Of a DNA stretch of 64,000 nucleotides, positions 1 to 64,000 are shown one piece after another. The position numbers were made by a program, and so were the translations under genes. How positions within the stretch are numbered: the first letter of the stretch is position 1; the number at the start of each line of letters is the position of its first letter. The DNA comes from Lentilactobacillus rapi DSM 19907 = JCM 15042 (GTDB taxonomy: Bacteria > Bacillota > Bacilli > Lactobacillales > Lactobacillaceae): positions 1-64,000 of the forward strand of contig NZ_AZEI01000084.1 in NCBI RefSeq assembly GCF_001436255.1, given 5' to 3'. The notes below the pieces were generated by a model. The model was not told the origin of the DNA, did not search any database, and worked only from the letters and a program-made list of their open reading frames with translations.

Positions 1-179
1 TTCCTTTTTTGCAAAAGTATACCAAAACTCAATTTAGATCTCAAACAGTTTCTTAATCATCGTTTTCTTCATAAAATCTACCCACTTTCAATATTTATGT
101 ATCTAATTTCTAATCCCTAACTTTGATGCGTTAAATCAAGATAAGCACTATTCCTTATATTTACCCCTCCCAAAAGATA

Positions 180-262
180 TAAAAAAACCTCATTCGTTTA
201 ATGAATGAGGTTAAAAATCTTGATTGATCAAGCCCTCATCATTAAAAATGAAAATAAGGGCT
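180..262 (-). terminator. Two hairpins closing the small-ORF transcript
   Basis: On the minus strand a hairpin at 232-262 (arms AGCCCTTAT / ATGAGGGCT) is followed by a second one at 186-213 with arms AACCTCATTC / GAATGAGGTT and a run of T. The second is a typical intrinsic terminator and would end transcription of the 34-codon ORF at 292-396. Bases 1-179 are AT-rich and I see no gene in them. Confidence 0.7.
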
Positions 263-291
263 CAACTTACTGATGGCTTGCTAGTGATAAA

Positions 292-396
292 CTAGCTCGC
301 GATCAATGTCGGGTCCTTCATCTTTAATAATAAGGCTAAATCTTGGCTAAGAGGTGCTGCCATTACGATGTTCATATCTGCATTAATAATTTTCAT
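292..396 (-). CDS. Small ORF, 34 residues, unknown function
   Basis: This ORF encodes a 34-residue peptide beginning MKIINADMNIVMAAP and ending KDPTLIAS before a TAG stop. It is supported by a perfect Shine-Dalgarno AAGGAGGT at 404-411, seven bases before the ATG, a near-consensus sigma-A promoter just upstream and a terminator just downstream. The peptide has a hydrophobic middle, no cysteine and no clear signal peptide. I do not recognise a family. It could be a small regulatory or signalling peptide, or a leader peptide, but no function is shown by the sequence. The arrangement (own promoter, own terminator, strong RBS) argues that it is truly expressed. Confidence 0.6.
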   Translation of the reverse strand: MKIINADMNIVMAAPLSQDLALLLKMKDPTLIAS

Positions 397-426
397 GACC
401 GCTACCTCCTTACCAAGATTTAATGA

Positions 427-477
427 TTGATTAGAAGTATAGTAATCCTCTCATAAAATGTCAACCTTTCTAATCAA
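427..477 (-). promoter_or_regulatory. Near-consensus promoter framed by a 10-bp inverted repeat
   Basis: Reading the minus strand, -35 TTGACA (459-464) is separated by 17 bp from -10 TATACT (436-441). A perfect inverted repeat, TTGATTAGAA at 427-436 and TTCTAATCAA at 468-477, brackets the core promoter. This is the layout of a repressor operator pair. The regulator is unknown. Confidence 0.65.
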
Positions 478-548
478 ATTAGTTTGCTCTTATTATTCAT
501 TAAAGCCCATAAACGTGATGTCTATGGGCTTTAATGACAATGAACATT

Positions 549-1619
549 TTATAAGATAATCAATTTTCTAGGTGCGGTTGTCAATCTTTCGTTTCCTTGG
601 GCGGTTATTAGAAGGTCATCTTCAATTCGAACGCCGCCCACTCCCGGCAAATAAATTCCAGGTTCAACGGTCATCACATTGTTAACTTCAGAAATGTTTG
701 ATTTCCAACGGGGGCCAAAATTGGGCCCTTCATGAATGTCCAAGCCAATTCCGTGGCCACTACCATGTTCGTAGTATTTCCCATAACCTTGCTTGGCGAT
801 GTAATCTCGCCCGGCAGCGTCGACTTCTTGACCGTTGGCACCTGGCTTAATGACGTCAAACATTAACTCTTGGGCGTTATAGACAATCCGGTGGATCTTT
901 TTCAGTTCATCACCTGGGTCCCCCAAAGCAAACGTTCGGGTACAATCTGATGTGTAACGATCGACGTAGAAACCAAAGTCAACGGTGACCATATCACCCT
1001 TTTCCAACTGTTTAGCAGACGCCGATCCATGGGGTAATGCTGACCGATACCCACTGGCGACAATCGTATCAAAGCTGGGCTTTTCAGCACCATGTTCCAA
1101 CATCCAATTATTTAACCAATTAGATACCTGTCGTTCAGTTTGGCCAATTCGGACATGCTTGATTAACTCGTTAAAACCTTCGCTTGCCAGGGCAGTTGAC
1201 TTCCGCAAAGTAGCCACTTCATCTGCATCTTTTACCTCACGAAGCTTTTCAACCACGCCATTTTCGGCAATTAAGGCATCGCCAAAGAGCTTACTGAGCG
1301 TTTGATAGAGCTGGAAACTAACGGAGGTCTCAAACCCAACTCGTTGGAACTTCGGCCCAGTTAATACTTTATGGGCGACTTCATAGTAATCGCGGGTGAT
1401 TTCAAGATTAATGTCCTTTGGAAGCGAACTTTCCAATTCGACTTGATAACGAGCATCGGTAATCAGGGTCAAAGAATTCGGGGTCGCCGCTAAGCAGCCA
1501 TCTCCAGGTAATCCTTGAAAGCCGGTTAAGTATTCCAAACTGAAAGGATTCGTAACGATAAATGCATCCAACCCTAGTTGGGCCATTGTTTTCTGAAAAC
1601 GACTAATTCTTTGATTCAT
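549..1619 (-). CDS. M24-family metallopeptidase (Xaa-Pro aminopeptidase/dipeptidase type)
   Basis: Cytoplasmic two-metal peptidase of the pita-bread fold that removes or splits residues next to proline. The N-terminal creatinase-like domain spans about residues 1-125, and the catalytic domain follows. Metal ligands are visible: Asp in VDFGFYVDR, Asp in TSDCTRTF, His in HGSGHGIGLDIHEGP, Glu in VEPGIYLPG and Glu in VRIEDD. Length (356 aa) is normal. I chose the ATG at 1619, ten bases after AGGAG. The GTG at 1628 lies against the SD and is unlikely. Peptidases of this kind help lactobacilli use casein- or plant-derived peptides. PepQ and PepP types cannot be told apart by eye. Confidence 0.9.
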   Translation of the reverse strand: MNQRISRFQKTMAQLGLDAFIVTNPFSLEYLTGFQGLPGDGCLAATPNSLTLITDARYQVELESSLPKDINLEITRDYYEVAHKVLTGPKFQRVGFETSVSFQLYQTLSKLFGDALIAENGVVEKLREVKDADEVATLRKSTALASEGFNELIKHVRIGQTERQVSNWLNNWMLEHGAEKPSFDTIVASGYRSALPHGSASAKQLEKGDMVTVDFGFYVDRYTSDCTRTFALGDPGDELKKIHRIVYNAQELMFDVIKPGANGQEVDAAGRDYIAKQGYGKYYEHGSGHGIGLDIHEGPNFGPRWKSNISEVNNVMTVEPGIYLPGVGGVRIEDDLLITAQGNERLTTAPRKLIIL

Positions 1620-1651
1620 TCCGACCACACTCCTATCATTATTTTTGCTAC

Positions 1652-2854
1652 TTAATCACTAAATACATATCGCTCATGATCGACCAGCAAGCCAACTGAT
1701 GTCATCATCGCGACAACCACGATCAGGAAAATCAAGACAACTGTCCAGCTTGACGTCAAACTATGAACGTACCCACAAATCATTGGCCCAGCAGCCGCTA
1801 ACAGATAACCAAAGGACTGCCCCATGCCAGAAACAGCGGCCGTTTCATTCGGGTCACGAGTCTTCAAATTGAATAAGGTCATCGCCTCACTGAAAGCCAT
1901 GTTAGTCGAAAGCCCCAGCAAGATGCAGGCCACAACCGCAAACCAGAAACTCACGGTCGCCAGCAATAAGCTCCCCAGTCCTGCAAAAAAGATGACAGCA
2001 ATCGTCAGGACCATGGTTGACTGCCGTTTAGCCTCACTGATAATTCTCGGAATAATAAATGAAAATGGCAAGGCGGTTATTTGGAGTAACCCCAGCAGAT
2101 AACCGGCAGTATTCTGCTTAATTCCTGAAGCCATCAAAATCGGTGGCAGCCAGGTCAAAATTGAATAAAACAACAATGACTGTAATCCCATGAAGCCACC
2201 AAGTGCCCAAGCTAACGGCCGTTTCCATGGCGAAGTTTGCGTTTGCCCGTGATGATACGATTTCTTCTTATTAGTTGTCATTTTTGACTGGCTGATACTC
2301 AATAATACCGCCACAATAATGGCAATAACTGGAATAATTGAAATAAACTGCATCATGACTTGCCACGAAATCCATTGGCTGATAACGGAACTAAAACCGG
2401 CTGAAATTGCGCTCGATAACGACATCGCAAAGACGTACATCCCGGTGTAGGTCCCAATTCGCATCGGAAACAAATAAGAAACCAAAGTCGGCGCCAAAAC
2501 GTTTAACATGGCAATCCCACACCCAATACAAATCGTTCCAATTAGTAATCCCGTAAAAGAATACACGCGGACAAAGTTTCCAATTGCGAGTAACAACAAG
2601 TCCGCCATCGTGACCGTTAAAATTCCAAATCGCCGGATAAAAAAGGTAACGGTTGGTGACAATAACCCAAAACAAATCAGGGGGATCGTCGTCAAACTCC
2701 CCAGAAACCATTCCGGTAAACTAAATGAATTTTGAATATTTGCTAAAATTGGCGGGACAACTGTAATCGCCGTCCGCATATTTGCCCCAACCAGAAATAT
2801 GAGTAAGGCACCAAGAAGAACTCGGTGGGACACTGGCGTTGTTTCTTCCTTCAT
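1652..2854 (-). CDS. MFS transporter, CynX/NimT type
   Basis: A 400-residue integral membrane protein with about 12 hydrophobic segments. The start has the signature of the cyanate/nitroimidazole transporter branch (LLIFLVGANMRTAITVVPP), with the conserved N-R-T motif in the first membrane segment. The central loop (about 190-210) is Lys/His rich and cytoplasmic. The substrate cannot be read from sequence, and cyanate is only the name-giving case. A GAGGAG site precedes the ATG. The gene is 30 bp downstream of the GNAT gene and 32 bp upstream of the M24 gene, so the three may be co-transcribed. Confidence 0.8.
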   Translation of the reverse strand: MKEETTPVSHRVLLGALLIFLVGANMRTAITVVPPILANIQNSFSLPEWFLGSLTTIPLICFGLLSPTVTFFIRRFGILTVTMADLLLLAIGNFVRVYSFTGLLIGTICIGCGIAMLNVLAPTLVSYLFPMRIGTYTGMYVFAMSLSSAISAGFSSVISQWISWQVMMQFISIIPVIAIIVAVLLSISQSKMTTNKKKSYHHGQTQTSPWKRPLAWALGGFMGLQSLLFYSILTWLPPILMASGIKQNTAGYLLGLLQITALPFSFIIPRIISEAKRQSTMVLTIAVIFFAGLGSLLLATVSFWFAVVACILLGLSTNMAFSEAMTLFNLKTRDPNETAAVSGMGQSFGYLLAAAGPMICGYVHSLTSSWTVVLIFLIVVVAMMTSVGLLVDHERYVFSD

Positions 2855-2882
2855 TTAAAATTCTCTCCTCAATTATGAAATT

Positions 2883-3326
2883 CTACTTCAGTTCTTTCTC
2901 TAAAATTCGCATTTTACGCCCCATTTGATCGATGGAGGTACCAATTTGTTGATAACCAAACTTTTCATACAGCCCAATGTGCTTGGTAACGATGTATGCT
3001 TTGCGGAAACCAACCTGAGTTAGCTGACTTTCAGCAATGGTGACCAGCCGCTCGCTCAAATGACGACCCCGATAGGCCTCACTCACAAAAACATAGCCGA
3101 TGAACGGCGAATACCCACTGGCTTTAACAATGTCTTCTTTGACAATTGCACAAAAGCCGACCAGTTGATCGCCATCGGTTAATACAATCACGCGCTCCCA
3201 ATCCAGGAAGTGATGAGCGATCATCTCATTTGCTAAATATTTACCGGCTGGCCAGGAAACGGCCCCAATTAATTTAGCAAAATGGTGCCATTGAGGATCG
3301 TGATCCGCTAAGATAATCTGTTTCAA
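2883..3326 (-). CDS. GNAT-family N-acetyltransferase
   Basis: A 147-residue single-domain acetyltransferase. The acetyl-CoA pyrophosphate-binding loop is visible as EAYRGRHLSERLV (about residues 83-95), after the beta-4 strand GYVFVS. The tail LYEKFGYQQIG is typical of the family. The start is TTG, seven bases after AAAGGAG, and no better ATG exists. The acceptor substrate is unknown. First gene of a probable three-gene unit with the MFS and M24 genes. Confidence 0.8.
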   Translation of the reverse strand: MKQIILADHDPQWHHFAKLIGAVSWPAGKYLANEMIAHHFLDWERVIVLTDGDQLVGFCAIVKEDIVKASGYSPFIGYVFVSEAYRGRHLSERLVTIAESQLTQVGFRKAYIVTKHIGLYEKFGYQQIGTSIDQMGRKMRILEKELK

Positions 3327-3486
3327 TTTTGGTCTCCTTTCTATAAATTAACTCCAAGTGATTCAATTATAGACTATTTAAAAGGATTTGCGAAAGTTGA
3401 TTCAGCTATTTTCAAGTCTTGAAGAACCTTTTCAGAACCAGCCGACTATCCTATAATTAGGAATCATAATAAAGCGAGGCGTTCAT

Positions 3487-4065
3487 ATGAAGAAAATTGC
3501 TGTTTATTGTGGCGCGAGTTCAGGAAATTCGCCCATCTATTCCCAATCCGCAATCCAGTTGGCTGACTGGTTCATTGAAAATCATTATGAATTAATCTAT
3601 GGAGGTGGGGGTGTTGGCTTAATGGGCGTCATCTCCGATCGAATCTTGAAGCAAGGCGGTCTGGTTCGCGGCGTCATGACAACCCAATTAGTCCAGCGAG
3701 GAGCAGAATCCCCTCAACTCGCCTCACTATCAGAATTAATTGTGGTCAAAGACATGTCTGAACGAAAGGCTAAAATGATGCAACTGTCCGACGGCTGCAT
3801 TGCATTGCCGGGCGGCGTCGGGACTTTAGAAGAAATTATTCAGTCATTTTCTTGGGCAAGATTGGGAGACAACCCGAATCCGTGCGTGTTCTATAACGTC
3901 AACGATTACTACCGACCACTCATTCAAATGTTCGATCAGATGGTATCTGTGGGCTTTTTAACTGCTGCCGACAGGAAAAAGGTGCTGTTCTCCGATTCAT
4001 TACCTGAGATAAAGGCCTTCATGGAGAGCTATGTACCACCGAGAGTCAGGACATATAACAACTGA
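3487..4065 (+). CDS. LOG-family protein (TIGR00730, Rossmann fold)
   Basis: A 192-residue protein of the LOG (Lonely guy) family. Family members cleave the N-glycosidic bond of nucleoside 5'-monophosphates; in bacteria the physiological role is often unclear. The two hallmark motifs are present: GGGGVGLMG (about 39-47) and PGGVGTLEE (about 106-114). Start ATG is preceded by GAGGCG, and a -10 like TATAAT lies at 3452-3457. Transcribed divergently from the GNAT gene. Often annotated as a lysine decarboxylase, which is a historical misnomer. Confidence 0.88.
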   Translation: MKKIAVYCGASSGNSPIYSQSAIQLADWFIENHYELIYGGGGVGLMGVISDRILKQGGLVRGVMTTQLVQRGAESPQLASLSELIVVKDMSERKAKMMQLSDGCIALPGGVGTLEEIIQSFSWARLGDNPNPCVFYNVNDYYRPLIQMFDQMVSVGFLTAADRKKVLFSDSLPEIKAFMESYVPPRVRTYNN

Positions 4066-4149
4066 GCCGAATAACCCGATTAAGCGTTTTTTGATCCGGG
4101 TACGCAGAAATCAATTAACGTGACTCACCACCCTATCTGGATTAGAAAA

Positions 4150-4262
4150 GGCTGCGACAAACGGCTGATCCCGGCCATTTAAGCCAAAAAAGCAATGCAT
4201 CTAATGTGAATGCACTGCTTTTTTGCAATTCTGGGATCAAATCACCTTTCGTCACAATCTCG
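4150..4262. repeat. Family A hairpin repeat, copy 1
   Basis: Long imperfect palindrome whose outer parts are GGCTGATCCCGGCCATTTAA and its counterpart near TTCTGGGATCAAATC, with an inner A/T-flanked stem GCAATGCAT / AATGCACTGC. Related copies lie at 9857-9975, 13331-13450, 14917-15000 (half) and 25238-25353. It lies between two convergent genes (LOG and GH59) and probably works as a bidirectional terminator. Confidence 0.65.
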
Positions 4263-4265
4263 TAC

Positions 4266-6821
4266 TCACACCAACCATTCAACTGCATCAAGTGTGTAAG
4301 TCCCATCGACCACTGTGATTTCTACATGATGTTCCCCAGTGGATAAACCGGTGAACAGGCTATTTTCCGTGCGGTCTTCAGCCATTTGAGGTTGCATATT
4401 CCAAGCCAGGACTTGGTTATCGACAACTACTTTCAAATGACAGTCAGCTTTCTGTTTGCCAATCAATGAAAACCCACTCCCGGCAAAATCAAACGAAACC
4501 GTCGTCGGCTGCTGGTCGCTCCCGGTTCCATAGGAAAGGGTGCGATTCCACTTTGTGTTTCCCAGGCCGCAAACGTGATTCCAATCCCCAGTATACGAAA
4601 TGGCATCGTCAAGATCATCTAAACGGCGAGAAATCAGTGAACTTCCTGTGGCAGCCTTCTTGATGACCAGTTTCTCAATCTGGGTATGATAATAACCACA
4701 ACCGATTTTTACCCGGCCGCTAAATTTTGGATTATCCGTATCCGTAAAATTGAAAACAACTTTTCCATCAACGGCTGCCTCTAAATTGTTGCCATTTGCA
4801 GAAAACCTAATTTGATGAGTTTTCGTTAACGCTAATTGATCGACATGTGCTAATTTAACGACTCGGTCTTCTTTGACCAGCTCGCAGAGGCCGTCTGTGT
4901 ATAGTTTAAACACATATGGGGCACTCTCAAGTCTACCATTAACATCCGTTAACTCGCGCAAACCAATTCCGAAATAGTTTCCGGTTGGTGAATTCTGAAT
5001 CGTCTGGTGATCGAACTTCATAGATACATTAACCGCATAATCAGTCCATTTATCGTCACCGATCGTAAAGTTTGGTGCAAACGAGTACTCCCAGTCAAGG
5101 GCCCGTTGATCCTCAGTAATCATCTGTTGCAAGACGTTTTTGCCTTTTGACTTGACAATTTCGAATGCGCCACCTTGATCAGCGGTATATCTTGGAGTAT
5201 TACCCCGCGAACTCAGATAATTGTTAGGATACTTAGCATAAGAGAAATCATCCTCGTAAAGAATCCGGTTGTCGCCATCGATCCCAAGGGTGTAATCGTC
5301 GTGGCGGCTTTCAACTCTGTGATAAGCCACCTCATCATCGTTTTCCAAGCTCAAGGTGGTGGCGGTCACAATTGAATGGGGATTCACCACAATGTTTACC
5401 ATGCCGGCGGTTATCTCAAGCTTTTCCCGGACGCGCTTTAAATTAGTGTCATAGTCTTGATCCGAATTTTCAGGACCAATGCTTTCCCAAACTACAAGTT
5501 TCTGATTGGGAGCCAAATTGACATTTTTAATGGCAACATGATACGTTCGAGTTTGCGAACTATCATTCACCATTATAACTGAAAAGTTTTGCTTATCCGG
5601 CGCCATCAACGTCAAATAACTGGGTGCCTCCCGATTATGATCCAAGTTTTCAGTTCCACCAACGCCACTGTCACAGGCACTGGTTAGATAACGCCAGGCG
5701 CCTTCATCTGCCCAGCCGGCTTTGGCAAAGTCACTAAAATGCTTCATACACTGCAATCCAACATTGTCGACTTCGAAATGGCCAGACCATGGCCGACTAG
5801 CTGCAATCAGTTCCTTATGACTGTAGTTGACTCCGGGGTAGTAAGCGGAAACTGCTGGCTGGAAAATATAGAAGCTCCGGCGTGAGTTGACGTAACTCTT
5901 GATCAATCGGTTAGCCACATCCAGCCCGCTTTGTTTGCCGCCAATTCCGTCTCCATTTGACGCCTTAACCCGGTATTTGCCAAAGGTCATTGGGGCAATC
6001 CCTTCGCTATACCACACTTCATGCTGAAGATCATCTGCCAGCTTGGTGAACGGTTTGTTTGTCCCATCATCAGTATTATAGTGAAATCCAACTGCGGCTA
6101 CTTTATCCCGTAATTGCTTGTCGGCAATCATCATATCCCCGAAATCGCGTTCATAGTTTTGATCTGCGGCAATGATTTTAATTCGGTTATATTGGTCAAT
6201 CGGAAACTTAGCTGGAAATGCAGTGCGATCGTTTGCGATTCGATCAGCGAACCACTTGATCCACTGAACCATTGGGTGCTTGGTTTCATTTCGATCTGGA
6301 TCAACGTAATCAATCAAATACCCATATTCCTGATAGGCAGCAACAATGGTCCGCTTGTACCATTGATACATCGGCTCAAACGCGGATTCCGGCACCAACT
6401 TGTCGGGATCAGCGGATTTGACATTCACCCACAGCTTACGCAAGAATCCTGGTTCTCCCCATCTCAATATGGCCGTTTTTAAAGCCGGCTGGAGCTCTTT
6501 GGCATCGGCAGCCAGTTGAAAGCCAGCTCCTCGTTTGACATTAGCGGCATCATCGGCACTGCGCATTGTCGCCGGCTCGGTGCCAGAGGAAGTATTGCCA
6601 TCATCCCCCATTTCCAGCTTAATCATCCTCATCAAAGGATGCTTGCCGCCAAAGAGAATCTGGAGGATTTGATTATAGCTGTCCTCATGTTCCCACTTAT
6701 AATCCAACAATAATCGTGAGGAATTGTTACAGCTCAGGTAGCCAAAGCCTTTAAATGTATGACCATCCTTGTCATCAAGGTCAAGCTGGTCACCGTCAAT
6801 TACAAAGTTTGTATGATTCAT
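4266..6821 (-). CDS. GH59-like glycoside hydrolase (galactocerebrosidase-type fold), cytoplasmic
   Basis: An 851-residue protein matching the GH59 pattern known from animal GALC. MIKLEMGDDGNTSSGTEPA (66-84) mirrors GALC's VEIGGDGQTTDGTEPS, RPWSGHFEV mirrors EPWSGHYVV, and EDDFSYAKYP starts a lectin-like domain as DDFNVDYP does in GALC. Candidate catalytic residues are Glu179 (acid/base, in DRNET) and Glu273 (nucleophile, in YSEGI). A third beta-sandwich domain fills about 735-851 and looks like a carbohydrate-binding module. There is no signal peptide, so it should act on imported sugars. Known members release beta-galactose; activity here is inferred. SD AGGAG lies nine bases before the ATG, at the edge of the upstream repeat array. 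Confidence 0.75.
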   Translation of the reverse strand: MNHTNFVIDGDQLDLDDKDGHTFKGFGYLSCNNSSRLLLDYKWEHEDSYNQILQILFGGKHPLMRMIKLEMGDDGNTSSGTEPATMRSADDAANVKRGAGFQLAADAKELQPALKTAILRWGEPGFLRKLWVNVKSADPDKLVPESAFEPMYQWYKRTIVAAYQEYGYLIDYVDPDRNETKHPMVQWIKWFADRIANDRTAFPAKFPIDQYNRIKIIAADQNYERDFGDMMIADKQLRDKVAAVGFHYNTDDGTNKPFTKLADDLQHEVWYSEGIAPMTFGKYRVKASNGDGIGGKQSGLDVANRLIKSYVNSRRSFYIFQPAVSAYYPGVNYSHKELIAASRPWSGHFEVDNVGLQCMKHFSDFAKAGWADEGAWRYLTSACDSGVGGTENLDHNREAPSYLTLMAPDKQNFSVIMVNDSSQTRTYHVAIKNVNLAPNQKLVVWESIGPENSDQDYDTNLKRVREKLEITAGMVNIVVNPHSIVTATTLSLENDDEVAYHRVESRHDDYTLGIDGDNRILYEDDFSYAKYPNNYLSSRGNTPRYTADQGGAFEIVKSKGKNVLQQMITEDQRALDWEYSFAPNFTIGDDKWTDYAVNVSMKFDHQTIQNSPTGNYFGIGLRELTDVNGRLESAPYVFKLYTDGLCELVKEDRVVKLAHVDQLALTKTHQIRFSANGNNLEAAVDGKVVFNFTDTDNPKFSGRVKIGCGYYHTQIEKLVIKKAATGSSLISRRLDDLDDAISYTGDWNHVCGLGNTKWNRTLSYGTGSDQQPTTVSFDFAGSGFSLIGKQKADCHLKVVVDNQVLAWNMQPQMAEDRTENSLFTGLSTGEHHVEITVVDGTYTLDAVEWLV

Positions 6822-6834
6822 TTATATGATCTCC

Positions 6835-7338
6835 TAAAATAAAGTGAGCTGAACAAAGCGGTTAGAAGTCGGAGCGTAAGTCTCCTCAAGCGGAAATTCC
6901 GGGTTTGAGAATTTTTGCTTGAGGTGCTTACGTGCAGACTTCTGCTTTGGAAAGCTGTCCTAAAATAAAGTGAGCCGAACAAAGCGGTTAGAAGTCGGAG
7001 CGTAAGTCTCCTCAAGCGGAAATTCCGGGCTTGGGAATTTTTGCTTGAGGTGCTTACGTGCAGACTTCTGCTTTGGAAAGCTGTCCTAAAATAAAGTGAG
7101 CCGAACAAAGCGGTTAGAAGTCGGAGCGCAAGTCTCCTCAAGCGGAAATTCCGGGTTTGAGAATTTTTGCTTGAGGTGCTTACGTGCAGACTTCTGCTTT
7201 GGTAAGCTGTCCTAAAATAAAGTGAGCTGAACAAAGCGGTTAGGGATCGGAGTGTAAGTCTCCTCGAACGGAAATTCCGGTTTTTGGAATTTTTGTTCGA
7301 GGTGCTTACATGCAGATCCCTGCTTTGGCAAGCTGTCC
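6835..7338. repeat. Family B hairpin: exact tandem array of four 126-bp units
   Basis: Units start at 6835, 6961, 7087 and 7213, each 126 bp. Each unit is a long imperfect hairpin: AGCGGTTAGAAGTC near the left end pairs with GACTTCTGCTT near the right, and CCTCAAGC pairs with GCTTGAGG inside. Unit 4 differs in both arms in step (GATCC for the outer stem, CGAAC/GTTCG inside), which keeps pairing. The array sits between the beta-glucuronidase terminator and the GH59 start codon, so it forms the GH59 leader or promoter region. Because 126 is divisible by three, it leaves a meaningless open frame across all units. Confidence 0.9.
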
Positions 7339-7354
7339 TAGAATTACCAGATTC

Positions 7355-7397
7355 AAAAAGTAGTGGCCTGCACCACTCAATGGGCGACCACTGCTTC
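7355..7397 (-). terminator. Intrinsic terminator of the beta-glucuronidase gene
   Basis: On the minus strand AAGCAGTGGTCGCC pairs with the downstream GGCCACTACTT and is followed by TTTTTG. It would separate the GH2 transcript from the repeat array and the GH59 gene. Confidence 0.6.
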
Positions 7398-7406
7398 AAT
7401 TAATCA

Positions 7407-9218
7407 CTATTTGTCGGCTTTATAGTCGAGCGGCAAACTGTTCCAACGCTTCCGCAGATAAAATGCGGCCGCTTTTGGCTGGCGATCTCTGGTGAAAATC
7501 CCCTTTTTATTACCGTTTACCCGCATATTACCTTCAACGGTTTGGAAGTCTGCCAAATTCCAAGGTTGCTCCCCACGAATAAAGTCGTAGGAATCGAAAA
7601 CCCGGTTAAACATTTCCAACAATTCAATTTGATATTCTTCGCTCCACATAATCGATGGCAGTTTGTGCAGCCCCGGCTCGGTATCAGCGCCGTATTCTGA
7701 GAAGACGATTGGCTTATCAATGTCAGACTTTTGCCACTCGTCCAATTCAGCTCGCAAACCAGCTTCACCGTCAGAAATTTCATATCCCCACTTGTGGTAC
7801 CAGCCAGGATAGCGGTTGAGTAAGTAAAAGTCTGGGAATTTAAGACACTTGGACGTTTCAAACGTATCGTCTTCATTCAGGGTAAAGGTCCGCGGACGCT
7901 TTTCCGGGTCCAGATCAGCACTGTCATTGAACAATTTCGTGAAATATGGAACCGCAGAATCACTGGAGGTATCAGGTTCGTTACATAAGCTCCAGGCCAA
8001 GACACTTGGGTGATTTTTATCCCGTTTGATCATATCCTTCACTTGATCAATGTGTTTCTTGTATAAGTCATCAATCCAATCACCATCAAAGAACGACTGA
8101 TCCAGACCGCCAAGGAAGCTGGCAGCGGCCATTTTAAAGCCAACCGCCGGGACTTCATCGGTAATCAAAATTCCTTCACGATCCGCAAACTTGTAGGCTT
8201 GTTCATCATATGGATAGTGTGAACTTCTATAGGAGTTTGCGCCAATCCACTTCATCAAATTCAGATCACGGCGCTCAACGTTTAAGTCGAATGCCCGGCC
8301 AGCATAGATACTATCTTCATGACGACCGAAACCTTTTAAGTAAACTGGTTTGTGATTAACCAAAATCTGATGACCCTTAATTTCGATGGTTCGCAAACCG
8401 ATTTCATCGCTATACTCATCAACCACGGTGCCGCCCTGAACTAGTTTAATCTTAATTGTGTACAAGTAGGCATCGCGAACCTGCCAAAGGGTGGGGTTCT
8501 CAACCACCAAGTCGCCCTCTGCGCCGGTTGCAGTCGCCACAACGTGACCATCTTCATCAGCTAAGCTCACTTTGACGTCCGCATTCGAATCCGCTTCAAC
8601 ACTGTAATGAACCGTGGCCTGATCGTTACTGACTTCGTAAGTGGTCGAATAATCTTCAATATTTTCCTTAGGGATTGCGACCAAATGCACACTCCGGTTC
8701 AAACCAGAATAGTTGTAAAAATCAAAAAACGGTTTAGCCATCTTCTTGCCATTTTTCAAAGTAATCGTATCCCCGGCCGGCAGTGCATCCCGGTGGAGTT
8801 CATTATTAATTTTCACGGCAACCACATTGTCTTCACCCAGCTTAATGGCATCCGTGATATCAGCGGTAAATGGTAAAAAACCACCTTCATGAGACCGAAT
8901 TTCTTGACCATTCACAAAAATCTTTGCCCGGTGGGTCGCAGCGCCAAATCGAATACCGACCTTTTTGCCTTCAAAATAGTTTGGCACAAAGAATTTTTTC
9001 AGGTACCAAAAATCACCTGTATATTCACGAGCGTCTTTATCTGTAAAGAAATCATTGAAGCTGGCAGGAACCGGCATCTTGATTGGATCCTCCAAGCCAG
9101 TTGGCCACCCGTTTGCTTCGCCTTCAGATGCAGGGTCAAACTTGAAATCCCAGAGGCCATCCAACTTTTGATCCTCACGATATGCATTGGTAACAGGATA
9201 TAACAGATCTTTTTCCAT
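7407..9218 (-). CDS. Beta-glucuronidase, GH2 (uidA/gusA type)
   Basis: A 603-residue cytoplasmic GH2 enzyme that removes terminal beta-linked glucuronic acid. Three-domain layout: sugar-binding jelly roll (about 10-175), Ig-like domain (about 180-275) and TIM barrel (about 280-603). Catalytic acid/base Glu414 sits in WSLCNEPDT and nucleophile Glu508 in VFSEYGADT. The carboxylate-recognising N-x-K motif that marks glucuronidases is present in GNKKGIFTRDRQPK near residue 570. No signal peptide. I chose the ATG at 9218, nine bases after AAAGGA, over the upstream in-frame start. A cre-like box lies at 9256-9269. The neighbouring glycosidases suggest plant arabinogalactan-type glucuronate as substrate rather than drug glucuronides. 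Confidence 0.93.
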   Translation of the reverse strand: MEKDLLYPVTNAYREDQKLDGLWDFKFDPASEGEANGWPTGLEDPIKMPVPASFNDFFTDKDAREYTGDFWYLKKFFVPNYFEGKKVGIRFGAATHRAKIFVNGQEIRSHEGGFLPFTADITDAIKLGEDNVVAVKINNELHRDALPAGDTITLKNGKKMAKPFFDFYNYSGLNRSVHLVAIPKENIEDYSTTYEVSNDQATVHYSVEADSNADVKVSLADEDGHVVATATGAEGDLVVENPTLWQVRDAYLYTIKIKLVQGGTVVDEYSDEIGLRTIEIKGHQILVNHKPVYLKGFGRHEDSIYAGRAFDLNVERRDLNLMKWIGANSYRSSHYPYDEQAYKFADREGILITDEVPAVGFKMAAASFLGGLDQSFFDGDWIDDLYKKHIDQVKDMIKRDKNHPSVLAWSLCNEPDTSSDSAVPYFTKLFNDSADLDPEKRPRTFTLNEDDTFETSKCLKFPDFYLLNRYPGWYHKWGYEISDGEAGLRAELDEWQKSDIDKPIVFSEYGADTEPGLHKLPSIMWSEEYQIELLEMFNRVFDSYDFIRGEQPWNLADFQTVEGNMRVNGNKKGIFTRDRQPKAAAFYLRKRWNSLPLDYKADK

Positions 9219-9255
9219 TGTGATTGATCCTTTCATGATAACAAATTTAAGTTAA

Positions 9256-9269
9256 AGTAAACGCTTTCT
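9256..9269. promoter_or_regulatory. cre/LacI-type operator upstream of beta-glucuronidase
   Basis: AGTAAACGCTTTCT (minus strand AGAAAGCGTTTACT) matches the CcpA cre consensus except at the two ends. It also resembles the central-CG operators of LacI-family regulators, one of which is encoded at 10133-11128. Confidence 0.5.
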
Positions 9270-9491
9270 TTATTCAACAACTTAAGTTTACTATTTAATG
9301 GCCGATAGTCAACATATTTTAGTAAAATAAATCGCTAATTTACAAAAACTTTTGTGGTCAAAGAAACATCACACCGAAAATTAATTTGCGCAGCTATTGG
9401 CTGGATCACCGATTTGCTGGCTTATGTACTCACTATTTTGATGAGCTCGCAATTTAGTAAAATCCAACGATTAAGATAGTTGTTTAGGATC

Positions 9492-9528
9492 AAAAAAGGC
9501 ATCCACTTCAATTTCGAAGGGATGCGTC
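9492..9528 (-). terminator. Intrinsic terminator of the 41-codon ORF
   Basis: Minus strand: GCATCC and GGATGC arms separated by a TTCGAAATTGAA inner stem, followed by CTTTTTT. It lies just after the small ORF at 9546-9671. Confidence 0.7.
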
Positions 9529-9545
9529 ATTGATTGATCACACTA

Positions 9546-9671
9546 TTATTTTTCATCACGAGTAATAACCTGATTCCAAAATAGACGATTATCCAACTTA
9601 CCTTGCTTTGATACTAAACGGCCATTCTTTCGTTCGTTGACGCGAACTAAAATATTCTTAAGTGTTTTCAT
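9546..9671 (-). CDS. Small basic ORF, 41 residues, unknown function
   Basis: Encodes a 41-residue basic peptide, MKTLKNILVRVNERKNGR at its start and FWNQVITRDEK at its end, closed by TAA TAG. It has a strong Shine-Dalgarno (AGAGGAGG) before the ATG, a possible promoter (-35 TTAACG at 9751-9756, 18-bp spacer, -10 TATACT at 9727-9732) and a clear terminator downstream. There is no hydrophobic segment or signal peptide. I do not recognise a family. The complete expression unit makes a real small protein likely. Confidence 0.55.
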   Translation of the reverse strand: MKTLKNILVRVNERKNGRLVSKQGKLDNRLFWNQVITRDEK

Positions 9672-9856
9672 AATCAATTCCTCCTCTTTCAATTCTGTGA
9701 AACTTTTAATCTTTTCCTCAACTCTCAGTATAGTAGCCCTGAGTGGCCTTCGTTAAATAATTTGCTTAAAAACTTTTTCATGAAAAAAGCGGCCGGGACA
9801 TATATTAATTTTTCAATCGATGATCATTCACATAGATCCCCATAGCCACCTAGATA

Positions 9857-9975
9857 AAAGCTGCGCCAAACGGCTGATCCCGGCCATTTAACAAAAATGA
9901 CCAACTATTCCAAAATCAGGAATAATTGGTCATTTTCGTTAAATTCTGGGATCAAATCGCCTAATGTCCCAGTCT
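9857..9975. repeat. Family A hairpin repeat, copy 2
   Basis: Carries the same outer blocks as the copy at 4150-4262 (CGGCTGATCCCGGCCATTTA and TTCTGGGATCAAATCGCC). The inner stem is different in sequence but still pairs (AAAATGACCAA.. with ..TTGGTCATTTT), so pairing is kept while sequence changed. The rest of 9757-10132 shows no gene. Confidence 0.65.
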
Positions 9976-10132
9976 CTAATTTTTTATCAAGTTAGAAACT
10001 GCCTTTGAAAATGATTATCAATGCAGAGGATTAGAGCGGGTTCATTCATCAAAACGCGCTCGGGTTGTTACCGTTTGAGGTGACAGTCTAATTTAACTGG
10101 GATCTGCTAACCTAAGTTTCCTGACACCCAGT

Positions 10133-11137
<1,005 letters not shown>

Positions 11138-11238
11138 CTAATATTCATCATATTATTAATCCCCAAAAATTCATCCTTAATTTATTCGTCCACCAATACC
11201 GTTTTAGTTTACCACTTGTTCAACATCGAATAAACAAT

Positions 11239-11250
11239 TTAAACGTTTAA
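11239..11250. promoter_or_regulatory. Candidate LacI-family operator
   Basis: Perfect 12-bp palindrome TTAAACGTTTAA with central CG, about 110 bp before the LacI-family start codon. The shape is that of LacI/GalR operators, and the sequence resembles the boxes at 9256-9269 and 13258-13271. Confidence 0.45.
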
Positions 11251-11274
11251 TCTACTAAAATTTTACCAAAAACA

Positions 11275-11316
11275 AAAAGGCCGTTGCCTAAGTATTTCCT
11301 TTAGGTACAGCCTTTT
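11275..11316 (-). terminator. Intrinsic terminator of the DUF2264 gene
   Basis: Minus strand: AAAAGGCTGTACCTAAAG pairs with CTTAGGCAACGGCCTTTTT, ending in a T run, 28 bases after the DUF2264 stop codon. Confidence 0.65.
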
Positions 11317-11343
11317 GATGACAATAGTGTAATCGTTCACGAT

Positions 11344-13230
11344 CTAGAATTCCGTCAGAGTTGCGGTCACATCATGATGCTTAAACAAAATTGACAATTG
11401 ATTGCCCGTCAGTTTTACCTTAGGAATCACTAAGTTACCATCATCATCCAAGGACTCTAACTCTCGATCCCCCAAATAAAGAGAAATCAGAGTGTACTTG
11501 CCCGGCTTCAAGACTCCTGTCTGTAATGGAATCTTTGTCTTCGGGAAGTATAAATTTGTATTAGGTTCCGGAACCGATAATTCCGCAGTCAATTCTTTTG
11601 ACAGACCAACAATTCCAGTGATTCCGACCTCAGTTTTATAGAAGACGGCATTATCTGCGGTGCTTGGGATTTCTTTTTGATAATCCTTACCGTAATCAGG
11701 CGCTGCAAAGCTGCCTTCAGCTAAATGCAAGGTCCGTTTGGTATCAATTTGGTGAACCCGGACGTGCCAAGGCATTGCCGGCACAACGTAATTCTTAATT
11801 TCAACATCGTCCCAAGGTTTCCAATCAGAATAAACGTAATTATCATGAATTGCGTAATCTTCGTACTTGAAAGCCGTTCGCCACCAGTTGTCGCTTTCAG
11901 AAACAGCCAGCGTATTGTCATACGCCCCTTGCTTCAAAAGCGTCGTTCCCTTGGCGGTACTAAAGCCAAAGGTGGTTGAGTAAACGTACTTTTCGTACTT
12001 ATCTTCCCCATGAGCATGTTCATGAGAGTGCTGACCAGCCGTAAACGATTGGACCTCCAAGCCATTTTGGCTGTGAGCAATTAACATGCGAGGTTCTGGT
12101 TGTTTCTTGAGCGCTTCAAATTTAAAGTCGTCGCTTTCCTTAGTTGTCCAGAATGGATCATCGTCCGGTAAGGCGAAGAAGATAAACGTCTTCAACGCCC
12201 AATAAGCTGAGGCTGGCCCATTATAGCCTTCCGCAAAGTTCATATTTGGATAGGCATAACCAATTGGAATCAAACCATCACTTTGAAAAATATTTTGCTT
12301 AAACCACCAACGCAGGTTGTTCAGCAACAAGTGCTTGATATCACCTAAGCTATATCCGGCTGGCAAATCAACGTGGGCGTATGCATAGGCTGCCCAAAAG
12401 GCTGCTTGGGCGAACCGATAATCAAGGCTGCGGCCAAATGGCAGTGCCGCGCCATCCGCTGCAAACCAGTTGGCATAACTTGGAACAAAGGCTTTAGCTC
12501 GTTCTTTCAACAATTGGGATTGTTGATTATCGGTATCGGCCAAGCCAACCGTCAGGATCGTAAAGAACTGATAGGCAAATGGAATGTAGTTATCAATCTG
12601 GTTGACATAACCATCATACGACCAGCCGTGACCCAGGTATTGCTTATTGGTGATCGCATAGTCGGCATCAATTAACTCGGAATTATCCATATAGCCGGAA
12701 TCATCGATAAACTGGTTGACCATCGCCCGGAAGAATAACCAATTGGTCTTTGGGATTGTCTTATGGTTTACTTGATCCATCCATTTAACGATCGTCTTCT
12801 GCTTTGGCACGGAAAGGTTGTCCCAGAACGTTGCTTTGGTTTCGTATAAGAAAGCCGTCAAGGCACCCATTTCAACGAAAACCTGATCGTAGTCACCCAA
12901 GTCGCCGCCCCAATAGTCGGGGGAATCAGGATCAGTCCCGGCAATAATGCCTTGAGTGGTTAGTTCGTACCAATCTGGTTTTTCGTAAATCCGCTTCGGA
13001 TCACTAAAGAATGGACCCAGGCCCCAAAGCAACCGCATAAAGCCTTCCACTTCAGTCTTATCCTGAATATAAACGGCCCCGCTGTCACTCATCCGAAAAC
13101 GGCCTTTTCGTTTTTGCTGACTGAGGACTTCCATTGCAGGAGTTAAAATGTCAACCAATGCCGCCTTCACATCGGCTTTACTGCGCAATGGATTTTCTTT
13201 AATCTGTTCGTTAAATAATTTCCGTTTCAA
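11344..13230 (-). CDS. DUF2264-family protein, probable carbohydrate-active enzyme
   Basis: A 628-residue protein. Its start, NPLRSKADVKAALVDILTP (12-30), is the typical DUF2264 opening, followed by an alpha/alpha-barrel-like first half (motifs WGGDLGDYDQVFVEMG, WLFFRAMVNQF, YDGYVNQIDNYIPFAY, WFAADGAALPFGRSLDYRFAQ) and a beta-rich C-terminal part. As I recall, DUF2264 covers the CAZy family GH154, which includes beta-glucuronidases from arabinogalactan-degrading Bacteroides; I could not check this. No signal peptide, so cytoplasmic. The start is TTG, seven bases after GAGGTG. Location beside LacI, GH2 and GH39-like genes supports a role in trimming an imported uronic-acid-containing oligosaccharide. 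Confidence 0.75.
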   Translation of the reverse strand: MKRKLFNEQIKENPLRSKADVKAALVDILTPAMEVLSQQKRKGRFRMSDSGAVYIQDKTEVEGFMRLLWGLGPFFSDPKRIYEKPDWYELTTQGIIAGTDPDSPDYWGGDLGDYDQVFVEMGALTAFLYETKATFWDNLSVPKQKTIVKWMDQVNHKTIPKTNWLFFRAMVNQFIDDSGYMDNSELIDADYAITNKQYLGHGWSYDGYVNQIDNYIPFAYQFFTILTVGLADTDNQQSQLLKERAKAFVPSYANWFAADGAALPFGRSLDYRFAQAAFWAAYAYAHVDLPAGYSLGDIKHLLLNNLRWWFKQNIFQSDGLIPIGYAYPNMNFAEGYNGPASAYWALKTFIFFALPDDDPFWTTKESDDFKFEALKKQPEPRMLIAHSQNGLEVQSFTAGQHSHEHAHGEDKYEKYVYSTTFGFSTAKGTTLLKQGAYDNTLAVSESDNWWRTAFKYEDYAIHDNYVYSDWKPWDDVEIKNYVVPAMPWHVRVHQIDTKRTLHLAEGSFAAPDYGKDYQKEIPSTADNAVFYKTEVGITGIVGLSKELTAELSVPEPNTNLYFPKTKIPLQTGVLKPGKYTLISLYLGDRELESLDDDGNLVIPKVKLTGNQLSILFKHHDVTATLTEF

Positions 13231-13257
13231 CTAAAAACACCTCGTATTTCCATCTTC

Positions 13258-13271
13258 TGTAAGCGCTTTAA
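13258..13271. promoter_or_regulatory. cre-like box upstream of the DUF2264 gene
   Basis: TGTAAGCGCTTTAA matches the cre consensus at all but one fixed position and contains the self-complementary AAGCGCTT. It lies 28 bases upstream of the TTG start. Confidence 0.55.
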
Positions 13272-13330
13272 CGACTTTAGAATACATCCGTTTTTACTAA
13301 AACGCAAGGCTGTTTTACTTCTTTTTCCTA

Positions 13331-13450
13331 AAATAGATTGGGACGAACGGCGATTTGATCCCAGAATTTAAGCCAAAAAAATAATGCATTCCAAAACCAG
13401 AATGCATTACTTTTTTAGCTTAAATGGCGGGAATCAGCCGTTTGGCGCAT
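13331..13450. repeat. Family A hairpin repeat, copy 3 (inverted)
   Basis: Opposite orientation to copies 1 and 2: CGATTTGATCCCAGAATTTAA first, GGCGGGAATCAGCCGTTTGG last, with inner stem AATGCATTcc / AATGCATTAC. It lies downstream of the MFS gene at 13566-14753. Bases 13451-13565 hold no gene that I can support. Confidence 0.65.
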
Positions 13451-13565
13451 GTTTTGTCAATATAAGAACACAAGCCAAGTGGCATCTATCAACACTTTGC
13501 CAACTAATCTTAGATTGTTTTGAAGATCATCACAGGTCAGCTAACAGAAAAAATCTCTTAGATCA

Positions 13566-14753
13566 TTAGATTGTCTGTCTTGAAATTCTTGGCCTATTAT
13601 TAGCCAATATCTTGGCCAACTCAACGATGCATACAACTGTCGCAATGATACCAGCCGTAAAGAACAGGCTGTGATCAGTTCCGCCCACGTTAATCAGCTT
13701 ACTAACATATGGACAGAGAAAGTTAGCAGAATTGGTGCTGACCATCAATATCGTCGTTGCGTCATTGCTATATTTTTGAGGCACAAATGACAGTCCCTTC
13801 GAAAAAATGAATGGAATGAAGAGACCAAAGCTGAAGCCTACACCAAAGGCACCGATGAGACAGGTCAAAGACGACCCGGCAGCACTAATTGCGAAAACAC
13901 TCACGGCTTCAATGAAAATTGAAAGTAGCAAAGTAAACTGCTTTGAAACGGCATAAACCAGCCCATAAATCGAACCACCGATTATTGTCCCAATTGATAA
14001 AATAACAACGGCACTGGATCCGACGGCCAAGGAACCAAAATTATTATTTAGTATATATGAAGGAAGTTTCACATTAACCGTCATATAAAAGACCATGACA
14101 ATGAATAACACAATCCAGTAATAACCAAACTGGAACTTAGAAGTTAGGGATACTTTTGTGTCAACTTTCTGGGTATCCTGAATATTTTCATCATCAAATT
14201 TGATTTCGGGAACAAATATTAGATACAGCAAGAACAAGGGAATACTAATCAGATAAAAGCCAAATGTCATTTTCCAATTTGCGAACATCAAAATGAGTCC
14301 TACTACTAATGCGCCCCCAGCAGCCCCAAGACCCTGAAAGGTATTCTGGAATCCAAGCAGTCTTTCCCGCTTTTGGCCGCTGTATAGACGATCAATCAAA
14401 CTAATACAAAGAGCGTTGAATAAGCCAATGCCGACTCCCATCAAAGCCCGCCCAATCAATAGAAAACTAATGTTTGGCGCCGCCATCGAGATAATTGCTC
14501 CTAAAGCAGTTAACCCTGTTCCAGCAAGAACAATCTTCTTGGTACCAATTTTTTTGATAATGAAACTACTAATCACGATAAATACTGCCATCGTAAACGA
14601 TGGGATTGTCACCGATAATTCTGCCGTCTCTGCAGAAACGCCAGTAAATTGTTTCATTAATCCCGGAATCGTTGCGGCAGTTGCCCCCGTCGACATCGGT
14701 AGTAATGATAATGCCAAAATGGAAAAAGCCACCATTTCAGGCCTTGTTTTCAT
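13566..14753 (-). CDS. MFS transporter
   Basis: A major facilitator protein of about 395 residues with about 12 membrane segments and a charged central loop (about residues 165-190, EIKFDDENIQDTQKVDTK). Start chosen at the ATG at 14753, nine bases after GGAGG; the upstream in-frame start would add 30 hydrophilic residues and has no RBS. The motif GIGLFNALCISLIDRLYSGQKRERLLG resembles MFS drug/solute antiporters. The substrate is not readable. Being placed inside the glycosidase island, it may import or export a sugar, but a general efflux role is equally possible. Confidence 0.75.
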   Translation of the reverse strand: MKTRPEMVAFSILALSLLPMSTGATAATIPGLMKQFTGVSAETAELSVTIPSFTMAVFIVISSFIIKKIGTKKIVLAGTGLTALGAIISMAAPNISFLLIGRALMGVGIGLFNALCISLIDRLYSGQKRERLLGFQNTFQGLGAAGGALVVGLILMFANWKMTFGFYLISIPLFLLYLIFVPEIKFDDENIQDTQKVDTKVSLTSKFQFGYYWIVLFIVMVFYMTVNVKLPSYILNNNFGSLAVGSSAVVILSIGTIIGGSIYGLVYAVSKQFTLLLSIFIEAVSVFAISAAGSSLTCLIGAFGVGFSFGLFIPFIFSKGLSFVPQKYSNDATTILMVSTNSANFLCPYVSKLINVGGTDHSLFFTAGIIATVVCIVELAKILANNRPRISRQTI

Positions 14754-14916
14754 AATTAATTGCCTCCAAATCAAATCCCACAGCCAATCGGATCGCTCCG
14801 ATAGTTCCTCATAATCACTAGTATTATAGGGCATAATAGCCATAAGTGATATAGGAAGATGAGATTTTTTTTGATAATGAAAACGATATTATGCTTTCAT
14901 TAATGATGTAAGCGAA

Positions 14917-15000
14917 AACAAGCAGTGCCTCCAAAAACCAAGATGCACTGCTTGTTTTATTTAAAGTTTGGAATCAAATCACTTCTTGTCACAGTCTCCC
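14917..15000. repeat. Family A repeat, partial copy 4
   Basis: Only the inner stem (AAGCAGTGCCTCC.. / ..GATGCACTGCTT) and the right outer block (TTTGGAATCAAATCAC) remain. The remaining bases of 14754-15082 hold no gene that I can support. Confidence 0.5.
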
Positions 15001-15082
15001 ATAAGTCGTCGTCAAAACGAGATGACTTTGATAATCAAATTCTATGGTACTCGATTTATACTGTCATTTTTTACAATGAGGT

Positions 15083-17482
15083 TCATGGTCGTACCAGTGA
15101 AGTCAATTTTTTATTACCACTGATATAATGACCATTTGTTAGTTGAAAACGAGTTGTTGAGCCGTGTTTAACCAACTTTTGAGTTTTCACCAGCTGGCCC
15201 AATTTGAGATGCTTTACTTGAGACTTCTTGGAAAGATTAGCATCCCTGTATTCATACAGGCCATGCTTGTTAATCACGTACAACTTACTATGATTACCTT
15301 GCCAGTATAGTGGACCGACGTACTTGGAGCTGGCAGTGATGTAATTGCCATTACTCAACTTATAGCGCGTAACGCCGTTATTAGATTTGGCTTTACCAAT
15401 CACCGTGAAAGTTGGTGCTGTGGTACGACTCTTCACAACAACTTTTTTGACACGATTGTTCTTGATAAAGTTGACGCTCTTATATTGATAGAAGCTCTTT
15501 TTGGCATATATCTTAAAGTTCCTGAAAGCCTTCGCATGATTATTTGTGTGAGTGGTTGGCTGTTCAATCGTCGAGCTGCTGGAACTTGAAACTACCGCAG
15601 AGGATGCGGTGCTCGAAGAACTAGCATTGGCATTACCATTATTGCCAGAATTATCCGGGTTAACGGGAGTTGGCGTTGGGTTAGGATTTACAGGGGTAAA
15701 TTGAACGTAGTCGAGTTCGGCAGAGCTTGTCCCTTTCATAAGGGTTAACGTATTTTCACCCTTATTTAATGAAACATTCCCATATTGAAGCACCTTTCTC
15801 GTGCCATCCACATTTGGTACCGCGTTTGTCCAGCCCGTCGTATATGGAAAGACGGCATCCTTTAGAGGAGCATTATTCAGTGTCACCTTATCAGAAGCAT
15901 TTTGTTTATCCTTGTTACCATTTGCATAGCCGATTTCTAATTGATATTGACCAGCAGAAAGTGCATTTGCTTTGAAAGTGACACCACTTTGATCACTATC
16001 GATTGTGCCAACAAATTTATCTCCTGATGCATAACTCCCCTGATAAACTTTAGCAGTTCCAGAAAGGGTGCTATTTTCTGCTTCTACTCGAATTGGATCA
16101 CTTGCTTGGGGTTGTGTGTACTGTAACTGAGAAGTCGTTGAACTGCTATCAGACGGAGTTACTACTAACTGATAACCATTTGCGGCCTTTAAATCCTTTA
16201 CAGGGACCGAAGCACTCCCATTTTTGACTGGAACAGTTCCTGTCACAATTGTCTTAGGATTAGTAACGGCAGTATCAACCCCATTCCAAGGGGTTTCTTT
16301 TACTTGAACGGTTGCTGATTTAGCAAATTTGGAAGTATCCAAGTTATTGATATTCACTGTTGCATCACCCGTAGTACCGCCAAAGATCACTGAGGTTTGG
16401 CCCTTGTCGCTAGTTGTATTTGCGACACTGGCTAAATCACCGTTTGTATCAAATGTACTCGTCTTGTCAATTTGTCCCGACATATCGCCATACCACTTGT
16501 ACAGCCAATAACCACCGTTTGGTTTCTGCTGGTCCGTTAACAAGTTATCCATTCGCCCGTAGTTGTACCAAAATGCGATACATGAGCTATCAAGTTCAGA
16601 AACATTTTCAAAGTTTTGAATATAATGAACCATCAAACCAGGAACACCTGTCTGTTGAGGGGCACTGTATTCGTTGATGCTTACCGGGAGATGCTGAATT
16701 CCCAGACTATCTTCGATTGCATCTAATTGTTTAACATGATCAGGGAATGAGGCAGCAGTTCCATCCTCTAATTCGTGCCAACAAATAACATCAGGCAAGG
16801 TCTTATTCTTTTTTGCGTTGGTCAAGAATCCGGTAATCCAATTTTTGTCCCAATGTTCAATACTTGGTCCGACAATTCTGGCACTTGGATCAATCTTTTT
16901 AACTTCGTTGTATGTGGCATTCCACATTTCGTAATATTGGTCCATCGTTTTGCCACTATTACCAACGAAGGTCCAGTTTGGCTCATTCCAAAGCTCATAA
17001 CCATAAATATCGTTAGCATAACCCGATGATTTGGCCTTTTGCACCATTTCATCGACACTGGCTAACCAGCTAGCCTTGTCCTTTTCAAAACCGGCATTTG
17101 TTGTGTAATTATATGGGAAATTTTTAAAATGATCCGGTAATCTAATAATTATCTTGCTGCCAACCTTTCTAGACAGCGATGCGACATTCATAAAGTCACC
17201 AGCTGGTGGCAAACCATTGGGACTTTGTTGGCCACCCGGAGGAGCCTGCGTAAATACTTTCGGTTTAATCCCTGAAAGTAGGTCGGTGCTTGGCGTATTG
17301 CCATCTGACATTGCATATAAGCCACCGGAAGCAACATGAGTTGTTGATTGGCGAACAGCCGTTGTCGTGTCAACGTTAATTTGCTGGGTATCTGCCTTGG
17401 AAACGATACCTGAAAACCCGGCCGTCGCAACACCAATAGCAGCTGCAGCCAGCAATGTCACAATTTGTCTACCTTTGTTCAT
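15083..17482 (-). CDS. Secreted, wall-attached clan GH-A glycosidase (GH39-like) with CBM35-like and C-terminal wall modules
   Basis: A 799-residue extracellular enzyme. Order: signal peptide (1-30, cleavage near SKA-DT); TIM barrel (about 50-350) with acid/base Glu167 in YELWNEPNW and nucleophile Glu271 in SINEYS; beta domain (350-455); CBM35-like module (462-598, RVEAENSTL to LDYVQFTP); Pro/Asn/Ser linker (600-648); and a C-terminal DUF5776/SLAP-like wall module (650-799, two YITASSKYV / YISGNKKL repeats). The WNEP and NEY glutamates fit clan GH-A. The barrel resembles GH39 but the family is not certain. GH39 enzymes of bifidobacteria release arabinose-containing disaccharides from gum arabic-type arabinogalactan, which would fit the GH127 and GH2 neighbours. 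Cre-like box at 17583-17597. Confidence 0.8.
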   Translation of the reverse strand: MNKGRQIVTLLAAAAIGVATAGFSGIVSKADTQQINVDTTTAVRQSTTHVASGGLYAMSDGNTPSTDLLSGIKPKVFTQAPPGGQQSPNGLPPAGDFMNVASLSRKVGSKIIIRLPDHFKNFPYNYTTNAGFEKDKASWLASVDEMVQKAKSSGYANDIYGYELWNEPNWTFVGNSGKTMDQYYEMWNATYNEVKKIDPSARIVGPSIEHWDKNWITGFLTNAKKNKTLPDVICWHELEDGTAASFPDHVKQLDAIEDSLGIQHLPVSINEYSAPQQTGVPGLMVHYIQNFENVSELDSSCIAFWYNYGRMDNLLTDQQKPNGGYWLYKWYGDMSGQIDKTSTFDTNGDLASVANTTSDKGQTSVIFGGTTGDATVNINNLDTSKFAKSATVQVKETPWNGVDTAVTNPKTIVTGTVPVKNGSASVPVKDLKAANGYQLVVTPSDSSSTTSQLQYTQPQASDPIRVEAENSTLSGTAKVYQGSYASGDKFVGTIDSDQSGVTFKANALSAGQYQLEIGYANGNKDKQNASDKVTLNNAPLKDAVFPYTTGWTNAVPNVDGTRKVLQYGNVSLNKGENTLTLMKGTSSAELDYVQFTPVNPNPTPTPVNPDNSGNNGNANASSSSTASSAVVSSSSSSTIEQPTTHTNNHAKAFRNFKIYAKKSFYQYKSVNFIKNNRVKKVVVKSRTTAPTFTVIGKAKSNNGVTRYKLSNGNYITASSKYVGPLYWQGNHSKLYVINKHGLYEYRDANLSKKSQVKHLKLGQLVKTQKLVKHGSTTRFQLTNGHYISGNKKLTSLVRP

Positions 17483-17582
17483 ATGTGTAACCCTCTTTAC
17501 TAATTAGTTTTCAACCTCAATGTTTGTTGATTTCAAAATTTCTGATGCCTACCGTAACAAAGTACGTACCTCAATTCGCAAG

Positions 17583-17597
17583 AGTAAGCGATTGCAT
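17583..17597. promoter_or_regulatory. cre-like box upstream of the secreted glycosidase
   Basis: Minus strand ATGCAATCGCTTACT fits the consensus WTGNAANCGNWNNCA at 14 of 15 positions, about 100 bases before the start codon. Confidence 0.5.
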
Positions 17598-17609
17598 TTC
17601 CAAACAAAA

Positions 17610-17650
17610 GGGGAATCACCAAAAAGACGTATCTTTTCAGTGATTCCCCC
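17610..17650 (-). terminator. Terminator of the symporter-GH127 unit
   Basis: Minus strand GGGGGAATCACTGAAAAGA pairs with TTTTTGGTGATTCCCC and runs into TTTT. It lies 30 bases after the GH127 stop and separates that operon from the secreted glycosidase gene. Confidence 0.75.
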
Positions 17651-17680
17651 GAACCAAATTATTCAGTTAATCAATCTCGA

Positions 17681-19651
17681 TTACTTATTCAGCCAAACCC
17701 TCATTTGACCATTCTCACGGTTAGCCCATGCATAGTATGGAACCATCGTAAGTTCAGCAGATTCAGTTTCTACTGGCTTGCTTGCATCAACATAGAGTGG
17801 TGCATTTTCGTCATCGATCTTTTGACGTTTAGCAGCAACTTTCACGACTCCAACACCGTCTAAGAGTTTCTTGTCAAACTTGTATTCAGTCTTAGCGCCT
17901 GGGGTAACTTCATAAAGTGAAAGTGGTGCTTGGTTGTCAGTTTGTTCTGCTGCGTAGACGATTGGGCCACGTTGGATGGCAACCTTATCAAAGTCATCGC
18001 TAACCCGGTTGCTTGCACGCATTACCTTAACATCCATATCAAGCTTCAAGTCAATGGTTAATGATTTGTCATCAACATCAAGATAGATGAAGCCGTCTTC
18101 TACAGGTAAGTCCTTAGCAGAACCGTTCACTTCCAGGTCAAAGTTAGCTGACCAACTTGGAATTCGGATACCTAACTTGAATGACTTGTCGTTAGGATTC
18201 TCGATTTCGTAGTGAATGTCACCGCTCCATGGGAAGTGGTTAGTTTGAACAATCTTCAAGCCGTCATCGAATTCAGCTTCGTTTGAAATGAATTGGTGTG
18301 ACAAGATTGTGTCGCCGTTAACGGTGTACAGGTACTCATCAACAGATGCAATCAAACGAGCCAAGTTGGCTGGGCAGCATGCACAACCGAACCAGTCGGC
18401 ACGATGAGTCAACACGTGTGATTTACCTGGGTTACCCTTTGATGCAGCTGGGTCAGCTTCAAGTGGGTTCACATAGAAGAAGTGCTTGCCATCAAGTGCC
18501 ATTCCGCTTAAGGCGCCGTTGAATAATTCTTTTTCAAGAACATCCCCATACTCACCTTTAGCATGAATATTTAACATTTGACGAGCAAAGAATGACATTC
18601 CAACTGAGGCACAAGTCTCACCGTAGTCAGTATCGTTTGGCAGATCGTAATCGTAGGTAAATGCTTCACCAGTGGTTGTTTGACCAATGTTTCCAGTGAT
18701 GTACATTTGACGCTTAACGATATCGTTCCAGAAACGATCACAGGCTGCAAGTAAGTCCTTGTCGCCAGTGTATCGAGCAACGTAAGCCATTCCTGTGCAA
18801 AGATAGACAACTCGAACTGCGTGGCCGTGAGGAACTTTTTGGTCTTTAATTGGTTCAGCGGCCAAATAATACTCACGAGGGAAGTCACGCATCCCTGGAA
18901 TCAGGTCACGGTCAGGACTATCCCCGTCGGCTTTAATTTGTTTTTCAAAGAATGCTGGATCTTGGCCCCGTTGATTCAAGAAGTAGTGAGCTAAGTCAAG
19001 ATAACGTTTCTCACCAGTTTCTTCATACAAACGTGAAAGGGCAAGCTCAATTTCTGGGTGACCATCATAACCGTGAATTTTGCCTTCTTCCAGGCCAAAG
19101 TTCTTGTCAATGCAGTCAGCCATTCGTTTAGCAATATCCAAAGCCTTTTCGTTACCTGTTTCATGATGATAAGCAACACCGGCTTCAATATAGTGACCCA
19201 TCGTGTAAAGTTCGTGAGATTGTTGCAGACGCTTGAATTTACGTTCTGGGGCATCGATTTGGAAGTAAGTTGACAGATAACCGTCATCTTCTTGAGCATC
19301 GGCAATTAAATCAATCAAGTTGTCGGTGATCTTCTTCAAATCTGGATTTGGATGATACCCAAATGAGTAGGCAGCAGCTTCCAACCACTTGTAAACATCA
19401 GTATCCTGGAATGGAAAGCCATAGTGGTGACCCTTCATTTGACCAGCAGCAATCTTCAAGTTGGCAATCGCATGACTGTTCTTGTCTTGACCGTTGTTTT
19501 GGGGATCTTCAGAAATCGAAATATCTGCTTCATCGTTCATGACTTTCCATTGATATGGAAGTACTTCCTTAACGACGAGTTCACGATATCGTTTCCAAAA
19601 GTCTGAAGTAACTTTAACCTTATTCAATTTTGGAGTTGTATAAACTTGCAT
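17681..19651 (-). CDS. GH127 beta-L-arabinofuranosidase (HypBA1 type)
   Basis: A 656-residue cytoplasmic enzyme that releases L-arabinose from beta-linked arabinofuranosyl oligosaccharides. By alignment to the Bifidobacterium HypBA1 pattern the zinc/catalytic set is complete: acid/base Glu329 (TTTGEAFTYDYDLP), zinc ligands Glu345 and Cys347 (GETCAS), and the Cys pair 425/426 in CACCPAN, the first being the nucleophile. Length is typical. SD AGGAGG lies ten bases before the ATG. It follows the GPH symporter by 46 bp in the same direction, so it forms an import-and-cleave operon. A paralogue with the same motifs is at 58106-60082. Confidence 0.92.
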   Translation of the reverse strand: MQVYTTPKLNKVKVTSDFWKRYRELVVKEVLPYQWKVMNDEADISISEDPQNNGQDKNSHAIANLKIAAGQMKGHHYGFPFQDTDVYKWLEAAAYSFGYHPNPDLKKITDNLIDLIADAQEDDGYLSTYFQIDAPERKFKRLQQSHELYTMGHYIEAGVAYHHETGNEKALDIAKRMADCIDKNFGLEEGKIHGYDGHPEIELALSRLYEETGEKRYLDLAHYFLNQRGQDPAFFEKQIKADGDSPDRDLIPGMRDFPREYYLAAEPIKDQKVPHGHAVRVVYLCTGMAYVARYTGDKDLLAACDRFWNDIVKRQMYITGNIGQTTTGEAFTYDYDLPNDTDYGETCASVGMSFFARQMLNIHAKGEYGDVLEKELFNGALSGMALDGKHFFYVNPLEADPAASKGNPGKSHVLTHRADWFGCACCPANLARLIASVDEYLYTVNGDTILSHQFISNEAEFDDGLKIVQTNHFPWSGDIHYEIENPNDKSFKLGIRIPSWSANFDLEVNGSAKDLPVEDGFIYLDVDDKSLTIDLKLDMDVKVMRASNRVSDDFDKVAIQRGPIVYAAEQTDNQAPLSLYEVTPGAKTEYKFDKKLLDGVGVVKVAAKRQKIDDENAPLYVDASKPVETESAELTMVPYYAWANRENGQMRVWLNK

Positions 19652-19697
19652 AGTACTCTTTCCTCCTAAAGTGTTAGTCCATTAACTTAATACAACA

Positions 19698-21119
19698 TTA
19701 TGCTTGTGCAGCTTTTGCATCTTGGGCAGCCTTGGCGTTACGTTCTGCAAGGTCAGCCTTAACAACTGGTTCATGTCTTTCCCACTTACGGTAAACAATC
19801 ATTAATACCAAACTGATTGCGTAAATGATAATTGGAACCCAAACGAATGTGAAGCTGATTCCTGAAAGGCTACCTGCGCTTTGAACTTTGTTTGCAGCGT
19901 TGAAGCCAAAGCCTTTGAGAATCATTGAAGCAATGAATGAACCAAAGCCTGAACCCATTTGGATACAGAATGAAGCACCAATAGCAGTTAAGAATCCGTT
20001 GGCACGAACGCCGGTCTTCCATTCACCAAAGTCAACAGTGTCACCAACCATGGCGAAGAACATTGTGCAGGCAGAACCAGAACCGATACATGCAACACAC
20101 CAGCCAATTAAAGCAGATGTGACGTTTGAACCGGCAAAGCCAATCCAAGCTTGGCCAACCATTGTCATCAATAAGAAGAAGACGGTTGTGCCCCATTTGT
20201 GCATGAACTTAACGAAGAATGGAACTGAAGCCATTCCGATAACCTGGATAATTGTGAAACCATTAAAGAATGAAATTAAGGTCTTGCTGCTCATGTTGTA
20301 CTGGAAGTAGTAAGGCATTGATGAGTTACGAACAATGAAGGCAGTCCAGTAAGCCAAGTTGGCAACAACGATCAAAACCCATGGCCAGTTACCCTTAGTG
20401 GCTTTCAAACTTTCTTTAATTGTGATGACTTTTTCGTTTTCAATATTCTTTTCACGCATATCCAAGAAGGCAACGATCAAAAGAATGAAGGCAACGATTG
20501 AGTAAATTCCAACAGCTAATGACCAACCTTTTTGGTCGTTACCGCCGCCAAGTAAGCCGGCAAATGGAATGATAAAGGTTACGGCGAAGAAGTTACCAAC
20601 GTTACCAAGAACCAAACGAATTGAGTTGGCTTGCATCCGGCCATCAGTACTTGAAGTTAAGTTAGGAAGTACTGAAGTGATAGGAGTTGACATAGCCGTG
20701 TATGACAAGTCAGCCAAGATATACATAACACCAGCGTAAAGAACTTTCATTGTGCCGCTCAATGCTGGGGTTGTGAATAGCAACCAAACGAAGACGGCAA
20801 ATGGTAATGACATCCACAAGAACCACGGACGACTCTTACCATACTTACTGTGGGTGTGGTCAACCAGGATACCCATGACAGGAGCACCAATCGCATCAAA
20901 GATACGACCAATTAATAGCAGGACACCGGCTGTTCCAACTGACAAGCCGAAAACGTTCGTAAAGAAGTAAAGCATGTACGAACTGATAATACAGTAAAGC
21001 AAGTTACCAGACATATCCGTAAAGCCATAGGTTACTTTTCTGTGCCATGGCAATGTATCGTTGGCAAGTAATGCCTGGGCACTTGCCGTATTTGAATCTA
21101 CATTTGCATTTGAACTCAT
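19698..21119 (-). CDS. GPH-family glycoside:cation symporter (MFS)
   Basis: A 473-residue membrane protein of the glycoside-pentoside-hexuronide:cation symporter family (MelB/XylP relatives). The N-terminal segment WHRKVTYGFTDMSGNLLY and the loop GILVDHTHSKYGKSRPWFLW (the conserved D-x-T-x-S-x-x-G-x-x-R-P-W element) are diagnostic. About 12 membrane segments; the C-terminal tail is Ala/Lys rich and lacks a PTS IIA-like domain. It heads the operon with GH127, so the likely cargo is an arabinose-containing di- or oligosaccharide. SD GGAGG before the ATG, and a cre-like box at 21152-21165 near the promoter. The divergent AraC gene is the probable regulator. Confidence 0.9.
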   Translation of the reverse strand: MSSNANVDSNTASAQALLANDTLPWHRKVTYGFTDMSGNLLYCIISSYMLYFFTNVFGLSVGTAGVLLLIGRIFDAIGAPVMGILVDHTHSKYGKSRPWFLWMSLPFAVFVWLLFTTPALSGTMKVLYAGVMYILADLSYTAMSTPITSVLPNLTSSTDGRMQANSIRLVLGNVGNFFAVTFIIPFAGLLGGGNDQKGWSLAVGIYSIVAFILLIVAFLDMREKNIENEKVITIKESLKATKGNWPWVLIVVANLAYWTAFIVRNSSMPYYFQYNMSSKTLISFFNGFTIIQVIGMASVPFFVKFMHKWGTTVFFLLMTMVGQAWIGFAGSNVTSALIGWCVACIGSGSACTMFFAMVGDTVDFGEWKTGVRANGFLTAIGASFCIQMGSGFGSFIASMILKGFGFNAANKVQSAGSLSGISFTFVWVPIIIYAISLVLMIVYRKWERHEPVVKADLAERNAKAAQDAKAAQA

Positions 21120-21151
21120 GATGAAAACCTCCGTTGTATATATAGAATTTA

Positions 21152-21165
21152 TCTAACCGCTTTCA
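21152..21165. promoter_or_regulatory. cre-like box upstream of the symporter-GH127 operon
   Basis: Minus strand TGAAAGCGGTTAGA matches cre with one mismatch, 33-46 bases upstream of the symporter start codon. Confidence 0.55.
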
Positions 21166-21325
21166 TTTGCGGAAAAAATAAAAAATATAGCTGAATCGAA
21201 ATTTGAAGGATTATTCTCAAGTAGGTGAGCTCCTAATTGTTGAACTAATCATTCTCATGATTTTCAACTTCCTTTCCAAATGGATTCCTCCGTCCAAGGA
21301 ACCATTTCCTATTTACAAGTTAAAT

Positions 21326-21363
21326 AGTAACCGTTTTCAAAACAGAAAAAAAGGGCTATAATA
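21326..21363 (+). promoter_or_regulatory. Promoter with overlapping cre-like box for the AraC gene
   Basis: A -10 TATAAT at 21358-21363 has a -35-like TTTTCA at 21334-21339 with an 18-bp spacer. The cre-like AGTAACCGTTTTCA (21326-21339, one mismatch) overlaps this -35, a position that fits repression by CcpA. Confidence 0.45.
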
Positions 21364-21451
21364 GCAAAAGAGGTGATACAATCCGACCAGTTGCTATTAT
21401 TAGCCATTAATAAGTCGCTTGTGAAATGCCTTTATGTACAATTTCATGATA

Positions 21452-21517
21452 TCTGGTGTTCATTTCCGACATTTACTTAGTTGATTCTTTTATGTATATT
21501 TGGTGACCATTTCCGAC
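21452..21517 (+). repeat. Direct repeats in the leader of the AraC-family gene
   Basis: TCTGGTGTTCATTTCCGAC (21452-21470) and TTTGGTGACCATTTCCGAC (21499-21517) recur 47 bp apart, and each is preceded by TTTATGTA. Direct repeats of this size are typical AraC-family binding sites. A similar ATCTGGTGT lies at 60216-60224, upstream of the second GH127/AraC pair. Confidence 0.5.
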
Positions 21518-21540
21518 TAAGCTTTAGGAGGGTCTTTATT

Positions 21541-22491
21541 ATGTTATTTTCCACATTTACACTAGAAAAAACACTTCTATATTACAAAGGAGGCGAATTT
21601 GTTGCTCATGGGCCTTGGCGCCATCGCAGAATGTATCATAAGGGTGACTATGAATTGATTTTGTGTATTAAAGGGCCGGTCTATCTCCAAATCAATGACC
21701 AGCGCTATACACTCCAACCCCACGAAGTCTTGATTGTTCCGCCATTTACCACATTCTATGGGTATCAAGATTCCCCAAATGACGTTGATTTTTACTGGCT
21801 CCACTTTTTCTCACAGCACAAAGAAGATGCTGTGAATTCAGACGAAGATGTGATGACGGCGGAAGTGAAGGCTAAGCAGAGTAAGAAACGCAAAATTTTC
21901 TTACCAATGTATTTCAAGCTCCATGATTATGAAGAAGCAACCATTTTAATTCACCAGATCTTATCGATCCACAACGAGCTATCCTTTATTGAAGAGCGAG
22001 ATTACCTCGTGTCTGCCCTATTAATTCAGTTGTACAAGTCTTACTTCAATCGCCCCGATGCTAGTGAGGATAGCACCCGCATCAATTACATGAAAGAATG
22101 GATTCGGGCCAATATGTCCAGCACCTTAACGGTCGCCGAAATCGCTGATCGGGTTCATTTAAACCCCGATTATCTGACCAGGTTGTTCAAACGCTGCACA
22201 GGAATGACAACGCTTCAATATTTAAATCACGTCAAAATTGAGGTCGCCACTTTATTGCTTGTTCGAACGGAGATGCCAATCAAACAGGTTGCGGATAATT
22301 CATACTTCAATGATCCCAAGGTATTCATGCGACGCTTTAAGAGTGAAATGGGGCTATCGCCAAGTGAATACCGCAAGTCTTACAATTTGATTCACCTGAA
22401 CAATCCCCACGTTGACCCACAAATCCCAATTCCAAAGCGGATTGCTGACTCAATTGACTATATCCCAGAAAATGGTGATATTCCAGAATAG
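21541..22491 (+). CDS. AraC-family transcriptional regulator (cupin + HTH)
   Basis: A 316-residue regulator. The N-terminal cupin sensor domain (about 1-150; KGDYELILCIKGPVYLQIN and HEVLIVPPFTTFYG) probably binds a sugar. The C-terminal double helix-turn-helix covers about 195-295 (LTVAEIADRVHLNPDYLTRLF, then IKQVADNSYFNDPKVFMRRFK, ending GLSPSEYRKS). Start chosen at the ATG at 21541 after AGGAGGG; the upstream in-frame start lacks an RBS. Divergent from the symporter-GH127 operon, and the likely activator of it. Closely similar in layout and motifs to the regulator at 60446-61387. Confidence 0.9.
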   Translation: MLFSTFTLEKTLLYYKGGEFVAHGPWRHRRMYHKGDYELILCIKGPVYLQINDQRYTLQPHEVLIVPPFTTFYGYQDSPNDVDFYWLHFFSQHKEDAVNSDEDVMTAEVKAKQSKKRKIFLPMYFKLHDYEEATILIHQILSIHNELSFIEERDYLVSALLIQLYKSYFNRPDASEDSTRINYMKEWIRANMSSTLTVAEIADRVHLNPDYLTRLFKRCTGMTTLQYLNHVKIEVATLLLVRTEMPIKQVADNSYFNDPKVFMRRFKSEMGLSPSEYRKSYNLIHLNNPHVDPQIPIPKRIADSIDYIPENGDIPE

Positions 22492-22535
22492 GACAGTTGC
22501 TAGAACCCACTCATTTAAAGATAGGAGAAACATCA

Positions 22536-22733
22536 ATGAAATTTTTAAGAACAAGATTTGCCGGCCAGTCGATTCTTTCCTGGTTTTTCCAAATTATTTT
22601 GATTGCAATTGCTTGGCGGGTTAGTACCCATCAGATGCCAAATAATATTACAACAATTACAATTACAGCCGTAGTATTACTGCTAATTTACTGGAGTTTT
22701 TCATTAGATCGCAAAAAGGATAAATCTAAGTAG
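22536..22733 (+). CDS. Small two-helix membrane protein, unknown function
   Basis: A 65-residue protein with two hydrophobic segments (about 14-28 and 36-54) and a Lys/Asp-rich tail (DRKKDKSK). SD AGGAG precedes the ATG at 22536, 44 bases after the AraC stop codon, so it may share its transcript. I do not recognise a family. Confidence 0.6.
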   Translation: MKFLRTRFAGQSILSWFFQIILIAIAWRVSTHQMPNNITTITITAVVLLLIYWSFSLDRKKDKSK

Positions 22734-22806
22734 AAATCCTTCTGTAAACCCTCTATTCGTGTTAGTATCACGAGTGAACACAATACTTAAATGAGGGTGA
22801 AAAAGT

Positions 22807-23943
22807 ATGAAAATAAACCGAAAATCCGGTTTGGCAATTTTGGGATTGGTCGCAGGTGGAATATTAATGGGTAGTTCTATTAATGCAAACGCCGCCCTTT
22901 ATCCTTCAAGTAATTTGCCAAAAACCGACATGGTTGATGTTTCCAGCTGGCAGGGCAATTTAACTGCCGCCGATTATCAAACCCTGGCCTCAAACGGGGT
23001 TAAAGCCGTCACGATTAAAGCCTCAGAAGGAACGGGATATGCGAATCCATACCTTTCCCAACAGGTGCAATACGCCCAACAAGCCGGCTTAAGCATCAAT
23101 TTTTATCATTTTGCTCACTTTACTTCGACTGACCAAGCTCAAGCCGAAGCTCAAAACTTTATTAACGCTGTGAAATCAGTGACAAGCTCGACCAACGTTG
23201 TCATGGTCACCGATTTTGAATCAAGTGAACTGGCACAAGTGTCAAAAGCTGACAATGATGCCAACCTGGCAGCATTTGACGCCGCACTGAACCAAGCTGG
23301 TTACAATAAGACTGATCTGTACACGATGGCCAGTTGGCTTGGCGTCCACGTTGATACCAATGCCACAAATGCTGGCTGGATTGCTGATTATCCGAACCAA
23401 CCCAGCGGCTCCAAATATCCCAACGCCAATGCCTGGCAGTGGGCATCTGATTACCGCTTCCCAAGTATCAACCAGAATCTGGATGTCAGCTCAATGAATA
23501 ATGATTACTACTTAAATTCAGGAACCGTCAATACATCAGGGGCCGCCACGTCGTCTTCCTCAAGCAGTAGCAGTGCCACAAGTTCATCGAGTGCATCCAA
23601 CACGACGCCAACTTCCACCCATGCATCAAAGAAGCCCCAAGTTGTCTTGGTACCTGGTCCATCAGCTGGCAAACAATATTCGGCTTCGCGGTCTGCATCG
23701 GTTAAGTTGGTTTGGCGAAAGAATATGGGCAGACATTACTATACAACAACCAAGGGTGCCCGTTATTCCAAGCATCTCGGCACTCGTTATGGTTATAATT
23801 CAGCATTACCAAACGTTACCTGGGTCACCGATGCGCATGAGAAATTATATAAGAAGAATAGCGGTCATTATGCAATTTATTATCATGTAAAGAGCACCAC
23901 AGGGAACCATGGTGGCTGGATTTGGAGAGGCTATTTGAAGTAG
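22807..23943 (+). CDS. GH25 lysozyme-type muramidase, secreted
   Basis: A 378-residue secreted peptidoglycan hydrolase. Signal peptide 1-29 (ANA-AL). The GH25 domain covers about 38-235, with Asp44 in MVDVSSWQG and the catalytic D-x-E (Asp136, Glu138) in VTDFESSEL. A Ser-rich linker follows (about 240-265), then a basic aromatic-rich C-terminal module (about 290-378) with the wall-binding look of lactobacillus SLAP-like or SH3-like domains. It cleaves the MurNAc-GlcNAc bond and may act in wall turnover or competitor lysis. It is not obviously linked to the glycan island. There is a GAGGGTG SD before the ATG. Confidence 0.88.
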   Translation: MKINRKSGLAILGLVAGGILMGSSINANAALYPSSNLPKTDMVDVSSWQGNLTAADYQTLASNGVKAVTIKASEGTGYANPYLSQQVQYAQQAGLSINFYHFAHFTSTDQAQAEAQNFINAVKSVTSSTNVVMVTDFESSELAQVSKADNDANLAAFDAALNQAGYNKTDLYTMASWLGVHVDTNATNAGWIADYPNQPSGSKYPNANAWQWASDYRFPSINQNLDVSSMNNDYYLNSGTVNTSGAATSSSSSSSSATSSSSASNTTPTSTHASKKPQVVLVPGPSAGKQYSASRSASVKLVWRKNMGRHYYTTTKGARYSKHLGTRYGYNSALPNVTWVTDAHEKLYKKNSGHYAIYYHVKSTTGNHGGWIWRGYLK

Positions 23944-24062
23944 AGCGCGACGAGCCCTGGGTGATCCCGGAGCATAAGTTAAAGGGTCCAATGGTGAACG
24001 CCTTTTGTTCATCGTTGGACCCTTTAGCTTATGCAGTAGGGATCAGGGGCGTCGGAGCGCGT
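23944..24062. repeat. Family C long hairpin
   Basis: Palindromic element after the GH25 stop: GCATAAGTTAAAGGGTCCAA pairs with TTGGACCCTTTAGCTTATGC, framed by GGGTGATCCC / GGGATCAGGGGC and GCGCGACG / CGTCGGAGCGCG. A second, interrupted copy is at 46245-46442. The bases up to the hairpin at 24152 hold no gene. Confidence 0.6.
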
Positions 24063-24151
24063 TTACTCCATGTAATGGCAAATTACTAGGTGCTGCGGTC
24101 TTGGATCGGTACATCAGACACATCGAATAGACAAGTTCTAAAATTAACGTG

Positions 24152-24196
24152 AAACTGGTGGTCATGGACTTTTAATTCGATCCTGACTACCAGTTT
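24152..24196 (+). terminator. Intrinsic terminator
   Basis: AAACTGGTGGTCATGGA pairs with TCCTGACTACCAGTTT and is followed by TTATTTT. It lies between the GH25 gene (plus) and the XRE gene (minus) and may serve either strand. Bases 24206-24351 show nothing. Confidence 0.55.
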
Positions 24197-24351
24197 TTAT
24201 TTTGGTCTATTTTCTTACCAAATTATCTTAAATTCAATACACTCACTTGATTCAAAATCGATTTGGAATTGCCATCACGTTTCAATAGTGATTTTTCGTC
24301 AGCAAATTTCTGAGCCTCTACCGCTCACAATAATCATGTTCCAACGAGCAA

Positions 24352-24555
24352 TCATTCCCGGTACTCCAATAAATCACCAGGTTGACACATCAACGCCTCA
24401 CACAGTTTATCAAGGGTCGAAAATCGAATGGCCCGAGCTTTGCCAGTTTTTAAAATTGAAATATTCGCCATGGTAATGCCAACTTCTTTGGATAGTTCCG
24501 TAACGGACATCTTTCGTTTTGCTAACATCACATCTAAATTTACAACAATTGCCAT
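24352..24555 (-). CDS. XRE-family helix-turn-helix regulator (YozG type)
   Basis: A 67-residue protein that is almost entirely one Cro/C1-type helix-turn-helix (MSVTELSKEVGITMANISIL, about 16-35), with the common tail LCEALMCQPGDLLEY. The SD GAGGTG overlaps the end of the DUF2975 gene ten bases upstream, so the pair is co-transcribed. Small XRE proteins next to DUF2975 membrane proteins are a recurring pair in Firmicutes, and the regulator probably controls its own operon. Confidence 0.85.
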   Translation of the reverse strand: MAIVVNLDVMLAKRKMSVTELSKEVGITMANISILKTGKARAIRFSTLDKLCEALMCQPGDLLEYRE

Positions 24556-24564
24556 TTTCTCACC

Positions 24565-25044
24565 TCACACCGTGTACTGACTTTCAACTTTTAACTGAGT
24601 CGCTTTTTGCAGCAGCTTTTCAAGAATAGCGGCAAAAACTGCAACAACAAAAGGAATCATGGCAATAACTGTCATAATGATAATCATCCCCGGCGCATCT
24701 TCAACATCCGCAACCCAGTAAATCATCGGCAAAAACAGCAGGTAGCACACGCCCATCCCGCCGACCGCATACTTGATTTGCTTAATTGCGTGGAGTGCCT
24801 GACCGGAGAAAACATTATCCCGATCAATTAATTGTAAGATTCGATAGGCATACCCTTCAGCGATATAAAAGAGAATTGCTGACAAATAAAGGCAACCGGT
24901 GAAAAGGTAACGGGTCAACACAATTTTTGGGTAAGTATAGCTGAGTTTAATCAAGACGTTTGGGAACACCAGCGCGCAAAAGAACAGCACAATGATGCCA
25001 ATGGCAATTAACGCCATCTTTAAAAATAATGTTTTAATTTTCAA
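24565..25044 (-). CDS. DUF2975 membrane protein
   Basis: A 159-residue protein with four hydrophobic segments (about 8-28, 44-62, 92-112, 122-145). The layout and the adjacent XRE gene match the DUF2975 family. The motif LIDRDNVFSGQALHAIKQIKY between segments 2 and 3 is characteristic. Function unknown. Confidence 0.8.
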   Translation of the reverse strand: MKIKTLFLKMALIAIGIIVLFFCALVFPNVLIKLSYTYPKIVLTRYLFTGCLYLSAILFYIAEGYAYRILQLIDRDNVFSGQALHAIKQIKYAVGGMGVCYLLFLPMIYWVADVEDAPGMIIIMTVIAMIPFVVAVFAAILEKLLQKATQLKVESQYTV

Positions 25045-25237
25045 AATGTGGCCTCCGATTATTTATTGACTTTCAATAAATAATAATCGTATTTCGGATA
25101 TTTTTATATGGTTTTCAATAAACGTTGCAATATTTTAATGATTCATGAACAATGACATCAAATACTTAAACAATCTAAGATTAGTCGGCAAGGTGCTTAT
25201 AAATGCAACTTGGCTTTTCCTTCTCAGTATTGATAAA

Positions 25238-25353
25238 ACTTGCGACAAACGGCTGATCCCCGCCATTTAAGCCAAAAAAGCAATGCATTCCAAAAAAACA
25301 GAATGCATGACTTTTTTCACTTAAATTCTGGGATCAAATCGCCTTTCCCAATC
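25238..25353. repeat. Family A hairpin repeat, copy 5
   Basis: Nearly identical in its outer blocks to the copy at 4150-4262 (GCGACAAACGGCTGATCCC and TTCTGGGATCAAATCGCC), with inner stem AATGCATTCC / GAATGCATG. It lies just downstream of the YfcC gene and probably terminates it. The rest of 25045-25237 holds no gene. Confidence 0.65.
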
Positions 25354-25368
25354 TCCTCATAAAAGACA

Positions 25369-26886
25369 TTACATCACTGATACAACTGCCAAGAAGACAC
25401 ACGTAACCGCAAATAACGACACAATTAATTTAGCCGTCCACTTCCACCATACCGTCAGGCTAACATGTGATAACGCCAAAGCTCCCATTAAAATCGCTGA
25501 AGTTGGGGTAATGGCCGTAATCAGTCCCGATGATGCCTGGAATGCGGAAACGACAACACTGCCTTCAACGTGTGAAAAGGCCGCCAACGATCCCATGATG
25601 CCCATCGTCGCTGCAGCTAAGCCAGAGCTGGAAGGAATTAACAGTGATAATACACAGAAGAAAATAAAAGCTAAAATGGCAAACACCGGCTTAGGTAGAC
25701 CACTTAATCCAGTTTCTCCCCAATGAAGAATTGTGCCAGTAATCATGCCGCTATTCATAATTGCTTGGATTCCCCGAGCAACGGCAACAATAATGGCAAC
25801 ATTTAACAAGTCGGCCATCCCGTTCATGAACGCCTTGATAAATTGAGATTCTTTCATGTGACTGATGAACATAATAACAATCGACATGAATAAAAATAAC
25901 AATGTGATTTCATTGAAGTACCAGCTGCCAAGAGCTGGGATATCTTTTCCAAGAACTGTTCCAAAGAATGCGTTGCCAGTTAACCAGGTATTGAACGTGT
26001 CAAAGAAATTCCAACTTTTATTAATACTTGTCCACGGAACCAGACCAATGATCATAATCACAAAAGTTAAGCAAAAGGCCCACAAAACGCGTTTTTGAGA
26101 CTTAGTTAATGGCTTCGGCTCGCTGGTTCGATCGGCTACCGAAAAACGTTTCATGTCTTCTTGGCGCTGATTATAAACCAATGATTTGGTTGGATCTTTT
26201 TTGACTTTTTCAGCATAGTGAATGACAAACCAAATTGCCATTCCAGTTACAACTACCAGTAAAATGATCCGGGAAAATAATCCGACGCCTGGGGAGATCT
26301 TAATAATCCCAGATGCCACCCCAGTTGCGAACGGGTTGACCGTCGAGGCCAAATCACCGACCCGAGTGCTCAATAAGATAATCCCAACGGCAACTAGCGA
26401 ATCATAGCCGACCCCCATCATGATCGGAATCAGCAATGGGAAGAAGGCCATCGTCTCTTCACCCATCCCATAAGTTGAACCACCGACTGAAAAGAGAATC
26501 ATTAAAATAACAATCAATCGTTTTTCGTGACCAGTATATCGATGGACAATCGCTCGAATGCCATCATCCAGTGCCCCCGTTTGATTAACAACTCCTAAAA
26601 AACCACCAATCACTAGAATAAACATCGATATTTCAATGGCCCCTGTAGTCTGCTTGTTGCCAATCATCCCAATAATCGGCGCCATCAACACGTCCCACAA
26701 GCCTTGGGTGTGACTCGCGACCGTGTGATAAGTACCGCTAATGAGATTACCATCAGCAGTCGTTGCGTATGTTCCTGCTGGGATAAACCACGTTAAAATG
26801 GCAATAAATACGATAATTCCAAAGAGAATTGTGAACGCCGACGGCATCTTAAACCGATGCTTTGTTGGCTGGTTAGAATGATCCAT
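25369..26886 (-). CDS. YfcC-family transporter
   Basis: A 505-residue membrane protein with about 12 segments. The start FGIIVFIAILTWFIPAGTYATT is typical of the YfcC family, related to arginine/ornithine antiporters and C4-dicarboxylate carriers. The substrate is unknown. The M20 peptidase gene ends 16 bases upstream in the same direction, which suggests the transporter brings in a peptide or N-acyl amino acid that the peptidase cleaves. Confidence 0.85.
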   Translation of the reverse strand: MDHSNQPTKHRFKMPSAFTILFGIIVFIAILTWFIPAGTYATTADGNLISGTYHTVASHTQGLWDVLMAPIIGMIGNKQTTGAIEISMFILVIGGFLGVVNQTGALDDGIRAIVHRYTGHEKRLIVILMILFSVGGSTYGMGEETMAFFPLLIPIMMGVGYDSLVAVGIILLSTRVGDLASTVNPFATGVASGIIKISPGVGLFSRIILLVVVTGMAIWFVIHYAEKVKKDPTKSLVYNQRQEDMKRFSVADRTSEPKPLTKSQKRVLWAFCLTFVIMIIGLVPWTSINKSWNFFDTFNTWLTGNAFFGTVLGKDIPALGSWYFNEITLLFLFMSIVIMFISHMKESQFIKAFMNGMADLLNVAIIVAVARGIQAIMNSGMITGTILHWGETGLSGLPKPVFAILAFIFFCVLSLLIPSSSGLAAATMGIMGSLAAFSHVEGSVVVSAFQASSGLITAITPTSAILMGALALSHVSLTVWWKWTAKLIVSLFAVTCVFLAVVSVM

Positions 26887-26902
26887 TCAATTTCACCCCA
26901 CT

Positions 26903-28051
26903 TTATTCAAAGAATGCGCTTGCGAACTGCTTATAGAATTCGACCGACTTATGGTAAACCGCCACATCAACGTACTCATTACTTTGATGAGCTGTTCCGT
27001 TACCCGGGCCTAGTAAGGCAATACTAAAATCACCTTTGGCGTGTAAGAACTCGGAACCATCGCTTGCGCCGGATTGACCGTTGGCAACTAAAGGCTCATC
27101 ATACATTTGATCATGAACTTTTTTAATTAATTTGATAAACGGTGAATTGGCATCACCTGGCATGGCTTCTTCAGGGAAACTATACCGAATGCTTAATTCA
27201 TAGCCTTCTTTTTGATTCAGTTTACCCACCAGATTATTTAAGGCATCAAAAACAACCTTGTTGGGATATTCCGGAATCGTTCGAATGTTTCCCTTAATGA
27301 CTGCCTTAGCAGGGACACTATTAATCTGCTCGCCACCATTGAAGAGGCTTTGAACGTGGGTTAATTTCCCTAACACAGGGTCGACTTTATTAAATTGGGC
27401 CATTAACGGCTTGACTTCATTGGCAAAATCAATCAAATGGTCGATCGCGTTGATGCCCTTTTCCGGCTGAGAACTGTGAGCCCCCTTACCAATTGAGGTG
27501 ATGATGTAATCAATAACACCCTTGGAAGTAAAGCCAACTTCGCTCATCTCGTTACCAGGTTCGGCGATTAACATGCCGCTAATCCCATCAACGTAGCCTT
27601 CCTTGGTCAATTGGGCAGCACCGTATTCCCCAGTTTCTTCGCCAACGGTTGCAAATAGCTTGATCTTACCGGGAACAGAATCACTTTCCAACATATCAAT
27701 CATCGCGACAATCAACGCTGCCAAGCCGCTCTTCATGTCCGTTGCGCCGCGGCCATATAATTTGCCATCCTTAATGGTTGCTTTAAACGGATCACTATTC
27801 CAAGCCTGACGGTCTCCGGCATCAACAACGTCTTCGTGACCGGAAAGCCCCAGCACTTTTTCACCCTTCCCAATGGTGACGACCAAACTATCTCGGTGCG
27901 GGGCATAGGTTACCCGCTCTATCTTGACGCCTTGGCTTTTATAAGGTTCAAAAAGCGATGAAATATAATCAGCAACCTGATCCTCATGATTATTAACGGA
28001 TTGAATCGCAATTAAATTTGATAAAATATCAATTTGTTTCTGTTTTTCCAC
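26903..28051 (-). CDS. M20-family metallopeptidase (ArgE/DapE type)
   Basis: A zinc-dependent amidohydrolase of about 382 residues. Visible metal-site motifs: SGHEDVVDAGD (His, Asp), GRGATDMKSG (Asp), GEETGEYG (catalytic Glu and Glu ligand), and the C-terminal His in NGTAHQSNEY. The dimerisation domain lies in the middle (about 165-280). The best start is GTG at 28051, nine bases after GAGGAG; the upstream frame has no RBS. First gene of an operon with the YfcC transporter. Exact substrate (acyl amino acid or dipeptide) unknown. Confidence 0.87.
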   Translation of the reverse strand: MEKQKQIDILSNLIAIQSVNNHEDQVADYISSLFEPYKSQGVKIERVTYAPHRDSLVVTIGKGEKVLGLSGHEDVVDAGDRQAWNSDPFKATIKDGKLYGRGATDMKSGLAALIVAMIDMLESDSVPGKIKLFATVGEETGEYGAAQLTKEGYVDGISGMLIAEPGNEMSEVGFTSKGVIDYIITSIGKGAHSSQPEKGINAIDHLIDFANEVKPLMAQFNKVDPVLGKLTHVQSLFNGGEQINSVPAKAVIKGNIRTIPEYPNKVVFDALNNLVGKLNQKEGYELSIRYSFPEEAMPGDANSPFIKLIKKVHDQMYDEPLVANGQSGASDGSEFLHAKGDFSIALLGPGNGTAHQSNEYVDVAVYHKSVEFYKQFASAFFE

Positions 28052-28116
28052 TCCAGTCAGCTCCTCAAAAATGTATTTTAACTCATGTGAAAATGATAAC
28101 ATGGATTACGACAAAA

Positions 28117-28148
28117 AACTCTTGATAGTTGAAAGACCATCAAGAGTT
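28117..28148 (-). terminator. Intrinsic terminator of the metal-binding lipoprotein gene
   Basis: AACTCTTGATGG and CTATCAAGAGTT arms followed by TTTTTG on the minus strand, 70 bases after the stop codon. Confidence 0.7.
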
Positions 28149-28217
28149 AACATACCATGTTGCATATTTAATTACAAATTTTGTTTAAACTGGCGAAACT
28201 GACGCCGAATGTGTATT

Positions 28218-29123
28218 TTATTTCAAAATATTCAGCAATTGTGAATACTGGCTATCCATCCATTGAACATAAGTCTTGTTTGCAGGCAAGGTCTCGGTTA
28301 CAGCTAAAACGGGAACGTGATTCTTCTTAGCCAAGGCAACTAAGTTATTTACTGTCTTATCGTCAACTTGCTTATTAAATACAAAGAATGCAATCTTGTG
28401 ATTCTTGATCCCGTTTTGCATGTCTTTAATTGTTTGTGGTGAAGGATCGACATCTTTTTCGGTATCATTTTCAAATTGAGCATCGCCAACTTTAAAGCCA
28501 ATCGCTTGCAGGGCGTAGTCAAAGACTGGTTCACTCACATAAACTTCCTTGTTCTTCTTAGTCGAAGCAATCTGCTTTAATTGAGCAATCTTATCATTGA
28601 TTGGCTTCAATGATGCAATATATGCCTTAGCGTTTTTCTTGAAGTATGCCTTGTTCTTTGGTTGGAGCTTGCCAAGTTTGGCGGCAATTGTGTTGGCTAA
28701 CTTTGGCATCGTTGCCGGGTTATACCAAAGATGGGGGTTGTCGCCATTTTGTTTAGCCATCAAATCTTCCCCAACCCTAATGTAGTCAACTTCCTTAGTA
28801 TCCTTAACGAGTTTGCTCATCCAACCATCGTAGCCAATCCCATTGGCAATCACAATCTTCGACCCAACCGTTTGTTTAGCCACTTTGGTTGTCGGCTGAT
28901 AATCGTGAGGATCAACGTCGGGGTTAGTGATGACTGAAGTCACTTCCCCCTTACTGCCGGCGACTTTCCTAGCAACTTCCCCATAAAAATCAGTGGTTGC
29001 TGTAATTTTGATTTTGCCGTTACTTGATGAACCTTGATTGGAACAACCCGCGGCTACGACACCCAGGGCAACAACCAGAACCGCCACCAATAATAATTTA
29101 ATCCTGGACAACTTATGTAACAT
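28218..29123 (-). CDS. Metal ABC transporter substrate-binding lipoprotein (Zn/Mn type)
   Basis: A 301-residue cluster A-I binding protein. Lipoprotein signal with the lipobox VAAGCSNQ (Cys about 27). Ligand candidates: His in DPHDYQP, His in NPHLWYNP, Glu in VSEPVFDYAL (as in PsaA, where ZnuA has His) and Glu in AVTETLP where PsaA has Asp. It lacks the His-rich loop of ZnuA/AdcA. No permease or ATPase gene lies next to it in the window, so it is an orphan here. It could supply manganese or zinc to a transporter encoded elsewhere. Confidence 0.87.
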   Translation of the reverse strand: MLHKLSRIKLLLVAVLVVALGVVAAGCSNQGSSSNGKIKITATTDFYGEVARKVAGSKGEVTSVITNPDVDPHDYQPTTKVAKQTVGSKIVIANGIGYDGWMSKLVKDTKEVDYIRVGEDLMAKQNGDNPHLWYNPATMPKLANTIAAKLGKLQPKNKAYFKKNAKAYIASLKPINDKIAQLKQIASTKKNKEVYVSEPVFDYALQAIGFKVGDAQFENDTEKDVDPSPQTIKDMQNGIKNHKIAFFVFNKQVDDKTVNNLVALAKKNHVPVLAVTETLPANKTYVQWMDSQYSQLLNILK

Positions 29124-29181
29124 CGAATTACCTCTTCCTCTTTTAAATAGTACTGATTACTCTTTAGATCATAAAATAAAA

Positions 29182-29226
29182 AAAGTTGTTTGTAAACAGA
29201 AATTTTCACATTTACAAGCAACTTTT
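29182..29226 (-). terminator. Intrinsic terminator of the amidase gene
   Basis: Minus strand AAAAGTTGCTTGTAAATGTG pairs with TGTTTACAAACAACTTTTTTT, directly after the amidase stop codon. Confidence 0.8.
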
Positions 29227-29234
29227 ATTGAACC

Positions 29235-29906
29235 TTACAGATTATGGTAGTTGGTTAGGACTAAGTGATAAAATTGTTTCATTGTATAGGATTGATGGAA
29301 GTATTTTTTGCCGCATTTCTTATAATAGCCGGTTGGATCGGTATGGTCTGAGCCACCTAGGTATTTGGCAACCGCTCCGTGCGACCAAACCGTTCCCTTA
29401 CCATCATAGCAGGCGTCATTAGGCTTCAATTTATACGTTTTGAGCAAATATGCCGTGTAGTACGCCGCGTTTTCAACTTCTTCGGCAAAGTTCTTCTTTG
29501 AATGCATTTCAACCTGCTCGAATTGTACGAACCTGGCATTACCGGGATAACCGACGCCCCAACAGAGGTATTTGGTGTTGGCAATGTTGATAATATGATC
29601 GTCATCCACAAAGGAATGGACAAAGGCATTTCGATAGTTCTTTTTCATATAGGCAATTTCATCAAAGATATCTGAGCGGGAATTACCCGTTTCATGAACG
29701 ACCACGCCCTCCGGCTTACTTTTGCCGTGGCGATATTTATAATGTGGGAAGCCACCCCAAATTTTCTTAGTAATCGACACATGGGAAATCTTATGGCTCG
29801 CAATATAGTTATTAACGGCCGATGCCTTTACCAAGGGGTTATAAAGGCTAAAACCAATCAGTAACCCTACAAGAATCACCATAAATTGTAATAATTTATT
29901 TTTCAT
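29235..29906 (-). CDS. N-acetylmuramoyl-L-alanine amidase (Amidase_2), membrane-anchored or secreted
   Basis: A 223-residue protein with an N-terminal hydrophobic segment (5-30) that is a signal peptide or anchor. The Amidase_2/PGRP-like domain covers about 50-215: first zinc His in GVVVHETGN, His in WSHGAVAKY and a DHTDPTGYY motif that holds the last ligand region. It cleaves the bond between MurNAc and L-Ala in peptidoglycan. Short variants of this kind are common in lactobacilli. No separate wall-binding domain is present. Confidence 0.85.
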   Translation of the reverse strand: MKNKLLQFMVILVGLLIGFSLYNPLVKASAVNNYIASHKISHVSITKKIWGGFPHYKYRHGKSKPEGVVVHETGNSRSDIFDEIAYMKKNYRNAFVHSFVDDDHIINIANTKYLCWGVGYPGNARFVQFEQVEMHSKKNFAEEVENAAYYTAYLLKTYKLKPNDACYDGKGTVWSHGAVAKYLGGSDHTDPTGYYKKCGKKYFHQSYTMKQFYHLVLTNYHNL

Positions 29907-30073
29907 TTCTTAAATCGCCGCTTTGTCTTTATATCATCATCTTCTATCTTAATTCAATCAGCTGAACTTTCAAGCGCCTGTCATTTTTTGAGAAATTGCG
30001 TGGTTTCACAAATGAATTCGGTGTATCATGAAAGCGGATTCAGCATTTATATCTTAAGGAGGTTTTCTTTGTT

Positions 30074-30691
30074 ATGACAAGTATGGACAGACGCGGTAAA
30101 GACGATGAATTGCTTTCACCTTCAAACTCTCTTTTAACGATTATTGATTATCAACCACTACAAGTTAACTCGATTGGCTCAATGAAACATGCCGATTTGA
30201 TTGTTAACGCCACGATGGTAGCTAAGATTGCCAAGTTGTACAAATTACCAATTGTTTTGACAACTGTCAGAGCCAATGGTAAAGCAGAAAACGATACGAT
30301 TCCCTCAATCAAAAAAGTGGTCGGCGATTTTCACCCTTCCTATGACCGAACGTCGATCAACGCTTGGGAAGATAAGGACTACAACAAAGCGGTCAAAGCC
30401 CCAAACCGCAAGAAAATCATCATTATTGCTTTATGGACAGAGGCATGCTTAACCTTCCCAACCCTTGACGCCATCAAGGAAGGCTACGAAGTTTATCCAG
30501 TTGTCGATGCAGTTGGCGGCACTTCAACGATTGCCCACGAAACAGCATTAAGAAGATTGGAACAAGCTGGTGCTCATTTAATTACAATTCCACAAATGCT
30601 TTGTGAACTGCAGCGGGATTGGAATCGGACCGAAACCGTTACTGGCTTTAATAAGTTAATGACGGAAAACGGCGGATTTGTGCCGATGTGA
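30074..30691 (+). CDS. Isochorismatase-family cysteine hydrolase (YcaC-like)
   Basis: A 205-residue cytoplasmic hydrolase. Catalytic Asp in LTIIDYQP, the Lys of the triad in the central part, and nucleophile Cys in LWTEACLTFPT. The pattern is closest to the YcaC/amidohydrolase branch. Substrate unknown. Strong SD AAGGAGG, 11 bases before the ATG. It is followed directly by a family B hairpin. Confidence 0.87.
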   Translation: MTSMDRRGKDDELLSPSNSLLTIIDYQPLQVNSIGSMKHADLIVNATMVAKIAKLYKLPIVLTTVRANGKAENDTIPSIKKVVGDFHPSYDRTSINAWEDKDYNKAVKAPNRKKIIIIALWTEACLTFPTLDAIKEGYEVYPVVDAVGGTSTIAHETALRRLEQAGAHLITIPQMLCELQRDWNRTETVTGFNKLMTENGGFVPM

Positions 30692-30695
30692 TTCA

Positions 30696-30814
30696 GTGAG
30701 CGTAGCAAAGCGGTTAGAAACTGGAGCCTAAGTTTCCTTTTTCGGAAATTCCCGGTTTTGGGATTTTGGAAAGAGGTGCTTAGGTGCAAGCTTCTGCTTT
30801 GCGCAGCTGTCCTA
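30696..30814. repeat. Family B hairpin, single copy
   Basis: AAAGCGGTTAGAAACTGGAG at left and GCAAGCTTCTGCTTTG at right, inner stem TTTCCTTTTTCGG / TTTTGGAAAGAGG. Plus orientation, as in the array at 6835. It probably acts as the terminator of the isochorismatase-like gene. Confidence 0.75.
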
Positions 30815-30962
30815 ATCCACAATAGCTTTAATACATTACGATAAAATGCTCACCAAGCACAATCTGCTTGATGGGTATTTTAAGTTTAACTAATATTCAT
30901 CTAATATCAAATGGATTGTACTTGAATATACATTCTGCTATAATTCAATTGAGGTGATTAAT

Positions 30963-31226
30963 ATGGCTCCTGAAAAAGTTCCAGTTTCATTCAAAGTAGA
31001 TAAAAATGACAAAGAAGAAGCAAGTGAGATTTACAATGAATTAGGTATGAATCTTACTACGGCCTTTAATATGTTTTTGAAAAAAACCATCGCAGAAGGT
31101 GGCCTACCTTTCGAACCCCGCGATCCATTTTACAGTAAGGAAAATATGGATGAATTGCGTCGCAGAGCCAAAGATGTCGAGAAAGGTAATTTTCACAAAC
31201 ACAGGTTAATTGATGATGAAAAGTAA
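30963..31226 (+). CDS. RelB/DinJ-family antitoxin
   Basis: An 87-residue protein. The N-terminal ribbon-helix-helix (VPVSFKVDKNDKEEASEIYNE, LGMNLTTAFNMFL) is typical of RelB/DinJ antitoxins; the acidic/basic C-terminal tail would wrap the toxin. Start ATG at 30963, seven bases after GAGGTG. It overlaps the toxin gene by 14 bases, a normal antitoxin-toxin arrangement, and the complex probably represses its own promoter. Confidence 0.9.
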   Translation: MAPEKVPVSFKVDKNDKEEASEIYNELGMNLTTAFNMFLKKTIAEGGLPFEPRDPFYSKENMDELRRRAKDVEKGNFHKHRLIDDEK

Positions 31227-31494
31227 TGAAATGCTAATAACCTTTCAAAATGATGCATGGACAGACTACCTGTCCTGGGAAGTGGAAGACCGAAAAACAC
31301 TCAAAAGAATTAATAAACTTATTCTGTCAATCAAACGAGATGGGGTAAGCGCTGGCATTGGAAAGCCAGAGCCATTAAAGCATGGATTGCAAGGTTACTG
31401 GTCACGAAGAATTGATAGTTTTAATCGTTTGGTTTATAAAATGGAAGACAATCAGTTGTTTATTATTCAGTGTAAATCACATTATGAACTTTAA
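31213..31494 (+). CDS. YoeB/Txe-family mRNA interferase toxin
   Basis: A ribosome-dependent endoribonuclease toxin of about 93 residues. It aligns along its length with E. coli YoeB: GKPEPLKHGLQGYWSRRID matches GKPEPLKHNLSGFWSRRIT, and the end QCKSHYEL matches ACRYHY. The catalytic Glu (KPEPLK), Arg (WSRRI) and His (SHY) are all present, so it should be active. The start is uncertain among ATG codons at 31213, 31216 and 31231. Confidence 0.9.
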   Translation: MMKSNEMLITFQNDAWTDYLSWEVEDRKTLKRINKLILSIKRDGVSAGIGKPEPLKHGLQGYWSRRIDSFNRLVYKMEDNQLFIIQCKSHYEL

Positions 31495-31496
31495 AT

Positions 31497-31543
31497 AAAA
31501 GAAGCAAAATCAGAATTCGGATTCCTGATTTTGCTTCTTTTAT
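31497..31543. terminator. Bidirectional terminator
   Basis: AAAGAAGCAAAATCAGAAT pairs with ATTCCTGATTTTGCTTCTTT between the toxin gene (plus) and brnQ (minus). T/A runs lie on both sides. Confidence 0.85.
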
Positions 31544-31564
31544 TTAAACCTTTTTAATTTATAA

Positions 31565-32962
31565 TTATTCTTTTTCCGAACTCGTTGCCCGGGTTCTGCC
31601 CAAGACTGGCCGTAAGAAATGATAGCCTAATCCAAGAACTGCACCGATAGCGGCTGGGGCAACCCAATCCATCCCAAGACTTGCAAATGGTAGGACATGA
31701 GCTTGGAAGGTACCCAAAGCCTGGCCAAAGGCGCTCTGGCTGACAACTGGTGGGAATGCTGCAACCATGTCGAGGACGGCTGGTACAGTTGTGAAGCCAA
31801 CGACCAACGCATAAACAACTGGATCGCGGTCAAATAACGGCGAGAATACTGACAGCAAGATTAAGACCATTGCGAATGGATACAGGAACATCAGCATTGG
31901 TGTCGACCACTGGATGATTGTATCAAGGCCAAAGTTGGCAGTCCCAAACGATGCCAAGCACATGAAACCTAACCAAGTTCGGTAACTAACCTTTGGAAAA
32001 TGCTTGTGGAAGTCTTGAGCAAATGCTGCAACCAACCCAACGGCCGTCGTCAAACAAGTAACCGTCAATAAAGTGGCTAGTAATGCGTGACCAAAGCCAC
32101 CAAGATAATAAGTGACCAACTGGTTGAAGGCAACCCCGCCATCAGCGGAAACTTTATAAGTAGACAAAGTTGTCGTTCCCAACCAGATCAAAACAACATA
32201 GATAAAACCGATAGCGGCCGTTGCGAAAACGCCAGCTTTTGCAGTTACTTTGGCGTTACTGCTGGGTTTCGTTTTACCAAGTTGACGAACAGCAGTCACA
32301 ACAGTTACCCCGAAGGCTAATCCAGCCAAGGCATCCATCGTGTTATAGCCTTGTAAGAAACCGTTGAAGAATGAAGCATGTTTGTAAGCAACCGTTGCAG
32401 CTTGATCAGCGGCACTGCCCATTGGATGCGAAAAGCCAAGTAAGAAAACACTAAATAATAGCAGTAAGAATAATGGATTTAATACTTTGCCAATTGTCGT
32501 CATGATATTAGATTCTCTGAATGAAATGAGAAATGCCAACCCAAAGAATACGACTGAGAATACAAGTAAACCAACGTGGGCCATTGACGCTGGCAATAAT
32601 GGCTGCACGCCAACGCTGAATGGAACGGTAGCCGTTCGGGGTGTCCCGAATAATGGCCCGATGGTTGCATGAATCATGATCATGAACACCAAGGCAAATA
32701 CCGGGCCAAGTGGCTTACCAATATCATAAACCCCTTCAGAACGGGTAACGGCAACCGCCAGCACCGAGAGTAATGGTAGTAACACTGCAGTCACTAGGAA
32801 ACCAAGCGTTGCTAAGACCCAATGAGAACCTGCCAGCTGACCCAAATGAATTGGGAAAATTAAGTTACCGGCACCAAAGAAAAGGCCAAACAGCATCGAA
32901 CTGACGACAAAGTAATCACGTTTCCTTAACGGATTTGGATTTAAATCTTGTAAATCTTTCAT
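31565..32962 (-). CDS. brnQ: Branched-chain amino acid:cation symporter BrnQ
   Basis: A 465-residue LIVCS-family carrier with about 12 membrane segments. The start KRDYFVVSSMLFGLFFGAGNLIFPIHLGQ is diagnostic. It imports Ile, Leu and Val with sodium or protons. The leader contains a T-box whose specifier reads as isoleucine (33361-33650), so expression should rise when charged tRNA-Ile is low. Two family B hairpins lie between the T-box terminator and the gene. Confidence 0.93.
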   Translation of the reverse strand: MKDLQDLNPNPLRKRDYFVVSSMLFGLFFGAGNLIFPIHLGQLAGSHWVLATLGFLVTAVLLPLLSVLAVAVTRSEGVYDIGKPLGPVFALVFMIMIHATIGPLFGTPRTATVPFSVGVQPLLPASMAHVGLLVFSVVFFGLAFLISFRESNIMTTIGKVLNPLFLLLLFSVFLLGFSHPMGSAADQAATVAYKHASFFNGFLQGYNTMDALAGLAFGVTVVTAVRQLGKTKPSSNAKVTAKAGVFATAAIGFIYVVLIWLGTTTLSTYKVSADGGVAFNQLVTYYLGGFGHALLATLLTVTCLTTAVGLVAAFAQDFHKHFPKVSYRTWLGFMCLASFGTANFGLDTIIQWSTPMLMFLYPFAMVLILLSVFSPLFDRDPVVYALVVGFTTVPAVLDMVAAFPPVVSQSAFGQALGTFQAHVLPFASLGMDWVAPAAIGAVLGLGYHFLRPVLGRTRATSSEKE

Positions 32963-33118
32963 AATTGATGAACTCCTTTAGTAAATACGTTTTTTCAAAG
33001 CACTTAATCGGACCGTTGCTAATCTGAGATTTCAAGAAAACCATCACCTTTCATTTGAATTTAGAAAACGCTGTGGACACTGAGAAATTAATAATGTGTG
33101 GGTATCTGTTACAGTGCT

Positions 33119-33358
33119 TAGGACAGCTCCTCCAGGCAATAACCTGCACATAAGCACCACAAACAAAAATCCAAAGGCGGGATTTCTGCTTGTGGAGACT
33201 TATGTTTCAGTTATTAAACGCCTGGATCCGCTCACTTCCTTAGGACAGCTCCTCCAAGCAACAATCTGCATGTAAGCACCTATCTCAAAAATCCAGAACC
33301 AGGATTTTTGAGATAGGAGACTTACACTCCGATTGTTAACCGCTTGGATCCGCTCACT
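33119..33358. repeat. Two tandem family B hairpins in the brnQ leader
   Basis: Units 33119-33240 and 33241-33358, in inverted orientation relative to the 6835 array. Each has AGGACAGCTCC, a stem around GCATGTAAGCACC / GGAGACTTACA and the closing AACCGCTTGGATCCGCTCACT block. They lie downstream of the T-box terminator and would be part of the brnQ mRNA. Confidence 0.8.
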
Positions 33359-33360
33359 CA

Positions 33361-33650
33361 AAAAAGGCGCCCCTAATTCAGAGTTAACTGAATTAAGGGC
33401 GCCTATGTGCACTTTACCACCTTATATTTGCAGTTATATCGCTACAACTGCCTTTCACGTACGGCCTCAAAGAAGCGATACGCTAACACGATAATGGGTG
33501 TCACCAATGCACGTTACTTAATTTCTTCGGTGCATCGCTCAAAAGGGATTTTCACACTTTTTGTCCTGCCTTCTCCCACCAACCAAGGCTCGCTTTCGGA
33601 TCTAAAAATGCTACTCAACTTTCTCACAGCGTTCTCTCATTAATTTAGCT
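33361..33650 (-). promoter_or_regulatory. T-box leader, isoleucine specifier (AUC), for brnQ
   Basis: The minus strand carries the T-box core AAGGTGGTAAAGTGC (rc of 33409-33424), followed by terminator GGCGCCCTTAATTCAG / CTGAATTAGGGGCGCC plus a T run (33361-33403). Upstream is a long Stem I. At the position just after GTGAAA and ten bases before the end of the conserved TTTTGAGC, the specifier triplet is ATC (33547-33549). The same spacing gives sensible codons in the other two leaders of this window. Confidence 0.85.
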
Positions 33651-33711
33651 TTTATCTTAGACGGGTATCGTGGCGATGTCAATAGGGAAAACTGAAATTT
33701 CGCTTAAATCA

Positions 33712-34581
33712 TTAATGAAGTTCCGGTTCATTCGGTCGAACTCGGTATCGCCGCTTAGCCGTTAACATGTAGTTGTTAATGAGGCTCACAATCTGGCGAT
33801 TCTGGGGAAGGTCTGAATGTTGAGCATCCGAGCCTGACACGGTCATCGTTGTAAAGTGCTTCACCTGACCTTGAAAAACGTAGCGGCTTGCCATCACACT
33901 GGTTAAAGGAACGATCCCGTCAGATGTATAGTTTTTTGTCCCAGCGACCGAATAGACATTTAAATTAGTGGGCAGCTCCCGCCGATTTTTGATGAGATCG
34001 GATAACATCTGGGTCTTATTATTAATGCTACGTTCATTGAAATTAAATGGTGAACCAATCGTCATCAATTTTGTGACTTGAACCTCATTGGCATACTGCG
34101 AATAATCCTTTTCAAGAAAAACGGTAAAAATTAACCCACCATTAGAATGACCAACCACTTCAAACCGGCTAAAACTTAACCGCTCGTTTAAAGCCTTAAA
34201 GGCAATGTTAAATTGACGCGCCTGATTCTTAATGTTTGAATAACCGTCTTGATTATTTTCAAATCCGACGACAACAATTGGCGCGTGATCCCGGGGGCGG
34301 ATTTGACCAGAAAACGTTAGATGATCGTTTTTAGCCACTCGAATTTTCAGTAAGCTATGAGGATTTCTTCGATTCACGTTTAAGGTTTTGACTAACGAGT
34401 CAAACCGGTTCTCTGTCGCCGAACTTCCAGGAATCATGATCAGTGGAACTAACGTTGAATTATGACGCTGGGCTAGTTGTGAAACGTTTTTTCGCGACCA
34501 TTGAAGCGATACGACGATCACAGCGACAACCATAACAATGCTTATTAAAGCGACTACCCAATGCTTTTTCTGCCATGTCAT
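33712..34581 (-). CDS. DUF915-family alpha/beta hydrolase
   Basis: A 289-residue protein with an N-terminal membrane anchor or signal (8-28). The nucleophile elbow is VVGHSNGG (Ser in GHSNG), with the oxyanion region LIMIPGSSATENRF near the start and a C-terminal His in DAQHSDLPQN. These features match the DUF915 group, common in lactobacilli. Its start overlaps the stop of the upstream PTS IIC gene by four bases (ATGA), so translation is coupled. Substrate unknown. Confidence 0.82.
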   Translation of the reverse strand: MTWQKKHWVVALISIVMVVAVIVVSLQWSRKNVSQLAQRHNSTLVPLIMIPGSSATENRFDSLVKTLNVNRRNPHSLLKIRVAKNDHLTFSGQIRPRDHAPIVVVGFENNQDGYSNIKNQARQFNIAFKALNERLSFSRFEVVGHSNGGLIFTVFLEKDYSQYANEVQVTKLMTIGSPFNFNERSINNKTQMLSDLIKNRRELPTNLNVYSVAGTKNYTSDGIVPLTSVMASRYVFQGQVKHFTTMTVSGSDAQHSDLPQNRQIVSLINNYMLTAKRRYRVRPNEPELH

Positions 34582-35810
34582 TTCAACTCACCCGCACTTT
34601 TTTGCACTCTTTCAGCCAACTTGATAAACGGCACGTACATTAAAACATCAATCGCAATTAAGAAGATTCCCAGTAACAATGAAGCCCAATTACCATTCGT
34701 TCCTAAAAAGGCGATTAAGGGCCCCGGCGTACCTGCTGGAACAGGATAAACAGCCGCAGGGAGCCAATGTAGCGCCAAAAACATTGCAGCAATTGTCATA
34801 TTAACGACCGGCACTAAAACAAATGGCAATAGAAAAATTGGATTAAATAAGACTGGAATCCCCACCATCATAGCATAATGGCTATTAAAAACGGCCGGAA
34901 AGATCGACCACTTGGAGACAGTTCGGCTGCCCGCCTGTTTTGAAAAAATCAAAATGGCAATAATTAAAGCTAACATCACGCCATTACCACCAAAGTTAGC
35001 AAAGCTGTGAAATAGCGTGGTATCGGTGTATAGGTGAGGGGCATTCCAAGGTGATCCCGCTTTTAAAGCATGATTTAAATTCGCAATTGAGGCTGGATCA
35101 GTGAACGTTGGGCTGGCTGTAAACGGTCCCCCAATCCCAATCCAAGATAACAATTCCGTTAACGCCCCCATCATTAAGACGAAGGTCAAGGGGTGCCCTG
35201 ACGTTGGCTGCGGGCCGCTAATCACCAGCACTGAAAGAGCCCCAGTTCGCCTTAAATAACTCATCAGCAAGTTCACACTAATGGCTAATGCAAAAATGAG
35301 GGCTAGCCGCCACATCATTTGTCCCCAATTAGTCTGCTGATTTTTAAACGCAATCAAAATTCGACCACAAACATAACCGACCAGCATACCTACCAGTAGC
35401 CCTTCTGCCATCAAAGGCGGATTAAAAGCAACCCTACCACCGTTTCGAGGTTGAAAGGCAATCATCAAGAACGCTAGTAGCCCTATTAAACCCGCGCTTG
35501 GTGAAGACTGCCGCCGATACACTTTAACGGTAAAATAAGAGGTCCCATAAGCGCCATACAAGCCAACCATTCCAAGTGTACAGTGATAGACCGTCCCCAT
35601 TAAAACTGAAAGTTCTCGGTCAAAAGGCAGCCATTGAGGAACATTAAAAATTGTCGCGACATACCCACTGGCAGTCAAAAAAACAAACTGTAAGACCTCA
35701 GCTGAACTCCCCAGCAATATCACTGGGAATAACAATTGAAAAGTTTGTTCGGTTATCTGGACGACTTTACTGCGGTAAGCACTAGCTGTTAGCATCAATA
35801 ATCGATTCAT
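34578..35810 (-). CDS. PTS EIIC-type permease (lactose/cellobiose class), orphan
   Basis: A 410-residue membrane protein with about 10 segments. The C-terminal half (NGVMLALIIAIL, IFPAVFNSHYAMMVGIPVLFNPIFLLPF, and VPAGTPGPLIAFL) fits the PTS_EIIC family of the cellobiose/diacetylchitobiose type; HYAMMVGIP-V-FNP is the conserved block. No IIA or IIB gene lies nearby, so phosphorylation would need partners encoded elsewhere, or the protein works in another way. Coupled to the DUF915 hydrolase downstream. Confidence 0.78.
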   Translation of the reverse strand: MNRLLMLTASAYRSKVVQITEQTFQLLFPVILLGSSAEVLQFVFLTASGYVATIFNVPQWLPFDRELSVLMGTVYHCTLGMVGLYGAYGTSYFTVKVYRRQSSPSAGLIGLLAFLMIAFQPRNGGRVAFNPPLMAEGLLVGMLVGYVCGRILIAFKNQQTNWGQMMWRLALIFALAISVNLLMSYLRRTGALSVLVISGPQPTSGHPLTFVLMMGALTELLSWIGIGGPFTASPTFTDPASIANLNHALKAGSPWNAPHLYTDTTLFHSFANFGGNGVMLALIIAILIFSKQAGSRTVSKWSIFPAVFNSHYAMMVGIPVLFNPIFLLPFVLVPVVNMTIAAMFLALHWLPAAVYPVPAGTPGPLIAFLGTNGNWASLLLGIFLIAIDVLMYVPFIKLAERVQKSAGELK

Positions 35811-35841
35811 TTTTTCAGACCACCCTAATGAAGATCAACTT

Positions 35842-36546
35842 TTATTTATAAGTCACCATCGGCTGATTGCGAGCCACATACTGGATCTTTGCCACAGCTC
35901 CCAAATACTTCTCAATATTGCCGGTCAATTCCGTCATTGCCCGCTCATGGTTCTCCCGCCACTCCGGCTTCAAACATTCCGAATACATCAAAATATCGGT
36001 TGAATCGTCCGTGGCTTCGACTCGTTTGGCATCCCGCCACGCCCAACAACGGCTGGTAACCCCTTCATCATCTCGATAAATGACTTCGCCGGGTAAGGCG
36101 GGATCTTCCTCATCTTCACCAATTGCCGTGAAAGGTTCGCCGCCCTTGGCAACCTCCAGACTAATCCCACCTTGAATTTTATTCAGGTCAAGTGCCCCAA
36201 TCGGAAACCCCGTTCGCAAAGAAATCGCGTTATAGATATCCACTAAGGGATCAATGCGGCGGACGGGATTACCCTTTTTGGCCCGTTTCAATAGATTCTC
36301 AACCGCAAACCGCGCACCCTTCTTTGTTTTGAACTTTTTGAATGCTTCTCGCCATTCATGGATCAATGGGTTGGCGCTAATGGGTTCATTGGGGATCAAA
36401 TCATCAACCCGATCATTGGCTTCTGCCAGCAATTCCGGCGGCACTTGTCCCTTATCATGATTATCCAAATTGTGAACCGTAATCACCGCAATTTTGACAT
36501 CCGGAAAGATTTTCCAAAAACTTGGTTGGACAGTAAATTGACTCAT
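35842..36546 (-). CDS. Standalone B3/B4-domain protein (PheRS beta editing-domain-like)
   Basis: A 234-residue protein matching the B3/B4 tRNA-editing fold of phenylalanyl-tRNA synthetase beta chains: NPLIHEWREAFKKF, NPVRRIDPLVDIYNAISLR and GEVIYRDDEGVTSRCWAWRDAKR are the recognisable blocks. Standalone copies may deacylate mischarged tRNA, but activity is not shown. Start at the ATG at 36546 after GAGGTGG. It lies 32 bases upstream of the PTS IIC gene, in the same direction. Confidence 0.85.
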   Translation of the reverse strand: MSQFTVQPSFWKIFPDVKIAVITVHNLDNHDKGQVPPELLAEANDRVDDLIPNEPISANPLIHEWREAFKKFKTKKGARFAVENLLKRAKKGNPVRRIDPLVDIYNAISLRTGFPIGALDLNKIQGGISLEVAKGGEPFTAIGEDEEDPALPGEVIYRDDEGVTSRCWAWRDAKRVEATDDSTDILMYSECLKPEWRENHERAMTELTGNIEKYLGAVAKIQYVARNQPMVTYK

Positions 36547-36726
36547 CTTATTCCACCTCATTTAATGATTTCAGCATTCCCACATTTCATCCCTTATTTT
36601 AATTCAGTTATTCACAATGAACAAATCAAAAGTCAACTTTAGCCAACTCAAAGCGTAAACGATTCCATTCACGGCCTTAAATGACCTATAATGAAGTTGT
36701 ATATAATTTTAAGGAGGAGACAGAAT

Positions 36727-37701
36727 ATGGCAAAGGTTTTAATTGCGGGACGAATTCCTGAACAGGCATTAAGTATTTTGAAAGATGCCGGCTTAGACAT
36801 TGATGTATTTGACGACAGCGGTGCATTGATCACCAAAGATGAGCTCATCAAACGCGTGGCCGATAAAGACTTCCTGATCACCCCGTTGTCCACTCAAGTT
36901 GATAAAGACGTGATTAACAGCGCACCAAATCTCAAGTTAATCGCCAATTATGGCGCAGGCTTTAACAACATCGACACGGATTATGCCAAATCAAAGGACA
37001 TTCCAGTCACCAACACCCCCAAGGTCTCAACTACGTCAACTGCGGAAGTCACTTGCGGATTGATGATTAGCTTGGCCCATCGAATTGTCGAGGGCGATAA
37101 GTTGATGCGTGAAGAGGGCTTCTCTGGTTGGGCTCCCCTCTTCTTCCTCGGTCACCAATTGGCCGGCAAAACGTTAGGTATTATTGGGATGGGCCAAATC
37201 GGTCAAGCTGTTGCCAAACGGATGCACGCCTTTGACATGAACATTCTGTACAGCCAGCGCAAACAACTCGATCCGACCGTGGAAGCCCAGTTAGGCGCCA
37301 AATTTGCCAGTGTTGATGAAGTCATTGAGAACGCTGACGTCTTAACCCTCCACGTACCCGCAACCCCAGCTACCCACCATATGATCGGGGCTGAACAATT
37401 CCGGGCAATGAAGGACAGCGCCATGTTAATTAACGCCTCCCGGGGTCCGGTGATTGACGAAGGCGCCCTTTATGAAGCCTTATTAAATCATGATATTGCC
37501 GGGGCAGCGCTCGATGTTTACGAACATGAACCTAAAGTTGACGATGGTTTCAAGTCACTCAAAAACGTCATTTTGACACCGCATATCGGTAATGCAACGG
37601 TTGAAGCCCGTGACGCAATGGCCGAAATTGTCGCAAAGAATACGGTGGCAATGAACAAGGGTGAAAAGCCTGATTATATTGTTAATGCTGTGACCCTTTA
37701 A
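36727..37701 (+). CDS. D-2-hydroxyacid dehydrogenase (glyoxylate/glycerate reductase type)
   Basis: A 324-residue NAD(P)-dependent dehydrogenase. NAD-binding motif GMGQIGQAV (about 152-160), catalytic Arg in NASRGPVID, Glu in YEHEPKVDDG and His in TPHIGNATVEAR. The start ATG at 36727 follows AAGGAGGAG. It probably reduces 2-keto acids such as glyoxylate, hydroxypyruvate or branched-chain keto acids. It is transcribed alone, divergently from the B3/B4 gene. Confidence 0.88.
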   Translation: MAKVLIAGRIPEQALSILKDAGLDIDVFDDSGALITKDELIKRVADKDFLITPLSTQVDKDVINSAPNLKLIANYGAGFNNIDTDYAKSKDIPVTNTPKVSTTSTAEVTCGLMISLAHRIVEGDKLMREEGFSGWAPLFFLGHQLAGKTLGIIGMGQIGQAVAKRMHAFDMNILYSQRKQLDPTVEAQLGAKFASVDEVIENADVLTLHVPATPATHHMIGAEQFRAMKDSAMLINASRGPVIDEGALYEALLNHDIAGAALDVYEHEPKVDDGFKSLKNVILTPHIGNATVEARDAMAEIVAKNTVAMNKGEKPDYIVNAVTL

Positions 37702-37724
37702 GCCGTTTGAATAGTAAGCCATCA

Positions 37725-37790
37725 ATCAAAAAAGGGCTAGTCCCAACCAAAATTCGCATGAATTTTTGATTGGAACTGGCTCTTTTTTGA
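37725..37790. terminator. Bidirectional terminator
   Basis: GATCAAAAAAGAGCCAGTTCC and its counterpart GGGACTAGCCCTTTTTTGAT form a long stem between the convergent dehydrogenase and DUF1836 genes. Confidence 0.8.
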
Positions 37791-37807
37791 TCTTGCGCAG
37801 ACTTCTT

Positions 37808-38305
37808 CTACTCTTTGGATGCTTCTTCCAACCGTTTCTTAGCTGCCAGCCAAAATAAAATCGATTGAACTGCATCGTATTGCATGATTGTTGGTTTATT
37901 AGCCGACTTCAGATCCAAACTGTTCAATGCCGCCGGAACCGTGCCTGATTGGGCGGCCTGCTCGTTGAACATCAAGACAAAGTTATTATAGCCGGTCTTG
38001 GGTGAGCTGTCCTTTAAGAGTGCTTTCAATCCCGCTTGAATTTCAGCGAGGGTAAAAATATTCTTCAACAAGCCAACCACAATCGCGCCAGCCAGTTGCA
38101 TCCGCCAATATTTTTTTCGCGTTGGCGGCACAATGATATCTGCTTTGAAATAATTGTGCATCATCGTTTTGGTGATCTTACTGCCGATGATCGGGCTGAG
38201 ATACTGATTGGTCAGATCCAACAGTTGATCCAAATGAAGATCGAAGCTCGGCAGTTCATCCCACATTGGTAATTTAATTGAAAGTTGTTTTTGGTTATCA
38301 ATCAA
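37808..38305 (-). CDS. DUF1836 protein
   Basis: A 165-residue cytoplasmic protein. The pattern (ITKTMMHNYFKADIIVPPTRKKYWRMQLAGAIVV) has the look of a MerR-like winged helix followed by a helical region and matches DUF1836, common in lactobacilli. Function unknown. It lies 21 bases downstream of the degV gene and is probably co-transcribed with it. Confidence 0.8.
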   Translation of the reverse strand: MIDNQKQLSIKLPMWDELPSFDLHLDQLLDLTNQYLSPIIGSKITKTMMHNYFKADIIVPPTRKKYWRMQLAGAIVVGLLKNIFTLAEIQAGLKALLKDSSPKTGYNNFVLMFNEQAAQSGTVPAALNSLDLKSANKPTIMQYDAVQSILFWLAAKKRLEEASKE

Positions 38306-38326
38306 TTCGGTTACTCCTACTTTTCT

Positions 38327-39193
38327 TTAAAACGGATCGCCAACTTGAACAGCGATCCCGACCAAGCCTGGGCCAGTATGAACGCCCAGCACAGGTGAAA
38401 CACTTCCTTTATAAATTTTATCGTTTGGGAACAAATTATGCAATTGATCGCCCACCTTTTCCATTAAAGGTTCGTCGGCGCCGTTAACGACTGCAATGCG
38501 GACATTCTCCGCCTTTTTAACAACTTCAGCCGCCAAATTGACCATCCGGGAAATTGCCTTTTGTTCCGTCCGCGCTTTAGTGATTGGGAAATAGACCCCA
38601 TCCTGGTCACAGGAAATAACTGGCTTGATTTTCAATAGTGAACCGACTAAGCCGGCAACCCGGCCAATTCGACCACCCGCGCGGAGGTATTTCAAGCTCG
38701 GGATGTAGAAGAAAATGCGACTTTCCGAAACAGCGTCGTTTAATAATTTCACAATTTCCGCGAATGGTTTGCCAGCATCGATCAATTGCTCCGCGTAAAC
38801 GGCAAACAACCCGCTGCCAATGCCGATATTCTTGGTATTGATAACCGCCATCTCAACGCCACCCTGATCTTTGGCAACTTGATTGAATAAGCTAAAGCTA
38901 ACTGATAATTTGGCAGAAATGGTGATTCCGATAAAATGGTCGAAGCCACGCTCTTTTAAAGCGTCGAGCTGCTGCTGAATGCTGCCTTGCGTTGGCGCAG
39001 AGGTCGTTGGCAATTTAGATACATCCCCCAGCTCCGCGTAAAATTCAGCCGGCGTGATGTCGACGTTGTCACGATACTCCTTACCGGCCATACTAATCAG
39101 CATCGGGGCCACACCAATATTATCATATTGAGCAAGTGTTTCTGGTGGTACATCCGAAGCAGAATCAACTAACAAGGCAATTTTTTCAGGCAT
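38327..39193 (-). CDS. DegV-family fatty-acid-binding protein (FakB-like)
   Basis: A 288-residue protein of the DegV family, which hold a fatty acid for phosphorylation by the kinase FakA. The N-terminal domain begins IALLVDSASDVPPE, followed by TTSAPTQGSIQQQLDAL, with conserved Ser/Thr at the lipid carboxylate. The C-terminal domain ends PVLGVHTGPGLVGIAV, with the conserved His-Thr-Gly-Pro-Gly. SD GGAGA before the ATG. Its upstream region carries a palindromic operator (39235-39253). Confidence 0.9.
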   Translation of the reverse strand: MPEKIALLVDSASDVPPETLAQYDNIGVAPMLISMAGKEYRDNVDITPAEFYAELGDVSKLPTTSAPTQGSIQQQLDALKERGFDHFIGITISAKLSVSFSLFNQVAKDQGGVEMAVINTKNIGIGSGLFAVYAEQLIDAGKPFAEIVKLLNDAVSESRIFFYIPSLKYLRAGGRIGRVAGLVGSLLKIKPVISCDQDGVYFPITKARTEQKAISRMVNLAAEVVKKAENVRIAVVNGADEPLMEKVGDQLHNLFPNDKIYKGSVSPVLGVHTGPGLVGIAVQVGDPF

Positions 39194-39210
39194 GTAACTT
39201 CTCCTTTTTC

Positions 39211-39253
39211 GTACGTAGTTTTAAATACTATTTACGTAGTATTCTATACTACG
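39211..39253 (-). promoter_or_regulatory. Palindromic operator repeats upstream of degV
   Basis: CGTAGTAT-tct-ATACTACG (39235-39253) is a 19-bp palindrome. A related imperfect copy, ACGTAGTTTTAAATACTA, sits at 39213-39230, between the first copy and the start codon. The spacing suggests a dimeric repressor, possibly TetR-like. No such regulator gene lies beside it in the window. Confidence 0.5.
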
Positions 39254-39283
39254 ATTGTGAGTTGTCAATACCACAAAATAACA

Positions 39284-39324
39284 AAAACCTCCAGGACTCA
39301 ATAGAAAAGAGTCTTGGAGGTTTT
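39284..39324. terminator. Intrinsic terminator
   Basis: AAAACCTCCAGGACTC pairs with GAGTCTTGGAGGTTTT, just after the SDR stop (39352) on the minus strand. Confidence 0.8.
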
Positions 39325-39351
39325 AACTTACTACTATCAGGTTTCCTCTCT

Positions 39352-40107
39352 TTACCAGGGTAACGTCCCACCAGTTTCGGTGAACGTCCCCGTCATCGCA
39401 TTCTTTGGATCTGTTGCCAACTTCACGATTTGTTCAGCCCCTTCTGCCGGCGTCTGCATCCCTGCTGGTGTCGGTTCATTGAGGCTTCGGCCGCCAAACT
39501 CAGTCGCTGTCCACCCAGGATTAACTGAATTAACCGTTACGTTTGTCCCTGTCAATTCCTTAGCGAAGCAAATCGTGGCAAAGTTAACCGCAGCTTTGGA
39601 GGCCTGATACCCCAGCGAATTAACGTTATAAAATCGCGACTGCAGATCAGTAGCCAGCCCCAGTGACCCCATATTACTCGAAAGATTGATAATTTTAGCA
39701 GACTTGGCCTTCTTCAATAACGGTAGGAAAGCCTGAATCACGTCTACCAAGCCAAAAAAGTTAACATCAAACTCTTTTCGCATGGTAGCTGTCGAGAGCG
39801 TCGAAGCTTTTTCGTGATTATCCAAAGCAATTCCTGCGTTGTTAATGAGGAGGTCCAGATGGCCAAATTCGTCGTCAATCTTCGCGGCAGCTTGCTCAAT
39901 CCCCTGCCTGTCAGTTACATCCATCACAACCAAATCAACGGTAAATCCTTGGCTGCGTAATTGATCAACTGCCCGTTGCCCTTTCTCAGCGTTGCGAGCT
40001 CCAAGTAACACATGCTGCCCAGCTTCACCAAGCTTGGTTGCCGTTTCAAAGCCAATTCCTTTGTCAGCACCGGTGATTAATGTCAAAAGCTGATTCTCAT
40101 TTGCCAA
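39352..40107 (-). CDS. SDR-family NAD(P)-dependent oxidoreductase
   Basis: A short-chain dehydrogenase of about 251 residues. Cofactor motif TGADKGIGFET, NNAGIA, and the catalytic Tyr-Lys in GYQASKAAV. The likely start is TTG at 40107, nine bases after GGAG; the longer ATG frame has the SD inside the coding part. Substrate unknown (carbonyl reductase-like). Confidence 0.87.
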   Translation of the reverse strand: MANENQLLTLITGADKGIGFETATKLGEAGQHVLLGARNAEKGQRAVDQLRSQGFTVDLVVMDVTDRQGIEQAAAKIDDEFGHLDLLINNAGIALDNHEKASTLSTATMRKEFDVNFFGLVDVIQAFLPLLKKAKSAKIINLSSNMGSLGLATDLQSRFYNVNSLGYQASKAAVNFATICFAKELTGTNVTVNSVNPGWTATEFGGRSLNEPTPAGMQTPAEGAEQIVKLATDPKNAMTGTFTETGGTLPW

Positions 40108-40181
40108 GATTATCATCTCCAGAATAAATTTCATAGCTATTTTACCATGTCACGTCCCAGTAATCGTCCGGTTAAGATAGA

Positions 40182-40214
40182 AAAACCAACCAGCAAAGTT
40201 AACTGATTGGTTCT
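40182..40214 (-). terminator. Terminator of the large surface protein gene
   Basis: Minus strand AACCAATCAG pairs with CTGGTTGGTT and runs into TTTC, directly after the stop at 40223. Confidence 0.7.
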
Positions 40215-40222
40215 CTCAAATA

Positions 40223-43141
40223 TTATTTAATGATCTTAACATACTTGCTATTAGCAGTTACATAACCACCAGCAACTGCATAACGTTTAGCACCAAAGGT
40301 CGTAGTTGAGTATGGATGTGAGTATTCCCACTTCTTCACTTTCAACACGGTGCCCTTCTTGATAAGTTTGTTGTGCTTGCCAAAGTTAGCATTGTTGTAG
40401 CGGTAAATGGCTTTCTTAACTTTGATTTGCTTAGGTTGTTTCTGATTACCAGCAATCACAAGTTTGCGGTTTCCAGTAATGTAATGACCATTACTCAAGA
40501 GATATCGGGTAGTCAAATTATGCTTAACGAAGCCTTTCACCTTGAGCTGCGTGCCTTGCTTGAAGTTCTTCACTTTACCAGTCAAATTCTTGTTCTTATA
40601 CTCATTGACACCGCGTGGATTAATGACCGTCAGCGTCTTGTGAGAACTGTGATAATAAACGGGACGAACATACGCATAGTCAGCAGTGATGTAGCCCTTC
40701 TTACCAGCGGTCTTGCTGTGATGGTTGACATCCCGAACCACGTACCGCAAGTTGCCAGCTTTAGACTTCGCATAATCGGTTACGACAAACATCGGTCGAT
40801 TGATCCGCGGCTTCTTGGCATAACTCGCAACTCGTTCGCTCTGCTTGAAGTCTTTGTTGCTGTATATATAGATCTTCTTCAAAGCGTAGACGGCTTCACC
40901 CTTTTTGGCAATGCCAGGGGTTGAGGGCTGCGTGGTAACCGTTGGCGTTGATGGCGTCGGCGTTGGTTGCGGCGTCGGTTCTGGTTTAGGACCTGGACCT
41001 GGGTTTGGTGGTGTCGGATTTGAGTTCTTCGTGTATTCATACGTAATTGTTTGGGCACGATCACTCAGAGTCCCAACCGGTGAATCAGAACCAGCCTTAA
41101 CACCCTTATACGTATAACCATTAATTTCAATCCTGTAAGTTGGTGTTGAGACATCATACCCATCCCCAATCTTCTTACCAGTTACTGGGAATGACTTATC
41201 AGGCGCAATTGAATTACCAGTTGCAGCATCAACGTATTTAACGATAACTGGTCTAACTTCAGCATTTCGTTGATATTGGTAAGTAACCGTTTGACCTCTA
41301 TCACTCAGTGTCCCAGTCGGTGAATCGGATCCTGGCATGAGGCTTTGGTAGGTATAACCGTCAATATCAATCTTGTAAGCTGGCGTTGATACATCGTACG
41401 CATCCCCAACGTGTCCTTCGCCAGTTGCTGGGAATTGTTTACTTGGTGCAATTGACTCACCGGTTGCGGCATCAATGTAATTGACGGTAACTAATTTGCC
41501 AACAGTCTTTGTATATTCATACGTGACCGTTTTAGCTGTTCCATCGAATGTTCCCGTAACTGGATCTGAACCAGCTTTAACATCTTTAAAGGTATAACCA
41601 TTAATGTTAATCTTATAGTCTGATGTCGAAACATTATATGAATCACCAACATTAGCAGTTCCCGTGGCTGGAAATGTCTTATCTGTTGCAATTGAGTTTC
41701 CGCTATCGGCATCAACATATTTGACAGTTACCGGAGCTGCAGCTTCAGTCTTGTTAAATGTGTACGTAACGGTTGGCGTAGTTGTGTCAGCATACGTACC
41801 AGTTGAAGGATCACTTACGGAAATTTTGTTAAATCCATAATTTTCTTTTAACGCATCTATGATGGCCTGAATGTCTGAATTCTGACCCGATTGATCAGCA
41901 AGCTTAAAACTATTTACCCCGGATAAAGATAGCTTCCAAGAGGTATTAAGAGCCCCCGAAAGGAATAATGTTCTCAAAATTTGACCAGTGTCGCCATCTT
42001 TAAAGTTTACAATCACGTTACCAACGGTATCATCAAGTACATATGGCTGAATAACTACTCCATTGTAAGTATAGTTATCATTGTCCAAAAACGGAACTTC
42101 CCAAGACGAGGTCATGAATCCATTAGGGGATCGCAAATTAGTCCACTTGATACTTGGCACAAAGCTCGTAGATCCCCCATTTCCAGTTGCCGTACTAATA
42201 TAATTACCAAAATAGGTATTGAAGTTATCCAATGAGTCATTTCCAATAAATGGGTGAACTGGAACATTGGCACCGTTCGCGTCTTTAATGATAAATGAAG
42301 GGGTTGTGTACTCTGTAGTCTTAGGATTTAAATGTGCTGTTGGCATCATATAGTACTGAAACCCTACCTCAGTTCTCGGATCAACATGACTCGTAGAATC
42401 AAATAAGGGTGAAAGATCGGTTATGTTATTATAACTTACATCTAGATCACTCAGTGCTTTACCCTTTAATGCACTGATATCATGAAGACGATTCATTGAA
42501 ACGTTAATGTCCGTCAGTGGTAGAGATGCTAAAGATGTAATGTCAGATAATGCGCCATAGACAAATGGTGTCCCCTTTTGGGCTGCATTAGCATCTGTAC
42601 TAGAGCTCAAATTCACAGTCGTTAAACTAGTATCGTACTGAAGCCCTTCACTCGATCTGACACCGTGAACCTGATTAAAGTATGTGGGGTTATTAGTGTT
42701 TTGCTGCTCATCAGTGTCATAAATGAAACGAGTTCCTATCTTGCTCATCATATTCTTGGTAATATCATTTACAGATGAGCCACTTGGTAAAGTATGGGTC
42801 TTGATAAACTCATATAACACAATCTGTTGCAAGTCCTTATCGGGCATCCATTCGTCAATCTTACCAGTCGCATCTCCTGGAATCCCTTCGGCGTTTGTTT
42901 CACCTTTCCATGCAGGATTGACAACAGTTTGCAGCCATGTATCACGTTGTTCTGAAGTTCCCCCTAACCAATTTCCAGAAGCATCCATATAGGCATTAGC
43001 TGTATAAGTAGCAGCTAGAGCGCTCTGCTGCCCCCCCATCAAATTAAACGATAGCAAGAACAAAACTGCTGCAATCGCAACCATGACGGCCTTGATAACC
43101 CCTCGTAGTTTTGTTCTTTGGTGATAACTAGTATTATCCAT
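40223..43141 (-). CDS. Large surface protein: LRR-like region, MucBP repeats, DUF5776 wall module
   Basis: A 972-residue secreted protein. Order: signal peptide (1-43, ALA-AT); a domain with internalin-like leucine-rich turns (about 160-250: LPLTDINVSMNRLHDISAL, SDLDVSYNNITDLSPL); a beta-rich region (250-470); three clear MucBP repeats of about 75 residues (each starting VKYVDA or VNYIDA and ending TYEYTK or similar) plus one degenerate copy before them; a Pro-rich linker (PNPGPGPKPEP); and a C-terminal DUF5776-type module (about 730-972) with NRPMFVVTDYAK, GYITADYAYV and YITGNRKLV. No LPXTG motif is present, so attachment is probably non-covalent through the basic C-terminus. A role in adhesion to mucin-like glycans is inferred from MucBP. 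Confidence 0.87.
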   Translation of the reverse strand: MDNTSYHQRTKLRGVIKAVMVAIAAVLFLLSFNLMGGQQSALAATYTANAYMDASGNWLGGTSEQRDTWLQTVVNPAWKGETNAEGIPGDATGKIDEWMPDKDLQQIVLYEFIKTHTLPSGSSVNDITKNMMSKIGTRFIYDTDEQQNTNNPTYFNQVHGVRSSEGLQYDTSLTTVNLSSSTDANAAQKGTPFVYGALSDITSLASLPLTDINVSMNRLHDISALKGKALSDLDVSYNNITDLSPLFDSTSHVDPRTEVGFQYYMMPTAHLNPKTTEYTTPSFIIKDANGANVPVHPFIGNDSLDNFNTYFGNYISTATGNGGSTSFVPSIKWTNLRSPNGFMTSSWEVPFLDNDNYTYNGVVIQPYVLDDTVGNVIVNFKDGDTGQILRTLFLSGALNTSWKLSLSGVNSFKLADQSGQNSDIQAIIDALKENYGFNKISVSDPSTGTYADTTTPTVTYTFNKTEAAAPVTVKYVDADSGNSIATDKTFPATGTANVGDSYNVSTSDYKININGYTFKDVKAGSDPVTGTFDGTAKTVTYEYTKTVGKLVTVNYIDAATGESIAPSKQFPATGEGHVGDAYDVSTPAYKIDIDGYTYQSLMPGSDSPTGTLSDRGQTVTYQYQRNAEVRPVIVKYVDAATGNSIAPDKSFPVTGKKIGDGYDVSTPTYRIEINGYTYKGVKAGSDSPVGTLSDRAQTITYEYTKNSNPTPPNPGPGPKPEPTPQPTPTPSTPTVTTQPSTPGIAKKGEAVYALKKIYIYSNKDFKQSERVASYAKKPRINRPMFVVTDYAKSKAGNLRYVVRDVNHHSKTAGKKGYITADYAYVRPVYYHSSHKTLTVINPRGVNEYKNKNLTGKVKNFKQGTQLKVKGFVKHNLTTRYLLSNGHYITGNRKLVIAGNQKQPKQIKVKKAIYRYNNANFGKHNKLIKKGTVLKVKKWEYSHPYSTTTFGAKRYAVAGGYVTANSKYVKIIK

Positions 43142-43265
43142 GATAAAAATCCCCCCTCAAATTGTGTTTGCTGGTACATATCATAACAATATCTACCCGT
43201 AACTTATCAACAATTTCATTCTAACATAAGCGTTTACAAATTAATCAACTATTCACAGGAAACTT

Positions 43266-43460
43266 AGCTTGCACCTATGCCTTCGCCACCAAAAATTCAA
43301 ATCCGGGATTTCTGGTGTTAGACTTCTCAATTACATAGATTAGGGCCGCTCCGCAAAGCAGAAACCTGCACCTAAGCCTCCTTCACCAAAAATCCAAGCC
43401 CAGGATTTCTGGCAAAGGAAACTTAGGCTCCGGTTTCTAACCGCTTTGCTCCGCTCACTA
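43266..43460. repeat. Family B hairpins: one decayed, one complete
   Basis: Complete copy at 43345-43460 (minus orientation: CCGCAAAGCAGAAACCTGCA ... GTTTCTAACCGCTTTGCTCC). The left part (43266-43330, TTGCACCTATGCC.. to ..TTAGACTTCTC) is a shorter decayed copy. The remainder of 43142-43539 shows no gene. Confidence 0.75.
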
Positions 43461-43539
43461 AACAAAAAGGCCAACGACAACGTTAATTGCCATTGACCAG
43501 TTCATTGAAGGATGAAGCTCAATATTCTTTACTTGCTAA

Positions 43540-44019
43540 TTAATCAGCTTGTTGGTAAGGTCCTTTAGTCATTGCGGATGCAGCAACATAACCTTGGCCA
43601 GTTACATAGAAGAATGTCTTCGTCTTGTTACCTGTTGTCGTAACTTTAACGGAACGGGTTACCTTATATGTAACGGCACCCTTCAGGACACCCTTCTTGG
43701 TGAAGGTTACTTTAGCAGCATCAGCGTAGAAGAAGCCCTTATAAACATTGGTATTTGCTTTAATATGATAGCTAACTGCCTTGAAATTCTTAACGCCGTT
43801 CTTAGCCAGAGTGTATGTAACGCCCTTGGTAGCGGTTGTTGTTTTGGAAGCTGTTTTCTTGGTAGTAGTTGGTGTTGTCTTAGTCGTTGCCTTCTTAGCC
43901 GTGGTCTTGGTTGTTGCGGCATTAGCAGTTGGTAATGCTGAAGTTACTGCCAGCGGTGCGGCAAGTGCCAATGGTAAAGCCAGTGAAGCTACAGTAATCA
44001 TTGTTGCAAATTTCTTCAT
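43540..44019 (-). CDS. Small secreted Lys/Thr-rich protein with SLAP-like C-terminus
   Basis: A 159-residue exported protein. Signal peptide 1-35 (ANA-AT). A Thr/Lys/Ala-rich low-complexity stretch (36-68, many KKTT/TTKK units) is followed by a beta-rich domain (70-159: GVTYTLAKNGVKNFKA, VTYKVTRSVKVTTTGNKTKTFFYVTGQGYV) similar to the SLAP-like repeats of lactobacillus surface proteins. The high positive charge suggests electrostatic binding to teichoic acids. No enzymatic motif. Confidence 0.75.
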   Translation of the reverse strand: MKKFATMITVASLALPLALAAPLAVTSALPTANAATTKTTAKKATTKTTPTTTKKTASKTTTATKGVTYTLAKNGVKNFKAVSYHIKANTNVYKGFFYADAAKVTFTKKGVLKGAVTYKVTRSVKVTTTGNKTKTFFYVTGQGYVAASAMTKGPYQQAD

Positions 44020-44264
44020 AATAAAACCCTCCCTTTATTGGATGCCACCATTATGGCACGTTACAAATCAAAGTCAATGAAACATTGCTGTAATATAGCA
44101 CCTCTTAACAAAAAGTTAATTAACCGGTAACATACCATGTATCGATCATGTAAATCCCTATTACAACGGCAATATGGCAATGATTCACAAGGATTATTGT
44201 TCGGAAATTGCTCATTAACGAAGCAGTCGCTTTTTGTAACATTTGTAACATTGATATATTAGAT

Positions 44265-44306
44265 CAAAAAAAGCACCCGCTGCCTTCCAGCAAAAACGGG
44301 TACTTT
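44265..44306 (-). terminator. Intrinsic terminator downstream of pyruvate oxidase
   Basis: Minus strand AAAGTACCCG pairs with GCGGGTGCTTT followed by TTTTGATC. A second small GC-rich dyad lies at 44325-44370. Bases 44020-44264 contain no gene that I can support. Confidence 0.7.
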
Positions 44307-44375
44307 CCAATTGTAGAGTTGTTATGTTACGGTCATCGGATGATCATCGGCACCAATGGCCGCGACTTTTAGTTA

Positions 44376-46127
44376 TTATTCTTTACCACGTAAGATTTCA
44401 CCTAGTGATGGTTGTTGCTTACGATCAATGTGATATTGCTTGGCAAACGCATCGGCAGTATCTTCACCAAATACCTTTGGATCAAGTGGCATGAACGCCG
44501 TTGCAACCGGATCATCCTGCTTGATCTTAGCATCGATAACGATTGGTTTGGTGTTGCCATTGGCTTGTAAGTCTTTAATTTTAGCAAAGACTTCATCAAG
44601 ATCCTTAATGTTCTTGACCGTAAAGCCAATGCCACCCAAACCTTCAGCAACTTTAGCCCAATCAGCGTCGGTCAAGTCAACACCGTAGAAGTGCTGCTTG
44701 GTCTGCATTTGTTCATACCAAATGAATCCGAAGCGGTCGTTTGAGAAGACGACGTTAATAACAGGCAAGCCATAACGGGCTTCAGTGATAATATCTTGGC
44801 TAACCATTGAGAAGCCGCCATCACCGGATAGTGACCAAGCTTGGCCTTCTGGTACACTCAAAGCACCAGCCATGCCGCCTGGGACACCAAAGCCCATGGT
44901 TGCGAACAAGCCAGAAATTGCGAAACGTTGGTTCTTGTTCATTGGCAGGCCCCGAACACTCCACTCCGATACGTTTCCAGTATCAACAGCGTAAGTGTCA
45001 TTAGGGCCAGCCATTTCAGCGATCTTCTTGGTAACTGATTCAGCGTTCAAACCATCACTGTCGTCATCAGCCAAGCTATCGATCCACTTATCCCAGTTGT
45101 GCTTGTTTTCCTGGTTAGCTTCCAGCCAAGCATCCTTTGGTCGGCTTTCACCGGTATCAATCAGTGCTTGCAGATAACTCTTAGCATCAGCAATCACCGC
45201 ATAGTCAACGTCAATTCGTTTACCAATATCGTAAGAATTGTTGTTAACTTGAATCATCTTCGTATCCTGTGGCCAGAAGTTGGCGAATGGATATTCTGAT
45301 GCCAGGAACAAAATCAGATCAGCATTTTGAATTGCTTCAAATCCTGACTTAGTACCTAATCGACCAGTCGTCCCGATGAAGTTTGGATGATCGGTACTGA
45401 TAACACCAGTTGCTGGCACGGTATTCATCACCGGAATATTGAATTGTTCTGAGAACTTGGTTAAGGTGTCACGAGCACCCAGCAAGCCACGGCCAGCATA
45501 AATTAGTGGGCGTTTAGCTTCTTTAATCATCTTAAGGGTATCACTAACAGCCGATGGATCAACTGTTTGCTTGAAGTCGTCAGCAACCGTCAATGGCGTC
45601 CGGGTTGGTTTGTAGTCAATTTCTTCTGCCGTTAAGTTTTCAGGCAGAACAACGACTGCAACGCCCTTTTGCCGATAGGCTTCCTTGATTGCTTGATTAA
45701 CAACGTACGGAATTTGTTCCGCCGTTGTGACTTGTTTGTTATAAACAGAGACGTCACTGAACATCGGTACTTCATCCATTTCCTGGAAGTAGTTGGTGTT
45801 CATTGCGGCTTGGGGAACTTGACCAATCAGTGCTAAAACGGGGACGTGATCCATCTTGGCATCGTACAAGCCGTTGAACAAGTGAGTGGCACCAGGACCA
45901 GCTGAACCAAACGCAACGCCAATCTTGCCAGTAAACTTGGCATCAGCTGAAGCCGCAATTGCGCCCACCTCTTCGTGACGTACCTGAATGTACTTCACTT
46001 TATCTTTTTCAAGGTACAGACCTTCGACGGTATGGTTGATTGAACCACCAGGAATTCCGTAAACATGATCGACATCCCAGTCTTCAAGTACCTTTACTAA
46101 AGCTTGTCCTGCAATCATCTTAGTCAT
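44376..46127 (-). CDS. Pyruvate oxidase (TPP/FAD-dependent, Pox/SpxB type)
   Basis: A 583-residue enzyme converting pyruvate, phosphate and oxygen to acetyl phosphate, CO2 and hydrogen peroxide. The N-terminal TPP PYR domain begins near VYGIPGGSINHT with the conserved catalytic Glu in QVRHEEVGA; the central FAD-binding domain covers about 190-345; the C-terminal TPP PP domain has GDGGFSMVSQDI with Asn in VVFSNDRFGF. Length is typical. A palindrome GGAAGCGCTTGTGG upstream (about 46157-46170) is a weak cre candidate; Pox genes of lactobacilli are often under catabolite control. Confidence 0.92.
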   Translation of the reverse strand: MTKMIAGQALVKVLEDWDVDHVYGIPGGSINHTVEGLYLEKDKVKYIQVRHEEVGAIAASADAKFTGKIGVAFGSAGPGATHLFNGLYDAKMDHVPVLALIGQVPQAAMNTNYFQEMDEVPMFSDVSVYNKQVTTAEQIPYVVNQAIKEAYRQKGVAVVVLPENLTAEEIDYKPTRTPLTVADDFKQTVDPSAVSDTLKMIKEAKRPLIYAGRGLLGARDTLTKFSEQFNIPVMNTVPATGVISTDHPNFIGTTGRLGTKSGFEAIQNADLILFLASEYPFANFWPQDTKMIQVNNNSYDIGKRIDVDYAVIADAKSYLQALIDTGESRPKDAWLEANQENKHNWDKWIDSLADDDSDGLNAESVTKKIAEMAGPNDTYAVDTGNVSEWSVRGLPMNKNQRFAISGLFATMGFGVPGGMAGALSVPEGQAWSLSGDGGFSMVSQDIITEARYGLPVINVVFSNDRFGFIWYEQMQTKQHFYGVDLTDADWAKVAEGLGGIGFTVKNIKDLDEVFAKIKDLQANGNTKPIVIDAKIKQDDPVATAFMPLDPKVFGEDTADAFAKQYHIDRKQQPSLGEILRGKE

Positions 46128-46244
46128 AGCAATATCTCCTTTTTATCCAAATAGCCACAAGCGCTTCCATTGTTGCTATTCGGTTGTTCAACTACTAAGT
46201 ATAATCTTAAGAGAATAAAATGCTAACATTTAGACTTACTTTTA

Positions 46245-46442
46245 AAAAGTAGAGTGTGACAAGACCCGGGTGGCCCCGGAGCACGTTTAAAGTAGAGTGC
46301 AGAACCAAGCGGTTAGAAACTGGAGCATAAGTCTCCTCATCTATAAATCCTGATTTTGGGGATTTATAGATGAGGTGCTTATGTGCAAGTTTCTGCTTGG
46401 TGGGGCACATTTCAAAAGCGACCTGTAATCACCCGGGCTTGA
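46245..46442. repeat. Family B hairpin nested inside a split family C element
   Basis: Outer family C parts: GACCCGGGTGGCCCCGGAGCAC at 46264-46286 and AATCACCCGGGCTTG at 46427-46441. Between them lies a full family B unit (about 46296-46408: AAGCGGTTAGAAACTGGAGC .. GCAAGTTTCTGCTTGGTGG, inner stem CATCTATAAATCC / GGATTTATAGATG). Confidence 0.65.
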
Positions 46443-46448
46443 TATATA

Positions 46449-46484
46449 AAAAATGACCACCAGAATAAATCCTAGTAGTCAAAA
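46449..46484 (-). terminator. Intrinsic terminator of the alpha/beta hydrolase gene
   Basis: ATTTTGACTACTAGG pairs with TCTGGTGGTCATTTTTT on the minus strand. Confidence 0.7.
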
Positions 46485-46512
46485 TCCGGGTTCTCATTAA
46501 TTTTTATCCCGA

Positions 46513-47451
46513 TTACTTCATATACGTATTCAAGAATTCCCCAATCCGTTCCTGATAGGCCTCTGGATCCCGCCAAAAGCTCTCGGCGTGAGTGGCGTTC
46601 TTAACAATCCAAATTTGCTTGGGTGCATGAGTCGCGTGATAGTTCTCATAGGCCATATTGGCAGGAACATAAGTGTCCTTCTCACCATGAATGAACAGAA
46701 TTGGCCGTTGATTCTTGGCCAACTGCTTCACGGAAGAAGCACTTTCCAAGCCAAAACCCGCGGCTCGCTTGTTAATTTCACTAACCATTGGTTCAACAGG
46801 ATATTCGGGCAAGTGATATTGTTTCTTCAATAGATAGGTCAGTTCTTCTTCAACACTTGAGTAACCGCAGTCAGCAATAATCGCCTTAACTTGATCAGGC
46901 AATCGTTCGCCGGAAAGCATTTCGACGGTGGCGCCACCCATACTGACGCCGAATAGTAAAATTTGACTATCCTCACCGACATGCTCAATCACCCGATGAA
47001 TCCACTGTAGGTAGTCGAGCCGGTCCAGCCAACCAAAACTGATGTATTCGCCAGCGCTTTCGCCGTGACCCCGGTCATCCGGCGTTAAGACATTGTAGCC
47101 CATACTGCGGAACATCTTGGCATAGTTGGCCATGGTTTCCCGATTGCCCTTGTATCCATGAGCGATAATCACCGTTTTTTTGGTGGCTGTTTGGGCTGGA
47201 ATGTAGGTGGCCACCATCTTCTGATCAGGATTGTCTTCATTGAGATACCAATCCTCGGATGGGACAGAATGGAACCAGTCAACGTATTCGTAATATTTAT
47301 CCGCGTATTTCTGTTTTTCCTTAGAAGTTTCGGGAACGTAGTCGACACGCTTGAATGCAAAATTGAATAATTTATAACTGACAAACGCACTCCCGGCGGT
47401 AATTGCCGTGAGCGGAATTAATAATGGCTTTAATGATGGCATCTTCATCAA
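46513..47451 (-). CDS. Alpha/beta hydrolase (YqkD-like), membrane-anchored
   Basis: A 312-residue protein with a short N-terminal hydrophobic segment (8-27). Nucleophile elbow FGVSMGGATVE (Ser in GVSMGG), VIIAHGYKGNRETMANY as the oxyanion strand, Asp in FIHGEKDTYVP and His in KNATHAESFW complete a serine-hydrolase triad. The start is TTG at 47451 or ATG at 47448; the SD AGGAG favours the TTG by spacing. Substrate unknown. Confidence 0.85.
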   Translation of the reverse strand: MMKMPSLKPLLIPLTAITAGSAFVSYKLFNFAFKRVDYVPETSKEKQKYADKYYEYVDWFHSVPSEDWYLNEDNPDQKMVATYIPAQTATKKTVIIAHGYKGNRETMANYAKMFRSMGYNVLTPDDRGHGESAGEYISFGWLDRLDYLQWIHRVIEHVGEDSQILLFGVSMGGATVEMLSGERLPDQVKAIIADCGYSSVEEELTYLLKKQYHLPEYPVEPMVSEINKRAAGFGLESASSVKQLAKNQRPILFIHGEKDTYVPANMAYENYHATHAPKQIWIVKNATHAESFWRDPEAYQERIGEFLNTYMK

Positions 47452-47577
47452 TTTTCTCGAACTCCTTTTTTTGTGATACTGGTTATCTTAATTAGTTAAC
47501 ATCAGCAAGTCAAACACCTTTACTCTTGTTTAAGAAACGAATGTGATTTCCCATCTGATTATTCCTATTTAGAATCT

Positions 47578-47657
47578 GAAACAACCTAAGATGAGATCCA
47601 ACCAGAAGCCGAAATGAATCAGTTTCCAACTGGATCTCATCTTAGATTGTTTTCGTT
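47578..47657. terminator. Long hairpin between divergent genes
   Basis: ACAACCTAAGATGAGATCCA pairs with TGGATCTCATCTTAGATTGT. It lies upstream of the prephenate dehydratase gene on the plus strand and upstream of the hydrolase on the minus strand, so it is not an ordinary terminator of either. It may be an attenuator or a mobile hairpin. Confidence 0.5.
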
Positions 47658-47735
47658 AGCGATTTTATTTTGATTCTTTGTTTGATATGATGGATAAAAA
47701 TACTACATTATCCTCATTATAAAGGTGGTCATCCA

Positions 47736-48578
47736 ATGAAATTTTCAGTTCTCGGTCCTGCCGGCACCTTTGCCGACGCGGCCGCAAAAGCTTATTTAGC
47801 AACCCAGCCAGATTCACACGTTACGTTTGACTACCACCCCACTTTTGATCAGGTTTACCAAGCGGTTTCTGGTGATAACATCGGCTTGTTACCATTGGAA
47901 AACCAGCTTGACGGTTATGTGTCCGCGACGCTTCAACGTTTGCAGACTGCCGACGTCACGGAAATCGGCGAAATCACCATCCCAGTTGATTTTGGATTAG
48001 TGGCTAACGTTAATCAATTAAGTAAAATAAACCGAATCTATGTGCAGTTTAAGACGGAAGGCCAATGCCAAAAACTGTTATCAAAACTACCTAGTGTCCA
48101 AATCATAACGACTTCATCAAATATGGTTTCATTGGAAAAATTCAGATCTGGTGAACCAGGGGACGCCGCCATCATTCCGCAGTCTCAGTTAGCGGAAGTC
48201 TCCAGTGCCTTGAAGCTGAATAACGTTGCTGATCAACTTGATAACAGCACCCGTTTCATTATCTTCAAAGCCAACCCCGCCACTGCAGCAACCCTTTCTA
48301 AAGTGGTTTTATCTACGAATCAATTTAAAGCACCCTTGTTCATCACACCTGCCACCAATGACCGTCCCGGCACACTCTACGAAATTCTTGGCTATTTTGC
48401 CAAGGTTGGCTTAAATCTGGTGACATTAATGTCAATGCCCACAAAGGCTAAGTTAGGGGTGTATTCCTTCTACATTGAAGTCTCTGGGAATCGCGATCAA
48501 CAGGAGGAAATATTCGCGACGCTCAAAGAATTGGCTTCAAACTATCAGGTTCACCTACTTGGCTATTATGCCGTTTGA
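47736..48578 (+). CDS. pheA: Prephenate dehydratase
   Basis: A 280-residue enzyme of phenylalanine synthesis, converting prephenate to phenylpyruvate. Catalytic region 1-180 (LGPAGTFADAAA at the start, LLPLENQLDGYV, and the TRF motif in DNSTRFIIF). The ACT regulatory domain covers about 200-275 (DRPGTLYEILGYFAKVGLNL). The usual ESRP motif that binds phenylalanine is replaced by MSMP. Strong SD (AAAGGTGG). The 3' end overlaps the convergent ketopantoate-reductase gene by 13 bases. Confidence 0.92.
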   Translation: MKFSVLGPAGTFADAAAKAYLATQPDSHVTFDYHPTFDQVYQAVSGDNIGLLPLENQLDGYVSATLQRLQTADVTEIGEITIPVDFGLVANVNQLSKINRIYVQFKTEGQCQKLLSKLPSVQIITTSSNMVSLEKFRSGEPGDAAIIPQSQLAEVSSALKLNNVADQLDNSTRFIIFKANPATAATLSKVVLSTNQFKAPLFITPATNDRPGTLYEILGYFAKVGLNLVTLMSMPTKAKLGVYSFYIEVSGNRDQQEEIFATLKELASNYQVHLLGYYAV

Positions 48579-49567
48579 GCTTGTGGTTCTGCCTGCTTAG
48601 CCTTGATCGCACGTTGCTTGGCCAAATTTTGCCGATGGAACTCTGCCAGATGAACTGCCTGAGTCATGAACAAATGCGTTTTGGCTTCGTAGTGATATTG
48701 CCGGCCAAGATTAGCGATATAACCGTTGATATAATCAACTTCAGTTGGTCGATCCTTGGTCATATCCTGATACATGGACGGGTAGTGCAATGGCATATCA
48801 ATTCGGGTATTGATATCGATCGCATGTAGCTCCTCTTTTCTGCTGGAAACCAGATGAATATCGGCTCTCGCACAAATGTCGTAGGCTTCATCAATTAATT
48901 GCCGCGCCATGTCAGCGGCTCCAGGGAAGTTACCAAATTCACCCATTGGAATTTCAAACATCGTACAAATCGTATTAATAACGGAGTTAAAGATTACCTT
49001 CGTCATCAGGGTGCCAGTGAAATCGTCGGTCAAAGTCGGATTCATATCGGCTTTTTGTAGCTCGTCGAACAAGCGATGAGTCATTTCATCTGGCTTTTCG
49101 GTAAGTGGGCACATGTTGAGTTTGCCGGCACCGCGCTTGCCCATGAAGTCAACTTCACCAGGGCCAGGCAAAACAGTTGCAATTAAGGCTGTCCCACCAA
49201 TGATTTTATCATCCGCAAAATACTTCTGGAGCTTCTCAATGTGGCCCATGCCGTTCATGCAGGTGAAAGCATATTGCTTATCATTGAAGAAGTGTGAACA
49301 GCGTTTTAAGTAATCGTTCAACTGCATTTGTTTGGTGAAGAAGATTAACATATCTGGATCACCATTATAAGATTCTGGGGTCTCTAATTTAATCTTTACC
49401 AAATGCCGATCTTTATGGTCACGCATTTGGTAAACGCCGCCCTGTTCACGGATCTTGTCAATATGTGGCTGCCATGTATCAATAAATGTGACATCATTAC
49501 CGGCCTCTTGTAGTAAAATACCATAACGTAATCCCATTGCTCCTGCACCAATCATTGCAAATTTCAT
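48566..49567 (-). CDS. Ketopantoate reductase-family protein (PanE/D-2-hydroxyacid dehydrogenase-like)
   Basis: A 333-residue Rossmann-fold protein: NADP motif MIGAGAMGLRYG (4-15), conserved Asn-x-Met in TCMNGMGH, and the C-terminal helical domain with the conserved Lys in MTKVIFNSVINTI (catalytic Lys and Asn). Family members reduce ketopantoate; in Lactococcus a member reduces branched-chain 2-keto acids to D-hydroxy acids. The leader carries a T-box with a valine specifier (49651-49930), so this gene is tied to valine supply, which fits either role since ketoisovalerate is the shared precursor. Start at the ATG at 49567 after GGAGAG. Confidence 0.87.
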   Translation of the reverse strand: MKFAMIGAGAMGLRYGILLQEAGNDVTFIDTWQPHIDKIREQGGVYQMRDHKDRHLVKIKLETPESYNGDPDMLIFFTKQMQLNDYLKRCSHFFNDKQYAFTCMNGMGHIEKLQKYFADDKIIGGTALIATVLPGPGEVDFMGKRGAGKLNMCPLTEKPDEMTHRLFDELQKADMNPTLTDDFTGTLMTKVIFNSVINTICTMFEIPMGEFGNFPGAADMARQLIDEAYDICARADIHLVSSRKEELHAIDINTRIDMPLHYPSMYQDMTKDRPTEVDYINGYIANLGRQYHYEAKTHLFMTQAVHLAEFHRQNLAKQRAIKAKQAEPQAQTA

Positions 49568-49601
49568 AAACAATCACTCTCCATTTTTTATATTTTTGAT
49601 T

Positions 49602-49646
49602 GAAAAGCGAGCGGAGTCAGGTTTCTGCCTGACGCAGCTGTCCTAA
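49602..49646. repeat. Truncated family B hairpin
   Basis: Retains only the outer arms: AAAGCGAGCGGAGTCAGG then TTTCTGCC.GACGCAGCTGTCCTA, with the inner stem deleted. It lies between the valine-type T-box terminator and the coding sequence, as the full copies do before brnQ. Confidence 0.55.
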
Positions 49647-49650
49647 AAAA

Positions 49651-49930
49651 AGCGCTCCTGATCTTTTAATAAGATCAAGGGCGCTTTTGCGTGTTACCAC
49701 CTTTATTCACGGCCTGCTCACACAAACCGTCTCATCATGTACAGCCAAATTGGCGATACACTGGCACTTTAAGGGGTGCACACCATAGATACTCATCACT
49801 TCGCATCTACTGCTTAGAGGTTACTTTCACTCAGTCCGCCATTATCCCTTCTCACTTTTTCGGGACTCCCTGAAATGGTTGGACAAAGTTACTCTCCTCA
49901 TCACTGCATTTAATTTCAATCAAATTTTAA
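49651..49930 (-). promoter_or_regulatory. T-box leader, valine specifier (GUA)
   Basis: Minus strand: T-box core AAAGGTGGTAACACGC (rc of 49689-49703), terminator AGCGCCCTTGATCTT / AAGATCAGGAGCGCT plus T run (49651-49687). The specifier position, just after GTGAAA and ten bases before the end of ACCTCTAAGC, reads GTA (49822-49824), a valine codon. Confidence 0.8.
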
Positions 49931-49994
49931 TGTGTCTATAATCTAACTCATTGTATTTTAATTGTCAACCTGGATTTTAAATAATTTCAGTTAA

Positions 49995-51173
49995 TTACCT
50001 GACTGCCTCTTTCTTGAGTGAGGTACTGGTGAGTTGATTGAGTGACTGTTCCAAGTCCTTGAGTAGGTCTTTAGGGTCTTCAATCCCAACCGATAATCTG
50101 ACAAGTTGGGTTGTAATCCCGGCCTCCAATTGTTCCTTGCGAGACAATTCTGCGTGGGTCATTTTGTATGGTAATTCAATCAAACTTTCAACCGCTCCCA
50201 AGCTAACCGCTAGTTGGATCAAATGCAGGCCGTTCACAAATTTGGTTGAATCCAACCCATCCTTCAATTCGAACGAGATGATGCCACCAAATCCATTGGT
50301 CTCGGCGGCAGCAATTTCATGATCACGGCTGCCATCGTCAATGCCTGGGTAATACAGCTTGGCAATTTCTGGCCGTTTCTGCAGAAAAGCAACGATTTTG
50401 GCTGCGTTACTCAAATGCCGATCCATGCGAACCGCCAAGGTTTGAATGCCCCGCCGGATCAGACTACAGTCCTGTGGAGATAGGGTCGCACCAATACTAT
50501 TTTGATTAAAGTAAATTAACTTGGCAATATTTTCATTCTTGGCGACCACAATTCCGGCCACCACGTCCGAATGGCCACCAAGGTACTTAGTCGCGGAGTG
50601 AATGACAATGTCTGCCCCCAAATTAAGTGGTTGTTGCAGATAAGGCGTTAAGAACGTGTTGTCAACAATGGTTAAAATATTGTGGGCCTTGGCAATCTTC
50701 GAAATTTGTTTGACGCTGGTCACGTGCAACAATGGGTTAGTAAACGTTTCAAAGTAAATCGCTTTGGTATTCGGTTGAATAGCTGCTTGAACTTCTTCAG
50801 GATTCTGGGTGTCCACGGCGGTGAATTCAAGCTGCCAGCGTTTGAAGAAGTCATTAATAATTCGAAAGGTCCCACCATAGATGTTCTTGCCAATGATAAT
50901 ATGGTCGCCGGGAGAAAAGATTGACAGAACCGCGTGAATCGCCGCCGAACCAGAAGAAAATGCAAACCCGCGAACGCCGTTTTCCAACAAAGCGACTTGA
51001 TTCTCGAGATAACTGCGCGTTGGATTACCAGAGCGTTCGTAATCAAACTTTACTTTTGCATCTGCATTTGGATAAACATAGGTTGACGAGTTATAAATTG
51101 GGACATTAACTGCCCCGGTATTATTATCATATTCTGGTTGACCATGAATTAACTTTGTATTGAATTCTGACAT
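49995..51173 (-). CDS. Trans-sulfuration PLP enzyme (cystathionine gamma-synthase/lyase type)
   Basis: A 392-residue Cys/Met-metabolism PLP-dependent enzyme. Start TKLIHGQPEYDNNTGAVNVPIYNSSTYV, PLP-phosphate region AFSSGSAAIHAV, Asp in TIVDNTFLTPYLQ and the Schiff-base Lys in HSATKYLGGHSDVV. The family includes CGS, CGL and O-acetylhomoserine lyase-like enzymes; CGL-like members are common in lactobacilli. The methionine-type T-box upstream supports a role in methionine or cysteine supply. Start at ATG 51173; the upstream in-frame start runs into the RBS region. Confidence 0.9.
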   Translation of the reverse strand: MSEFNTKLIHGQPEYDNNTGAVNVPIYNSSTYVYPNADAKVKFDYERSGNPTRSYLENQVALLENGVRGFAFSSGSAAIHAVLSIFSPGDHIIIGKNIYGGTFRIINDFFKRWQLEFTAVDTQNPEEVQAAIQPNTKAIYFETFTNPLLHVTSVKQISKIAKAHNILTIVDNTFLTPYLQQPLNLGADIVIHSATKYLGGHSDVVAGIVVAKNENIAKLIYFNQNSIGATLSPQDCSLIRRGIQTLAVRMDRHLSNAAKIVAFLQKRPEIAKLYYPGIDDGSRDHEIAAAETNGFGGIISFELKDGLDSTKFVNGLHLIQLAVSLGAVESLIELPYKMTHAELSRKEQLEAGITTQLVRLSVGIEDPKDLLKDLEQSLNQLTSTSLKKEAVR

Positions 51174-51200
51174 TTGAATTTCCCCTTTCCAAAATAAAAA

Positions 51201-51470
51201 GTCGCCCCTGCACATTAACTCAATTAATGCACAGGGACGACTTCCATCGTGTTACCACCCGTATTTGTGTTCACGTTACCGTTCACACCTCAAAGGCACA
51301 ATCATGCCCGGAATTTTATCGTGATTCCCACGTACCACCAGCTTGCACTGTTGATAGTTGCTCAGAGCTCATCTTCAAAAAACGTTCCTGTCCACCCTTT
51401 CACTATCGATGGTCGCTGATTATCAGTACTGGTCTTTCTACTCTTCTCTTCGTCGCAAATAAATATTAGA
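51201..51470 (-). promoter_or_regulatory. T-box leader, methionine specifier (AUG)
   Basis: Minus strand: T-box core ACGGGTGGTAACACG (rc of 51249-51263), terminator GTCGTCCCTGTGCATTAA / TTAATGTGCAGGGGCGAC followed by TTTTTA (51201-51242). The specifier, just after TTGAAG and ten bases before the end of AGCTCTGAGC, reads ATG (51370-51372). Confidence 0.85.
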
Positions 51471-51540
51471 TTTAAATGAGATTTATTGTAATGAATGTTA
51501 CGACCGATTCTGGCCTGTGTCAAGGGCAAATGCCTGATGA

Positions 51541-52542
51541 CTATTTTTCACCTAATAAACGCTTCAGTCTGGCAATTCGTTCATCGAGAGGCGGGTGGGT
51601 ATCAAACATTTTGACCAAGAACGGGGTCTTTCCTTGGCGGGTGACTGGCTCATTAATATAAAGAGCAGCGCCTTTAGAAGTTGGGTTTGACGTTGGCGTT
51701 GTGTCGTTCTTTAGGAGGGTCAAGGCATCGATTAATCCTTGCGGGTCGCGAGTCAAGTTGACCCCGGAAACGTCAGCTAAAGATTCTCGTTGACGGGAAA
51801 CGGCAAACTGCATGATTTGGGCAATCGGCACCCCAATAATTCGGATAATCCAACCGCCGACCCACATAATCAGGCCAAATGTCAGAATCGCTAAGAAAAT
51901 GTACCAGGAATTATTAGAATCTTTGCGATCATCGCCACCGCCAAAGAAGCCGACCCAGCGGCCGCCACGAATTAGACTAATTCCAGCCACGATTAAGACC
52001 GCCCCAGCCCCGGCAATAAAGGTCGTCAAGGCAACGGTAATTGATGACACCCGAATATCGTAATTCTTAATATGAGAAATTTCATGGGCAATCACGCCTT
52101 CCAATTCCTCTCTGTTCATCATTTCCCGCAATCCCTTAGTCACAGCAATCGCTGCGTGTTCAGGATCTCGGCCGGTGGCAAATGCGTTAGGAGAAGGATC
52201 CTCCATCAAATATAAATCAGGCATCGGAATATTCGCCACCAAGACAAGATCGCTCACGATATTAAACAACTGGGGATCGTCCGACTCTTGGAGTTTGACG
52301 GCTTTACTTGATTTCATCAAAATATTAGTCACGTGTAAGTACACGAAAAACGAGTAGATCGCTGCCCCAATCAGAAAGCCAATCATGGTGTAAACCGCCG
52401 TCATGATATCGAACGGGTCTTGAAAGTAGGCAATAATCGCCCCGATTGCAAAGCCAATGATTGCGATTAGCAGCAAAAAGCCTGCCATCACAAACCAAGT
52501 CCGCCGTCGATTTTGTTGAACCTGCTGATTTATGGTGTCCAT
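51541..52542 (-). CDS. htpX: HtpX-type M48 membrane metallopeptidase
   Basis: A 333-residue membrane protease that degrades damaged membrane proteins. Two N-terminal membrane segments (about 17-37 and 42-62) and two more in the centre (about 180-200, 225-245). The zinc motif HEISH is in LEGVIAHEISHIKNYD, with the further Glu ligand in SRQRESLADV. SD AAAGGAG. Second gene of an operon with lemA, 21 bases apart, a common pairing in lactobacilli. Confidence 0.93.
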   Translation of the reverse strand: MDTINQQVQQNRRRTWFVMAGFLLLIAIIGFAIGAIIAYFQDPFDIMTAVYTMIGFLIGAAIYSFFVYLHVTNILMKSSKAVKLQESDDPQLFNIVSDLVLVANIPMPDLYLMEDPSPNAFATGRDPEHAAIAVTKGLREMMNREELEGVIAHEISHIKNYDIRVSSITVALTTFIAGAGAVLIVAGISLIRGGRWVGFFGGGDDRKDSNNSWYIFLAILTFGLIMWVGGWIIRIIGVPIAQIMQFAVSRQRESLADVSGVNLTRDPQGLIDALTLLKNDTTPTSNPTSKGAALYINEPVTRQGKTPFLVKMFDTHPPLDERIARLKRLLGEK

Positions 52543-52563
52543 CAGTCTAGTTCTCCTTTTTTA

Positions 52564-53115
52564 CTAAAATTTCATCTGAGGAACTTCTTTGGTCTTCTCG
52601 GGTACTTCAAGATAACCGCGAACCGCAAAGTTTCCGAATTTAGCAACTAAATTACTTGGGAAGGTTTGAATCTTATTGTTATAAATCATCACGTTACTGT
52701 TGAAATTCTGACGGGAAAAAGCAATTTTGTTTTCGGTATTAGAAAGTTCTTCCTGCAGCGCAATAAAGTTCTGGTTTGCCTTTAGTTCCGGATAGTTTTC
52801 GGAAACTGCAAACAAGTGATTCAAGGCACCAGTTAATTCATTATCAGCCTTAACTTTGTCACCTAGACTGGCATTGGGATCCGTAATTTGTGTCCGCATT
52901 TCAGTGACTTTGGCAAAGGTTTCCTGCTCGTGTTTGGCATATCCCTTAACCGTTTCCAGCAAGTTCGGCAGCAGGTCCCCTCGCCGTTGCAGTTGAACGT
53001 CGATTTGGCTGGCAGCCTCATCCACTAAGTTTCGTTGGCTAACTAAGCCGTTATATAAGGCAATGATCCAGATGATCAGCAGCACAACGATGACGCCGGT
53101 TATGATTAGTCCCAT
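52564..53115 (-). CDS. lemA: LemA-family protein
   Basis: A 183-residue protein with one N-terminal membrane segment (1-22) followed by a helical domain. The motifs YNGLVSQRNLVDEAASQIDVQLQRR, LLPNLLETVKGYAKHE and FNSNVMIYNNKIQTFPSNLVAKFG are typical. SD AAGGAGG. Co-transcribed with htpX. Function unknown, probably membrane-stress related. Confidence 0.93.
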   Translation of the reverse strand: MGLIITGVIVVLLIIWIIALYNGLVSQRNLVDEAASQIDVQLQRRGDLLPNLLETVKGYAKHEQETFAKVTEMRTQITDPNASLGDKVKADNELTGALNHLFAVSENYPELKANQNFIALQEELSNTENKIAFSRQNFNSNVMIYNNKIQTFPSNLVAKFGNFAVRGYLEVPEKTKEVPQMKF

Positions 53116-53253
53116 GATCTTTTCCTCCTTGTGTTCTTTGGTATCAAATGTACCATAGTAGCCCAGATTACTAAAGGGCTATGGCGTGTTTTTATCAGCA
53201 AATTAAAGATTACGAGATTGGGATGAAAAGCGATTTGATGGCAGAATTTAGGT

Positions 53254-53332
53254 AAAAAAAACTGCCAAGCCATCAGCCTGATCTTCAACATCCTCTGAGA
53301 ACGTCAACGCAATCAGCTGACCGCTTGGCAGC
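53254..53332 (-). terminator. Terminator of gdhA
   Basis: CTGCCAAGC (53323-53331 on the minus strand) pairs with GCTTGGCAG and is followed by TTTTTTT. The loop holds a second paired part (TCAGCTGAT / ATCAGGCTGA). The adjacent CGAGATTGGGA and GCGATTTGATGGCAGAATT (53213-53250) look like a relic of a family A repeat. Confidence 0.7.
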
Positions 53333-53382
53333 CATTATTAGTTACAATCCTTTAATCAATGATCCAGCTATGGGTGACCCAC

Positions 53383-54753
<1,371 letters not shown>

Positions 54754-54862
54754 CTAAACTTACATCATTGTGTTATATGTTACCAGAATTTTGATTAGAA
54801 GTATTCACATTTTATGAAATTTTGTTCAAAAACTTGCAAATTAACATCAAGATCTCTTAGTT

Positions 54863-55360
54863 TTACTGATTATGAGCACTATTTTGTTTAAGATCGATCA
54901 AATCGCGTAAGTTTGTACAATGGGCCAACTCAGTTTCATATTGTTCTTTGATCTTTGGGTCAACCGTCTTCGTCCCTGGCGCAAAGTGAATCGTCTCGGT
55001 TCCAGCCTCCACCGAGGTTTTGTAGTACCACTTCTTATACCTGAGAAAATCCAGCTGTTTTTGCATCTGGGAAATTCTTGATTCAAGCATTTCCTCTTCT
55101 TTATCGAGGTAGTCGTACCGCTCTTGCAGTGTGCCATCGCCTTTCATGCATAGGCCGACAAAATGGGCAATGTCTTTTACTGGGACGCCACTTTTTTTCA
55201 AACAATCAATCACTTCAATAAAGTTCAAATCATTAGGTTTGAATCGACGCCTGCCAGCCTTATCCCGCTCCACAAAGGGTAGGAGCCCTTGCCGGTCGTA
55301 AAATCGGATAGCTGACGTGCTGATTCCCATTAGTTTTGCAATATCACCAATTGAGTACAT
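54863..55360 (-). CDS. MerR-family regulator
   Basis: A 165-residue regulator. The winged helix occupies 1-70 (YSIGDIAKLMGISTSAIRFYDRQGLLPFVERD), followed by a dimerisation coiled coil (about 75-120) and a short C-terminal effector part. Cysteines lie in IEVIDCLKKSG and HFVGLCMKGDGT, so thiol sensing is possible, as in the AdhR/NmlR group. It is divergent from an SDR gene whose promoter has a 19-bp spacer, the hallmark of MerR control. Start at ATG 55360. Confidence 0.9.
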   Translation of the reverse strand: MYSIGDIAKLMGISTSAIRFYDRQGLLPFVERDKAGRRRFKPNDLNFIEVIDCLKKSGVPVKDIAHFVGLCMKGDGTLQERYDYLDKEEEMLESRISQMQKQLDFLRYKKWYYKTSVEAGTETIHFAPGTKTVDPKIKEQYETELAHCTNLRDLIDLKQNSAHNQ

Positions 55361-55426
55361 TTTCAATGACCTCTCTTATCAATTAATTGTAACTGAAGTA
55401 TATCATTTCCATTCAACCAATGGATC

Positions 55427-55457
55427 TTGACTTAAACATTGGTTTAAGTTGTACGAT
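55427..55457 (+). promoter_or_regulatory. MerR-type promoter and operator upstream of the SDR gene
   Basis: -35 TTGACT (55427-55432), 19-bp spacer, -10 TACGAT (55452-55457). The spacer contains the dyad CTTAAAC-attg-GTTTAAG (55431-55448). A long spacer with a dyad between -35 and -10 is the classical MerR target layout. Confidence 0.75.
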
Positions 55458-55493
55458 AACAATTGTAATCTAAAACAAAGGAGATTGATTAAT

Positions 55494-56333
55494 ATGTCAA
55501 ATAAAACTTGGTTTGTTACTGGTACATCTACTGGATTCGGTCACTCGTTAGCCCAACGTTTAGCTCAACAAGAGGGCGTTAATTTGGTTGCGACCGCCCG
55601 TCACACGGATCAATTGGATTACCTTGATCAATACGATCATGGTCAAATCCTTAAGCAAACTTTGGACGTTACCAACCGAAGTCAAATTGATGACGCTGTC
55701 AAAGCTGCCAACGATAAATTTGGTGGCATTGATGTGTTGGTTAACAATGCCGGCCTCGGATATTTCGGCACGTTTGAAGAAAGTAACCGCGACGATGTTG
55801 AATACATGTTCAATGTGAATGTTTGGGGATTAGTTGATATGACCCGAGCAGTCCTACCAACCATGCGCAAACAAAAATCCGGTACGATTGTTAACTTTTC
55901 TTCAATCGGCGGCTTATACTCATTCCCAACGCTATCGTTCTATCACGGAACCAAATATGCGGTTGAAGGAATTAGCGAATCATTGGCAAAAGAAGTCAAA
56001 GATCTCGGCATTAAAGTCTTGATAATCGAACCCAGCGGATTTAGAACCGATTGGGCTGGCCGTTCTTCCAAGAAGGCACTCCCAACGATTGACGATTATC
56101 AACAATTTACAGATTTCATTGAAGCTAACGCAAAGGGCGCGCATCACGAGGCCGGTGACCCTGATAAAGCCGCCCAAATTATTTTCGATCAAGTGACGAA
56201 TCACGCTGCCGATCTGCCATTACGATTACCACTCGGAAAGTTCTCCAGTGACACCGCAATTGAAAAATACAAGCAAAACTTGGCTGAATTTGAACGGCTT
56301 CACGATTTATCAGCATCTGCCGATCAAAAATAA
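55494..56333 (+). CDS. SDR-family oxidoreductase (MerR-controlled)
   Basis: A 279-residue short-chain dehydrogenase: TGTSTGFGHSLA (cofactor), NNAGLGYFG, and catalytic Tyr-Lys in FYHGTKYAVEG. Start at ATG 55494 after AAAGGAG. The promoter is the 19-bp-spacer type and the MerR gene is divergent, so it is probably the regulator's main target. An acetyltransferase gene follows after 51 bases. Confidence 0.9.
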   Translation: MSNKTWFVTGTSTGFGHSLAQRLAQQEGVNLVATARHTDQLDYLDQYDHGQILKQTLDVTNRSQIDDAVKAANDKFGGIDVLVNNAGLGYFGTFEESNRDDVEYMFNVNVWGLVDMTRAVLPTMRKQKSGTIVNFSSIGGLYSFPTLSFYHGTKYAVEGISESLAKEVKDLGIKVLIIEPSGFRTDWAGRSSKKALPTIDDYQQFTDFIEANAKGAHHEAGDPDKAAQIIFDQVTNHAADLPLRLPLGKFSSDTAIEKYKQNLAEFERLHDLSASADQK

Positions 56334-56384
56334 GCCCTCATTTTTAAACGTTGAGGTGTATCATCAAATAAAGGAGGCGATAAC

Positions 56385-56951
56385 TTGTCAGAACTAGAAA
56401 AATTAGATGCGGGTAAACCTTATTACTTTCTTGATGATGAGGTAGCTGCTCGAAAAGCCAATGCGGCCAAACTTTGTCAAGAGTTTAATGAAATTCCTGC
56501 CACGCAACCAGAAAAGCAAACCGAAAAGATTAAACAAATCTTCGGGAAGACTGGCGAGCGGGTTTCGGTTCAAGCAACGTTCAATTGCGATAACGGCAAA
56601 AATATATCAGTTGGTGAAGATTTCTTAAGCAACTATAATTTGACCATCCTAGATATTGCCCCAGTCAAAATGGGCCACAACGTCATGATTGGCCCCAACG
56701 TTGACATTTACACGGTTAATCATCCCTTGGATGCCAAAGCTCGCCGGCACTACATGGCTCAAGGCTTCCCGGTTACAATCGGCAACGACGTCTGGATCGG
56801 TGGTAAGGTCTCAATTATGCCAGGGGTCACCATCGGCAGCAACGTTGTCATTGCCGCCGGTGCAGTCGTTACCAAGGACGTCCCTGATAATTCGTTAATT
56901 GGCGGCGTTCCAGCAAAGATCATTCGGGAACTACCCCCAATTGAAGAATGA
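56385..56951 (+). CDS. Sugar O-acetyltransferase (maltose/galactoside type, left-handed beta-helix)
   Basis: A 188-residue acetyl-CoA-dependent enzyme. N-terminal mac domain (about 5-55), then hexapeptide repeats (about 70-180) including the catalytic His region in TVNHPLDAKARRHY and GGKVSIMPGVTIGSNVVIAAGAVV. The start is TTG, seven bases after GGAGGCG. It probably forms an operon with the SDR upstream. Exact sugar acceptor unknown. Confidence 0.88.
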   Translation: MSELEKLDAGKPYYFLDDEVAARKANAAKLCQEFNEIPATQPEKQTEKIKQIFGKTGERVSVQATFNCDNGKNISVGEDFLSNYNLTILDIAPVKMGHNVMIGPNVDIYTVNHPLDAKARRHYMAQGFPVTIGNDVWIGGKVSIMPGVTIGSNVVIAAGAVVTKDVPDNSLIGGVPAKIIRELPPIEE

Positions 56952-57018
56952 GGTGCGCTTGGAAATTGATTGCTATCTGTTCAATAGATCCGAATTAGCA
57001 CAACGATAACTGTTTAGT

Positions 57019-57060
57019 AAAACTGCCCAACCATTTAAGATTCGAAATGGTTGGGCAGTT
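57019..57060. terminator. Bidirectional terminator
   Basis: AAACTGCCCAACCATTT pairs with AAATGGTTGGGCAGTTT between the acetyltransferase gene and the convergent SDR gene. Confidence 0.8.
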
Positions 57061-57101
57061 TGCGTATCTATAGAGCAACGATCATTTAAGCCTTCAAATT
57101 T

Positions 57102-57830
57102 TCAGTAAGTGACATTATTTGATGCTAAACGCAGCTCAACAACTCGTGAGTGCCTTGGCTGGCGACAGACATTAACTAGGGCTGCCCCCACATCTTCTGG
57201 AGTCAGAAAACCCGATTCCGCAATTCCAGCTGCAGTTCGGCCATATCCCAACTCGAATTCGGTGGCACCGGCATGGGGACAGAAAACGCAGGTTCGGATG
57301 CCTTTATCAAGCAACTCCTTATCAAGGGCCTGCCCCAAACCACGAAGCGCAAACTTACTACAAGTGTAGGCCGTCTCGTCAGGATGGCCAACAATTCCAG
57401 TAACTGAGGAGGTCAAAATAATTTGGCCGTCATGCTGTTTCACCATATAGGGCACGACATATTTTGTAAACGCATAGGCACTCCTTACGTTGGTATTCAT
57501 AACCAAATCAAAATCTGCCATTGTGGTATCTTGAATTGAAAGGGTTCGTCCAATCCCGGCATTGTTCACAAGAATATCAATCTTTCCAAATTCCTTAATC
57601 GCCTTTTCAATGACCATTTTTGCTGTTTGTTCTTTTTGGGCATCCCCTGAATAATAAACCGCCTTGACCCCCAGTTTTTGACATTGGGCAACAACTTGGG
57701 CCAATTTTGCCTCTCTTCTGGCAGTCAAAACAAGATTCACGCCAGCTTCCGCCAAGGCGATCGCAGTCCCCCGACCAAAGCCGGAACTGGCGCCAGTGAC
57801 CACTGCAACTTTATTCTGCAAAGATTCCAT
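57102..57830 (-). CDS. SDR-family oxidoreductase (second MerR-type target)
   Basis: A 242-residue FabG-like short-chain dehydrogenase: TGASSGFGRGTA, NNAGIGR, and Tyr-Lys in AYTCSKFALRG. SD AGGAGG before the ATG. The promoter upstream (57864-57894) has the same 19-bp spacer and a similar TTGACTTAAAC left half as that of the SDR at 55494, pointing to shared MerR control. Confidence 0.88.
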   Translation of the reverse strand: MESLQNKVAVVTGASSGFGRGTAIALAEAGVNLVLTARREAKLAQVVAQCQKLGVKAVYYSGDAQKEQTAKMVIEKAIKEFGKIDILVNNAGIGRTLSIQDTTMADFDLVMNTNVRSAYAFTKYVVPYMVKQHDGQIILTSSVTGIVGHPDETAYTCSKFALRGLGQALDKELLDKGIRTCVFCPHAGATEFELGYGRTAAGIAESGFLTPEDVGAALVNVCRQPRHSRVVELRLASNNVTY

Positions 57831-57863
57831 CGTGTATTTCCTCCTAAGATTTGCGCTACAACT

Positions 57864-57894
57864 AGATTACTACCTGAACTTGGGTTTAAGTCAA
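57864..57894 (-). promoter_or_regulatory. MerR-type promoter of the second SDR gene
   Basis: Minus strand -35 TTGACT (57889-57894), 19-bp spacer TAAACCCAAGTTCAGGTAG, -10 TAATCT (57864-57869). The left half-site TTGACTTAAAC is identical to that at 55427-55437. Confidence 0.6.
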
Positions 57895-58020
57895 ATGACT
57901 TTCCAGTTGACAAGTTTCCCTCGGGTCAACGGGATGCATCCCGACCATAAAGCAGAAATATAATTGGTATCTTTAATATTATGGATCACCCATTCTTGAG
58001 AAGCGTAGCCGTTTCAACCC

Positions 58021-58068
58021 AAAAAGAAGCCTTCCAAAAACCTCAATCAGGATTTCAGAAAGCTTCCA
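58021..58068 (-). terminator. Terminator of the second GH127 gene
   Basis: Minus strand GGAAGCTTTCTGAAATCC pairs with TTTTTGGAAGGCTTC followed by TTTTT, 38 bases after the stop codon. Confidence 0.75.
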
Positions 58069-58105
58069 CCAATTCACCAATCTGTGTTCTTACATTGGCT
58101 TTTTA

Positions 58106-60082
58106 TTAAAATCCATTTTGCTTAAACCAAACGGTCATTTGTTTTTCATCACGGTTAGCCCAAGCGTAATATGGGATCAATGTGAGATGACTCTTATTAG
58201 CGCCCTTAGGTTGGTCAAAGCTATACAGCGCATCATCTTCGGAATCAAGTTCTAATCGATAAACATCGTCGGTCGTTAGGACACCAACCCCGCTCAGTAA
58301 GTTAGCTCGATAGTCATACTTGAAGGTTGGCTTCTGATCAAGAACATATAACCAGAGCGGTTCTTCGTTATCCACACCTTCTGCCGCATAAACGATGGCG
58401 CCTCGTTGAACTGCAACTTTCATTGTATCAGAACTTACCCGGGTACTTGCACGGACTAAGCGAGCTTCCATGTTTAATTTAACAGAAATTTCAGCCGTTT
58501 CATCATCAATATTCAAGTACAAGATGCCTTTTTGTAGGCTTGATTCAACGGGCTTGCCGTTCATTTCAACCGAATATTTGTCCAAGCTCCAAGCCGGAAT
58601 TCGGATACCAAACTTAAAACTATTCTTGTTCGGATTTGAAATGCTGTAGTGAATGTTGCCATCCCAAGGGAAATTCCCAGTTTGCTTAATTTCAAGGCCA
58701 TTATTAAATTTGGCGTCGTTTGCGATAAATTGATGAGATAAGATGACATCATCTTTCACTTCATACAAATACTGATCGAGTGACGCAATCAGCCGGGTGA
58801 TATTAGCCGGGCAGCAAGCACATGCAAACCACGAGGACCGTCGTAATGCAATATGCTTTTTGCCAGGATTTAATTTGCTGGCTAATGGATCAGCTTCCAA
58901 TGGGTTGGCATAGAAATAATGCTTACCATCAAGCGCGATGCCACTCAAGGCACCATTGAAAATTTCCTTTTCAATGACATCACCAAATTTGCCTTCAAAA
59001 TCATTAACTAACATCTGCTTAGTAAAGAACGTCATTGAAACCGAAGCACATGTTTCACCATAATCAGTATCATTTGGAAGATCGTAATCGTAAGTAAATG
59101 CTTCGCCAGTCGCCGTTTGACCCACATTACCTGTTATATACATCTGCTTCTTAACGATATCGTTCCAGAGACGGTTGGCAGCGTCTAATAATGGCTTGTT
59201 ATGGCTGACTCTGGCCACATGAGCTAATCCGGTACAGAAATAGAGCACTCTAACGGCATGTCCATGGGCATCCTTCTGTTCAGTGATTGGCTTGTCCGCA
59301 AAGTAATAACGATCGCCAATTGTCCGAAGCTCTGGGAAGAAGTCGTTATCAATTCCATCCGCCTCATTTTGGGCGTTAAAGAAATTCAAATCCTGGCCCC
59401 GTTGAGTAACAAAATACTCCGCCAATTTCAGATATGTTTCATTTTGAGTTGTTTCATAAAGTTTGGCTAAGGCCAATTCGATTTCAGGATGACCATCGTA
59501 TCCATGAATTTTGCCATCTTCAGGGCCAAAATGATTATTAATGCAGCTGGCCATTTTTTCAGCAATATCCAGTGCTTTTTGATTGCCAGTTGATTCATAA
59601 TAAGCAACCCCAGCTTCAATATAGTGCCCCATTGAGTAAAGCTCATGGGATTGTTGCAGCCGCTTGAACTTCCGTTTAGGCGCATCGATTTGGAAGTAAG
59701 TTGACAAGTAACCGTCAGGATCTTGGGCATCGGCAATTAAATCAACTGTCCAATCGGCTTCCTCTTTCATCTTTTGATCTGGATTGTATTTTAAAACGTA
59801 GGCAACGGTTTCCAACCACTTGTATACATCGGTATCTTGGAATGGGTATCCAAAGTGATGGCCTTTTGCCCGCCCTGCGGCGATCTTTAAGTTCTCAATG
59901 GCACCACTGTGATCAGCTGCGCCACCGGCAGCGTCAGCATTCGTTACATCCATTTTGCCTTTGTCATTAATCATATCCCATTGAAACGGAACGGAGTCCT
60001 TGGCAATTAAATTACGATAGCGGTTCCAAAAATCCGAAGTAATTTGAACATCATTTAATTGAATCTTAGTTAATTGTTTCAT
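58106..60082 (-). CDS. GH127 beta-L-arabinofuranosidase, second copy
   Basis: A 658-residue paralogue of the enzyme at 17681-19651. The catalytic set is complete: Glu327 (ATGEAFTYDYDLP), Glu343 and Cys345 (GETCAS), Cys423/424 (CACCPAN). The two proteins are similar along their full length, with the most variation in the C-terminal beta domain. Start at ATG 60082 after AAGGATGG. Cytoplasmic. It lacks an adjacent transporter and is divergent from its own AraC regulator, suggesting a related but different substrate. Confidence 0.9.
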   Translation of the reverse strand: MKQLTKIQLNDVQITSDFWNRYRNLIAKDSVPFQWDMINDKGKMDVTNADAAGGAADHSGAIENLKIAAGRAKGHHFGYPFQDTDVYKWLETVAYVLKYNPDQKMKEEADWTVDLIADAQDPDGYLSTYFQIDAPKRKFKRLQQSHELYSMGHYIEAGVAYYESTGNQKALDIAEKMASCINNHFGPEDGKIHGYDGHPEIELALAKLYETTQNETYLKLAEYFVTQRGQDLNFFNAQNEADGIDNDFFPELRTIGDRYYFADKPITEQKDAHGHAVRVLYFCTGLAHVARVSHNKPLLDAANRLWNDIVKKQMYITGNVGQTATGEAFTYDYDLPNDTDYGETCASVSMTFFTKQMLVNDFEGKFGDVIEKEIFNGALSGIALDGKHYFYANPLEADPLASKLNPGKKHIALRRSSWFACACCPANITRLIASLDQYLYEVKDDVILSHQFIANDAKFNNGLEIKQTGNFPWDGNIHYSISNPNKNSFKFGIRIPAWSLDKYSVEMNGKPVESSLQKGILYLNIDDETAEISVKLNMEARLVRASTRVSSDTMKVAVQRGAIVYAAEGVDNEEPLWLYVLDQKPTFKYDYRANLLSGVGVLTTDDVYRLELDSEDDALYSFDQPKGANKSHLTLIPYYAWANRDEKQMTVWFKQNGF

Positions 60083-60172
60083 CGTTAAAACCATCCTTTC
60101 AAGCGACCAACCAATTTGGCATGATTGATCAATGTGTTAATCTCAATTAATCAGGCTTGATTACACTTATAA

Positions 60173-60254
60173 TGATAGCGGTTCCAAGTGAGGATTAAAA
60201 CTTATAAAAAAATACATCTGGTGTCAAAAAGTGATTTTTTCGTTACCGCTTTCA
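60173..60254. promoter_or_regulatory. Two cre-like boxes between GH127 and AraC genes
   Basis: TGATAGCGGTTCCA (60173-60186) and, on the minus strand, TGAAAGCGGTAACG (60241-60254) each match the cre consensus with one mismatch. Between them ATCTGGTGT (60216-60224) resembles the direct repeats before the other AraC gene. The rest of 60083-60445 shows no gene. Confidence 0.5.
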
Positions 60255-60445
60255 TTTTCAACGTGGTAAGCTTGATTTAACAGAATTATTCACTAGTAGA
60301 TTTTTAAGCCCCCGTGGTACAGCGATGTCAAAATTATTGAGTTTACCTGTTGATTAAACGGAAAGCCAAAATCGATTTTAGGTGGATAAATACGATACCA
60401 ATTAAATCACTGAGTTTAGACAGTTAAAAGATAGAGGTGTTCACG

Positions 60446-61387
60446 TTGGATAGCCTTATGTTTCCCAAAAATCAAGTTGTGACATTTATGATTGGTGGCA
60501 ATTTTTCGGCCGACGCTGGCTGGAAACACAAGCTTCGTTATCACCATGGCGATTATGAATTGATCATTTGCGTAAAAGGGCCAATCAACCTGCTAGTCGG
60601 TGACGAAACTGTCACCTTAAACGCGAATGACATTTACATTGTGCCGCCCTACACGTCAATGAAGGGAACCGAGCCAAGTAATCGATCCATTGAATTCTAC
60701 TGGCTTCATTTTCTACTGCCAACCAAGCCAGCTGCCAGCCAAGGTCAACTGCAGTCCGCCAACTCCTCAGATAAGAATCAGAATCTCATCATTGATAACA
60801 GTTACCACCTCCAAAGTTTAGACGAGTTACTGATTCTCACCCATCAGTTATTGGCAGTTGACGTTTCAGGCACATACAGCACTCAGCAACAGAACCTGTT
60901 AATGACGCTTATTCTAACCGTTATTGGTAATTTGGCTAACAAAACAGAAAGTGACGAAAAAAATCGGACGGTGGTCAATCAGCTCAAAGAATGGATTAGG
61001 GCAAACATTTATCGGTCACCAACCCTCACTGATATCGCAAACGAAACCGAGCTGAATCGCCAATACGTTTCCCGGCTGTTCAAAAAGTTTGTCGGTATGT
61101 CGCCAAAACACTACATGATCCAATTAAAAATTCAGACTGCCCAAGCACTCCTCATTAGAACGAATTTATCCATCAAAGAAATCAGTGGCTATGCCTATTT
61201 TTCGGATGACAAGCTTTTTATGAAGCAATTCAAACAAGTGACGGGGGTAACGCCGAGCTCATTTCGAAGTGAGTACCGAAAGATCTACCATAATAATCAA
61301 GTCATTGACCCCGTTTTACCCATCCCAGAAGAAATCACTCAGAAGTTGGATCACGATAAGGATCCGGGAACGCCTAAAGAATCGTAA
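60446..61387 (+). CDS. AraC-family transcriptional regulator, second copy
   Basis: A 313-residue cupin + double-HTH regulator, similar in motifs to that at 21541-22491 (HHGDYELIICVKGPINLLV against HKGDYELILCIKGPVYLQI; FYWLHF shared). The DNA-binding part (about 185-290) reads SPTLTDIANETELNRQYVSRLF and IKEISGYAYFSDDKLFMKQFK. The start is probably TTG at 60446, six bases after AGAGGTG; GTG at 60437 overlaps the SD. Divergent from the GH127 gene it probably controls. Confidence 0.88.
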   Translation: MDSLMFPKNQVVTFMIGGNFSADAGWKHKLRYHHGDYELIICVKGPINLLVGDETVTLNANDIYIVPPYTSMKGTEPSNRSIEFYWLHFLLPTKPAASQGQLQSANSSDKNQNLIIDNSYHLQSLDELLILTHQLLAVDVSGTYSTQQQNLLMTLILTVIGNLANKTESDEKNRTVVNQLKEWIRANIYRSPTLTDIANETELNRQYVSRLFKKFVGMSPKHYMIQLKIQTAQALLIRTNLSIKEISGYAYFSDDKLFMKQFKQVTGVTPSSFRSEYRKIYHNNQVIDPVLPIPEEITQKLDHDKDPGTPKES

Positions 61388-61440
61388 AAAAGCAGGCAAC
61401 TACCAGGAATTAAAAAGATTCCTGATAGTTGCCTGCTTTT
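61386..61440. terminator. Bidirectional terminator
   Basis: AAAAGCAGGCAACTACCAGGAAT pairs with its full complement ending GTTGCCTGCTTTT, between the AraC gene and the convergent surface-protein gene. Confidence 0.85.
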
Positions 61441-61504
61441 GACTTTGAGCTAGTTGAGTCACCTTTTTACAAGACAACTCGTTGCAATACCTTCTTAATG
61501 TGAA

Positions 61505-62986
61505 CTACTGAGTTACATAATGGGCAACAACTGGGACCTGAGTAACAGTAGAGCTTGGTGTAACTGTCACTGGATCAGCGTTTGCAAATTTGATTGTCCT
61601 CCCGTTAAATGTAATCGTGATGATATTGGCATCTTCCAAGACTTTTTGCACATCTGCAGAAGTGATTTCTGTTCTGGTCTGTGGAAATTTGTCATTTTGA
61701 GCAGCTGCAACAAGAGCATCCTTTTGAGTTTGGTTTAGTGCATCCCAGAACGCCCCACTCTGATCAGTTCCATCAACGGTAAAACTGATCCCAAGTTGAT
61801 AAACATTGTTGGTTGCGGCAACTGAATCATAACCAGCTTGATAAGCTGCTTGTAAATCAGCGTCAAGGCTATAGTTAGCGTTACTTAGTTTTCCATTGGT
61901 GCAATCTTGGATGCCTTGATTACGCGCAATTGTCAGATTACTAAACATGCTTGCATAGGCGCGTTGAACACCAATATCGCCACTATATGATTTGTTAAGC
62001 GCCATTCCATCTTTGACATCAGCAATCGCATCAGCTCTTGCCTTTTGGGCATCGACCTTGGCTGCGTTATAACCTTGAGTGTAGGCTGCCTGAAGGTCCG
62101 AATTATTACTGTAACTGGCATTCAAGACATTCCCGTTAAAGTAATCCGTCCTCCCGGCGGCAGTTGCAACTTGCAAAGTTGCACTCGAAACCGCTGAACT
62201 TGAGGTTGTTGAGCTTGAAGTACTAGTTGTTGAACTTCCTGTTGCCGAACTATTCGTTCCAGCCACTACATCAGAGCTTGAAATTAAGTTTCCAGGAATC
62301 CAAGCACCATTGATGTCCGCGTCATAAGAAGCAATTTGATACCAGAGGTTTCCACCACGAGTTGTTTGAACTGACCGAACCAACGTGAACGCAGTATCTT
62401 TATAACCAGCTGTCGCAGTGATCACTTTATGATTGGTTCCAACTTTACGACCAACTTTGTATTGGGTGTACTTTGGTGCTTGGAAAAAGAACGTATTTGA
62501 AGAACTATTGACTAAAGAACTTGGGATACGGTAATTGGTATTCCCATCTGGAGTTAACGATGAAGTTGACGCACTCCTTACTGTCGTAAATGGTGTAACG
62601 CCACCATAAAATCCAGTTCGGCTTTTTCCACCATAAATCCAACCTCGATATTGTGCATCAAAGGAAACGACCTTATAGTAATATGTTCCTTGATTCGTTT
62701 TAATAATTCGGTATGCCCTGAAATTATTATTGTCTTTATTTGAATTTTTTAAAGACCTTACTTTTGATTTAGAAACAACCATCTTGGCACTTTTGAAAAT
62801 ACCTGGCTTGGAATAAATGGCGTTTCGAGCCGTTAAATTAACATTACGACTGTTACCAGCGCCACCCAAAGATCGATTATAGACAACCTTGTTGACACCC
62901 TTTGCAGATGCCGTTTGTGTGTTGAGCATCGCTACTCCTGCCAAGGCGCCAAGAGCTATAAAACTTACTATCTTTTTATTGATCAT
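61505..62986 (-). CDS. Secreted surface protein with SLAP-like domains and internal repeats
   Basis: A 493-residue exported protein. Signal peptide 1-28 (TASA-KG). Two SLAP-like/GW-like beta domains (about 45-130 and 170-240: YKVVSFDAQYRGWIYGG and YQIASYDADINGAWIPG). A Ser/Thr-rich linker (about 243-268). Then a helical part with repeats of about 40 residues centred on NASYSNNSDLQAAYTQGY, KSYSGDIGVQRAYASMF and ANYSLDADLQAAYQAGY (about 285-390), and a C-terminal beta domain. No enzymatic motif and no sortase signal. Probably wall-associated. Family of the repeats not recognised. Confidence 0.78.
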   Translation of the reverse strand: MINKKIVSFIALGALAGVAMLNTQTASAKGVNKVVYNRSLGGAGNSRNVNLTARNAIYSKPGIFKSAKMVVSKSKVRSLKNSNKDNNNFRAYRIIKTNQGTYYYKVVSFDAQYRGWIYGGKSRTGFYGGVTPFTTVRSASTSSLTPDGNTNYRIPSSLVNSSSNTFFFQAPKYTQYKVGRKVGTNHKVITATAGYKDTAFTLVRSVQTTRGGNLWYQIASYDADINGAWIPGNLISSSDVVAGTNSSATGSSTTSTSSSTTSSSAVSSATLQVATAAGRTDYFNGNVLNASYSNNSDLQAAYTQGYNAAKVDAQKARADAIADVKDGMALNKSYSGDIGVQRAYASMFSNLTIARNQGIQDCTNGKLSNANYSLDADLQAAYQAGYDSVAATNNVYQLGISFTVDGTDQSGAFWDALNQTQKDALVAAAQNDKFPQTRTEITSADVQKVLEDANIITITFNGRTIKFANADPVTVTPSSTVTQVPVVAHYVTQ

Positions 62987-63011
62987 GATTTACTCCTTTC
63001 TCAACGATGAA

Positions 63012-64000
63012 TTAGTAATTGCCTTGAATAACAAGTTTCTTATTGCCTGTTACATAGCTGCCATTTGCCAATTGGTAACGACTGGTTAAATGGTAGTTAA
63101 CAATTTTCTTAATCTTTAAATGAGTGCCACGTTTGTAGTGCTTTACCTTTTCCTTAGAACTTGCTGTCTTATAAGCGTTAACGCCGTTTTTCGAAATCAC
63201 TGTAATAATCTTGGACTTCGGTACTGATCTGTAATAAACAGGTGAGACATACTTACTGTTAGCTGTAATATAACCGGTTTTTCCAGCCGTCTTAGTTCCA
63301 TGATTAACATCTTTAACTTTATAACGAAGAATTCCATCGTTGGAACGTGCATACCCTTTAACGATAAACATTGGCCGGTTTACCCGTTTGGCTTTCTTAT
63401 AAGTTGCAATTCGTTGAGACTTCTTGAATGTAGAATCCTTGTACAGTGCAATCTTCTTGGATGCATAGACAACCGACCCAACTTTAGCTGCAGATTTTGG
63501 AACAGCTAGCTTGTTGGCATTATTCTTAATTTGAGAATCAGAGTTCGTGTTAGTTGGCTTTGAAGTGGTAGTACTTGATGAACTCGAAGAACTAGTTGGG
63601 TTCGTTGTCGTAGTAGTGGTAGTAGTTGTTGTGCTTCCACCATTACCATTTGCACTTGGGGATGGTGCAGGTGTTGGTGCGCCTGCCTTCACAATCTGAA
63701 GTTTACCATCCTGTGCAGATACTGGAATACTTAGTTCAACCTGTTTCTTGGTACCACCATCACTGCCGTTAAATGAAGTAACGACTTTGCCATTGAAGAG
63801 GACATTATACGTTGCATTGTCGAAAGTATTACCGTCATAGATTGTCAAATCTGCATTATGGGCTTCTTTGGAAACATTCTGGAAATCAAATGTTGTTGAG
63901 TCACCATCTTTATCAACATCAGCATGCGTGTACTTATCCCCACTGAAGGTATAAGCGAGATGTTGATCAATCAAATTAAGGCGAGTCCTCAGTCCATCTT
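63012..64000 (-). CDS. C-terminal part of a large secreted protein with DUF5776 module, cut by the window edge
   Basis: The frame stays open to the last base of the window (reading DGLRTRLNLIDQHLAYTFS at the edge), so the real start lies beyond 64000 and the TTG at about 63974 is internal. Visible: a beta-sandwich (DVDKDGDSTTFDFQNVS..., DNATYNVLFNGKVVTSF...), a Pro/Ser/Thr linker with a run of Thr, then a DUF5776-type wall module (about the last 170 residues: VNRPMFIVKGYAR, KTGYITANSKYV, YVTGNKKLV) nearly the same as in the 972-residue protein at 40223-43141. The missing N-terminus could be a glycosidase or adhesin. Confidence 0.8.
   Translation of the reverse strand, partial: DGLRTRLNLIDQHLAYTFSGDKYTHADVDKDGDSTTFDFQNVSKEAHNADLTIYDGNTFDNATYNVLFNGKVVTSFNGSDGGTKKQVELSIPVSAQDGKLQIVKAGAPTPAPSPSANGNGGSTTTTTTTTTTNPTSSSSSSSTTTSKPTNTNSDSQIKNNANKLAVPKSAAKVGSVVYASKKIALYKDSTFKKSQRIATYKKAKRVNRPMFIVKGYARSNDGILRYKVKDVNHGTKTAGKTGYITANSKYVSPVYYRSVPKSKIITVISKNGVNAYKTASSKEKVKHYKRGTHLKIKKIVNYHLTSRYQLANGSYVTGNKKLVIQGNY

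Follow-up and report, generated by a model that had tools for sequence, protein, structure and literature searches.

A tandem hairpin array beside a GH59 gene of Lentilactobacillus rapi as probable copies of a small, dispersed mobile element

Copies of a hairpin element number well above one hundred in the genome of L. rapi, and four of them stand in tandem before a GH59 gene in the window, the 64,000-nucleotide stretch of DNA analysed here. The element is polar and scattered over the genome, its structure is constrained, with compensated changes in the stem, and some orthologous sites lack it. The GH59 array probably consists of four head-to-tail copies of a small, non-autonomous, MITE/BOX-like mobile hairpin that inserts beside existing SDs and stop codons and whose units turn over fast.

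The first-pass annotation placed four 126 bp hairpin units at 6835-7338, between a terminator and the GH59 start. The array is real, with an offset of three bases: four units of exactly 126 bp each lie at 6832-7335. Tandem Repeats Finder describes the region 6832-7344 as 4.1 copies with a period of 126, 93% matches and 0% indels, and a repeat search gives start-to-start spacings of 126, 126 and 126. The noted order also holds, with a terminator-like hairpin standing between the GH2 gene and the array, as does the coincidence of the GH59 SD with the unit edge: the edge TCCTAAAA shares bases with the SD core at 6831-6835, which reads CTCCT on the + strand. Units 1-3 share 97-98% identity with one another and 86-87% with unit 4. 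The features of this region are as follows.

4266-6821, - strand: GH59 gene (PF02057, E 1.5e-76), downstream of the array
6831-6835, - strand: GH59 SD core, reading AGGAG on this strand; it overlaps the edge of the unit, and the GH59 start codon is at 6821
6832-6957, + strand: hairpin unit 1 (AGTGAG from 6843), abutting the GH59 SD; repeat search, structure model, DNA fold
6958-7083, + strand: hairpin unit 2, 97.6% identity to unit 1; repeat search, structure model, RNA fold
7084-7209, + strand: hairpin unit 3, 97.6% identity to unit 1; repeat search, structure model
7210-7335, + strand: hairpin unit 4, 87% identity to unit 1; both stem arms carry paired changes
7362-7377, - strand: terminator-like hairpin after GH2 (terminator scan; chance expectation 0.6, sd 0.8)
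7407-9236, - strand: GH2 gene (PF02836, PF02837, PF00703), upstream of the array

When folded alone, units form one long imperfect hairpin on either strand, and no shuffle folded as well (RNA z-scores of -6.4 to -8.2 for units 2 and 4 and DNA z-scores of -6.3 to -8.4 for units 1 and 4, both strands in each case). The RNA fold of unit 2 is better on the + strand (-58.7 vs -47.5 kcal/mol). The annotated hairpin is thus borne out by folding for units 1, 2 and 4 and, for unit 3, by its score of 121 bits against a structure model. A 193-aa open reading frame running across the array (6818-7399) was discounted, since a length of 126 is divisible by 3 and units elsewhere vary in length.

Further members of the family are present in the rest of the window:

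9861-9978, - strand: divergent family member, 54 bits
25243-25360, - strand: divergent family member, 42 bits
30692-30809, + strand: single copy; the gene at 30074-30691, which encodes an isochorismatase domain, has its stop codon immediately before it
33124-33361, - strand: tandem pair of copies immediately behind a terminator-like T-run
43346-43462, - strand: single copy (structure-model match)
46291-46408, + strand: single copy of the sibling (B) type

Outside the GH59 array, the element had been described as single or double. This is correct for the window (singles at 30692, 43346 and 46291, and the pair at 33124-33361) and too narrow for the sampled stretches of the genome, where 65 arrays of one to six matches were found, partial matches included (23 of one, 20 of two, nine of three, eight of four, four of five and one of six). 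A BLAST search with unit 2 as the query matched 89 places in the 2.85 Mb L. rapi genome. Profile searching of 418 kb of this genome, the window included, gave 154 matches (134 full-length, the others partial); these stretches were picked around copies, and the copy density is therefore inflated.

The family extends well beyond L. rapi. A covariance model built from 57 units matches 18 of the 24 Lentilactobacillus genomes, four of which have at least 150 scored candidates; these counts are lower bounds for the richest genomes, and they are otherwise somewhat high because the unit is nearly palindromic and some matches represent the same copy on the other strand. When the best 12 candidates per genome are considered, at least 90 of 301 Lactobacillaceae genomes and at least 20 of 40 genera are matched. 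Relatives occur in 82 plasmid records, including those of Lactiplantibacillus, Pediococcus and Listeria, and the phage records searched gave no match to the repeat. Rfam produced no match in the window at the gathering score; the best weak match reached 31.5 bits against a gathering score of 100, and microRNA-like weak matches were taken to be chance hits to a long hairpin.

Many copies of sibling type B, inspected by eye in 31 cases, end in a sequence like CACTATGTAG and are often preceded by TAG. At three loci (L087, L093 and L105), a main-type unit passes after approximately 23 bases directly into a B-type unit, as though insertion of one type into the other, or recombination between them, had taken place. 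Two plasmids share an almost identical copy, B-like at its right end, upstream of a CopY copper repressor gene: NZ_CP018177.1 (Liquorilactobacillus) and NZ_CP041212.1 (Listeria) (L033 and L034, 3001-3116). On NZ_CP018177.1, the left end of this copy directly precedes a copper ATPase gene with its SD. The copy seems to have travelled together with the copper genes.

Conservation of the structure was assessed in 57 of 290 eligible units: 55 of 60 drawn units and two from the GH59 array. The five drawn units that were omitted comprise four of the sibling type and one of the main type (L060:3385), the latter for no good reason. In this sample, 98.0% of cells are paired, compared with 84.1% in shuffles, and both sides have changed in 28 of the 41 stem pairs. 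The covariation score is 0.459 vs 0.181 in shuffles, and none of 500 shuffles scored as high, a count that is not a probability because the units are related and the alignment tested had also supplied the structure. Sliding the pairing partners destroys the covariation signal.

The non-Watson-Crick cells show a strand asymmetry. Pairing cells in the 134 L. rapi units comprise 4528 Watson-Crick, 495 G-T, 57 A-C and 122 other combinations on the + strand. Four of the consensus pairs are themselves G-T; outside these, G-T still outnumbers A-C (122 vs 57). More units have an excess of G-T over A-C (58) than the reverse (14), a sign test that again does not yield a probability given that the units are related. 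The excess is present in start-type copies (76 vs 36), for which the downstream mRNA is the other strand, is weaker in stop-type copies (29 vs 17, p 0.1) and is seen in the remaining copies as well (17 vs 4). On this pairing evidence, the folded + strand looks to be the form under selection.

These results bear on the function suggested for the array by the first-pass annotation, namely that its copy number tunes GH59. The hairpins could act in the GH59 5' UTR, with copy number setting translation or mRNA stability: the array directly precedes the GH59 SD, its copy number at this gene varies between species (see below), and a consensus scan of 6700-7500 detected no promoter-like site, so transcripts may read through it. 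However, a G-T excess on the + strand, also in start-type copies, is a poor fit with a role in GH59 mRNA, since the better structure lies on the opposite strand. Other copies stand beside unrelated genes or come after stop codons and terminator-like T-runs, and orthologues lacking any copy are common. The idea that the element is there to tune GH59 is therefore not supported, and we judge a leader-RNA regulator to be distinctly unlikely. The + strand preference and strong covariation would also be expected of multicopy small-RNA genes whose + strand transcripts act in trans. Against this, the same scan found no promoter-like site near the array, the stem sequence is very variable and Rfam gave no match at the gathering score; we rate small-RNA genes as very improbable.

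The element has two different ends, and their surroundings differ. The left end reads AGTGAGC. In L. rapi, 31 of 63 left ends lie beside the start codon and SD of an opposite gene (mean 3.8 and maximum 10 in 500 mononucleotide shuffles), compared with three of 65 right ends (shuffle mean 2.6, maximum 10). With species pooled, a start codon with SD is found at 72 of 129 left flanks (shuffle mean 6.9, maximum 16) vs two of 106 right flanks. Open reading frame calls agree with this picture: among 62 left neighbours, 29 lie on the opposite strand and start no more than 20 nt away, and another 14 lie on the same strand and end within that distance. Some left ends directly follow terminator-like T-runs, and some copies directly follow stop codons. 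Taken together, these settings are far commoner at left ends than at right ends. The coincidence of unit edge and SD noted at GH59 is accordingly systematic. The neighbouring genes are unrelated to one another, and include those for ribosomal protein L9, PhoU, hydroxyethylthiazole kinase and argininosuccinate synthase. Polarity and insertion next to SDs are thus observed as a pattern, from which we infer direct target choice beside SDs; purifying selection against insertion into coding DNA must also contribute.

The ends themselves carry a short motif. Of 129 first units, 40 have TCCTA at a distance of 2-9 nt ahead of AGTGAG, and none has it in a control window further out. At 161 of 169 internal junctions, TCCTA also precedes AGTGAG, where it is the right end of the preceding unit. 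The right end reads CTGTCCTA in 96 of the 106 last units readable by motif search. TA directly precedes AGTGAG in 30 of 129 first units. The TCCTA counts cover first units with an intact AGTGAG, with orthologous sites of different species kept separate; two loci (L075 and L114), which are pattern matches in unrelated bacteria, were left out of these and the profile counts. A strict TA or TCCTA target was rejected as too strict, as 89 of the 129 first units have no TCCTA in the expected place.

Orthologous sites were compared between species. The GH59 leader holds four units in L. rapi, one in L. dabitei and none at the other 12 GH59-type loci, 11 of which have GH2 adjoining GH59. The GH59 proteins of L. 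rapi and L. dabitei are 96% identical in amino acid sequence. The match in L. dabitei (L037) spans all 851 residues and contains one in-frame TGA, which may reflect a broken gene or a misassembly of that record. In a comparison of 23 orthologous sites with L. dabitei (G011), some involving partial matches, eight have equal counts and 15 differ. Two of these sites hold non-members (L010:7207, a different hairpin in both species, and L011:1587, also a different hairpin), so that true-member sites number 21, with equal counts at eight and different counts at 13; one of them (L017:9548) is empty in L. dabitei. The variation in copy number foreseen between strains is therefore found, at the level of species, which is what was compared. 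Most occupied sites in this comparison are occupied in both species, and the empty fraction is underestimated because the presence of copies was the criterion for choosing the L. dabitei stretches. The hairpin at L010:7207-7287, also seen at L106, is an unrelated one of approximately 81 bp that occupies the same site in both species and whose stem is also diverging.

Filled and empty versions of the same site were found at several genes. Between pstB and phoU, 16 of 18 loci are empty, including that of L. dabitei, and the two filled loci (in L. rapi and in genome G004) have different junctions, suggesting independent insertions. The gap between rplI and dnaB is filled after rplI in three of 24 genomes. 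Gene names at both places were checked by Pfam (L9, DnaB, PhoU, and an ABC transporter for pstB). At an orthologous site in L. kisonensis that is empty, the sequence reads straight through the SD and an A-rich flank; the SD was therefore there first and belongs to the gene. A two-unit site of L. rapi is empty in L. dabitei. The inserts measure 130, 122 and, for two units, 255 bp, with no clear target-site duplication at the few empty sites read. In the rplI-dnaB gap of other Lentilactobacillus (L138, L142 and L144), inspection by eye shows other long hairpins right after the rplI stop codon, with a different interior and similar ends; these occur in species without the main-type element at this position.

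Units within an array are barely closer to each other than to units elsewhere: mean identity is 0.733 between adjacent units, 0.708 between non-adjacent units of the same array and 0.700 between different arrays, and the nearest relative lies outside the own array for 98 of 105 units. The GH59 array is an exception to this non-sibling rule, its units 1-3 being recent duplicates to judge by their near identity. Sister species differ in copy number and in the units present, with flanks that are mostly 91-97% identical. At 19 orthologous sites with flank identities of 88-98%, a counterpart with identity of at least 0.90 exists for eight of 44 full-length units and one of 0.80-0.90 for 15, and 21 have none at or above 0.80 (random unit pairs have a median identity of 0.73 and a 90th percentile of 0.82). 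Inheritance is plain for some arrays, such as one of three units (0.97, 0.90 and 0.95). At one single-unit site, approximately 80 nt of left flank are identical and the right flank has one mismatch, while the hairpins are 78% identical, with both arms changed.

Such a site is what whole-hairpin conversion would give, and the identity of units 1-3 indicates that local duplication happens. Both observations agree with repeats that are fixed in place and no longer mobile, multiplying by tandem duplication and being scrambled by gene conversion among dispersed copies. We consider this account unlikely as a whole, as it conflicts with the filled and empty orthologous sites, with the different pstB-phoU junctions in two lineages and with the finding that most neighbouring units are not siblings. 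Gene conversion between copies likely acts as well, and between fixed copies it could account for some of the turnover with no need for fresh insertions.

If the element moves, a moving enzyme might be recognisable by its distribution. The Y1 transposase (PF01797) was rejected as a candidate in the 24 genus genomes, given that its presence does not follow copy number: matches occur in seven, among them L. rapi, L. dabitei (fragments) and the copy-free genome G023, and are absent from the high-copy genomes G004, G014 and G003. The only match in L. rapi (C22:109952-110317, L035) belongs to an IS605-like element, next to a divergent gene that we take to be TnpB-like from its sequence, and the repeat profile has no good match in the 3.4 kb of this locus. 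An element of IS200/IS605 or REP/RAYT type, moved as single-stranded DNA by a Y1 HUH transposase, would account for the hairpin, the polarity, the strand asymmetry, the insertion next to a short motif that recurs at the end of the element and the lack of a clear target duplication, and the enzyme is present in L. rapi; its distribution and the nature of its single locus nonetheless make this extremely unlikely. The IS110 recombinase (PF01548), found in six of 24 genomes, was also rejected: it occurs in G004 and is absent from L. rapi, L. dabitei and G014. Autonomous relatives, in which a gene would separate the left half from the right, were looked for in the fetched loci and none was recognised; 27 left halves had no right half within 60 nt and, judged by distances and known arrays, none of them was recognised to frame a gene.

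The hairpins are arranged head to tail, mostly as non-siblings, keep their structure while their sequence varies, turn over fast and show a strand preference, features that also invite comparison with integrons. Gene-less cassette arrays might work by analogy with attC hairpins and be moved by a candidate tyrosine recombinase, and ordinary tyrosine recombinases do occur, as weak TIGR02249 matches, in 23 of 24 genomes. Weak matches are, however, also present in all 14 control genomes, no integron integrase exceeds the TIGR02249 cut-off in any of the 24 (it was rejected as the mover for this reason), and the units have neither genes nor a defined attI site, which leaves this reading rather improbable. 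A broader proposal is that the Lactobacillaceae possess gene-less hairpin cassettes that are recombined as a folded single strand by an enzyme outside recognised families, inserted beside SDs or stop codons, with whole hairpins exchanged at fixed addresses, an integron-like system lacking genes and integron integrase; we offer this tentatively, as an unlikely conjecture.

Returning to a small mobile hairpin as the probable explanation, each insertion would add approximately 122-130 bp, and new units would enter beside a short A-rich or TCCTA-like target. As most right ends carry TCCTA, each would resemble a landing site for the next unit, which may be how head-to-tail arrays of mostly non-sibling units arise. 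Recombination between units would then duplicate (units 1-3 of the GH59 array), delete or replace them. The folded + strand, as single-stranded DNA or as + strand RNA, would be the selected form, the likeliest reason being that the moving machinery acts on it, and any effect on GH59 expression would be a by-product. Against this reading stand the failure of the three enzyme families to fit as movers, the absence of a recognised autonomous relative in the fetched loci, the loose target, the lack of a clear target-site duplication and the predominance, in the L. dabitei comparison, of sites occupied in both species. If it is correct, some lactic acid bacteria have, at many gene ends and in many gene leaders, a hairpin that was inserted next to the ribosome-binding site without destroying it, and its number and sequence change faster than the surrounding DNA. 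Such sites would provide a natural comparison of hairpin number before orthologous genes, a possible marker for strain typing and a lead to a new DNA-moving activity.

Several described repeat families resemble the element in part. REP/BIME sequences are polar, clustered hairpin repeats of approximately 40 bp near gene ends, associated with RAYT transposases. They share with the present family the hairpins, the polarity, the clusters and the position near gene ends, and differ in size (approximately 125 bp here) and in enzyme, since several high-copy genomes have no Y1 match. Integron attC arrays are head-to-tail series of imperfect hairpins that vary in sequence and are conserved in structure. 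Such arrays are found here too, with a conjectural role as recombination sites, but without cassette genes and without an integron integrase above the cut-off.

The supermotifs of L. plantarum (LPSMs), reportedly treated by Wels et al. in 2009, are likewise multicopy, intergenic, structured elements of a lactobacillus; those that are transcribed are said to form a cruciform RNA, and a trans-acting small-RNA role was reportedly suggested. According to the available portion of the source, LPSMs are 800-1000 nt long and were not found in other Lactobacillus species (PMC5643018), whereas the hairpin family is approximately 126 nt long and occurs in at least 20 of 40 genera sampled. Like MITEs, the element is short and non-coding, with many dispersed copies; the whole unit is an imperfect palindrome, and the fetched loci revealed no recognisable autonomous partner. 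The string "Lactobac" is absent from the main text of a MITE review as far as that text was available (PMC10969869), and no description of this hairpin family was recognised in a search of open PubMed Central papers. Stem-loop repeat families such as Efa-1 of Enterococcus faecalis (163 bp, 65 members) are similar as dispersed stem-loop repeats, in a comparison by description; in the available part of the same source, the sole Lactobacillus entry is Lac-1 of L. johnsonii (231 bp), whose table letter G we read as not intergenic (PMC2267715).

BOX elements are the nearest described kind, going by the portion of the source at hand: the boxA-boxB(n)-boxC repeats of Streptococcus pneumoniae are small and dispersed, vary between strains in the number of tandem boxB modules, are predicted to form stem-loops and have reported effects on nearby genes (PMC3049150). 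Both are thus small, dispersed Gram-positive repeats with stem-loops and a variable tandem number. The present family is set apart, by description, in that no end modules like boxA or boxC were noticed, each unit being a whole hairpin with flanks that differ by site; in addition, one end lies beside SDs or stop codons, neighbouring units are mostly non-siblings and changes in the stem are compensated.
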